From the IMG/VR virus record IMGVR_UViG_3300008954_000187, positions 1-30,248 of that record: a stretch of 30,248 nt of DNA; one strand, 5' to 3'. The DNA is from a virus. Below are positions 1-30,248 of this stretch, piece after piece. Within the stretch, counting starts at the first letter, position 1. Every line of letters begins with the position of its first letter. The notes beneath the pieces were generated by a model. That model made no database searches, was not told the origin of the DNA, and saw nothing but the letters and a program-made list of their open reading frames with translations. The translations under genes were made by a program, and so were the position numbers.

Positions 1-185
1 ATAAATTTATATTCCATGCGAGCAAACTCTTTGGCCAATCGCCGGTGCATATCATCCGGAGTGCGCTCCATGAAATTTCCTTTGTTGTCTCGCAAACAAT
101 ATTTAGTCAGAAAGACATTGGTAGCCAATTCATCACCACTAAAATACTCAAGGGTCTCCCCTCGTACTACATCCTCATCAAACAT
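1..185 (-). CDS. Ribonucleotide reductase large subunit, N-terminal fragment (runs off window)
   Basis: This is the first 61 codons of a gene that continues past the left edge. The protein starts MFDEDVVRGETLEYFSGDEL and continues with a pattern like ATNVFLTKYCLRD then TPDDMHRRLAKEFARMEYK. That combination is typical of the N-terminus of ribonucleotide reductase alpha chains, especially cobalamin-dependent (class II) and related phage enzymes, which make deoxyribonucleotides for replication. The start is well supported: a GGAGG box lies six bases before the ATG and is embedded in the last codons of the helicase gene, whose stop lies only two bases upstream. The two genes are therefore probably translationally coupled. 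The active-site cysteines lie outside the window, so the class cannot be decided. The family call rests on a short N-terminal stretch read by eye. Confidence 0.7.
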   Translation of the reverse strand, partial: MFDEDVVRGETLEYFSGDELATNVFLTKYCLRDNKGNFMERTPDDMHRRLAKEFARMEYKF

Positions 186-187
186 TT

Positions 188-1564
188 TTAGCCTCCATTA
201 TTTTTTTTAAATTTCTTATACTTCTCGACCAAGTTTTCTTTCTGTCTCTTAGCGCTCACCTCAACGAACTCTTCTTCATTAGATTCTAATACTTTAATGT
301 ATACGTGTGCAGTGTCCATGAAAATAGGAAAGACAATCCCGTCGGGCCCATTTCGGTTCTTCGCTATAAACATACGTCCCCCGTTGGTATTCTTATCTTC
401 AATCGTGCGAGAAATACTAAAAATAAAGTCCGCCACAAAGCATTTGTTAAAGGCCTCGGAAATAGATTCCATTGTAATGACTTCTGCATTTAAGCCTGAT
501 CTATTGGTCTGGGATGCCGTCCATACTGGAGACTGATATTCTGACGCAATGGCACGGAGCTCTTCATAGATAGATTCAAGCTCATTTCTTTTCTCTTTTA
601 AATACCGAACAGGCCGTAGAAGATCTCCGTAGTCAACGATGATTATATCGGCTTCAACGTTGCGCATACGCAATTTTTCCAAGTGATTACGAATAGTTTG
701 GGTGCTTGCCGTCTTTGTAGGGTACTCTTTAATGATCAGCTTCCCCTCAATCTCTTGAACTTCTTCGTAGATTTTTTCTTTAAAAGAAACAAGATCCTGA
801 AGAGGGATTTTGGTGAGGCACGAGTCATAGCGCGAGGCTACTACCGTGTCCTGCAATTCTAGGGTGTAGTGAACCACTGTCTTCCCTTCTTTAAGGGCGG
901 CTGTTCCTAGGTGCACAAGAGCCATGGACTTCCCAGCACCAGTCGGCGCGATGACGACGCCAAGCTCCTTCTGTCCTAGTCCACCCTTACAAATATCGTC
1001 AATAACATCCCATCCGGTGGTGGTAGGATTGCGAAAGCGAGGCTTAAAGCGTTCTTCAAAATCTTTTTTGTAGTCATAGCCAGCATCGTTGTCCACTCCC
1101 AATTTAAGTGAATCATTAATGACCTGAGATATTTCATCGAAGGATGAATTCTGAAGAAGGCTAATGGACTTTACCATCGCCGACTTAAGGTTTTGCTTTT
1201 TACAGAAATCCAAGGAGGTGTCTTTAATATATTCAACGTCCGTCAACCCAGCTATCTGGGTGCGCACATAAAACTCTCTTGTCTGCTTGGCCGTTAGTTC
1301 GTTTTCGTTATCAAGTTCGGAACGCAAGATAGTTTTCATAATATCCCGCGAGGGATGCACTCCATACTTTTTCCTGTAATCAAAAATCTTATTGAGGAAC
1401 AGCTTCAAATAGTTTAACTCTAGGAAGTTTACATCTAGAACTTCCTCTATCTGGTCAGCAAAGGGGCGGTCATCCAGAATTACCATACAGAGCTTTTCTT
1501 GAAAGGACTTTCCATACTTGGAAAAGTTGGCGGGGTCACCGTTTAATTTCATAGCTTCCTTCAT
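188..1564 (-). CDS. Replicative DNA helicase, DnaB/gp41-like (RecA-fold, superfamily 4)
   Basis: This 458-residue protein should be the hexameric replicative helicase that unwinds the fork 5'-3' and works with the polymerase and SSB. An N-terminal helical domain (about residues 1-160) precedes a RecA-fold motor. The motor shows Walker A APTGAGKS (206-213), the catalytic-glutamate strand HYTLEL (about 232-237), Walker B IIIVDYGDLL (307-316) and a downstream TASQTNRSG segment matching motif H4 of DnaB/gp41. Length is close to T4 gp41 (475). The annotated ATG has no clear Shine-Dalgarno. Met5 (ATG at 1552) has AAGGA four bases upstream, so the true protein may be four residues shorter. It sits 11 bases downstream of the exonuclease gene and is followed closely by the reductase gene, in one replication operon. 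No separate primase is visible in the window. Confidence 0.9.
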   Translation of the reverse strand: MKEAMKLNGDPANFSKYGKSFQEKLCMVILDDRPFADQIEEVLDVNFLELNYLKLFLNKIFDYRKKYGVHPSRDIMKTILRSELDNENELTAKQTREFYVRTQIAGLTDVEYIKDTSLDFCKKQNLKSAMVKSISLLQNSSFDEISQVINDSLKLGVDNDAGYDYKKDFEERFKPRFRNPTTTGWDVIDDICKGGLGQKELGVVIAPTGAGKSMALVHLGTAALKEGKTVVHYTLELQDTVVASRYDSCLTKIPLQDLVSFKEKIYEEVQEIEGKLIIKEYPTKTASTQTIRNHLEKLRMRNVEADIIIVDYGDLLRPVRYLKEKRNELESIYEELRAIASEYQSPVWTASQTNRSGLNAEVITMESISEAFNKCFVADFIFSISRTIEDKNTNGGRMFIAKNRNGPDGIVFPIFMDTAHVYIKVLESNEEEFVEVSAKRQKENLVEKYKKFKKNNGG

Positions 1565-1575
1565 GATTCACAGTA

Positions 1576-2541
1576 CTACTGCAGAAGTGCCTTATCAACA
1601 CAAATTCTATTCATTGCTGCGTGGAGATCGTCCCAATTGAAAACCCCAAACCCATCCTGGTTCATCATCCGAATAATCTCCGTTTTATTATAATCATATT
1701 CAAAATTTTCTAACGCGTAGTGTACTTTTTCACGACACTGTAGTGAGAGTGCTGGGGCATACAATTGCATCAATTTATAGTTCTCTATAATTACATCTCT
1801 ATGAGACAAAACGTTCGTGAAAAATTTGGCTTTGGAGTCGGTTGCCAAGCAAAAATCAAAAATCTCCTGCAATGTTGCATCCTTATCCTCCCTAAGAAAT
1901 TTTAAGTTTTTTGAAATACTTTTTAAGCCAGCGCGCGGAACACCTTTAAGATTGTCTGAGGGATCGCCGGCGATGGCTCTGGCCATTGCAAAATTGCGTG
2001 GATGAATGTCAAAATCCTCCACAATATTTACCTTGGTGTGAACCTTTTTTTGAATGGGTCGAAACAGAACTGTTTCATCATCACACAGCTGAAGGAAATC
2101 CTTGTCGCTAGAGATTATTACCTTTTGCCACCCCTTCAAATGATCGAGTTGTGTAGCATAAGCAATAACATCGTCAGCTTCAACCTCATCGAAGCGTAGC
2201 TGGACCACAGGGAGTTCATTCAGATACTCCATGAGTCGCAGCTGTTGCCACGCCATATTAGCTCGCTGTTGCTCATCGGTCAAGTCTGTCTGGCGATTGA
2301 CGCGGATGGGCTTCCGGCCTTCTTTATAATTCTTGTTTTGTTCGCGGCGTTTGCGGCTTCCGCCCGGGCCATCCCAGATAATCATCACCGTGTCTGGCTT
2401 GATGTCTCGACAGAGCTTCTGTAGGATGCCCAGGAAGCCTTTTAAACCACCGATGGGCTGTCCGTGGACCGAGAGGCTAGGGTTGACGATAAAAGCCCTG
2501 AAATAAGCGTTCAGGGCGTCAACGATCATTACTCTTTTCAT
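1576..2541 (-). CDS. 5'-3' exonuclease / flap endonuclease (T4 RNase H / Pol I N-domain type)
   Basis: This 321-residue FEN-family nuclease removes RNA primers and 5' flaps during lagging-strand synthesis. The metal-binding acidic residues are present in the family order: D8 (MIVDALNAYFRAF), D57 (IIWDGPGG), the E119/E121/D123/D124 cluster (DEVEADDV), D146 and D148 (SSDKDF), and the helix-three-turn-helix segment GDPSDNLKGVPRAG (192-205). Basic residues after D57 (SRKRREQNKNYKEGRK) match the helical arch. The polymerase encoded at 6497-7696 lacks this domain, so the activity is supplied by a separate gene, as in T4. The gene is preceded by a near-consensus sigma-70 promoter (2572-2600) and an AGGGGA ribosome-binding site, so it probably heads a transcript carrying helicase and reductase. 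Confidence 0.93.
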   Translation of the reverse strand: MKRVMIVDALNAYFRAFIVNPSLSVHGQPIGGLKGFLGILQKLCRDIKPDTVMIIWDGPGGSRKRREQNKNYKEGRKPIRVNRQTDLTDEQQRANMAWQQLRLMEYLNELPVVQLRFDEVEADDVIAYATQLDHLKGWQKVIISSDKDFLQLCDDETVLFRPIQKKVHTKVNIVEDFDIHPRNFAMARAIAGDPSDNLKGVPRAGLKSISKNLKFLREDKDATLQEIFDFCLATDSKAKFFTNVLSHRDVIIENYKLMQLYAPALSLQCREKVHYALENFEYDYNKTEIIRMMNQDGFGVFNWDDLHAAMNRICVDKALLQ

Positions 2542-2571
2542 GTGTATCCCCTAATGTATGAAGCTCCTATG

Positions 2572-2600
2572 AGTATACCTCACAGGAGCCTCGGTGTCAA
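2572..2600 (-). promoter_or_regulatory. Sigma-70-type promoter for exonuclease-helicase-reductase
   Basis: On the minus strand TTGACA (2600-2595) is followed after exactly 17 bases by TATACT (2577-2572), a perfect -35 box and a five-of-six -10 box. It lies in the 70-base gap after the UvsX gene. Transcription should begin near 2565, leaving a short leader with AGGGGA before the exonuclease ATG. It is read from sequence only; host sigma-70 use is inferred. Confidence 0.85.
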
Positions 2601-2611
2601 GGGTTTTGTTT

Positions 2612-3733
2612 CTATTCTTTATCTACGTCGTAGAAATCCTCGGCATTGCCCTCGCGTGTATCAAATTTACGAATGATCTCTTCATCCATGATCTCGAACA
2701 CCCGGCTCTTGAACTTGTCGTCTGCCAGTTTAGAAACCCAGTGAGCACTCTGAAACTTCTCTTCGGTTCCATCTTTGTGGACCAAAGAGAACCAGGCGCC
2801 GGCTTGCTTCAGATTGTCGGAGCCCTTGATGGCTTCCAACCAACTCTCTTGGTCCTGAATCCCAACCGCCTCGGTCCCCCATAGAATCTTGAACGCACAG
2901 TTGCGTCCCTGTGTCCCGAAGCGAGACTTCTCAAGCTTGACCTTGACCTCCGAGCCGATACGGAAGCCACTCTCGTCCTCGATGAACGCGGATTTGGCCT
3001 TGCGCCCCGTCAGCCAGATGCGGAGAGAGTACACATAGTGCATAGCCTTTCCGCCTGGAGTGATGAAGGGCGTCGTCATTGCAACGATGCGAGCGTTCGG
3101 CCCCTGTGGGATGTTGGTCTTCAACTGGTTCAGAACCAGGAATGCTGAGCGCGTATTTGCAATAGGAATTGTCAGCTTAGACATTCCCTTGGAAAGAATG
3201 CGTGCCTTCATAGCCATTGTGGATTGAGGATTGAAGTCTCCCTCCACATCAGAAACGGTAGGAGTCAGAGCCAGCGAGTCCCAGATAAACAAAGTCCTTT
3301 CGGCTCCCGTGTTTAAAACACTTTCAACAGTTTCCAGAACATGTTCCACCGACTGGGCCTGCACATAGATAAGCTCATCTAAATTGCATCCGGTTCGTTC
3401 TAAAAATCCTGGGTCAATCGCTGACTCTGAATCCATGTATATTACCGTCATGCCCATCTTCTGGGCGTTTGCTGCTACTTGCGCAGCCATAAAAGATTTG
3501 CCGGTTGATTCCAACCCGGCAATCTCTGTAAACTTGCCAACAGGAACCCCCCCAAGTTGGCCTCTGCAAACAATAGAATCCAGCCAGCGTGAGCCAGTTG
3601 GAATCCATTCCTTTACTTCAGTGGGGTTTGCCTTGTTGAGGTTGTGGGCGACATCCAAGCCGGACGTCTTATTGATAAGGCTCCTCAGCCCATCAACTGA
3701 GATCTTGCCGGCTTTTGATTTACTTTTAGCCAT
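2612..3733 (-). CDS. uvsX: UvsX/RecA-like recombinase
   Basis: This 373-residue strand-exchange ATPase is used for recombination-dependent replication and repair. It shows Walker A GLESTGKS (73-80), the catalytic glutamate E103 in MDSES, Walker B TLFIWDS (147-153), the NQL switch (202-204) and a loop-2 region ending TPGGKAMHYVYSLRI, which aligns with the TTGGNALKF segment of RecA. The acidic C-terminal tail (NAEDFYDVDKE) resembles the regulatory tail of RecA/UvsX. Length is similar to T4 UvsX (391). The ATG lies only four bases after the previous stop and has only a weak A-rich box, so coupled translation with the 161-residue gene is likely. I see no UvsY mediator next to it. Confidence 0.93.
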   Translation of the reverse strand: MAKSKSKAGKISVDGLRSLINKTSGLDVAHNLNKANPTEVKEWIPTGSRWLDSIVCRGQLGGVPVGKFTEIAGLESTGKSFMAAQVAANAQKMGMTVIYMDSESAIDPGFLERTGCNLDELIYVQAQSVEHVLETVESVLNTGAERTLFIWDSLALTPTVSDVEGDFNPQSTMAMKARILSKGMSKLTIPIANTRSAFLVLNQLKTNIPQGPNARIVAMTTPFITPGGKAMHYVYSLRIWLTGRKAKSAFIEDESGFRIGSEVKVKLEKSRFGTQGRNCAFKILWGTEAVGIQDQESWLEAIKGSDNLKQAGAWFSLVHKDGTEEKFQSAHWVSKLADDKFKSRVFEIMDEEIIRKFDTREGNAEDFYDVDKE

Positions 3734-3737
3734 TCTT

Positions 3738-4223
3738 TTACGCTAACGTAAGTATTCCATTTTTAGTTTGGATTACAACATCAAAGCCGGCAACAAAGGA
3801 GGAGGCACCTTCACCTAACTTGAATAGTTCGGACGCAAAAACCTTCACGTTGGCAGCAATTTCACAAGTCCCCCGCTTATGATCATGACGCTCCGTCGAG
3901 ATCGTTAACAGATCATATTCATAGGCCTCCTTCTGAATTGTTTCAACAAGGTACTGTTCGAATGTCCCGTCCTTTTCGTATCCATCAAGGAGTCCTTCGT
4001 CTCGCATAAGTTCGAGAATATTTTCCTCGTAGCGTGAGAACACCCTGATGCCCGGGGTTACCAGGAGGCGCGCCAGCACCTGGGCGGTATTGGTTTCAGT
4101 AAGAGCTCCTCCTATGTAGTCGTCTGAAATATGCCACACGGAGGTGCTTTCCTCATAATTGAGATAAACATAATCATCCCCACCAACTTGTAGGGACTGA
4201 AGCTTATCTATGATATTTTCCAT
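3738..4223 (-). CDS. Conserved phage protein of unknown function (161 aa)
   Basis: I do not recognise a function. The protein is acidic and mixed alpha/beta, with no signal peptide, membrane segment or cysteine cluster. Distinctive segments are DGYEKDGTFEQYLVETI (about 101-117) and STERHDHKRGTCEIAANVKV (about 128-147), followed by a strand pair DVVIQTKNGILTL at the C-terminus. The DHKRG segment reads like a conserved surface loop. The gene has a good box (AAAGGAAG) and lies between the Hc1-like gene and uvsX with a four-base gap to uvsX. A role tied to recombination or ssDNA handling is plausible from position alone. The alternation of strands near the end could be an OB or beta-barrel element, but that is speculation. 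Confidence 0.75.
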   Translation of the reverse strand: MENIIDKLQSLQVGGDDYVYLNYEESTSVWHISDDYIGGALTETNTAQVLARLLVTPGIRVFSRYEENILELMRDEGLLDGYEKDGTFEQYLVETIQKEAYEYDLLTISTERHDHKRGTCEIAANVKVFASELFKLGEGASSFVAGFDVVIQTKNGILTLA

Positions 4224-4244
4224 TTTACTTCCTTTCGTTTAATG

Positions 4245-4257
4245 GGCGCTGAGCGCC
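4245..4257 (-). promoter_or_regulatory. GC-rich hairpin in the leader of the 161-aa gene
   Basis: GGCGC, a three-base loop and GCGCC form a perfect five-pair stem 22 bases upstream of the ATG at 4223, just before the AAAGGAAG ribosome-binding site. No U-tract follows in the direction of transcription, so it is not a standard terminator. It may be an RNA-stability or processing hairpin. Confidence 0.35.
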
Positions 4258-4275
4258 TCCTAATGGTCTTCCCCT

Positions 4276-4464
4276 TTATCCGGCGTTCTTAGTCTCTTGT
4301 ACTTCTGCGCGCAGTTCTTGAGCCAATGCTTTTACTTCTTGCATTGCCTTACGAACACGCGTTCCTGCAGCATTGTTGCCGCGTTCAAAAAACTTTTCGT
4401 GATCATCACGAGTTTCCTCAAGCAACACGATTAGCTCCTCAAGTAGATTCGTTCCGTTAGTCAT
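4276..4464 (-). CDS. Histone H1-like Hc1-family DNA-binding protein (62 aa)
   Basis: This small protein carries the hallmark of the Hc1 family: FFERGNNAAGTRVRKAMQEV followed by KALAQELR (about residues 25-52). The G-N-x-A-A-G-T-R-x-R-K core is shared with chlamydial Hc1 and with the small H1-like proteins common in Bacteroidota and some phages. Known members bind DNA and compact the nucleoid. An N-terminal amphipathic helix (LLEELIVLLEETRDDHEKFF) precedes the basic stretch. Compared with bacterial Hc1 it lacks the long lysine/alanine C-terminal tail and ends soon after the core. It has a good AAAGGAAG box and sits between the SSB gene and a conserved unknown gene, in a neighbourhood of ssDNA and dsDNA binding proteins. 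Family assignment is by motif recognition. Confidence 0.72.
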   Translation of the reverse strand: MTNGTNLLEELIVLLEETRDDHEKFFERGNNAAGTRVRKAMQEVKALAQELRAEVQETKNAG

Positions 4465-4524
4465 AATTCTTCCTTTCTATGTGAGACACCTGATAACCCT
4501 GTGCCTCCCTGTGGGGGGGATATT

Positions 4525-5295
4525 TTAGAGAGCGCCAAGCTCTGCGAAAGCAGCGTCGACGGCATTAGTTTCGCCGTCAGTAGTCTTTCCGTACTTCTCT
4601 GTCTCGGTGCTCACTGTTTCAGGATCCTCAACCTGTGAGTTGACAAAAGTATCGAGAATGGTTTGCACATCCGCCGTTGTCTTTCGGTCAAACAAGCCAG
4701 TAAAATCTGGAATACTATCCAGAAGTTCCGCGCACTTCTCAGGGGTCAGATCCTCACAGAGAGGAGAAGACCGACGACGAGGCACGAGCTTCGTCTGAGG
4801 GAAGGATGCGCCCGGGGGCTTTCCATAGGTCATGGTGAGATCGGTACCGGTTTCGGTATCAGTAATGTCGCCATACTCTGGGTTAAGCACGAGGGTGAGA
4901 AGATTCTCATAGGCCGTCTTGCCATAGCCCCATACTCGGACGCCTCGCTCTTCCTCGCCGCGAACCATCACGGGACTGAAGAATCGCTGTCGCACAAAGA
5001 GAGACTTAGCAGTCTTCTTGCTGTGATCATCGTTGTTGTCCACACCCTCGCGCCACAGCTGTGAGGCGAACTCACATACGGGACACTCGTCTCCGTAGTT
5101 GCGCTTGGGGCAGAGGAAACCGCCCTTCTCGACGTTGTAATGGAACCACATCTCCTTGAAGGGGTCACCATCCGATGTCGGGACGATTCGAATATCCTGG
5201 TCGCCGTCTTCGGGGCGCCAAAAGGTGTCACTTGAGTTACCGTCTCCACGTAGTGACGAGAGCTTTTCTCTCATCTTATCTAAATTAATACCCAT
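4525..5295 (-). CDS. gp32-like single-stranded DNA-binding protein
   Basis: This 256-residue protein is the ssDNA-coating protein of the replication and recombination machinery. The T4 gp32 zinc site is present: H52, C62, C71 and C74 (H-x9-C-x8-C-x2-C), within the segment WFHYNVEKGGFLCP then DECPVCEFA. T4 gp32 uses the same H-C-C-C order with slightly different spacing. The N-terminus (MGINLDKMREKLSSLRG) carries basic residues like the cooperative-binding region of gp32, and the C-terminus (from about 215) is Asp/Glu-rich, the usual docking tail for partner proteins. Length is slightly below T4 gp32 (301). The start has an AAGGAG box. A sigma-70-like promoter inside the upstream gene (5538-5565) could give the extra transcription an abundant SSB needs, and a hairpin lies in its leader. 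Confidence 0.9.
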   Translation of the reverse strand: MGINLDKMREKLSSLRGDGNSSDTFWRPEDGDQDIRIVPTSDGDPFKEMWFHYNVEKGGFLCPKRNYGDECPVCEFASQLWREGVDNNDDHSKKTAKSLFVRQRFFSPVMVRGEEERGVRVWGYGKTAYENLLTLVLNPEYGDITDTETGTDLTMTYGKPPGASFPQTKLVPRRRSSPLCEDLTPEKCAELLDSIPDFTGLFDRKTTADVQTILDTFVNSQVEDPETVSTETEKYGKTTDGETNAVDAAFAELGAL

Positions 5296-5325
5296 TTTTT
5301 ATCTCCTTATGATTGGGTTAAAGTA

Positions 5326-5347
5326 CGATTAGCAAATATCCTAATCG
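5326..5347 (-). promoter_or_regulatory. Leader hairpin upstream of the gp32-like gene
   Basis: CGATTAG and CTAATCG form a perfect seven-pair stem around an eight-base loop, overlapping the stop of the upstream gene. It lies 30-52 bases before the SSB ATG, followed by an A/U-rich, apparently unstructured stretch containing AAGGAG. T4 gene 32 has a structured leader element (a pseudoknot) followed by an A/U-rich region used for autogenous repression. The arrangement here is similar, but I find no second pairing that would complete a pseudoknot. Confidence 0.35.
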
Positions 5348-6180
5348 CCTAAAAGTTCTGCATATGATTGTACCATAGATGAATACTTAACGCAATAACA
5401 ATATTTTTGATCATAGGTTGTCTGAAACACGCCATATGATATATTAACATCCTCATCGAGACGCGACTTTACATAGTCGGTTATCTTTCTAAACAAAGTG
5501 CCGTCGTCCTTCAAGTCTTCCTCATTGATACCATAATAGTATACCACATCCCGTGCGTGTGTCAAGTCATAAAACCATTTTTCTTCTTCTTCTTCCACAT
5601 CCAAGACGCCCACTGTGGCTATGCGACTTAGGGCGGAGGGCCTAATAAAATTCCCAATAATGGGTTCCGAATTTTTAAAAACATTAATCATGTGAACTGT
5701 GTTAGCAATTGCTTGGTTGAGAACACCTGAATACCCGAGAATTGGCACGTCTCCAATTCCTTTCTCCACCAACAAATTGTCGATTAGATAGACGTTCTCT
5801 ATCACTCCAGACCGCGCATACTCTTGCAAAACATTTTTTACAATCCGTTCTTGCATTTTTTGGGTCTCGCTCAAAAGTGCCAAATCGGGTTGAATGTACA
5901 TTACCGATACCGTGTTGCCCTTGAGCTGCTCTAGGAGCCGCATTGTTCCTCCGGATATTAAGCCGCTTCCTCCTACAATCACTGTAACATCTTCATTGGA
6001 AAACTTAAGCTTCTTTTTGAGAGAAGGAAAGTGCTTTTCATAAGCCTCATGGCTCGTGCGTTTTTTTATAGTAATGTCTGCGTCTGAGGAAGTATCAATA
6101 CCATAAGTTTTATATTGAGGGAACTTCGCAAACACGCGTGCCAGGTTGCATCCGGCTTTCCCAAGCCCAACGATTATCAT
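5341..6180 (-). CDS. Divergent tubulin/FtsZ-like (or Rossmann-type nucleotide-binding) protein
   Basis: This 279-residue protein starts MIIVGLGKAGCNLARVFAKF, then YGIDTSSDADI and VTVIVGGSGLISGGTMRLLE. The order of glycine loop, a strand ending in an I-D/N-T segment, and a second glycine-rich loop matches the T1, T2 and T4 loops of FtsZ/tubulin. A long helix and the segment ENVYLIDNLLVEK match the FtsZ stretch ending in IVIPNDRLL. The loops are degenerate: GGSGLISGGT stands in place of GGGTGTG, and no clear N-x-D-x-x-D catalytic T7 loop is seen (GNFIRPSALSRIATVG lies there). GTP hydrolysis may therefore be lost or altered. A generic NAD-binding Rossmann fold is the main alternative, since GLGKAG also fits GxGxxG. 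The gene overlaps the MazG-like gene by four bases (ATGA) and precedes the SSB gene. Confidence 0.55.
   Translation of the reverse strand: MIIVGLGKAGCNLARVFAKFPQYKTYGIDTSSDADITIKKRTSHEAYEKHFPSLKKKLKFSNEDVTVIVGGSGLISGGTMRLLEQLKGNTVSVMYIQPDLALLSETQKMQERIVKNVLQEYARSGVIENVYLIDNLLVEKGIGDVPILGYSGVLNQAIANTVHMINVFKNSEPIIGNFIRPSALSRIATVGVLDVEEEEEKWFYDLTHARDVVYYYGINEEDLKDDGTLFRKITDYVKSRLDEDVNISYGVFQTTYDQKYCYCVKYSSMVQSYAELLGD
5538..5565 (-). promoter_or_regulatory. Intragenic sigma-70-type promoter upstream of the SSB gene
   Basis: TTGACA (5565-5560) and TATACT (5543-5538) are separated by 16 bases on the minus strand, inside the coding sequence of the tubulin-like gene, about 240 bases before the gp32-like ATG. 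The same -35/-10 pair is used at 2572-2600. It would give the SSB and Hc1 genes their own transcript. Function is inferred from the match alone. Confidence 0.6.
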
Positions 6181-6500
6181 GAGTCCTCAACCCACTCCAA
6201 AATATAACCCATCTCAAAGCCGCCGCGTAGAACGCGTTTGGAAGTGGCTTCAGCAATGATAGTGTGCTCATGAATACCCAGACGATGGCATATAAAGTTC
6301 ATTATTTCCATAATATCGGCAGCTTCTTTGGCAGAGGGGTTCTCCACAAATTCCTGAACTTCCTCTTGAAGTTTGCGCATAGCATAATCCTTTAGGCGCG
6401 AGCCGCTCGCCTGATGGACCTTAAAATCTTTTCCGTCGGTGTCGATGATCTCGGGAATGCGGTCGCGTACCAGCTTATGATAAAGTTTCTTTTGTTTCAT
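6177..6500 (-). CDS. MazG-like all-alpha NTP pyrophosphohydrolase
   Basis: This 107-residue protein belongs to the MazG/HisE-type all-alpha NTP-PPase superfamily, which hydrolyses (d)NTPs to monophosphates. It begins with the subfamily signature KLYHKLVRDRIPEII, followed by the metal-binding pattern E46-E47-x2-E50 and E59-x2-D62 (LQEEVQEFVEN, AKEAADIMEIM). Phage MazG proteins are thought to clean the nucleotide pool or modulate host alarmone signalling; which applies here cannot be read. It overlaps the polymerase gene upstream and the tubulin-like gene downstream by four bases each (ATGA), so the three are translationally coupled. An additional promoter lies inside the polymerase gene at 6560-6588. 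Confidence 0.85.
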   Translation of the reverse strand: MKQKKLYHKLVRDRIPEIIDTDGKDFKVHQASGSRLKDYAMRKLQEEVQEFVENPSAKEAADIMEIMNFICHRLGIHEHTIIAEATSKRVLRGGFEMGYILEWVEDS

Positions 6501-7696
6501 AATCTTAATTCTTTCATCTCTCCCAGACTTTTGCCAGCCGACACGTTAACTTTAAATATATCATAACGCGTTTTCTTAAAGGTGTCAAGTAAATTTAGAA
6601 TTTCGTACCGGTCCTCTTCCGCGAGATCAATATAGACTGCGTCGTGGATCAAAAAAGATAGATTACTTTTCATCCCCCTCAAAAGCTCATAGATTTTGAA
6701 CGCTTGCTCATGTACCATATCAATGGTTGTGCTCTGAATGATATAATTGAGGGCATGGTGCTCATCAACATCTTTTATTATTCTACCATAGTCGGTTTCA
6801 ATTTTGAAGCCATCCCAGTACTTATTTTTAACGATAACTTTGTTATAGAGAGCCTCTAGCTCTTTATTGACACGCTGAGAGTACAGCCACGCAAACGTCT
6901 TGGTCTTGGCTTGCTCCCTGGTGAGTTCGCCCTTAAAAATATTGCGCACATTCCAATCATGGATGTCGATAGAAGGTTGTTCGTTGCCTGCCAGCGCAAG
7001 GAGGACCCTCAACTCCGCAGCATTAAAATCTAGCTCAACCAACCAATCGTTCTTCGGCTTAACACAGCGTCGGAATTCTTTATTCATCGTTAAAATAGGA
7101 AAAGTATTAGGATTTGTCGCCAGTCGCCCGGTGACAGTGCCCCATGGATTGTAGTCACAGAATGGCTTCGCAGTTCGCAGAGTACGTTGAAAGTTTTGAC
7201 CGCGTACCGAGCTTAAAAGATGGTGGATGGGGGTGGTGTCAATAGAAAGCTCTTGTTCTCGAATGGTAGATAGCATTTCTACCAGGTTATACATAAAGTT
7301 ATAATTCGCAGGACGTCGATAAGTATCTAGTACATGACGAGTAATCTGATTTTTAGCATTTAAATAGCGGAAAAGAAAATATTCCGGGAGAACGTCATAC
7401 AGACAATTTTTCTCCAATGAAAGGCGCGCGGTCTTAAAAGCCTTTAGATGAGCCTTCAAGGTGGTTTTGATTACGTGCCATTCCTCTTTTAAGCCAAGAG
7501 GGCACGCTTGTGTCAATGTCGCTCCGGAAGCATAGATGCGCCCCAGCTCGTACTCGCTTCCAGGAAGATGAGCCGAGTACTCCCACGTCTCCCCCTCTAA
7601 GGGGAGTGCCGAAGATGCATCAATCAAGTTGTTAGCAAAATATCCTACACAATCCTGCTTCGTATCCAGAACTTGAAAAAGCGGAGCTTTATTCAT
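6497..7696 (-). CDS. Short family A DNA polymerase lacking the 3'-5' exonuclease domain
   Basis: This 399-residue protein carries the Pol I palm and fingers motifs: TGRL (189-192), motif A with D223 and E228-L-R (LDFNAAELR), motif B with R260, K264, F268 and Y272 (REQAKTKTFAWLY), the Q321-S-T of the QGT segment, and motif C with H351-D352 (LIHDAVYID). Motif C reads HDA, where Pol I has HDE. The N-terminal 130 residues show no DEDD exonuclease motifs, and the part between motifs B and C is shorter than in Pol I. Proofreading, if any, must come from another gene. T4 uses a family B polymerase, so this is a replacement within a T4-type chassis; Rhodothermus phage RM378 is a known T4-related phage with polymerase and exonuclease on separate genes. 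The ATG is preceded by an in-frame TGA two codons upstream and by no ribosome-binding site, and coincides with the predicted transcription start. Confidence 0.9.
   Translation of the reverse strand: MNKAPLFQVLDTKQDCVGYFANNLIDASSALPLEGETWEYSAHLPGSEYELGRIYASGATLTQACPLGLKEEWHVIKTTLKAHLKAFKTARLSLEKNCLYDVLPEYFLFRYLNAKNQITRHVLDTYRRPANYNFMYNLVEMLSTIREQELSIDTTPIHHLLSSVRGQNFQRTLRTAKPFCDYNPWGTVTGRLATNPNTFPILTMNKEFRRCVKPKNDWLVELDFNAAELRVLLALAGNEQPSIDIHDWNVRNIFKGELTREQAKTKTFAWLYSQRVNKELEALYNKVIVKNKYWDGFKIETDYGRIIKDVDEHHALNYIIQSTTIDMVHEQAFKIYELLRGMKSNLSFLIHDAVYIDLAEEDRYEILNLLDTFKKTRYDIFKVNVSAGKSLGEMKELRL
6560..6588 (-). promoter_or_regulatory. Intragenic sigma-70-type promoter upstream of the MazG-like gene
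   Basis: TTGACA (6588-6583), a 17-base spacer and TATGAT (6565-6560) lie on the minus strand inside the 3' end of the polymerase gene. The predicted start near 6553 is about 50 bases before the MazG-like ATG at 6500. It matches consensus at eleven of twelve positions. It would uncouple expression of the MazG-like, tubulin-like and SSB genes from the polymerase. Confidence 0.65.
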
Positions 7697-7701
7697 AGCT
7701 C

Positions 7702-7730
7702 ATAATAACTGGATCGGCCCTCAAAGTCAA
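7702..7730 (-). promoter_or_regulatory. Sigma-70-type promoter giving a leaderless polymerase mRNA
   Basis: TTGACT (7730-7725), a 17-base spacer and TATTAT (7707-7702) fill the 52-base gap before the polymerase. The ATG begins at 7696, six bases past the -10 box, so the predicted transcription start (about 7694-7697) falls on the start codon itself. No Shine-Dalgarno precedes the ATG. This is also the boundary between the structural genes and the replication module. Confidence 0.75.
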
Positions 7731-7748
7731 CCTCTTTCTTTTTTATTT

Positions 7749-9077
7749 TTAGGTCTCGGCGACGCCGATGGCGACGTCGGGGGGGAGCGGTACTGCGCGG
7801 CGCGGAAGCGGTGCGCGGAGGTCCCCCGTAAGACGCTCAAGGGCCGCAGGATAGATATACCTTCTGTATTCTTTGTTTATTTCCGCTGCAGCGCGTTCGA
7901 AGGGCGTAAGCGGACTTGGTATAAGTACTTTATAAATCTGGTACACTTTGCGCCGCAGCATAGTAACATGCCCCGGGTCGACGGCAAACGAACTTTCGGC
8001 CTGCCGTAGATCTATATAAAAATCAATCAGCAGCTGGGGATCTAGTTGAGCAGTCAGCGCCTCTTTATCGTAGCGCTCGCGAGGATAACTTTTATAATTA
8101 AAATTACCATTCGGACATATAGTTTCTTTTTGACAGAGCGGTGCACCTGACACAAGATATCGATACGCTGATAACAAAATCTGTTTGAGATCATCAAAAT
8201 CAGTTAGGTAAGTTGAATCATAGTAAACGTTAAAAAAATTAAAAGGAGTTATGGGTGCATAAGACACCGGCACAACGTAGTATTCCACTCGGTCCAAGAG
8301 AGCTTTAGTAAAAAGATCCGCTGTGAGAATCCAGGGTTTATTCTTATCAACTAGGAACCCAAACTTTTTAGCAGCATTCGTATAAAATTCAAAATTAGGA
8401 TCCAGTATAAACTTTTCGTATTTCAGCTTGTCGTTGCCCGGCTCGCCCTCAAAAATACTAACCGAGAGTCCGGTGCACATCGGGTCCATTGTATAAGACA
8501 AAACAAAATTTGTTTTTGTTATAGGGAAGGAAGCCGCTAGCTGCGTCAGAAAAGGAATATAGTACTTTAAAAAAGTTTGAAAATCTTCAATAGGCTCTTC
8601 TCGCGGAGGCTTAAAATTAAGAATGAAAGCTTGAGCAAGCGTTTGGTGGAATTGATTAAATTGTCGGGTGGGGTCGGCATAGCCCGCGACTGCCACAGGT
8701 GCCAAGAGCGCCCTATGACCACTCTTTTGAACTGCGCCCATTCGAAAGGCCTTCCCCATATGATTCGCAAACCTAGAAAAAGCATCTGCTACAAAGTTAA
8801 GGGCAAACACGGGTTCCTTTGCATCCCCAATTTGTTTTAAATTAACAGTCTTGGGAATAATGGTGTTCTGCATTCTATCCACGCGTCCGAAAAGCCCACG
8901 TTTGTACCAGGTATCAAGCGGCTTCGGGGTTTGCGATGTAGGATATATCCTCTCTTTATAGAGGGTGCGCTGAAACATGGCGGCAAAGGCTGAAAGACCG
9001 TTCTCTCCCAGCGGAGCTTCCAAATCCTGAACCGTAAAAACATACTGTCCTTCTGCGTTAGTTATTTGAACTGGCAT
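7749..9077 (-). CDS. Probable virion (baseplate-associated) protein of unknown function
   Basis: I do not recognise this 442-residue protein. It is soluble and aromatic-rich, with no signal peptide or membrane helix. The N-terminus (VQDLEAPLGENGLSAFAAMF) is followed by a region rich in Phe, Tyr and Pro, including many segments like FNFFNVYYDSTY. Two cysteines (LCQKETICPNGNF, about residue 320) might pair. The C-terminal 30 residues are proline- and arginine-rich and look unstructured. The gene starts two bases after the stop of the 1452-residue hub-like protein, and its GGAGGAAGG box lies in the end of that gene. Coupled translation with the tail cluster argues for a tail or baseplate role, for example a wedge or adaptor component. 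It is the last structural gene before the replication module. Confidence 0.7.
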   Translation of the reverse strand: MPVQITNAEGQYVFTVQDLEAPLGENGLSAFAAMFQRTLYKERIYPTSQTPKPLDTWYKRGLFGRVDRMQNTIIPKTVNLKQIGDAKEPVFALNFVADAFSRFANHMGKAFRMGAVQKSGHRALLAPVAVAGYADPTRQFNQFHQTLAQAFILNFKPPREEPIEDFQTFLKYYIPFLTQLAASFPITKTNFVLSYTMDPMCTGLSVSIFEGEPGNDKLKYEKFILDPNFEFYTNAAKKFGFLVDKNKPWILTADLFTKALLDRVEYYVVPVSYAPITPFNFFNVYYDSTYLTDFDDLKQILLSAYRYLVSGAPLCQKETICPNGNFNYKSYPRERYDKEALTAQLDPQLLIDFYIDLRQAESSFAVDPGHVTMLRRKVYQIYKVLIPSPLTPFERAAAEINKEYRRYIYPAALERLTGDLRAPLPRRAVPLPPDVAIGVAET

Positions 9078-9079
9078 CC

Positions 9080-12000
9080 TTAAAACCCTTCCTCCGCATC
9101 CAGCTCAGCCTGACGTTCTTCCTCTTGGCTTGGCAACCCGGCGTCTGCGCGGCGCTGCTCCTCTGCATCAAAAGCCGCTTGATCGGCGGCCGCGGCCTCT
9201 TGTTGCGCCTTACGCTTGGCTAGGGTTTCTTCGCGGGAGACGCCGCCGGCGAGGCCCGTGGCTACAGCAAGACGCGCCTCGAGGGATTCGCTCTTCTCCT
9301 CGTCGGAACGCGTATCGGTTTCATAAGGCGCTTCCGCCGCATCCCCGGTGGTTCTTCCCGATGCGTCCCCGGTGAGGGGGGCGCCCCCGTCTGAACCATC
9401 CTCCTTCTCAAGACTTTGCTGGGCTTCCAATTCCCTCATGTAGTGGTCCTCGTCGCTGGTGCTAGATGTGCTCTGCTCAGGCTTCTTTTCCCCACTGCCG
9501 GAGCCGGCTGGATGTGCGAGAGCAGTAATCTTTTCGTTGGCAGCAATATCAAATGCGGACATCTCCTGCATTGCATCAACACTGGTATTAAACCCGGAGT
9601 CACTCACTTCATGTTTGACGCCCGTTACCAAAAAATAACCACCGAGTCCGATAAGGCGGGCAATATTAGGGATGCCGCCTACGGCGCGCGAAGAACCGGC
9701 GCCGATTGCGATCGGATCAATATACACATAGGTGCCATTTTTGTGAAGGTTGTTGCCTACCATGCTCATGCTCACAGTATATAGCTCCTTAAGCTGTTGT
9801 GCACCCAGAGATCCGTCTTTGCTAATTCTGGCTTCCCGATAAAAAGGCATGTCTTGGCGATTGAATTGAATCTCTTTAGCTAAACCGCAACGGCCACCGA
9901 TGAAATAATGGTAAATTCCCTCAGACATGTCAGAGGCCCTATCTCCCACATTCGGCCGGGAGTCCACACAATAAAGCATTACGGTGGGAATGTTAGCCCC
10001 GTGTTTAGATTCCTTTGTGAGGCGCATCTTGTCTCGCTTCTTGGCTTTCCGAGATGAGCGAGCCAAGTCCTCAATAGTAATATTGGGCTTTCCGGCAAAC
10101 CTGTCGGCCATCCTGAAGTTAGCACTATCAAATCGAACATTAAATTTAAAAATATCTTCAAAGCATAATTCGCTGTAGGCACCTGAGATTAGGTCTGCGC
10201 ACAAATCTTTAACAAAATTTAAAAGAAAGTAAGAATCTTTCTTTGCACGTATTACGTTATTGAGGAACCACTCATTAAACTTATCTATAGAAATAGGAAT
10301 GCTGCCAAGATTCATGAAGGTAGTAATCCCTGTTACCTTTTTAAGCCTCAAAGGATCGATCTCGGATATCCTTCTAACAACGGGAGCATTCCCGCCCGGG
10401 CACTCTATTGATACATTCTTGATTTGAAATGCTTGAAGCGGATCTAATAGCTCCACGGTCCCCAATATCATCTGCATAACAGAAGTCTGTTTGCCTTCTT
10501 CTCTTACAAGATGATCGAGGCGGTCTTTGAAAAGAACATCAATTAAGTCCCCTAGATAGAAGTAAGGTACCAAAACATTGTCTTGATTGCCCGTATTAAA
10601 AATGCCTACATTGTCGGCCATCGCTTTTAGTGTTGCGTTTTGTGTCTTTTCATCAGTGGCCTCCGTAGTTGTCTCACTCTCCACTTGCTCCTGAAACTCG
10701 CCCGAACTGTCGGCGTTCTTTGCCGCGGTCCCCGATGTAGTCGTGATCCCCGTGGCCTGCCTCTTCTTTGCCTCTTGCGCGCGCTCGGCCTCATCCATCT
10801 CCCGAAGGGGATTAAGTAAATCCTTCGAAGGAACTCGAATACCGTATACTTTGTTCTTAGCCTGCAAGTTCTTTAAGAATACACTATATTTATGCATCCT
10901 GTTCTGTCGCATGATGGCGATTTGCTTTTTCGTATTTTCCTCAACTTCTTTTTGTCTGGCAGTTTTATCTTTCTCGCTCGCCTTTTCATAGTCGGCCGCT
11001 TTCCATTCCAACTCGGTCGCTTCTTTTTGGAGACCCTTGAGTTCTTCGGAATTTATCTCTTTGGCGATAAAAATATCTGCGTCGGGCGCCCTCATAATAC
11101 CCGATAACGAGGCCTGATAGTCTATGTCCAACTCCAAGGTTCCATCTTGTTGAAAATTTATTTGGTGACTCACAATTTGCAAAAACAAAGCAACCCTTGA
11201 TTCGGTAATAGCTTTAGCAATACTCTCCAAAGTATCGGAAGTATAACCAGGAATTTTTAAATCTTTAAAGTTAGGAGGAGTGGCCCAGCCCACAATGGCT
11301 TTAATCCTAAAGTTTGCGCCATCATACTTCTGACGAAATTCAGCGCACACGTCTAGTTCTTGCCCCTTCTTGTCCTCAGGCTTGGGATCCTTCCCTTGGC
11401 TGACGGTGGTTCCGGACCCAATAATAAGATCCAAATATCCCGCGTGGTCGAGGATACCGGCCTGGTACGCATCACTTTTCGGATCATCAGGGTGCACTTT
11501 GTTATACCGGAATAGATCATAAACACTTTGAAAATGCATGACAAGCTTCGCACTAATCATGTTGTCAACTTCGGCCGGCTGCACTCCATCTAAGCTCCAA
11601 CTAAATGATTTAATGCCAGCGCCGCCGATTCTTCCATAAGTTCCTTGGGTGATCTCAGATATATCTTTTGAATCTACAAAATTTTTAAACGGAATGCGTT
11701 TCTCATCTATCGGGATAAGGTTCCCTGGATTGTCTCGGGAATAATCTACTCGATATAACTCTATGTGAGGTGTCATAAGGCCCCAAATATCAGGACACAT
11801 ATTCTGTAACCAATAGGCTTCGCTATCTGGGCCCGCTTGGAGGGGGGGCCACGCAGGAGACGTAGAGTCTGATCCCGCCTCTGTTTCGGTGGGGGCTCCA
11901 TGGTTTATCTTGGATATAATATTTCCCGGCATCGCATCGGTGATCTTGCCAAGGGTGTGATAGTCTAATTTTTCTCTAAGAGATGCTAACTCCTTGATAT

Positions 12001-13438
12001 TTTCTAAAAGGTAACACTGAAGGTCAATGGAATGAACTTCCTTATCCGAAAGCTCCCGCTTATCAAAATTTTGTGGGGCCGATTCGCCGCCGCCGGGGCC
12101 CGCGTCGCCGCCGGGGACCGCAACTGGTTCAACGAGAGGGGGCGGCTCGGGATCCTGGAGCCCATATAGAATCCTATAAAGGATACCGTCGTAGTGGCTA
12201 AGGTCAGGAACCTTGGCGCCTGGAGGCTGTTGGCGTGCCTTAAACGTAGAATTGCGTCCGATGTCCAATACCATTTGTTGGAACACATCGAAAAGAGTCT
12301 CGCCCTTGGCATAGTAAACTCCTGCGACGCCGGGGTCATCGTTTTTATCTCTTACGTTCGGACCAATCTCTGGATTCAACAGCCCCTCAACTCCATCCCA
12401 TGGCGCGCCGGTGGCAGCCCATGCGGCGGCCGACTTAGACCGGGCTATTGTCATAGCATAGGGCACTGGCGCCGGCGGCGGGCTGTCGCCGGCATCGGGC
12501 TCCTGTGCCTTGCCGATTATATATCGTTGGTAGAGATCAAACTCGCCTTTCATTTTGTCGAGGTCTACTCTTGTTCGAATTACTTGTTCTAAAGCACTAT
12601 CAAACTCTTCCCACCCACGTTGTGGGGCACTGTAGAAAAGAGGGCGATTGGTCCAACCTTTCCACCCTTGGCCGACGTCCGTGCCGCCGACGCCAGCGGT
12701 CGCAGCAAACATTTTATAAAAGCCATCAAAGGTGGCTATTAAGCTTCGCGTCGAGGCGCCTTCATATTTACTCTCGTCTAATTTACTGTGAGCATCGGCC
12801 TGCCGGACCTCCGGCGATGTATAAAAAGTGCTAAATAGGACATTAAACAGCATTGGATCCGGGGCTCCCGGCAGATCCCAAAGAAAGGACATCTCTTCCG
12901 TGCGAGTCATACTCCATAGTCCGAATAAATCAGCAAAGTCCCCCTCTGGGTCAATCGCCATGAAGGCCTCAAACACCCTAGCAAACAGTTTTGCACCATC
13001 GACGATCGGCGTCTCGTAGCCGGCGGCCGTACGGCCGTTAACCGTACGATTGAGGACTATGTGGTGCTTCGAAGTCAGCGTTTCCCAAAATTTGTTCTCA
13101 TCATCCTTGGCGTCCTCTTCGGCATCTTTAATGAGCGTCGGAATCTGTACAGATGAGCCGCCATCAATTGGCGGAGCCAAATTCGATGTTTTAGGAAGGA
13201 AAGTATCCGCCTTCGCAAAGGCGTCGCGGGCTTTCTTTAATCTTTCGGGAGTGGGATCATTTTTAATCCCGGGTTTTTCAATCTTAAGGCGCGCCTCTTC
13301 GGCGGGAGCCTTGTCCTTAATATATGCGGAGTCACGAGCCCAATCATAAGCAACAGCATAGGCAGCACACGCTGGGACAAAGGTCTCTTTGTACCATACG
13401 GTGTATTGTTTCTTAAAATTACTGGGAGTACCGCTCAT
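9080..13438 (-). CDS. Very large baseplate hub-like structural protein (1452 aa)
   Basis: This protein follows the LysM gene in the place where contractile-tail phages encode the hub. The middle region (about 590-790) contains beta-rich segments such as FSWSLDGVQPAEVDN, IVGWATPP and INFQQDGTLELDIDYQA that resemble the ring-forming beta-barrels of hub and wedge proteins. A charged helical insert (about 790-855, KGLQKEATELEWKAADYEKA) looks like a coiled coil. Near the C-terminus NGTYVYIDPIAIG and GLGGYFLVTGVKHEV (about 1238-1280) resemble the final domain of hub proteins. The last 150 residues are acidic, Ala/Glu-rich and low in complexity. T4 gp27 is only 391 residues, so this is either a fusion or an expanded hub carrying peripheral domains. 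I see no lysozyme active site. The start has AAGGTGATG upstream. Confidence 0.65.
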   Translation of the reverse strand: MSGTPSNFKKQYTVWYKETFVPACAAYAVAYDWARDSAYIKDKAPAEEARLKIEKPGIKNDPTPERLKKARDAFAKADTFLPKTSNLAPPIDGGSSVQIPTLIKDAEEDAKDDENKFWETLTSKHHIVLNRTVNGRTAAGYETPIVDGAKLFARVFEAFMAIDPEGDFADLFGLWSMTRTEEMSFLWDLPGAPDPMLFNVLFSTFYTSPEVRQADAHSKLDESKYEGASTRSLIATFDGFYKMFAATAGVGGTDVGQGWKGWTNRPLFYSAPQRGWEEFDSALEQVIRTRVDLDKMKGEFDLYQRYIIGKAQEPDAGDSPPPAPVPYAMTIARSKSAAAWAATGAPWDGVEGLLNPEIGPNVRDKNDDPGVAGVYYAKGETLFDVFQQMVLDIGRNSTFKARQQPPGAKVPDLSHYDGILYRILYGLQDPEPPPLVEPVAVPGGDAGPGGGESAPQNFDKRELSDKEVHSIDLQCYLLENIKELASLREKLDYHTLGKITDAMPGNIISKINHGAPTETEAGSDSTSPAWPPLQAGPDSEAYWLQNMCPDIWGLMTPHIELYRVDYSRDNPGNLIPIDEKRIPFKNFVDSKDISEITQGTYGRIGGAGIKSFSWSLDGVQPAEVDNMISAKLVMHFQSVYDLFRYNKVHPDDPKSDAYQAGILDHAGYLDLIIGSGTTVSQGKDPKPEDKKGQELDVCAEFRQKYDGANFRIKAIVGWATPPNFKDLKIPGYTSDTLESIAKAITESRVALFLQIVSHQINFQQDGTLELDIDYQASLSGIMRAPDADIFIAKEINSEELKGLQKEATELEWKAADYEKASEKDKTARQKEVEENTKKQIAIMRQNRMHKYSVFLKNLQAKNKVYGIRVPSKDLLNPLREMDEAERAQEAKKRQATGITTTSGTAAKNADSSGEFQEQVESETTTEATDEKTQNATLKAMADNVGIFNTGNQDNVLVPYFYLGDLIDVLFKDRLDHLVREEGKQTSVMQMILGTVELLDPLQAFQIKNVSIECPGGNAPVVRRISEIDPLRLKKVTGITTFMNLGSIPISIDKFNEWFLNNVIRAKKDSYFLLNFVKDLCADLISGAYSELCFEDIFKFNVRFDSANFRMADRFAGKPNITIEDLARSSRKAKKRDKMRLTKESKHGANIPTVMLYCVDSRPNVGDRASDMSEGIYHYFIGGRCGLAKEIQFNRQDMPFYREARISKDGSLGAQQLKELYTVSMSMVGNNLHKNGTYVYIDPIAIGAGSSRAVGGIPNIARLIGLGGYFLVTGVKHEVSDSGFNTSVDAMQEMSAFDIAANEKITALAHPAGSGSGEKKPEQSTSSTSDEDHYMRELEAQQSLEKEDGSDGGAPLTGDASGRTTGDAAEAPYETDTRSDEEKSESLEARLAVATGLAGGVSREETLAKRKAQQEAAAADQAAFDAEEQRRADAGLPSQEEERQAELDAEEGF

Positions 13439-13441
13439 ACA

Positions 13442-13780
13442 TCACCTTAGATACATGCCCAGAATAGTTTCCAACGGAAGGGGTATATAAATAACATCTC
13501 CTGGCACCAAGTGGCCTTCGGTGGGCCTTTTATTAAATTGTGCTATTACCCACCAATACGACGGAGAAATATAATATCTGGCAGCTAACTTGTAGAATCT
13601 GTCTCCTGTCTTCCAAATATGCTGAAGGGTCTGAAGCTGCCGCATTTGACTGGTGGAGGGGGAACTCATGCGCGGGGTATTAAAGTGACGAATAAATTTT
13701 ACATCGCGCGCTTCCAAAAGATTTTCATATATTTCATTGTCGTTCCGAAAAACCATGCGATCATCATACCTATTTGACAT
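13442..13780 (-). CDS. LysM-domain baseplate protein (gp53-like)
   Basis: This 112-residue protein ends in a LysM fold: GDRFYKLAARYYISPSYWWV, then IAQFNKRPTEGHLVPGDVIYIPLP. That is the classic order of G-D-x2-Y-x-L-A, an aromatic W-x-I-A-x-N stretch and L-x-P-G-x-x-I-x-I-P. LysM domains bind glycans, but in contractile tails (T4 gp53, Mu-type tail proteins) they act as protein-protein adaptors at the baseplate or hub. The N-terminal 50 residues are charged and carry no recognisable domain. The gene sits between the tube-initiator-like protein and the giant hub-like protein, with a three-base gap to the latter, which fits a hub or wedge adaptor. T4 gp53 is longer (196). An AAGGAG box supports the start. 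Confidence 0.82.
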   Translation of the reverse strand: MSNRYDDRMVFRNDNEIYENLLEARDVKFIRHFNTPRMSSPSTSQMRQLQTLQHIWKTGDRFYKLAARYYISPSYWWVIAQFNKRPTEGHLVPGDVIYIPLPLETILGMYLR

Positions 13781-13797
13781 TATACTATCTCCTTAAT

Positions 13798-14676
13798 TTA
13801 GGCATTGGCGATGCCGCCGTCGCCGCCGATGCCGGCGAAGGGGCTGTCAGTTATCTGCTCGGCCTTGGCCGTCTCGACCCCGTCGTTATTGCCCGGTTCC
13901 GTCGTCGGATCGGGGTCCACCACAGATGCAGGGGTAGCCACTGGCACAGGGTCCAGACCCGAATCCAAGAAATCGTTTGTTCCGCCATGAGGAAAGTTGT
14001 GTAAAAATTTGGCATTGGCATCTGTTTCAGGATCGCCACCAAAGTAAAACGAATTCCCCTTTCCTTTAACCCAACCGGTTAAATGAGAGTGCAAAATTGT
14101 AAAAGACAAACTCACATTAAGTTCTTGATAAAACATCTGATTGGCCGCCTCTTTGTTCCCCAGATATGTGCTGCCCGGCACAGTGGAATTGCCGCCACCA
14201 ATGCCCGGGCCCCCTGCAAAAAATTGGCCGGCCTCTAGATTGGGAGTATAATCAACTCCCTCCAGATATGCCACCAAGCCCGTCTGGTCTACATTGTTCT
14301 GCGCCAGATTAGCATAACTAACTTTCAAAAGCGGGGCCGCTGCCACAATGGACTGGTCCCTGCTGCTTGCACCCGAGGGTCCTTCACCCCTATCGTACAC
14401 AGGATATAAAAACTGAATGAGGCGATTCATTTTTTTATCATTAATATAAGCCTCTTCTTGAGATCCGGCTGTCACATTAAAACCAATACTAAGTTTTCGT
14501 TGGGTATTCTGAAAGGTGGGGAGAGGATCCATCCGTCCATATACACTAACATCATTCCATGTAGAATTAAAGGTGTCGCTAAAAGACGTCACCCAACCAA
14601 TAAAGTTTACCTTCTGGCCTGTAGGGAGATGAACAATCTTTATACTAAAGTCTTCTTCGTTAGGTAGTGCTCTCAT
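13798..14676 (-). CDS. Tail/baseplate protein, possible tail-tube initiator
   Basis: This 292-residue protein lies directly after the tape measure gene. Residues 20-90 contain the segments GWVTSFSDTFNSTWNDVSVY and RKLSIGFNVTAGSQEEAYIN followed by MNRLIQFLYPVYD. This pattern of beta-strands, an A-x-S-x-E-E-A helix and a ...L-Y-P end is common in phage proteins that cap or initiate the tail tube. A Gly/Pro/Ser-rich linker separates a second beta-rich part (ELNVSLSFTILHSHLTGW). The C-terminal 60 residues are Asp/Pro/Gly-rich and probably disordered. The role as initiator (like T4 gp48/gp54) is inferred from position between tape measure and LysM/hub genes. The AAGGAG box before the ATG is clear. 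Confidence 0.6.
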   Translation of the reverse strand: MRALPNEEDFSIKIVHLPTGQKVNFIGWVTSFSDTFNSTWNDVSVYGRMDPLPTFQNTQRKLSIGFNVTAGSQEEAYINDKKMNRLIQFLYPVYDRGEGPSGASSRDQSIVAAAPLLKVSYANLAQNNVDQTGLVAYLEGVDYTPNLEAGQFFAGGPGIGGGNSTVPGSTYLGNKEAANQMFYQELNVSLSFTILHSHLTGWVKGKGNSFYFGGDPETDANAKFLHNFPHGGTNDFLDSGLDPVPVATPASVVDPDPTTEPGNNDGVETAKAEQITDSPFAGIGGDGGIANA

Positions 14677-14697
14677 AGTTTATATCTCCTTGTTATC

Positions 14698-17600
14698 CTA
14701 CTGTGCATACGGCGACAAATACTTCTTGCCCGTGGGCGAATTCAACGCATCAATAACGATCTGATCGATCTTCTTCTGTCCCACGTGAACATTAATCACA
14801 ATTGGTTTCCCATCGGTGGGAGAACCTCCGGCCGCGGGGGCCCCTTGGCCGGCTTTTTGCAGCATCTTGCCCATCTGCATCATGGGACTAAGACTATTTA
14901 GTTTCTCTATCATATTATCGACGGCGCCACCGGGCTTTCCGCCAATAACGACATCATTTTTATCAATGGGGGTTACCGCGCCCGTCCCTGATTGATAAAT
15001 AAAGTCTTGCACCGGAGCGTTTTGGTCGACACTCCCGAGAATCTGCTGCTCGGCATAACCAGTGGCACCGGGATCTGCAACAATGCCCATCTTGCGGCCC
15101 ATAACAACGGCGCCCATCGCCTTTTCTATGGCAAACTGGAGTGCTGCCGGGAGCCCAGCGTAAAGTTCGTCCCAAGCCTGCTGGAAGCCGTCCATCAAAG
15201 CCACAACAATCTTATGAGAGTCGGCCTTAATCTTCTCTGGGAGTCCATCGAAATTCATCTTGTCTTTCATTTGCTGCCACAAGGTCGCTATCTGGTCCAT
15301 GGCTGCAGTCATCCCGCTCACCAGAGGATCTATTCTTAGTATGATATTCGTCAAGGTGGTATCCCACGCCTGAAGAACACCCTCGGTGGTCTTGGCCCAT
15401 ATAGTCTTGATGATGTGGGTGGCTTCGCCCCACTTGGCATTAAGAACCCCAATAGTTGTATCCCATTTAGCCTGGATGGCGGTCGTAGTTCTGTCCCAGA
15501 GGCTGCTAATAGCATCTGTGGTGGAATTCCATGTGTCGGAAAGAGTTTTGGCTGCGGACGCGCCGGCCTCCGCCGTCGCACCAAACCCAGCTTTGGCTCC
15601 TCCCGAAACGAAGTCCCAGGCCTTTCTGGCTCCTCCCGATATTGCATTCCAAACTGCGATGGCGCCCGAAGATACCAGTTCCCAAGCTTTGGCCAAGCCG
15701 GCCCCAAGCAAGTCGAAGATGCTCAAAAGGCCTTGAATTCCACCACTGAACATCTCTTTTATAGATGTCCACACTCCGCCGGCGCCTTCTTTGAGGCGCT
15801 CCCAAGCCTTGACACCAACATCAACCAACGAGTTGAAGCTGTTTTTAATGACGTCCCATCCCGCCATGAACGCTTCCCCAATCGCTGCCGGGACGGAGGC
15901 TCCTGAAGCCCGGAAGTCGTCGAAGGTCTGTTTCAAAGCACCAAAGACGTCTTTGATGAATCCCCCAATCTTTGAGAACACCCACTTCACTGCGGCCCAT
16001 ATCCCTTTCATAGCAGCGGCGAATCCGCCCCATATCGTCTTCCCTATACCTGCTACCCATGACCCAAAGGCGGTGATCTTCTCCTTAATCTTAGTCCAAA
16101 TCTCAACAAGGTTGTCGAACATCTTGTCGTGTATCCAGTCGGAAAGTTTCTTTAGCGGCTCAGTAACATATTTATCAAACAAGCCGCTCAAATCAAGCTC
16201 GGGAATTTTAGCGCCGAGCCATCCAAATAAGAAGTTAAATATCCAAATAAACCCATTGACCAACTCATCAACAGCATTGAGACCGATACGTATGGGCAAC
16301 AAGAACAGCGCGTCGATCATCCAGAACATGAAGTCTGTGAAAAAACCCTTGAAATCGCCGCCCAATAATTTCTTGAACGTGGCGATAAAGTCCTTAATTT
16401 TGTTCCACAACGGCTCAATGGCGCCAATAACAAGCGTAATCGCCCACCCAATATACGGGATTTTAGTTACGACCACTCCCACCAACCTCAAGATCGCCGC
16501 AAGGCCTGAACCAATAAACTTGAAAAACCTCAAAATTTTGATATTCTTAAAACCCTTGAGCACGTCCATCATGCGCGATAGGAACCCGGCACCAGCGCCG
16601 GCGCCTTTGCCAATACCCAACATAGTCTTCAGCCCCTTGATGGCTTCTTTGGGTCCCTTCAGCCAGTTCTTGGGGTTGAGCGCGTCTTTTAATTTTGTAC
16701 CAATCTCGGTTATCTTTACGCCCAGATCTTTGAGCGCGCCAATTCCTGGGATCTTGCCGACGAGTGCCTTTGCGCCGCGGCCAATGGCGCCGGCACCACG
16801 AGCAATCATACCTGGAGCGCGAGTGCCCTTCGGAACGAACTGCCCTCCCTTGTAGAATTTGCCCGCAATGGTCATGCCCCCTTTGGGCGCGCGGGTAATA
16901 AGTTTCCCTCGGGTGATGGTCTGTGCCATGCTATTGAGCCCCTTGAAGGGAGCCTTCATGAAAGACCAGAGCATCTTCGGCAGCGATTTAAGAAGCACTG
17001 CAATTGCTGTGAGACCGGTGACCACACCAAGTTTCTGCCACCAACTTAGATCATTAAACCAACCTATGGCGGCAGTGATCTTGCCTGTAAGCCATGTGAG
17101 AGCCTCGTGAATCTTGGGGAGCCACTTTCCAATATCGAGGGCCATCGCCTTCATCGCTTGATTGGCCTTCTCCTGCAAACTTTGGGCTTCTTTGGCCCGT
17201 TTGGCGAGTTCGCCCTTTTTAAGGGCCTCCATCTTTTGCTGTTCTGTTTCGGCACCGAATAACTTGCGGGCTTCATCGACACTCACCCCCAAAGTACTTG
17301 CAACCATCTTTTGCTCATACTTGCCCATAGTCTTGAAATTCATTCCAGACTGTTTCATGGATCGTTTGAGGATCTCAACCCTCTCACCTTCCTCAGCATT
17401 GAGCATATCAATGGAATTGAGGTATGGGCCACCCATAATAGCATTGAGTTTACCGACCGCTTTGCCGGCGCCCTCAAATGTATCAAACTGTTCCACAACG
17501 CCCAGTAATTGATCGACAGAAAGACCGGTGCTCTTGGACTGGGCAGACAATTTCTTAAAGGTGCCCATTATATTCTTACCATAGAACGCTAGCTTCTTAG

Positions 17601-18609
17601 AAACTGTGGCGAAGTCTTTGGCAACAAGATCGAAGGGTCGCTTAAGACCATCTGCAACGCCGGCGACCTGACGCATCACTCCCTCCACCTCGCCAAAGCC
17701 AAAGCCTAGGTTTTTAGTGGCTTCATTAGCAATCTCAGAAGTCGTCTGTGCCGAAACCCCCAATTCCTGCAAGTAGGCGGTGGTTGATCTTAAGGCCGAT
17801 TGCTGCGCCGGGGAGGCCTTGGTGTAATCCACCATTGTACGATAGAGTGCTTCATGTGCTTGAAACATCTCCTTGGCATCCACACCGGATGAGCGCATCG
17901 CATATGCCTGGTCCTCGATGGCGCGCGTCGACGCATAGGTGGCGCCAGTAGACTTGCGGAAGGAGGCACTAGCATTGTCTATCTCCATCCAGACACCGAT
18001 AGTCATTTCAATGACCTTGCTGAAAAGAGATATTAGAAGATTAATGGGGTTGAGGGCCCTGAGAATCCCTTTGCCAAATGCCTTAAAGCCGCCGGGAGTA
18101 GCTAGCTTCTTCATGAAGTCGCCTAATGCGGTATTGACCCCCAGTAGACTGGCAGTCGTTTCATAGCCCTGAGTCTCTAGGTCTTCGAGGGTTTGGTGTT
18201 CTTCTTCAAGGGCTGCTTTAACGCGTCGAGATTGCTTAACTTTAACGTTTGCTGTCTTCTCTGCATCTAGACGGTCCTTTTCGTATTCTTCGATGCGGTC
18301 CTTGAGCGCCTGCTTGCGCGCTTCGGACAGGGTTTTGGTCTCCTTTAGTTCTTTATTAAGCGCGGAGATCTTTTTGTCGATTTGGTCGATCTCTTTCTCT
18401 GCCTGGGCGACCTCCAGCTGAGCCTGCCTATAGGCTTCCATGCGCTGCGGCCCAAGGCGCGCCTTAAAAAGCTCGATTTCTGCTTGTTGGGTTTCTCTTA
18501 TGGTTTTGAGATGGTCTTGAAAAACCTTGTTGCGTTCAGTGATGGCTTCAGAATCAGCCATGGCGTCGGCGCGCAAGTCAACATCTAGATCTTTTTCGTC
18601 AACGGCCAT
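14698..18609 (-). CDS. Tail tape measure protein (1303 aa)
   Basis: This is the largest helical protein of the tail cluster and sets tail length. Residues about 23-146 form a long charged coiled coil. Hydrophobic, membrane-like helices follow at about 188-211 (LLISLFSKVIEMTIGVWM), 530-548, 693-730 (VVVTKIPYIGWAITLVIGAI at its end) and 758-800. Such segments are usual in tape measures and may act in DNA passage through the inner membrane. From about 823 to 1085 the protein is tryptophan-periodic, with six Trp at exact 11-residue steps near the end. The C-terminus (MQMGKMLQKAGQGAP, then a short beta segment) is probably the hub-binding end. I see no transglycosylase or peptidase active site. 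Standard helical rise (about 0.15 nm per residue) predicts a tail of up to about 190 nm, longer than T4's. AAGGTGAGG precedes the ATG. Confidence 0.92.
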   Translation of the reverse strand: MAVDEKDLDVDLRADAMADSEAITERNKVFQDHLKTIRETQQAEIELFKARLGPQRMEAYRQAQLEVAQAEKEIDQIDKKISALNKELKETKTLSEARKQALKDRIEEYEKDRLDAEKTANVKVKQSRRVKAALEEEHQTLEDLETQGYETTASLLGVNTALGDFMKKLATPGGFKAFGKGILRALNPINLLISLFSKVIEMTIGVWMEIDNASASFRKSTGATYASTRAIEDQAYAMRSSGVDAKEMFQAHEALYRTMVDYTKASPAQQSALRSTTAYLQELGVSAQTTSEIANEATKNLGFGFGEVEGVMRQVAGVADGLKRPFDLVAKDFATVSKKLAFYGKNIMGTFKKLSAQSKSTGLSVDQLLGVVEQFDTFEGAGKAVGKLNAIMGGPYLNSIDMLNAEEGERVEILKRSMKQSGMNFKTMGKYEQKMVASTLGVSVDEARKLFGAETEQQKMEALKKGELAKRAKEAQSLQEKANQAMKAMALDIGKWLPKIHEALTWLTGKITAAIGWFNDLSWWQKLGVVTGLTAIAVLLKSLPKMLWSFMKAPFKGLNSMAQTITRGKLITRAPKGGMTIAGKFYKGGQFVPKGTRAPGMIARGAGAIGRGAKALVGKIPGIGALKDLGVKITEIGTKLKDALNPKNWLKGPKEAIKGLKTMLGIGKGAGAGAGFLSRMMDVLKGFKNIKILRFFKFIGSGLAAILRLVGVVVTKIPYIGWAITLVIGAIEPLWNKIKDFIATFKKLLGGDFKGFFTDFMFWMIDALFLLPIRIGLNAVDELVNGFIWIFNFLFGWLGAKIPELDLSGLFDKYVTEPLKKLSDWIHDKMFDNLVEIWTKIKEKITAFGSWVAGIGKTIWGGFAAAMKGIWAAVKWVFSKIGGFIKDVFGALKQTFDDFRASGASVPAAIGEAFMAGWDVIKNSFNSLVDVGVKAWERLKEGAGGVWTSIKEMFSGGIQGLLSIFDLLGAGLAKAWELVSSGAIAVWNAISGGARKAWDFVSGGAKAGFGATAEAGASAAKTLSDTWNSTTDAISSLWDRTTTAIQAKWDTTIGVLNAKWGEATHIIKTIWAKTTEGVLQAWDTTLTNIILRIDPLVSGMTAAMDQIATLWQQMKDKMNFDGLPEKIKADSHKIVVALMDGFQQAWDELYAGLPAALQFAIEKAMGAVVMGRKMGIVADPGATGYAEQQILGSVDQNAPVQDFIYQSGTGAVTPIDKNDVVIGGKPGGAVDNMIEKLNSLSPMMQMGKMLQKAGQGAPAAGGSPTDGKPIVINVHVGQKKIDQIVIDALNSPTGKKYLSPYAQ
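15364..15531 (-). repeat. 33-bp / 11-residue tryptophan repeat in the tape measure gene
   Basis: Six tryptophan codons (complement of cca at 15364, 15397, 15430, 15463, 15496 and 15529) fall about every 33 bases, and the protein segments between them are exactly 11 residues (for example WDTTIGVLNAKW). The DNA is diverged between units, so the period is held at the protein level. Eleven-residue periodicity of aromatic residues is known in other tape measure proteins. Confidence 0.9.
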
Positions 18610-18620
18610 GGCGCCTCACC

Positions 18621-18944
18621 TTAGCTACTGTACGGCCAACGCAATCCCGTCTCTCGCTCGAAAGCACTCACGGCCTGCATTAATCTGGAACGACTGCGGA
18701 GCGTACGCTCATCGTTAAGGCCATGTTTAAGAAAAGAATTCATATACCGCTTCTCTTTACCGAGAGCATCTGTGAAAGAAGCAACCTGGCCCGGGGTTCC
18801 TCGAATCTTCGCGGGAGCAGAGTGCCCTGCGAACATATGCTTAAGTAACGTGTTGGTTAAAAAACCAAACGTGCGAAGGAAACTTTCATCTATGTGGTCG
18901 GGATCTACGTTTAGATCAATTTCAATCGGTACCAACTCTTCCAT
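18621..18944 (-). CDS. Small tail-cluster protein of unknown function (107 aa)
   Basis: This acidic, mostly helical protein begins MEELVPIEIDLNVDPDHIDE and continues with FLRTFGFLTNTLLKHMFAG. The C-terminal half is basic (KEKRYMNSFLKHGLNDERTL, then SRSRLMQAV). It lies immediately before the tape measure gene (11-base gap), downstream of the gp26-like gene and its frameshift extension. That position fits a tail assembly factor or tape-measure partner, but no family is recognised. A GAGGG box lies six bases before the ATG, and a CTATTTA motif lies 18 bases upstream, so it may head a transcript carrying the tape measure. Confidence 0.75.
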   Translation of the reverse strand: MEELVPIEIDLNVDPDHIDESFLRTFGFLTNTLLKHMFAGHSAPAKIRGTPGQVASFTDALGKEKRYMNSFLKHGLNDERTLRSRSRLMQAVSAFERETGLRWPYSS

Positions 18945-18962
18945 ACAACGCCCTCTTGTAAG

Positions 18963-18969
18963 TAAATAG
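18963..18969 (-). promoter_or_regulatory. Candidate late promoter CTATTTA before the 107-aa/tape measure genes
   Basis: The minus strand reads AAACTATTTACTT here, 18 bases upstream of the ATG at 18944, in the short gap after the frameshift extension. It is one of four intergenic copies of the motif. There is no sigma-70 -35 box upstream, as expected for T4-like late promoters, which have only a -10-like element. Confidence 0.5.
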
Positions 18970-18991
18970 TTTAATCAGGAAAAGCCGCGCA

Positions 18992-19189
18992 TTATTGTTT
19001 GCGCCGCTTTGGCGCCTTGGACTCTTCCATTGCCTTGGCTTCTTTTTCATACTCCTCTACCATTCGTTGGATAAACCAGCGTCTCAGCTGAACGGGTAAG
19101 TTGTAAGCTTCAAAAAATGACCAACCGCCGTGGTGTTTTAATACGAAAAACTCTTCATAAACTTGGCGCTGATACTCACTCGTCAGGCC
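18992..19189 (-). CDS. Frameshift-encoded C-terminal extension of the gp26-like protein (65 aa)
   Basis: This reading frame, +1 relative to the gp26-like gene, encodes 65 residues from GLTSEYQRQVYEEFFVLKHH to ...APKRRKQ. It contains the compact pattern GGWSFFEAYNLPVQLRRWFI followed by a charged helix with a lysine-rich end. The pattern resembles small proteins found beside gp26-like genes in other T4-like phages. The frame is closed upstream by TAA at 19205-19207 and has no ATG, GTG or TTG before the motif; the first ATG is at residue 43, after the conserved part. A CTG at its second codon has no ribosome-binding site. Expression by frameshift at the seven-T run (19190-19196), giving a 348-residue fusion (349 if -2), is the simplest reading. 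A non-AUG start or a homopolymer length error are alternatives. Confidence 0.68.
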   Translation of the reverse strand, partial: GLTSEYQRQVYEEFFVLKHHGGWSFFEAYNLPVQLRRWFIQRMVEEYEKEAKAMEESKAPKRRKQ

Positions 19190-20039
19190 AAAAAAAGTCG
19201 GCCGTTAACGGCACAGGGATCCTCCCCCCGAAGTCACATTCGGTACATACAAAATCTTGGGTCAGGTCAACGTTAGGCATAACTGCCTCATACGCATTCC
19301 GAATTTCTCGAGAAGTTTTTGTAGGGAGAGCGTCAATAAATTGCGCAATATGAGAATCATCCGTGAAGCCGGCCACCGAAGCAAGAACAAGTTTCAATTG
19401 AGCTGTAATATTAGTATCGGGAAGCTTAAGCTTCTTTCTCTTTTCTTTGCTTTTGGCCCACTTGGTTTCGTCTTCACCAGTTAAAAGCCTAACTTCAACG
19501 GCAAAATCGATAGACTTCAATTGTATCTCAAAGTTTCCGTTGGGCAGAAGCTGAACATTTTCTGGAAGTTCGTGCCTGTCGACCAAATCAAGCTCTTCTA
19601 GATTAAAAGAGTGATCAAGTGTTTCGGTACATGCTGGGCATGAAACCCTGGTGGAATAGTCGGCGCCGAATCCTGTGATTCGTGATGCCACAATAATTGC
19701 ATTTTTATCTCCCACCAACAGATCAGAAATCTTGATGCTTTTGTCGACCAAGACTGATTGAAGCATTCTATCGACCGCCAAACCTTTTTTAAGAAGCGCT
19801 TCAGATGTAAGAATGTCCTCTTCTTTAGCTGTCATGTGTCGAATTTCAACAGTTTCCGCCTGGTGAAGAGGGTGTCCCTCCCCATAAAAGCGTCCCCTGC
19901 TGGGTAGTTCTACAAATGCAGTGGGTGTTACAAAGGAGAATAGATCTCCGCTCTCGTTAGTGGTGGCTGGCGCAGGACTTCCTTGGTCCGGTACTGGAGT
20001 GCCTGAGAGTGCGCGCTCCAGATTATTTCGTTGTGCCAT
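19176..20039 (-). CDS. T4_baseplate-family (gp26-like) tail assembly / hub protein
   Basis: This 287-residue protein matches the gp26-like family of T4-type phages: VELPSRGRFY (43-52), VEIRHMTAKEEDILTSEALL (64-83) and a run beginning DRMLQSVLVD. Two cysteine pairs, C134-P-A-C137 and C265-T-E-C268, probably form a zinc ribbon. The acidic, disordered first 30 residues precede the conserved part. The 0-frame ends ADFFWPDE just after a run of seven T. In T4, gp26 belongs to hub assembly; here the gene lies between tube and tape measure genes, the usual place of tail assembly chaperones, which bind the tape measure during tube growth. A second product fused to the downstream frame is likely. The ATG is preceded by AAGAAGG. 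Confidence 0.8.
   Translation of the reverse strand: MAQRNNLERALSGTPVPDQGSPAPATTNESGDLFSFVTPTAFVELPSRGRFYGEGHPLHQAETVEIRHMTAKEEDILTSEALLKKGLAVDRMLQSVLVDKSIKISDLLVGDKNAIIVASRITGFGADYSTRVSCPACTETLDHSFNLEELDLVDRHELPENVQLLPNGNFEIQLKSIDFAVEVRLLTGEDETKWAKSKEKRKKLKLPDTNITAQLKLVLASVAGFTDDSHIAQFIDALPTKTSREIRNAYEAVMPNVDLTQDFVCTECDFGGRIPVPLTADFFWPDE
19190..19196 (-). other. Slippery heptamer (seven T) for +1 or -2 frameshifting
   Basis: In the gp26-like frame the codons read GAC TTT TTT TGG. A tRNA-Phe on the second TTT can re-pair fully after moving +1 or -2, since all positions are T, and either shift enters the downstream frame. A 12-base perfect palindrome (19201-19212, GCCGTTAACGGC) lies just upstream. 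The 0-frame stop follows four codons later. Confidence 0.6.
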
Positions 20040-20058
20040 TAATTACCTTCTTTCTTTT

Positions 20059-20619
20059 TTAGATACCAAAGCTCTTAATTGGAGCCGCAGGTGAAGCGTT
20101 AATGTACTGAGCCCAATCATACCTCATACCAATCTCGATATTAAGGAGTTCGTCGCCGGCGTAGTCCAAGTCACCGAAAGTACACGACTTAATAAAGGCG
20201 TTTTTGAGAACCCAGGTGCCAATTGTCTTACCTTCTCCATCAAGTTCTCTGATCTTGACAGTTCCAAGACCATCGTCGACGGAGTTCTTTTTATTGATGG
20301 TGCCAACTACGCCATCTGCCGCGGCGGCGCCCTGCCTCATGGGGAACAAATAACCAGATTTTTCTAGAGCGTCTAAAAGAAGAGCTTGCCCATCTGGGTT
20401 GATCGCATTTATCAGCGTAATAGTTACCTCATTCCAAGTAAGAGAACCAGGATAGTAATACGTATTTCCTAAAAACTTGTGCTCAGTCTCAGAAACCTCA
20501 AAGGAGGGCTTTGTAACAGTTTTAGCCAAATAGGGCTCGAAGTCGTCGATTTGGCTCATGGTAACCAAAAATCTATGTTGTCTTTTTGGTTCGCTAGCGG
20601 GGTCTGTCCAAAATGGCAT
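20059..20619 (-). CDS. Tail tube protein (gp19-like)
   Basis: This 186-residue protein (T4 gp19 is 163) polymerises into the inner tail tube. The start MPFWTDPASEPKRQHRFLVT, the strand YLAKTVTKPSFEVSETEHKF and the segment YYPGSLTWNEVTITLINAIN match the tail-tube fold of the gp19/T4-type family, including the conserved beta-hairpin arm and the W-x-E-V/I-T-I-T strand. The C-terminal strand pair around LRIEIGMRYDWAQ-like residues (NIEIGMRYDWAQYI) closes the barrel. It lies directly after the sheath gene, the normal order in contractile phages. An AAAGGAG box precedes the ATG in a 68-base gap that has no clear promoter. Confidence 0.9.
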   Translation of the reverse strand: MPFWTDPASEPKRQHRFLVTMSQIDDFEPYLAKTVTKPSFEVSETEHKFLGNTYYYPGSLTWNEVTITLINAINPDGQALLLDALEKSGYLFPMRQGAAAADGVVGTINKKNSVDDGLGTVKIRELDGEGKTIGTWVLKNAFIKSCTFGDLDYAGDELLNIEIGMRYDWAQYINASPAAPIKSFGI

Positions 20620-20687
20620 TTTAAAAGTCTCCTTTAGGGTCTATGATAATTAGAGTCATCTTATGAAAAATCCTTTCCTTCCTCGTT

Positions 20688-23618
20688 TTAGTCGACGAAA
20701 GATGCTCCAGTTCGTGTAATGTTAAAGTCTATTGCAATAAACTCAATAGCTCTAGTCGGCTTCAGGAAGATCTGAGCATAGAGAATATTTCTATCAATCA
20801 GCTCAGGAGTGGTCGTTGTTTCGTCCAAGATCACCTTAAACTCAGTAAGACCAAATCGTGTCTGCACAGAAGCCAAGAATGGATTAACCTGACCCAAGAA
20901 CCGATCCCAAGTAACCTGTACATTGGGAGAGAACAGCAATCGGGAAGCAATCTGCGAAATTCGCTTCTTCAGGAAGATCATGAGCCTGCGCACGTTAATA
21001 CGGTCAAGGGCTGATGGAGTCACCTGAAGGGTCTTCTGACCAAAGATCACAATTCCTTCTGCCGGGAACTTGGCAATGGGGTTAATATTGGCCTCGTATA
21101 GGTCGTCTCGATCGACGCGTCGCAACTGGTGCGAGACGTCCACCACGGGGATGCCTGCAGCACCTTCCGTAAGACCACCGCGATTGAAGCCTGCCGGAGC
21201 AAACCAAACCTCACTCTTCTGCTGTGAGCTAGAGAAGGTACCAATCGCAGCAACAGAGGGCGGTAACCACACAAAGTTGCCACGGATCGTGTCTCTGGCG
21301 CGTACCCACGGGTAGAAGGCACAGCCATAAGAAGAGTTAATTGCACGGTCTCGCAAATTATTAACTACAGTCTTCAAATCGGAGGCCGTATTGTTTCGGG
21401 CGATCGCTGTGGCATCCGCACGAGGCTGGAATCCTCCCCTAAGGTCGATAACTGCCAAAGCATCTGCGCGCTCTTCACAAACATTAAGCAAGTGTTGCGT
21501 GAGACCTTCGTGAGTAAGACCCGGAACGGATGCAAGATTCATTTCGACCACTTCGGGGTCTGCAAGAGAATCAATAGCCCTCTTGATGGAGTTGAATTGA
21601 TAACTGTTCTGTTCAGTAATACCATCGATACCATTAAGGAGGCGACTGTTGAACGGATCCATCTCAGTAATATCGAGTCCGTCGAAACCACCATAAAGTG
21701 GAACCGTAAAACGATCAAAGCCGCGATCAAGGACGCCCGAAACTGCACCACTCTGGTTAGTGAGGGACGTTCCAGCGGCATGTGAGCCAGACACCCACTC
21801 GGCAAATTGCCCGGAGCCACTAACATCATCAAGCGAGAAGAACATTGAGAGTTCACGCTGCCCGGAGGACGCGCCGCCGAACATGTTGGTGACAATTCCG
21901 CCGCGCGCCATCAAAAGATCAATGGTCGAGTCGTCAAAGGTGGTACTGCCCGTTGTGCGTGTAGTCTGAAGTCCAAAATACGCGTCGGTTGCTACCGCAA
22001 GATTGCCTGCTGAAGCGCTGACACGAAGCTCTGGCGCAGGATAAAGCACCGAAGCCGTGATATGAGAACCGCTAACTACAAATACATTCTCAGCCATGAT
22101 CGTTGACATACCGTCGAAAGTACCCGAGGCAGACCCCGAAAAGCGACCGGAGCCGACGATCGTGCCGGTAACCCAGTTGCCACCAGTAGCGCTGGCGGAC
22201 ATAATCGTTGTGTCATCCGCGTACTTAACAATTCCCTTAAAACCAAAGGGAAGAACGGTAGCATTAATACCATAATTTTCAACGTTGCTGGCCATACCCA
22301 CTCGAATATAGTTGGAGCGGTTATCCCAGTCTCCTGAAACCTTATAGCGACGTTCCGCACTCACCCAAGTTCGGCGACGGTCGCCCACTAAGCGGGCTAC
22401 ATAGTTAAGAGAATCTGGATTTAGGTTGCAATTATCAAATTTTTCGACAACCTTGACTACATTATCACTATCATCGAGCTTTCTAATAACAATACTGAAG
22501 CTTCCATAAGCATTAGACTCGTTAGAAGAGGCCTTAATGTCCTGAATTGAAACTTTAAGGTTCTTGTTGGTCCACGCGCCAGGCTGTTCTAAAGCATGAA
22601 TCGTAAACAAAGTGGGCATTGTCGTAATATTGAAGTTGTTTGCGGCTGTTCCGCGCTCCGCGGTATCAGAGCCAATAATCGCAGGAGTCTGTGCATTCTG
22701 CAACGGATCGTCATGCGACACGCCAACGTTGGTCCCTCCATTGTTGTCCAACTGAACGACAGCGGCCCACGTGGTGCTAGCCGTAATGTTTGCTTTCAGG
22801 TGGCGATCAAAAGTTTCGCCTAACCAATAATTGTCAGCTGTTTCCGTAATGGTTCCGTTAGTAGCTTGAGGATTGGTATTGAAAACCTTTCTAATATACT
22901 TAGAATCCGCGCGAGTGAAATTGAAAGAGGAAGTAAGTCCCGTAGTCGACGTCGCATCAGAAACAACCATCTTGAATTCATAGGGAACGCCCGTATCTTG
23001 AACAATTACGGAGGAACCTGATGCAGGGGGGCCGGCGTACGCTGTGACCGCGTCGGTACCCAGAATATTGCCTGAGAGCCAAAGATTAGTACTAGCACCT
23101 ACCGTGTAAAAAATTGCAGCGAGGGCGCCCTGCATGGAACCGGAACCGCCATCGGTATAACTACCACTCGCCCCGGCAGGACCTTTCCACTTAGAGCCAC
23201 TAGCGTACTGGGGCTCGAAGACAACGAGGCCCCAGGCCTGTCCGTTGTCACCACCGCTCCAGCCAGCGTCTCCTTCGCCTGTAAGGGTGCCGTCGGCTTC
23301 GGCGCCGAGGAGTCTCACATAAGTTAGAGGGGAGCTATTTTTGAGATATGCCTGTGCAGCATATCCGCCGTAAGTAGGGGCCGTTGTGTTGGCACCCACG
23401 CGCCAAACATCGGAGCCGCCGTCGCCGGGGCTTGGGGCACCAAAAACATTAACAAAGTCTTCAAACGATTCGACCTGTACTGGGCGGAGGCCCGGGCCTT
23501 TTTCGGCGCGGCCTATAATAACGGGACCAATGCCCGCTGGCGATGCGGGAATCTGCGAATTATCGATCTCGTTAACGAAGACCCCCGGTGAAACGAATCT
23601 AAAGTTTTTAACTGACAT
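20688..23618 (-). CDS. Contractile tail sheath protein (gp18-like), enlarged
   Basis: The N-terminus is diagnostic: FVSPGVFVNEIDNSQIP, then GIGPVIIGRAEKGPGLRPVQ and SFEDFVNVFG. The C-terminal part also fits the family (SVPGLTHEGLTQHLLNVCE, then FYPWVRARD, FGQKTLQ and RINVRRLMIFLKKRI), giving the conserved handshake and core domains. At 976 residues it is about 300 longer than T4 gp18 (659). The additional length is a Ser/Gly/Thr-rich middle region (about 100-620), probably one or more surface domains. The sheath surrounds the tube and contracts to drive it through the cell envelope. The start has a GAGGAGAG box. Upstream are a CTATTTA motif and a short hairpin, so this highly expressed gene probably has its own late promoter. 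Confidence 0.95.
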   Translation of the reverse strand: MSVKNFRFVSPGVFVNEIDNSQIPASPAGIGPVIIGRAEKGPGLRPVQVESFEDFVNVFGAPSPGDGGSDVWRVGANTTAPTYGGYAAQAYLKNSSPLTYVRLLGAEADGTLTGEGDAGWSGGDNGQAWGLVVFEPQYASGSKWKGPAGASGSYTDGGSGSMQGALAAIFYTVGASTNLWLSGNILGTDAVTAYAGPPASGSSVIVQDTGVPYEFKMVVSDATSTTGLTSSFNFTRADSKYIRKVFNTNPQATNGTITETADNYWLGETFDRHLKANITASTTWAAVVQLDNNGGTNVGVSHDDPLQNAQTPAIIGSDTAERGTAANNFNITTMPTLFTIHALEQPGAWTNKNLKVSIQDIKASSNESNAYGSFSIVIRKLDDSDNVVKVVEKFDNCNLNPDSLNYVARLVGDRRRTWVSAERRYKVSGDWDNRSNYIRVGMASNVENYGINATVLPFGFKGIVKYADDTTIMSASATGGNWVTGTIVGSGRFSGSASGTFDGMSTIMAENVFVVSGSHITASVLYPAPELRVSASAGNLAVATDAYFGLQTTRTTGSTTFDDSTIDLLMARGGIVTNMFGGASSGQRELSMFFSLDDVSGSGQFAEWVSGSHAAGTSLTNQSGAVSGVLDRGFDRFTVPLYGGFDGLDITEMDPFNSRLLNGIDGITEQNSYQFNSIKRAIDSLADPEVVEMNLASVPGLTHEGLTQHLLNVCEERADALAVIDLRGGFQPRADATAIARNNTASDLKTVVNNLRDRAINSSYGCAFYPWVRARDTIRGNFVWLPPSVAAIGTFSSSQQKSEVWFAPAGFNRGGLTEGAAGIPVVDVSHQLRRVDRDDLYEANINPIAKFPAEGIVIFGQKTLQVTPSALDRINVRRLMIFLKKRISQIASRLLFSPNVQVTWDRFLGQVNPFLASVQTRFGLTEFKVILDETTTTPELIDRNILYAQIFLKPTRAIEFIAIDFNITRTGASFVD

Positions 23619-23634
23619 TAGCGTATCTCTCCTC

Positions 23635-23652
23635 TAAGACTGGATTGTCTTA
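23635..23652 (-). promoter_or_regulatory. 5'-leader hairpin of the sheath gene
   Basis: TAAGAC and GTCTTA form a perfect six-pair stem around a six-base loop. It falls between the CTATTTA motif (23654-23660) and the GAGGAGAG ribosome-binding site. The TAAGACA sequence is also directly repeated on the far side of the motif. A stem-loop at the 5' end of a late transcript may stabilise it; this is inferred. Confidence 0.35.
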
Positions 23653-23653
23653 T

Positions 23654-23660
23654 TAAATAG
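23654..23660 (-). promoter_or_regulatory. Candidate late promoter CTATTTA before the sheath gene
   Basis: The minus strand reads ACACTATTTAATA, 35 bases before the sheath ATG at 23618, inside a 119-base gap, the longest in the window. No other promoter-like element is evident in the gap. The rest of the gap is A/T-rich and otherwise featureless. Confidence 0.55.
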
Positions 23661-23737
23661 TGTCTTACATCGGCAACAGACTTATTCTCTTTTAATCTAA
23701 ATAAAATGTTAATTTTACCAAAGCGCCCGTATTATTT

Positions 23738-24787
23738 TTAGCACTTGTTGGAGCTGGGTCGCGAGTGGTCGCGCCCATCAGGGGCTAGATCGCTGCTAGG
23801 AGGCGATGACGGACCGCTTGTGTTCTCGTCTCGATAGGCGCCATCTTTGATAGTATCGGGAATATCCCCCAAAATTGCACGTTCTCGACCAATCCTGTAT
23901 TCAACAGCATTTTCTCTCGTAACAATGGAGGGCGTTTCATGGTTTTCGCCCTTTCCTATCAAATAACCCAGCACTTCTATGGTCACCAAAGTTTCATAGT
24001 TACGCTGTTCCATACCAAGATTGGTTTGATTAGAATTATCAGCGAATGACCCATCAATAAATACTTCATAAAAATGTCCCAGTGCATTAATTTTTTTAGG
24101 CATCCTAGAGTTGCCTGCAATTGTAAAAAATGGCCGAATTAGTTCATTCATCTGTTTTTGATATTCAGTTCTAAGAGCAATTTCGTAAGTAACCGTGACC
24201 CATGTAGGAAGTGGAATCGTTATAGTATTATATACTATCCTCTGGGTGCTCTGATCGCGCTTACTAACATTATACCTTCTTCCTCGGACGAGCCCATTAG
24301 GCCCATAGGTTTTACCGGCCTGGGCGTTCTGAAAGGCTGCGGTTTTTTCTTGGTTTATGCGGCGTGCAATAGTGATCGTCCCGTCTTTGGAATCGGGAAC
24401 TGGATATAAATTGGCATAGGGAAGGCCGCGTCTATCAGGCTCTTTGTTGACCGCAGTACGTGCGATCGTAATAAGAGGAAGCACAAGGGCGCCACTTTTA
24501 TCTCTCAAATCTTTATTGTCTTTTATCTGAAAAGCTCGCTCAGCCGTGGTCCACAGAACAGGTACCTTTTTAAACCCTTCATTAGAATCCAGGTAAAGAT
24601 CCAGCTCGACATTAACTAAATTCCACATGGCCCGATCAATAGTTTCTAAACCTGACGGCTGAAGCTTTACTTCTTCGAGCTGATCTTCAACCTTTTTGTT
24701 GCCAATATGAGAGTATCGTTTTTCCCGAGTTTTTTCCTCGATTTGAGTCTGCGTTCTCTTGCTTCGTGTTCTGCTGCTGCGCGCCAT
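23738..24787 (-). CDS. Tail terminator / proximal sheath stabiliser (gp15-like)
   Basis: This 349-residue protein matches T4 gp15 (272) in the order of its features. KKVPVLWTTAERAFQIKDNK corresponds to the strand-and-helix RVPITYASKEHF of gp15; VTYEIALRTEYQKQMNELIR followed by PFFTIAG corresponds to YELSIFTRYEDDMFQIVEQI then PYF; and LVTIEVLGYLIG corresponds to the FEVNGWMYPP strand. gp15 forms a hexameric ring that ends the tube and sheath and joins the tail to the head. An N-terminal arginine/lysine-rich stretch (about 1-35) is additional. It lies just before the sheath gene, as gp15 does in the T4 gene order apart from the terminase genes. The alignment is by eye. Confidence 0.75.
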   Translation of the reverse strand: MARSSRTRSKRTQTQIEEKTREKRYSHIGNKKVEDQLEEVKLQPSGLETIDRAMWNLVNVELDLYLDSNEGFKKVPVLWTTAERAFQIKDNKDLRDKSGALVLPLITIARTAVNKEPDRRGLPYANLYPVPDSKDGTITIARRINQEKTAAFQNAQAGKTYGPNGLVRGRRYNVSKRDQSTQRIVYNTITIPLPTWVTVTYEIALRTEYQKQMNELIRPFFTIAGNSRMPKKINALGHFYEVFIDGSFADNSNQTNLGMEQRNYETLVTIEVLGYLIGKGENHETPSIVTRENAVEYRIGRERAILGDIPDTIKDGAYRDENTSGPSSPPSSDLAPDGRDHSRPSSNKC

Positions 24788-24800
24788 GGATGGGCCCTCC

Positions 24801-26069
24801 TTAGCCTACATATATGCCAGCTGGCACATTAGCAAGAACTTTCGCTGCGGCATCTTGCATGCCAGAATCACTTTCGGCCAATTTGTCATACGTCATCTCT
24901 GCCAAAATTGTCTTCAACTCCTCTCTCAAAGCCGATTGTTCCTCTTTAGCCTGTGAAAGTAAGGCGTCTGCATTCAAGGTTACATTTTCACCAGGAATCG
25001 GAATAGTTCCAAACTTTCCTCGAATTTGACCCAACATCTCTTTCGCGAGAGCAAGTGCAAATCTCCGAATCCACTGTTTCCCAATTGAATTAATACTAGA
25101 GTAAGGCAAGTTACTAAAAGGGAGAGTATTCATATTATTAATACCCTTGATTCCTTGTTCCCCGCGGCCTGATTCCTCCCAAGGATCATATTGATTTTCA
25201 ATAGTAAACTCAATCCAAAATTTATCCGGACTGGTTCGGTCTGGTGTAGGGAAAAGCCTCAATTGATTGTCTTTGATTTTATAAGAATAGTGAGACGTTC
25301 TCGTATATATAGCGTCTTCATACGCCATGGCCTGCAACTTGTTTTGCCACACAGGAACGATGTCAAACGTGGAATCATCCGCATATTGACCATAAGTTCT
25401 CAAGTTCCCCACCACTGAAAAACCACCATAATATCCATAAAATCTCCACATGGCGCGGGGGGTCTTAAAAAAGACCTTTCGAACAATTATTCTTTTGCCT
25501 TTTACCTGGTCAAAATAAGGAAGAGTTGAATCCGAAGAAGCCGAAGATGAAATTAAAGTTTGTAGATCATAATCTTGTCGGTTCGCAACCACCGCAAACG
25601 AACCCGAATAAATGGGAGTGAGGCCACCTAGGCCGGTCTCTGTGGCTAATCCCTCTGAGACTCTCCTTACATAGCCATAATCAAAGCGGGGATAACGCAG
25701 TTCAATGTTGGATCCAGAAAGACCATCACCTGACGTAATCTGGCCGTCCTGATTAAAGGAGGCAGTTTGCGCGCCCAGGAGATCAGATAGCGAATTCTTG
25801 CTCTGATGAAGATTAACTAAATAAGAATATTCCAAAACTGACTCTTCATAAGCCGCGTACACATTCCCTTCACTTAATTCAATATCAAGAACGTCCCCTC
25901 CTAATTTTTTATAGGTATAAGCCACCTGATCGACGGCGCCCGACAAGAAGGGAGAAGATGTTACGTAAATCCCAAAAGGTAATGAACTCGAAACGTTAGC
26001 AATAGTTCCAGTAACAGGCAATATGTTAGAAGTAGTAGTAGAAGCTGGATTTAAATTAGGGATTGCCAT
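24801..26069 (-). CDS. Probable neck / head-tail connector protein
   Basis: This 422-residue protein lies between the capsid protein and the gp15-like gene, where T4-type phages encode neck proteins gp13 and gp14. It has an N-terminal helix-rich part with DIELSEGNVYAAYEESVLEY then SYLVNLHQSKN. This is reminiscent of the helical bundle of head-tail adaptor proteins, in which residues like D-x-E-L...E-x-A-x-x-E-Y-S recur. A long beta-rich middle (IVRKVFFKTPRAMWRFYGYY, then SVVGNLRTYG) and C-terminal helices around LALAKEMLGQIRG follow. I do not see a direct match to gp13 or gp14, so the family is uncertain. The start has a weaker GAGG box with a CTATTTA motif 24 bases upstream, and the gene ends 14 bases before the gp15-like start. 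Confidence 0.55.
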   Translation of the reverse strand: MAIPNLNPASTTTSNILPVTGTIANVSSSLPFGIYVTSSPFLSGAVDQVAYTYKKLGGDVLDIELSEGNVYAAYEESVLEYSYLVNLHQSKNSLSDLLGAQTASFNQDGQITSGDGLSGSNIELRYPRFDYGYVRRVSEGLATETGLGGLTPIYSGSFAVVANRQDYDLQTLISSSASSDSTLPYFDQVKGKRIIVRKVFFKTPRAMWRFYGYYGGFSVVGNLRTYGQYADDSTFDIVPVWQNKLQAMAYEDAIYTRTSHYSYKIKDNQLRLFPTPDRTSPDKFWIEFTIENQYDPWEESGRGEQGIKGINNMNTLPFSNLPYSSINSIGKQWIRRFALALAKEMLGQIRGKFGTIPIPGENVTLNADALLSQAKEEQSALREELKTILAEMTYDKLAESDSGMQDAAAKVLANVPAGIYVG

Positions 26070-26093
26070 TAATATACCTCGTTATTTCACTAC

Positions 26094-26100
26094 TAAATAG
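26094..26100 (-). promoter_or_regulatory. Candidate late promoter CTATTTA before the neck gene
   Basis: The minus strand reads TTTCTATTTAGTAG, 24 bases upstream of the ATG at 26069. The motif abuts the stem of the capsid-gene terminator, so the same A/T stretch may serve as terminator tail and promoter. It would restart transcription after the strongly expressed capsid gene. Confidence 0.5.
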
Positions 26101-26130
26101 AAAGCCCCGACTCTTTCGAGCCGGGGCTTT
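26101..26130 (-). terminator. Rho-independent terminator after the major capsid gene
   Basis: AAAGCCCCG and CGGGGCTTT pair over nine positions; after one mismatch, CTC/GAG pair around a four-base loop. A T-rich stretch (TTTCTATTT) follows on the minus strand. It begins about 25 bases after the capsid stop codon at 26155. The stem is symmetrical and could also act from the plus strand. Confidence 0.85.
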
Positions 26131-26154
26131 CAGAAAAGTTGACCGAAGTCAGCT

Positions 26155-27993
26155 CTAGACTAGATCGCTAACGACCACCAGTCCGTACATATCAGGACGG
26201 ACCATCTTCTTGGCGTATCGAGTCATGACTCCCTTGCGGGGCACGAAATCTTCAACACCGAAGATTGTTGGCGTAGTCTGCAGTGGCACGTACGGAGCGT
26301 AAACGTAGCCGCTCTCAAGGAAGCTACCTCCACGTCGGCCAACGAGGACCAAACTACGTGGGAAGTAAGGATCGACATAGATGTCGAACTTCTTGGAAAG
26401 CGAACCGACCTTCACGGTTCCGATATCACCACGATCGCTATCAGCCGTCACGTTAGCGCGGAAACCAGCGGTGAACTCAAGGATGTTGGCAACTTCAGGT
26501 CCGCAGACGACGAAGTTGGCAGCACCGCGAAGAGTCTTGCGGTGGATCTGGGCAGAAACATCGTTGATTGTCTCAACGAGAGTCTCATACCACTCACTAA
26601 CGTTACCAGTGAAGTCAGGAGTTGTCGACCCACCAACCTCTACACCGGTTTCCCGGTTGACAAAGCGACCAGCAGCGCGAGACCAGTAGCGAACACCGGC
26701 CGTGGAACCACGGACGAGATCCTCAACAATCTCACGATCGATCTCAAGGGCAATCTGCTCAGACAGAATCTGAGTAAGCTCAACCTCAGCATCAAGGTTG
26801 TGGTAGGCGTTAAGATCTTGTCCTAACTCCGGGGTCCACTTCGCCTTGAGCTTCTTGGTGACAGCCGTGACAGCCACCGAATCGACCTTGATGTCGATCT
26901 CGGGGATGTTTGGACTACCTTCGAGTCCCCACTCAGCACCACCGATAACAGAACCGAGAGCTCCGCCATTGTCGAAGTCATCAGTCTCGGGGTAGGACCA
27001 AGTGTTAGCCGCTGCGGCACCACCTGTAACCTGCTGCGCAACCGCGCTGTTGCCGCCTTCGGTCATCATGCTAGCGTCGGTAGACGCGAAGACAAAGATG
27101 ACGTAGTTCGACGTGCGATCGCCCACAGCTCCACCATTTGAGGAAGAACCAAACTGCGTTAGGCGGCGCGCGACGCGCACAATGCCTGCCGCTGCATTAC
27201 CGGAAGCATCCAGAATGTTAAAGCCGCCGTGGCCAGCCGTACCAGAAACCTGGATAGCAACGAGATCGTCCAGATTGAGGCGTCGACCTTCAGTATCGAA
27301 GTTCGATACCAAAGTCTCAGCAACAACCACAGACGAACCGGAGAGATCCGGGTCAAACTGGGTCAATGAACCAAGGGTGACATGACTGTCAACGCCGCTG
27401 ACACTACCCGTCTTGGTGTTCTGGGATCCGGCAGTTCCGGAAACAATAACACGCCACGAGGTACCTGCAAGCGTAGTCGAACCTGTCGGAGACGCATAGC
27501 CATTATTCAGGGCATATGGTCCCTGCTGCGGGAGTGCACCCGAAGCCAGATTCACACCACCGGTGATCTGCGCACCGACCACGCCGCCACCGTAGAGTGA
27601 CGAAGATGCCGGATAACCCAAACGACCGAAAGTGGTAGAGTCATCTCCAATTTCGTTGGACACAGTAAAGTCCAGGAAGAAGATCAGCCCAGAGGGCAGA
27701 CTCATGGGTTGAACGCTAACGAGATCGTTGGCGATCAGGGAGCCGAATACACGGCGAACGAGGGGAAATGCAACAGCTGCAAAGCCCTCAACGTCTCCAG
27801 CTTGCATACTGGAAGACTCACGGAGAAGCTCTTTAGCCTGATTTTCAAGCAGTCGAGCCATACCGTTCCGAACCGTATCATCACCGAGACCCTCTAAAAG
27901 GCCGGTACTTTCCCACTTATTGATAAGTGTAGCACCTTCCTTCGCGAGATCACGATTAACAATACCTTCGGTTAATTTTTGTATGATAGACAT
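26155..27993 (-). CDS. Major capsid protein (gp23-like)
   Basis: This 612-residue protein matches the T4 gp23 family. LINKWESTGLLEGL aligns with LLNKWKPLLEG of gp23, LLENQAKELL with its ENQ segment, and VRRVFGSLIANDLVSVQPMS with VRRAIPNLIAFDICGVQPM. The C-terminal DIYVDPYF, RRGGSFLESGYVYAPYVPLQ and MTRYAKKMV segments fit the end of the HK97-type fold. It is longer than gp23 (521), with a Gly/Ser/Ala-rich insertion (about 125-330) probably exposed on the capsid surface. A sequence LRE-SSS at residues 57-62 resembles the (L/I)-x-E cleavage site of T4 prohead protease near residue 65 of gp23. AAAGGAGG precedes the ATG, and a strong terminator follows the gene. Together these predict a very abundant product. 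Confidence 0.95.
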   Translation of the reverse strand: MSIIQKLTEGIVNRDLAKEGATLINKWESTGLLEGLGDDTVRNGMARLLENQAKELLRESSSMQAGDVEGFAAVAFPLVRRVFGSLIANDLVSVQPMSLPSGLIFFLDFTVSNEIGDDSTTFGRLGYPASSSLYGGGVVGAQITGGVNLASGALPQQGPYALNNGYASPTGSTTLAGTSWRVIVSGTAGSQNTKTGSVSGVDSHVTLGSLTQFDPDLSGSSVVVAETLVSNFDTEGRRLNLDDLVAIQVSGTAGHGGFNILDASGNAAAGIVRVARRLTQFGSSSNGGAVGDRTSNYVIFVFASTDASMMTEGGNSAVAQQVTGGAAAANTWSYPETDDFDNGGALGSVIGGAEWGLEGSPNIPEIDIKVDSVAVTAVTKKLKAKWTPELGQDLNAYHNLDAEVELTQILSEQIALEIDREIVEDLVRGSTAGVRYWSRAAGRFVNRETGVEVGGSTTPDFTGNVSEWYETLVETINDVSAQIHRKTLRGAANFVVCGPEVANILEFTAGFRANVTADSDRGDIGTVKVGSLSKKFDIYVDPYFPRSLVLVGRRGGSFLESGYVYAPYVPLQTTPTIFGVEDFVPRKGVMTRYAKKMVRPDMYGLVVVSDLV

Positions 27994-28017
27994 TTAGTTT
28001 AACCTCCTTTATATATA

Positions 28018-29187
28018 TTAATCAACTAAACCTGCTAGACGCAGCATACGATCCATTCTAGGATCATTGGTTGCCTTGCTTTCTCTTTGAGAGTTGAGCA
28101 AAAGCGAAGTATGTTTTGAAACGGCTTCACGAAGTGTTTGTGGTCTCAAGCCCTTGCTAGAGGTTGAAACGCCCACTGCGTTTTGAATTGTCTCATATAA
28201 TACTTTTGCTTCTTCAACAGAATTGGCACGACTAACAGCTTCGACAATTTTATTTTTTTGTCGCTCATTCAAGGAGGTGCTGCCTAATGCCTTGTTTTGG
28301 TAAACAAGCTTGGCATTCGCCAAATTCATCTTTCGAAGTTGAAATTTGGCCTCTTGTAACAAAGATTTTAACTCTTTAACAGAAACATTAAGATTTTTGA
28401 TTCTGGTTTCATAGAGGTCCACGTCCGATTCAGTAGAAACTGAACGTGCCTCTTCTTCTAATTCCTCATCGTCTTCGGTGAGGTGTGCTGCAACAGCGTC
28501 TGCTATTGCATCATTGTTGGCCTGCTCCGTGCTATTATAAGCGGAGCCTAGGGAAGACCAACCTTGAAGTTCTGGATTCATATCGACATTAAGTAGTTCG
28601 TTAACGAGAGAATCGATCATTTCTTCTGATATATCAATTTCTTCATCAAGATCCTCATCGCGCTTTGCGGCGCCGGCGGCGACGTCCTGACCAACATAAC
28701 TGCCCTTAGCAATAGATGCAGTATCTTCTTCGGCATCATCTTGCAATTCCTGATTCGTAATCGGGCCGTCCTCCTGAAGTTCCATGGCCATTTCCTCGGA
28801 GCCCATTAAGTCCTCCGCAGATCCCATGTCACCTTCTGCCTCTTCTTCTTCCAGGCGCGCCTTTAGTTGGTCAAAATCAATTTCCACAATCTCGTCCTGT
28901 GCGGGGGCATCAAGTTCTTCAGTTTGAAAGGCATAAGGTGTCTCTTCCAAAAAGGACGCATCTGCCGGCTCGGTGGGTTCAGCGGCTGCGCCTCCTCCAA
29001 GGTCACCAGCGCCCATGTCAGCGCCCAGATCGTCCATCCCCATGTCGTCTTCCTGCTCTAACAAAGTGCTTAAAGCAGATTTAACTTCTCTCGAATATTT
29101 CTCCAATACGACATCCTCGGCATTTTTTAATGCCGCATCCTTAAGCGCTTTCGCGTCAACAATAGCTTCTTCTAATAGCGAAGACAT
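28018..29187 (-). CDS. Prohead core / scaffolding protein (gp22-like)
   Basis: This 389-residue protein is strongly acidic and mostly helical, with no cysteine. Residues about 45-235 are rich in Asp/Glu, Gly and Met (DDMGMDDLGADMGAGDLGG and following) and look disordered. The C-terminal third is a coiled coil (RIKNLNVSVKELKSLLQEAK, then FQLRKMNLANAKLVYQNKA) followed by LNERQKNKIVEAVSRANSVE. This matches the NMRDAYINYV / LTESQKEKVSALVEGM part of T4 gp22. Scaffold proteins form the inner core of the prohead and are degraded by the phage protease. The position directly upstream of the capsid gene (24-base gap) is that of gp22. T4 gp22 is shorter (269). A CTATTTA motif and an inverted repeat precede it. 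Confidence 0.78.
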   Translation of the reverse strand: MSSLLEEAIVDAKALKDAALKNAEDVVLEKYSREVKSALSTLLEQEDDMGMDDLGADMGAGDLGGGAAAEPTEPADASFLEETPYAFQTEELDAPAQDEIVEIDFDQLKARLEEEEAEGDMGSAEDLMGSEEMAMELQEDGPITNQELQDDAEEDTASIAKGSYVGQDVAAGAAKRDEDLDEEIDISEEMIDSLVNELLNVDMNPELQGWSSLGSAYNSTEQANNDAIADAVAAHLTEDDEELEEEARSVSTESDVDLYETRIKNLNVSVKELKSLLQEAKFQLRKMNLANAKLVYQNKALGSTSLNERQKNKIVEAVSRANSVEEAKVLYETIQNAVGVSTSSKGLRPQTLREAVSKHTSLLLNSQRESKATNDPRMDRMLRLAGLVD

Positions 29188-29220
29188 ATAATTAACTCCA
29201 ATTCCGATAGGTAATCAAAA

Positions 29221-29227
29221 TAAATAG
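29221..29227 (-). promoter_or_regulatory. Candidate late promoter CTATTTA before the scaffold and capsid genes
   Basis: The minus strand reads GCACTATTTATTTTG, 33 bases upstream of the scaffold ATG at 29187. It shares ACTATTTA with the copies before the sheath and the 107-residue genes. Because no CTATTTA lies directly before the capsid gene, this site probably drives scaffold and capsid together up to the terminator at 26101-26130. Confidence 0.55.
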
Positions 29228-29245
29228 TGCGTAACTTGAGGAAAT

Positions 29246-29279
29246 GACTAATAGTTGCTTATTGAGCACCATATTAGTC
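29246..29279 (-). repeat. Inverted repeat after the fibre-like gene
   Basis: GACTAATA (29246-29253) and TATTAGTC (29272-29279) are a perfect eight-base inverted repeat, and inner bases GCT/AGC extend the stem around a short loop. It starts four bases past the stop codon of the 315-residue gene and precedes the scaffold promoter motif. No U-tract follows on the minus strand, so it may be a weak terminator, an mRNA 3'-end protector or a protein-binding site. Confidence 0.5.
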
Positions 29280-29282
29280 TTC

Positions 29283-30230
29283 TCAGCCTCCCTCGGACTG
29301 GCTGTACAAGCCAAAGATCATCCATTGAGATCCATTGCTGGCTAGTGATACACTGGAATTCCCCTGGCCAGCATCTAATTCTAATGTGCTATCATCCCCA
29401 ATGGTGTCGTCACCGCTGGCGGTCACTACAAGGGGATTAGAACCCTGATTGAGCTGATTAAAAAAATGATATATTCTTCCGGTAGAATTACTTGCAAGCG
29501 GCAGAGTTCCAGTTAAGCCGGTGCCCCCTGTAAACGTCACCATAAAATGTGTTTCATTTAAGGTTACGTCGGCAGTAAAAGTTGTAAGGCCCCCCGCTTG
29601 GGAGCCGCTGATTTCAAAGGTTGAGCCGGGGTTCGAAGTGCCGACGCCAAAACGAGAAGATTCGCCGGAGCCCGTGACAAATAGAATTGCATCTCCTATT
29701 GATCCCGATGTCTCGTCGACTTGAAAGAGAATACCGCCGGCACCTGAGACATGGAGAAGACCATCCGGCGATGATGTACCAATTCCCACCTTATCACTTG
29801 CAGCATCTGTTCGAATTAAGTTATCTTCATTGTTGCCTTTTACTCTAAAGTCGGTATCGGAGCCGGCATTATTAATAGTAACCAGATCTTGGCTTGAGGG
29901 GTTTTCGGACATCTTTACCATGGATTTGCCCCCACAGTTCATGTTTATATCATCGTCCTGAAACCTAATGTATGTATTTGTATCTCCGTTGTGGTAGATG
30001 TACTCGTCAAATCCGGCGTCTCCCGCAACATCAAGAGTATAATCGGGTGCTGCTGTGCCCACCCCTACTAGCGCAGTAGAACCACTTGCAACAAATACTG
30101 TGGTACCGCCGGCGACAATCCCTACGGCATCGCCACTGGGAGTCCAATCAATATAAGTATTTCCCTGGGCGTCATCTTCATCATAGATGTCGCCGCGGTA
30201 AATGCTGCCTGTTGCGTATTTATATGCCAT
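29283..30230 (-). CDS. Fibre-like / capsid-associated virion protein with GIGT repeats
   Basis: This 315-residue protein contains three copies of a G-[VI]-G-T-x2-P-x4-[LF]-x-[VI]-[AS]-G motif (VGVGTAAPDYTLDVAGDAG, VGIGTSSPDGLLHVSGAGG, FGVGTSNPGSTFEISGSQAG). These repeats occur in the shafts of phage fibres and other beta-structured virion proteins. A segment EYIYHNGDTNTYIRFQDDDI then NCGGKSM is another common marine-phage virion element. The last 80 residues form a separate beta domain. It lies upstream of scaffold and capsid genes rather than with the tail, so a head fibre or decoration protein is as likely as a tail fibre. The ATG lies 18 bases inside the window edge. No strong ribosome-binding site is visible in those 18 bases, so the start is less certain and the gene could begin further upstream only if the frame stays open there. 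Confidence 0.7.
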   Translation of the reverse strand: MAYKYATGSIYRGDIYDEDDAQGNTYIDWTPSGDAVGIVAGGTTVFVASGSTALVGVGTAAPDYTLDVAGDAGFDEYIYHNGDTNTYIRFQDDDINMNCGGKSMVKMSENPSSQDLVTINNAGSDTDFRVKGNNEDNLIRTDAASDKVGIGTSSPDGLLHVSGAGGILFQVDETSGSIGDAILFVTGSGESSRFGVGTSNPGSTFEISGSQAGGLTTFTADVTLNETHFMVTFTGGTGLTGTLPLASNSTGRIYHFFNQLNQGSNPLVVTASGDDTIGDDSTLELDAGQGNSSVSLASNGSQWMIFGLYSQSEGG

Positions 30231-30248
30231 AATCTATATAGAATCCCA

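Follow-up and report, generated by a model that had tools for sequence, protein, structure and literature searches.

The window, by which we mean the whole stretch of DNA that was analysed, is a complete IMG/VR record, a fragment of 30,248 bases from a contractile-tailed phage whose sheath, tube, baseplate and capsid genes lie farther along the window. Two of its structural proteins are unusually long, namely the tail sheath (976 aa; 20688-23618, minus strand) and the major head protein (612 aa; 26155-27993, minus strand), and for both the family match concerns mainly the C-terminal part. An Rfam search of the window gave no match. A sequence-only reading of this DNA had proposed that a divergent tubulin/FtsZ-like protein is encoded at positions 5341-6180. 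This region indeed contains a real open reading frame, which starts with an ATG codon, is located on the minus strand and encodes a protein of 279 aa that we named TUB; the plus strand of the same region carries no long frame and has stop codons throughout.

The genes flanking TUB are also on the minus strand. The next gene downstream encodes a gp32-like SSB (4525-5295; PF08804, E 2e-14), in agreement with the earlier placement of the gene upstream of SSB. Upstream of TUB are a gene for a 107 aa protein (6177-6500) and polA (6497-7696), which encodes a compact family-A DNA polymerase of 399 aa (PF00476, E 7.8e-15). The Pfam match of this polymerase spans the palm and fingers, and no exonuclease domain was matched by Pfam or PHROG. 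Overlaps of 4 nt are present at the junctions of polA with the 107 aa gene and of the 107 aa gene with the start of TUB, and the SSB gene starts 45 nt after TUB. The 107 aa protein had been named MazG-like, but this name found no support, as neither Pfam (window protein and eight relatives) nor the PDB gave a match to MazG or PRA-PH. Other neighbours in the window identified by Pfam are DnaB_C (3.6e-19), a 5'-3' exonuclease (3.1e-26) and RecA/UvsX (5.7e-37). In addition, a 62 aa histone H1-like Hc1 protein (PF07432, E 6.7e-22) is encoded between SSB and UvsX (4276-4464, minus strand).

All four short segments on which the tubulin/FtsZ proposal was based are present in TUB. These are a T1-type glycine loop, GLGKAGCN (residues 5-12; 6145-6168, minus strand), which in the predicted structure is located between a strand (2-6) and a helix (7-17); a T2-type segment, GIDTSSD (residues 27-33; 6082-6102, minus strand), which is like the IDTS of PhuZ; a T4-type loop, GGSGLISGGT (residues 70-79; 5944-5973, minus strand); and YLIDNLL (residues 131-137; 5770-5790, minus strand), corresponding to strand S6 and the start of helix H6. 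Two more elements are the presumed base-contacting residue N155 in the central helix H7 (5716-5718, minus strand) and the T7-equivalent loop (residues 170-186; 5623-5673, minus strand).

Database searches with the single TUB protein did not yield significant matches in Pfam and PHROG (best E 0.054-0.22) and yielded none in the PDB. An initial scan of IMG/VR resulted in 78 loci encoding TUB, 51 of which were combined with the window in an alignment of 52 rows (A1). A search with A1 retrieved at least 566 relatives among 599 stretches; with a profile headed by L077, a divergent member, at least 590 among 600 were retrieved. In the pooled set, a TUB match was present in 226 of 231 loci; 214 of these genes are full length, and they encode 148 distinct proteins of 272-292 aa whose identity to the window protein goes down to 33%. 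The longest contigs bearing TUB are 147-204 kb. No relatives were detected in 50,697 phage records (tblastn, with three family members as queries), and none was among the 25 pattern matches obtained in GTDB genome contigs. In the collections searched, the family is therefore known only from uncultured phages. Microcystis phage Mel-JY01, which encodes a distant UvsX (34%) and a gp32-like SSB, was considered as a cultured source, but the gene preceding its SSB encodes an unrelated protein of 428 aa with an S-AdoMet lyase-like match. psbA, as a sign of a cyanophage, was found in none of 15 long contigs, and no tRNAs were found in 100 kb of one related contig.

At the sequence level, the homology of TUB to tubulin and FtsZ is weak. 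The Pfam Tubulin profile touched only 3 of the 52 members (best E 0.011) and was found in none of 7 records of the TUB phage group; in the records searched, TUB is present as a single copy and canonical tubulin is absent. The TUB profile gave only chance matches in the PDB (E 0.8 and worse), and E. coli FtsZ used as a query gave no pattern match in IMG/VR and, in genomes, only enterobacterial and related FtsZ proteins. In profile comparisons with hhalign, TUB was aligned with PhuZ at 70% probability (E 4.1e-5), although only over residues 3-96 (T1 to S5) and with a probability of 3% (E 0.0049) in global mode, whereas the alignments with E. coli FtsZ (0.35) and with an FtsZ profile (0.14) were not significant.

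The AlphaFold2 model of the window protein, based on A1, has a pLDDT of 91.6 and a pTM of 0.90. A second model was made for the relative L077, which is about 34% identical to the window protein, from a separate alignment of 14 rows that shares members with A1 (pLDDT 89.6). When the window model was compared with the PDB using Foldseek, the top rows were all FtsZ (E 1.2e-13, probability 1.00), and 585 matches had an E value of 0.001 or lower. The highest VIA Z scores were those to CetZ (24.7; 255 residues aligned, rmsd 3.0) and CetZ2 (23.9), followed by TubZ (22.5), FtsZ (22.4) and tubulin (about 21). The L077 model gave very similar values (VIA Z 24.4 to CetZ; Foldseek FtsZ, E 1.0e-13). Both models thus align over the whole chain with FtsZ, CetZ, TubZ and tubulin (Z 21-25), and they predict that TUB has a complete two-domain tubulin/FtsZ fold, as the sequence-only reading had supposed. 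Among the 50 matches listed in each case, there was no dehydrogenase or ThiF-like chain, the kind of match that had been named beforehand as refuting the tubulin proposal.

We then considered which residues of the fold are conserved in the 148 distinct homologues. In the T1 loop, kept as GLGxAG, G5 and G7 are present in all 148 members and G10 in 147. The T4 loop is kept as GxGx[IV][ST][GA], with G71 conserved in 142 members, G73 in 134, I or V at position 75 in 144 and S or T at position 76 in 143. Other positions lining the pocket are D29 (145/148), N135 (145/148), Y150 (142/148) and N155 (148/148). N135 is aligned with the N of the FtsZ motif IPND in the hhalign comparison with E. coli FtsZ, an alignment that is itself not significant. 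We take N155 to be the equivalent of N228 of beta-tubulin, and the roles assigned here to N155, Y150 and N135 are presumed from tubulin and FtsZ. The conservation of these positions across 148 distinct homologues implies that the motifs exceed chance. Indeed, the mean weighted entropy of 18 motif positions, a set picked from superfamily motifs after the alignment had been viewed, is 0.87 bit compared with 1.9 elsewhere, and none of 20,000 random sets was equally low. This pattern suggests that the pocket binds a nucleotide, probably a guanine nucleotide.

The elements linked to hydrolysis and filament contacts show a very different picture. The GGGTG[ST]G loop is the signature of the tubulin/FtsZ superfamily, as described in PMC2875224. 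In TUB it is replaced by the family form GxGx[IV]SG: GGGTG[STA]G is present in 0 of 148 members compared with 35 of 35 FtsZ proteins. The same counts were obtained for the FtsZ-type T7 motif N-x-D-x-x-D (0/148 versus 35/35), and so the reported loss of both features holds for all 148 members. A relaxed PhuZ-type T4 pattern matched 6 of 148 TUB members. PhuZ proteins served as a control for T7. Their two T7 Asp columns are invariant (8/8; a loose PhuZ T7 pattern detected seven of the eight), and TUB has no equivalent acid pair. Within residues 166-187 of TUB, any single position carries an acidic residue in at most 113 of 148 members; however, since E172 (113/148) and residue 183 (98/148) are acidic in many of them, a displaced T7 acid is conceivable. 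Moreover, H7 (150-169) and the long strand that comes after it (187-194) are not separated by any helix in the window model, and H8 is likewise absent from the L077 model. In the known members, the filament contact is made by T7, the base of H8 and S9, and the catalytic Asp is supplied by T7 (PMC3678025).

The position of TUB is strictly conserved. Context counts were drawn from the 214 distinct TUB genes, with the exclusion of genes lacking a recognisable GLG start, and near-identical contigs may persist in them. SSB is the next recognised gene downstream in all 163 loci with at least 1,500 bp of downstream sequence, and polA is present upstream in all 140 loci with at least 3,500 bp of upstream sequence. 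The gap between TUB and the preceding recognised gene is 20 nt or less in 185 of 204 cases, and in 126 of these 204 it is an overlap of exactly 4 nt. Coupling to the 107 aa gene had also been pointed out, which is correct for the window, but that gene was detected in only 67 of the 140 loci with room upstream, so that this coupling is not general. We also scanned from the polymerase side, using an anchor made from the polymerases of TUB-bearing phages, which means that the scan covers the same lineage. This resulted in 80 loci; TUB is present in all 71 with sufficient room, and the only two loci without it stop 9 and 463 bp past polA. Hence, polA-TUB-SSB is an obligate operon within the lineage, and TUB is not an accessory gene. 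Beyond SSB, the genes continue in the order SSB-UvsX-exonuclease-DnaB, and loci with room contain UvsX (35/35), the exonuclease (35/35), DnaB (31/35), the Hc1-like gene (11/35) and orf161 (14/35). On contig L106 (6274-7005), pieces of orf161, the Hc1-like gene and SSB are repeated in inverted orientation at the contig end, which is probably an assembly artefact.

Divergence was compared over 126 loci. The mean identity to the window is 49.8% for TUB, 51.1% for polA, 26.9% for orf442 and 69-73% for SSB, UvsX and DnaB; TUB therefore diverges at about the pace of polA, slower than orf442 and faster than SSB, UvsX and DnaB. In 86 non-redundant loci, partial correlations of distances were 0.37 for TUB-polA and 0.36 for TUB-SSB (reached in 0 of 999 permutations each), and -0.02 for TUB-UvsX. 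These values may reflect mere physical linkage, because polA and SSB are adjacent to TUB and UvsX is more distant.

TUB resembles several known proteins, and differs from each of them. Its best VIA matches, the archaeal CetZ proteins (3zid, 4b45), cover the entire two-domain fold (255-258 residues) but are only 15-16% identical to TUB and are longer (330-342 aa), and presumably they have the signature and T7 acids that TUB has lost. FtsZ, the best Foldseek match (E of about 1e-13), has T1, T4, the S6 asparagine and H7 in the same order; TUB differs in being shorter, in lacking H8 in the models and in being located in an operon of replication genes. PhuZ (phiKZ TubZ) is, like TUB, phage-encoded, but its gene in phiKZ neighbours neither a polymerase nor an SSB gene. 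The Bacillus TubZ proteins (4ei7, 2xka) are similar by fold (Z 22.3-23.3). TubZ is described as a plasmid partition GTPase, whereas no partition gene was recognised beside TUB. The best viral structural match, in BFVD, is A0A6J5RW92 ("FtsZ Cell division GTPase", uncultured Caudovirales phage; E 4.2e-12, TM 0.76 on the query), and it is followed by phage proteins already known to be of tubulin type; this protein of 452 aa, compared by its structure model, is 15% identical to TUB. Phage tubulins are tied mainly to nucleus-forming jumbo phages in published surveys (PMC9123017, PMC11835377 and PMC7824862). Because the fold is shared while the signature and the catalytic feature fail, we file TUB as a new tubulin-fold family, outside FtsZ, TubZ and PhuZ.

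The reading that we prefer, with a probability of roughly one half, is that TUB is a replication factor of tubulin fold that binds a nucleotide, probably without hydrolysing it, and works with PolA and SSB. Its pocket would still be occupied by a nucleotide, probably of guanine, and the acid with which one subunit normally completes the catalytic site of the next would be absent, so that hydrolysis would not take place in the usual way. TUB would then be a nucleotide-occupied scaffold or switch, rather than a dynamic cytomotive filament, and would act on the compact PolA and SSB, or next to them, while phage DNA is synthesised. The parts of this proposal differ in strength. A role in replication is most likely because of the strict, translationally coupled position of TUB between the polymerase and SSB, and we regard it as likely overall, although this position could also serve timing or stoichiometry only. 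Nucleotide occupancy, judged from conservation alone, is fairly probable, and the absence of canonical dynamic filaments is favoured with somewhat less confidence. A non-hydrolysing scaffold, one of the options offered previously, is accordingly among the possible forms of TUB. Much more tentatively, TUB might be an integral component of the replisome that docks on the exonuclease-poor PolA and on SSB and does the job of a clamp or a loader. DnaN, the T4 gp45 clamp and the gp59 helicase loader did not score over the cut-off in any of the 15 long contigs searched (G001-G006 and G048-G056; 0/15 each), which is compatible with such a replacement but is a weak negative, because SSB, known to be encoded there, was detected by the same method in no more than 10 of these 15 contigs.

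The main rival is that TUB organises the site of phage replication as a filament or scaffold that is static and does not hydrolyse nucleotide, which would make it an analogue of PhuZ without dynamics and with non-canonical contacts. Both models have the tubulin fold, and known phage tubulins are described as positioning replicating DNA. In addition, PMC4244570 reports that catalytically dead PhuZ makes stable filaments, the D190A variant polymerising with GTP, and since this T7-dead protein still polymerises, loss of the T7 acid leaves filaments possible. On the other hand, the elements of the canonical contact (T7, the base of H8) are absent or shortened in TUB, the chain of the window model ends 12 residues after its last strand and so has no long C-terminal tail, and PhuZ of phiKZ is not linked to a polymerase-SSB operon. 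We consider a static filament possible but doubtful. A further rival, which we consider unlikely, is that the fold now serves an unrelated activity. The new active or ligand site would be formed by a second conserved set of polar residues, located outside the canonical pocket in the terminal parts of H5 and H7 and beyond T7 (Q119, R123, S124 and H163, each 148/148, and R186, 140/148). These residues may be structural, however, and the canonical pocket is conserved to the same degree.

The suggestion that TUB is an FtsZ decoy, that is, a capped, dead FtsZ-like subunit poisoning host division, fits the FtsZ-like fold and the loss of the hydrolysing face. However, a gene for host takeover is expected to come and go, and TUB does not: it is universal in the lineage, fixed in the polA-TUB-SSB operon and diverging at the pace of PolA. 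Moreover, TUB is only 11-18% identical to FtsZ chains, which makes residue-by-residue mimicry of the FtsZ interface unlikely, and we therefore give little credence to a decoy. Finally, an ordinary Rossmann enzyme of the NAD(P) type, the other alternative raised earlier, is hardly tenable: matches to TrkA_N (PF02254) occur in 25 of 52 members at E of 1 or lower (best 8.8e-6), but they fall on differing segments (3-35, 67-103 and 72-114) and are below the curated cut-off in all three of the ten singly listed members that showed them, which we read as a generic beta-alpha glycine loop, and the whole-chain alignments of both models to tubulin-fold structures contradict it.

In our best reading, TUB represents a new branch of the tubulin/FtsZ fold, devoid of the signature, and belongs to the core replication proteins of the phages that encode it. 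A literature search, with most subscription papers and all preprints outside its scope, found no report of a gene of tubulin fold with an invariable place between the polymerase and SSB genes of a phage, and the branch appears new within that literature. The tubulin-fold proteins that have been studied well, whether cellular or phage-encoded, act as filaments. Here, the fold is a strictly retained partner of polymerase and SSB that has lost the parts needed for dynamic filaments; if confirmed, this would be a cytoskeletal fold that has become a replication factor. The lineage counts hundreds of sequenced relatives, with no cultured one found. Surveys of phage tubulins based on HMMs or on the GGGTG[ST]G motif, as described in PMC11835377 and PMC2875224, would overlook such families.

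The SSB proteins of this lineage have a further conserved feature. Their C terminus ends in a conserved tip following an acidic linker, with the sequence AFAELGAL in 46 of 183 distinct SSBs and a similar one in most. Such terminal tips resemble the interaction tips of other SSBs. It is plausible that the tip is a docking peptide, with TUB as no more than a conceivable partner.

What the first reader, a model, noticed from the sequence alone, without database searches (positions are those of the whole stretch)
18992..19212. Programmed +1 (or -2) frameshift joins the gp26-like gene to an ORF with no start codon
The gp26-like frame ends TTT TTT TGG CCT GAC GAG TGA. The 65-residue downstream frame begins within the T run, is closed upstream by TAA at 19205-19207 and has no ATG, GTG or TTG before its conserved part (FFEAYNLPVQLRRWF). 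Slipping +1 or -2 on seven T preserves Phe pairing and yields a 348- or 349-residue fusion. Established knowledge: in lambda-like, Mu-like and many other tailed phages, the gene pair between tube and tape measure encodes tail assembly chaperones expressed by frameshift (-1 in most, -2 in Mu). This pair has exactly that position. I know of no such report for the gp26 / T4_baseplate family, though I cannot search.
Basis: partly seen in the sequence, partly recalled or inferred. Interest (0 to 1): 0.85.

Follow-up and report, generated by a model that had tools for sequence, protein, structure and literature searches.

The report
Plus-one frameshift in tail-assembly chaperone gene
In this uncultured phage, ribosomes very probably slip forward one base near the end of a tail-assembly gene to add a 65-residue extension, a trick already known in tailed phages and in relatives of this gene, but here done in the opposite direction (+1 instead of -1) and kept that way across a large group of environmental phages.

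Summary
The gp26-like ORF (20039-19176, minus strand) ends GAC TTT TTT TGG CCT GAC GAG TGA; a 65-codon frame in +1 register runs through its 3' end with no start codon. It is not chance or a homopolymer error: of 192 non-redundant gp26-family loci, 157 keep the downstream domain in the +1 frame, and all 157 have an in-frame UUU followed by a pyrimidine in the overlap. The slip codon shows no synonymous variation; 41 of the 157 sites lack the seven-T run, and eight read TTC TTT TGG, which allows +1 but not -2 slippage. Best explanation: gp26 is the short tail assembly chaperone (TAC-N) and +1 slippage at UUU-Y makes the long form (TAC-NC). The gene lies between tube and tape-measure genes, and the predicted fold's best solved match is the HK97 chaperone (weak). 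The idea is not new for this family: Vladimirov et al. 2022 identified the T4-like chaperone genes, and a later paper cites it for poly-T -1 signals. What differs here is direction: +1 in this clade, -1 in cyanophage-type relatives, separate genes in T4, own ATG in two nested loci. I could not read the 2022 paper, so whether +1 groups are unreported is unknown.

The parts
19176..20039 (-). gp26-like gene (PF12322 T4_baseplate, phrog_150), 287 aa; proposed short tail assembly chaperone TAC-N
   Evidence: Pfam E 2e-13; PHROG E 1.2e-16; predicted structure pLDDT 87, best PDB match HK97 tail assembly chaperone 2ob9
19188..19196 (-). shift site TTT TTT TGG (0-frame codons); slip codon TTT 19193-19191 plus T 19190, A-site codon TGG 19190-19188
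   Evidence: second Phe codon TTT in 47/47 window-clade representatives; in-frame TTT-Y in 157/157 +1 representatives
19176..19178 (-). 0-frame TGA stop, 2 codons after CCT; 1 or 2 codons after CCT in all 47 window-clade representatives
19205..19207 (-). TAA that closes the +1 frame upstream
18992..19189 (-). TAC-C extension in the +1 frame (GGC CTG ... CAA TAA), 65 codons, no usable start codon; weak DUF6760 similarity
20059..20619 (-). tail tube gene (phrog_4542), upstream neighbour
14698..18609 (-). tape measure gene (phrog_167 E 7e-25), downstream neighbour after one small ORF (18944-18621)

Best explanation
The locus makes two chaperones for the tape measure protein from one start codon. 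Most ribosomes read gp26-like TAC-N (287 aa) and stop at TGA. A fraction pause with Phe-tRNA on UUU in the P site and UGG in the A site; the tRNA slips forward one base onto UUU (UUC in other sites), and translation continues GGC CUG ... to give a 348-residue TAC-NC whose C-terminal helical domain should link tape measure and tube subunits, as lambda gpG/gpGT do. Shown from sequence: the architecture, the +1 register, the fixed slip codon, coding conservation of the extension, synteny. Inferred: that slippage happens, its rate, the exact slip codon in TTT CTT TGG variants, and the chaperone function.
For: +1 register with homologous extension in 157 of 192 non-redundant loci and in-frame TTT-Y in all 157. 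No start codon from opening to +45 nt in 44/157, no ATG in 96/157, and no conserved ATG position (at most 11/157); 25/47 window-clade representatives have no ATG/GTG/TTG at all before the conserved part. The slip TTT is fixed while none of about 78 to 111 other conserved degenerate columns per clade is; TTT is 76% of Phe codons elsewhere in these genes. TTC TTT TGG, TTT CTA TGG and TTC TTT CGT sites permit +1 but not -2. The extension evolves as coding sequence. Cultured phages share it unannotated: Microcystis phage Mel-JY01 and Flavobacterium phage immuto. Position between tube and tape measure. T4 gp26 and gp51 share PF12322; the +1 and -1 extensions align by profile (E 4e-6, probability 87%). 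Best PDB match HK97 chaperone 2ob9, Z 5.4, next 3.4.
Against: No protein or reporter data. No conserved downstream RNA structure and no consistent Shine-Dalgarno element near +1 sites, so the stimulator is unidentified. CCT after the slip is fixed too, but that is explained by overlap with the +1 Leu codon. The 2ob9 match is weak by Foldseek (E 0.82) and Z 5.4 is in the middling range. Loci are phylogenetically related, so the counts are not independent events.
Confidence: 0.88

Rival explanations
1. A -2 slip (as in Mu) rather than +1 reaches the same frame.
For: Same register; in the 114 TTT TTT TGG sites -2 also preserves Phe pairing.
Against: In TTC TTT TGG (8 loci) and TTC TTT CGT a -2 move puts Phe-tRNA on TCT; TTT CTT/CTA sites also mispair at -2; all these sites allow +1 on UUU-Y.
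Confidence: 0.06
2. Transcriptional slippage on the seven-T run makes a mixture of mRNAs.
For: Seven T are present in the window and in most relatives.
Against: 41 of 157 +1 loci lack the seven-T run and have runs of only three to six T; common descent makes one mechanism likelier.
Confidence: 0.03
3. The small ORF is an independent gene translated by coupling or from a non-canonical start.
For: L104 and L109 have an ATG 2-5 nt after the gp26 stop and L091 a TAATG overlap, so separate translation can evolve.
Against: Those exceptions are in the -1 register; L104/L109 are nested inside the +1 clade. In the +1 clade no start position is conserved, many loci have none, and the slip codon is frozen.
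Confidence: 0.04
4. Sequencing or assembly error in the T run, the true gene being one continuous frame.
For: Homopolymers are error-prone.
Against: Dozens of independent assemblies plus cultured-phage genomes share the register; non-homopolymer sites do too.
Confidence: 0.01

Closest known systems
T4-like tail assembly chaperones gp26/gp51 (Vladimirov et al. 2022, pmid 34826709; known here only through PMC10885494 and PMC12846349; that the pair is gp26/gp51 is from memory plus the Pfam result)
   Same: Same protein family (PF12322), short and long chaperone forms, poly-T signals reported in some T4-like groups.
   Different: T4 uses two separate genes; the frameshift signals cited are -1. Here the shift is +1 at UUU-Y.
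Cyanophage/Rhizobium/Aeromonas phiAS5 gp26 loci (examined here)
   Same: Homologous TAC-N and TAC-C, overlapping frames, TTT TTC site in most.
   Different: -1 frame at T TTT TTC; the cyanophage-type loci have a GGAG-like motif 8-11 nt upstream in 25/26 and usually an ATG 2 nt after the stop; none of this in the +1 clade.
Lambda gpG/gpGT (Atkins 2016 review, PMC5009743)
   Same: Position before the tape measure gene, two products sharing an N-terminus, extension of the minor form.
   Different: Lambda shifts -1; sequence homology to lambda was not tested here.
+1 tail chaperone frameshift of archaeal myovirus HSTV-2 (called very likely +1 in PMC5009743)
   Same: Direction and gene position.
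   Different: Unrelated lineage; site not compared.
+1 sites prfB (CUU U), SPP1 gp17.1* (CCC UAA), influenza PA-X (UUU CGU)
   Same: P-site tRNA re-pairs one base forward; some loci here read CTT T or TTT CGT.
   Different: Here the A-site codon is usually UGG, not a stop; prfB and PA-X are from general knowledge, SPP1 from PMC6316719.

Membership tests
T4-like gp26-type tail assembly chaperone (TAC-N/TAC-NC) | TAC-N belongs to the gp26 (PF12322/phrog_150) family | tested here: met
T4-like gp26-type tail assembly chaperone (TAC-N/TAC-NC) | Gene lies between tube and tape measure genes | tested here: met
   window; immuto
T4-like gp26-type tail assembly chaperone (TAC-N/TAC-NC) | C-terminal extension homologous to TAC-C of T4-like relatives | tested here: met
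   profile comparison E 4e-6, probability 87%
T4-like gp26-type tail assembly chaperone (TAC-N/TAC-NC) | Fold of a known tail assembly chaperone | tested here: inconclusive
   best solved match 2ob9 (HK97), Z 5.4 over 73 residues, Foldseek E 0.82
T4-like gp26-type tail assembly chaperone (TAC-N/TAC-NC) | Two proteins in a fixed ratio, bind tape measure, absent from virion | not testable with these tools
   needs protein data
-1 programmed frameshift (X XXY YYZ) chaperones | Extension in the -1 frame at a -1 slippery heptamer | tested here: not met
   -1 frame reads TTG GCC TGA; extension is in +1
+1 programmed frameshift genes | P-site codon that can re-pair one base forward, conserved, followed by a slow or stop codon | tested here: inconclusive
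   conserved TTT-Y met; slowness of UGG and slippage itself not tested; no stimulator found

The most novel reading that the evidence does not exclude
Within one homologous chaperone family, the way of making the long form has changed between clades: -1 frameshifting at T TTT TTC, +1 frameshifting at UUU-Y with UGG waiting and no stop codon or Shine-Dalgarno stimulator, separate start codons, and separate genes (T4). The +1 form is fixed in a large clade of environmental and a few cultured phages and is unannotated there.
Probability: 0.7. Interest if true: 0.58.

Novelty: new variant of a known kind. Interest (0 to 1): 0.48.

Why it matters
It gives a clean natural series (+1, -1, own ATG, separate genes) for asking how phages set the ratio of two chaperones that determine tail assembly, and a conserved bacterial-virus +1 site whose A-site codon is UGG rather than a stop. 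It would also correct annotation: 'baseplate hub' gp26-like genes in these phages are probably tail assembly chaperones, and the extension is missed or given a false start in the cultured Microcystis and Flavobacterium phages.

Tried and rejected
Shine-Dalgarno or downstream stem-loop as +1 stimulator: not found. eCIS/DUF6760 lead: 20/31 extensions match DUF6760 weakly (best E 3.5e-5), but DUF6760 was not found in 296 genomes of the order of a Flavobacteriales MAG nor in the controls, so it was not followed further; the tool warns that this shows no absence. Profile search of solved structures gave only a de novo protein and eRAP-NC at weak E. Longest-open-frame classification misassigned six loci (L052, L059, L079, L080, L314, L343) to -1; replaced by homology.

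Full report
OBSERVATION. The sequence is as described. On the minus strand the gp26-like ORF runs 20039-19176 and ends GAC TTT TTT TGG CCT GAC GAG TGA; the second frame opens after TAA 19207-19205, has no ATG, GTG or TTG before its conserved part, and ends at 18992. The register is +1 (equivalently -2); a -1 shift meets TGA after two codons.

SURROUNDINGS. Upstream are tail sheath and tube genes, downstream one small unmatched ORF (18944-18621) and the tape measure gene. The gp26-like protein hits PF12322 (E 2e-13) and phrog_150. T4 gp26 (208 aa) and T4 gp51 (249 aa) both hit PF12322; gp51 is a gp26-like domain plus a C-terminal extension.

CONSERVATION IN CLOSE RELATIVES. A search of viral contigs with the gp26-like protein, using peptide patterns that lie outside the shift site, gave 80 loci. 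All 78 complete loci (window included) have the small ORF in the +1 register at 53-87% identity. In 47 non-redundant representatives the second Phe codon is TTT every time, while TTT makes up 76% of Phe codons elsewhere in these genes; the 0-frame stop follows CCT by one or two codons; 25 of 47 have no start codon before the conserved part. The naive probability of 47 TTT is 2e-6, which ignores relatedness.

WIDER RELATIVES. Further scans seeded with a megaphage, Flavobacterium phage immuto, Streptococcus phage GXN1, cyanophage Sf-FS3 and Microcystis phage Mel-JY01 bring the set to 339 loci, 192 non-redundant. With the extension identified by profile HMM, 157 are +1 and 35 are -1. Every +1 representative has an in-frame TTT followed by T or C in the overlap: TTT TTT TGG 114, TTT CTT TGG 25, TTC TTT TGG 8, CTT TTT TGG 3, TTT CTA TGG 2, TTT TTT TAC 2, and one each of TTT CTA TTC, TTC TTT CGT and TTT CTT TAC. 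Phe-tRNA can re-pair at +1 in all of them; at -2 it cannot in the TTC TTT or TTT CTT/CTA types. Hence +1, and hence no dependence on a seven-T homopolymer (41 of 157 lack it).

SYNONYMOUS CONSTRAINT. In each of three clades the slip TTT and CCT are fixed, while none of about 78 to 111 other conserved degenerate columns is (GAC is also fixed in one clade). CCT and GAC overlap +1 codons, which explains them. The third base of the slip TTT is not part of a +1 codon, so its fixation speaks for the site itself (inference). In the extension, differences at codon positions 1/2/3 are 0.34/0.18/0.59.

THE -1 RELATIVES. Cyanophage-type, Rhizobium and Aeromonas phiAS5 loci have the homologous extension in the -1 frame, most with TTT TTC. 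Cyanophage-type loci add a GGAG-like motif 8-11 nt upstream (25 of 26) and usually an ATG two bases after the gp26 stop. The profiles of +1 and -1 extensions align (E 4e-6, probability 87%). L104 and L109 carry the extension with its own ATG; they sit inside the immuto-like +1 clade, so the shift was probably lost there. In the tree, the -1 rows with T4 gp26/gp51 (SH-aLRT 100) and 54 +1 rows plus the two ATG loci (98) form two groups; several long branches (L090, L091, L092, L194, T4 gp51) are placed unreliably.

STRUCTURE. AlphaFold2 gives pLDDT 87 for TAC-N. The best solved match is the HK97 tail assembly chaperone 2ob9 (Foldseek E 0.82, probability 0.44; VIA-align Z 5.4, rmsd 2.8 over 73 residues, next entry Z 3.4). 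This is suggestive, not proof. Viral predicted structures match T4-like baseplate hub proteins.

STIMULATORS. No conserved downstream structure (mean z -0.02 to -0.42) and no consistent Shine-Dalgarno-like motif near the +1 sites (15 of 152 loci). What makes ribosomes pause is open; a slow UGG decoding step is only a guess.

WHAT IS KNOWN. Lambda-type chaperone frameshifting is reviewed in PMC5009743, which says T4 was the exception and calls HSTV-2 very likely +1. Vladimirov et al. 2022 then identified T4-like chaperone genes; PMC10885494 reports that some T4-like phages carry a short gene and a separate fused gene, and PMC12846349 cites the work for poly-T -1 signals in T4-like TAC-N genes. 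The paper itself is not held. So gp26 as a chaperone with a shifted extension is known; the +1 direction over this clade may or may not have been seen there.

VERDICT. Real, conserved, best explained as +1 programmed frameshifting that makes a long tail assembly chaperone; a new variant of a known kind. Not shown experimentally.

Noticed in passing
L104, L109: Immuto-like loci in which the chaperone extension starts at its own ATG 2-5 nt after the gp26 stop, in the -1 register, with a decayed or altered shift site; natural controls for loss of frameshifting.
   Followed up: partly
L086, L195-L274 (cyanophage-type loci): gp26 genes carry T TTT TTC, a GGAG-like motif 8-11 nt upstream in 25 of 26 representatives, and usually an ATG two bases after the stop: both -1 shifting and independent start look possible.
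   Followed up: partly
L091 (LR756511.1): 595-kb uncultured phage with the extension apparently starting at an ATG overlapping the gp26 stop (TAATG).
   Followed up: no
window:18992-19189 and relatives: 20 of 31 chaperone extensions match Pfam DUF6760 weakly (best E 3.5e-5), hinting at what DUF6760 does.
   Followed up: partly
window:18621-18944: 107-aa ORF between the extension and the tape measure gene with no Pfam or PHROG match.
   Followed up: no
window:20688-23618: Tail sheath protein of 976 aa matching phrog_23 (496-position profile) over almost its whole length, so it probably carries large insertions.
   Followed up: no
L082 6734-6970 (PP395634.1): Microcystis phage Mel-JY01 annotation gives the extension a TTG start upstream of the shift site; the overlapping gene pair is better read as one frameshifted gene.
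   Followed up: yes
L090 (PQ819873.1): Streptococcus phage GXN1 gp26-like gene ends near TTC TTT CGT C, resembling the influenza PA-X +1 site; the extension is in the +1 frame but its placement in the tree is unsure.
   Followed up: partly
L355 (WTJH01000026.1): Only genome-collection relative of the window's gp26 is a contig in a Flavobacteriales MAG, a weak hint at the host group.
   Followed up: no
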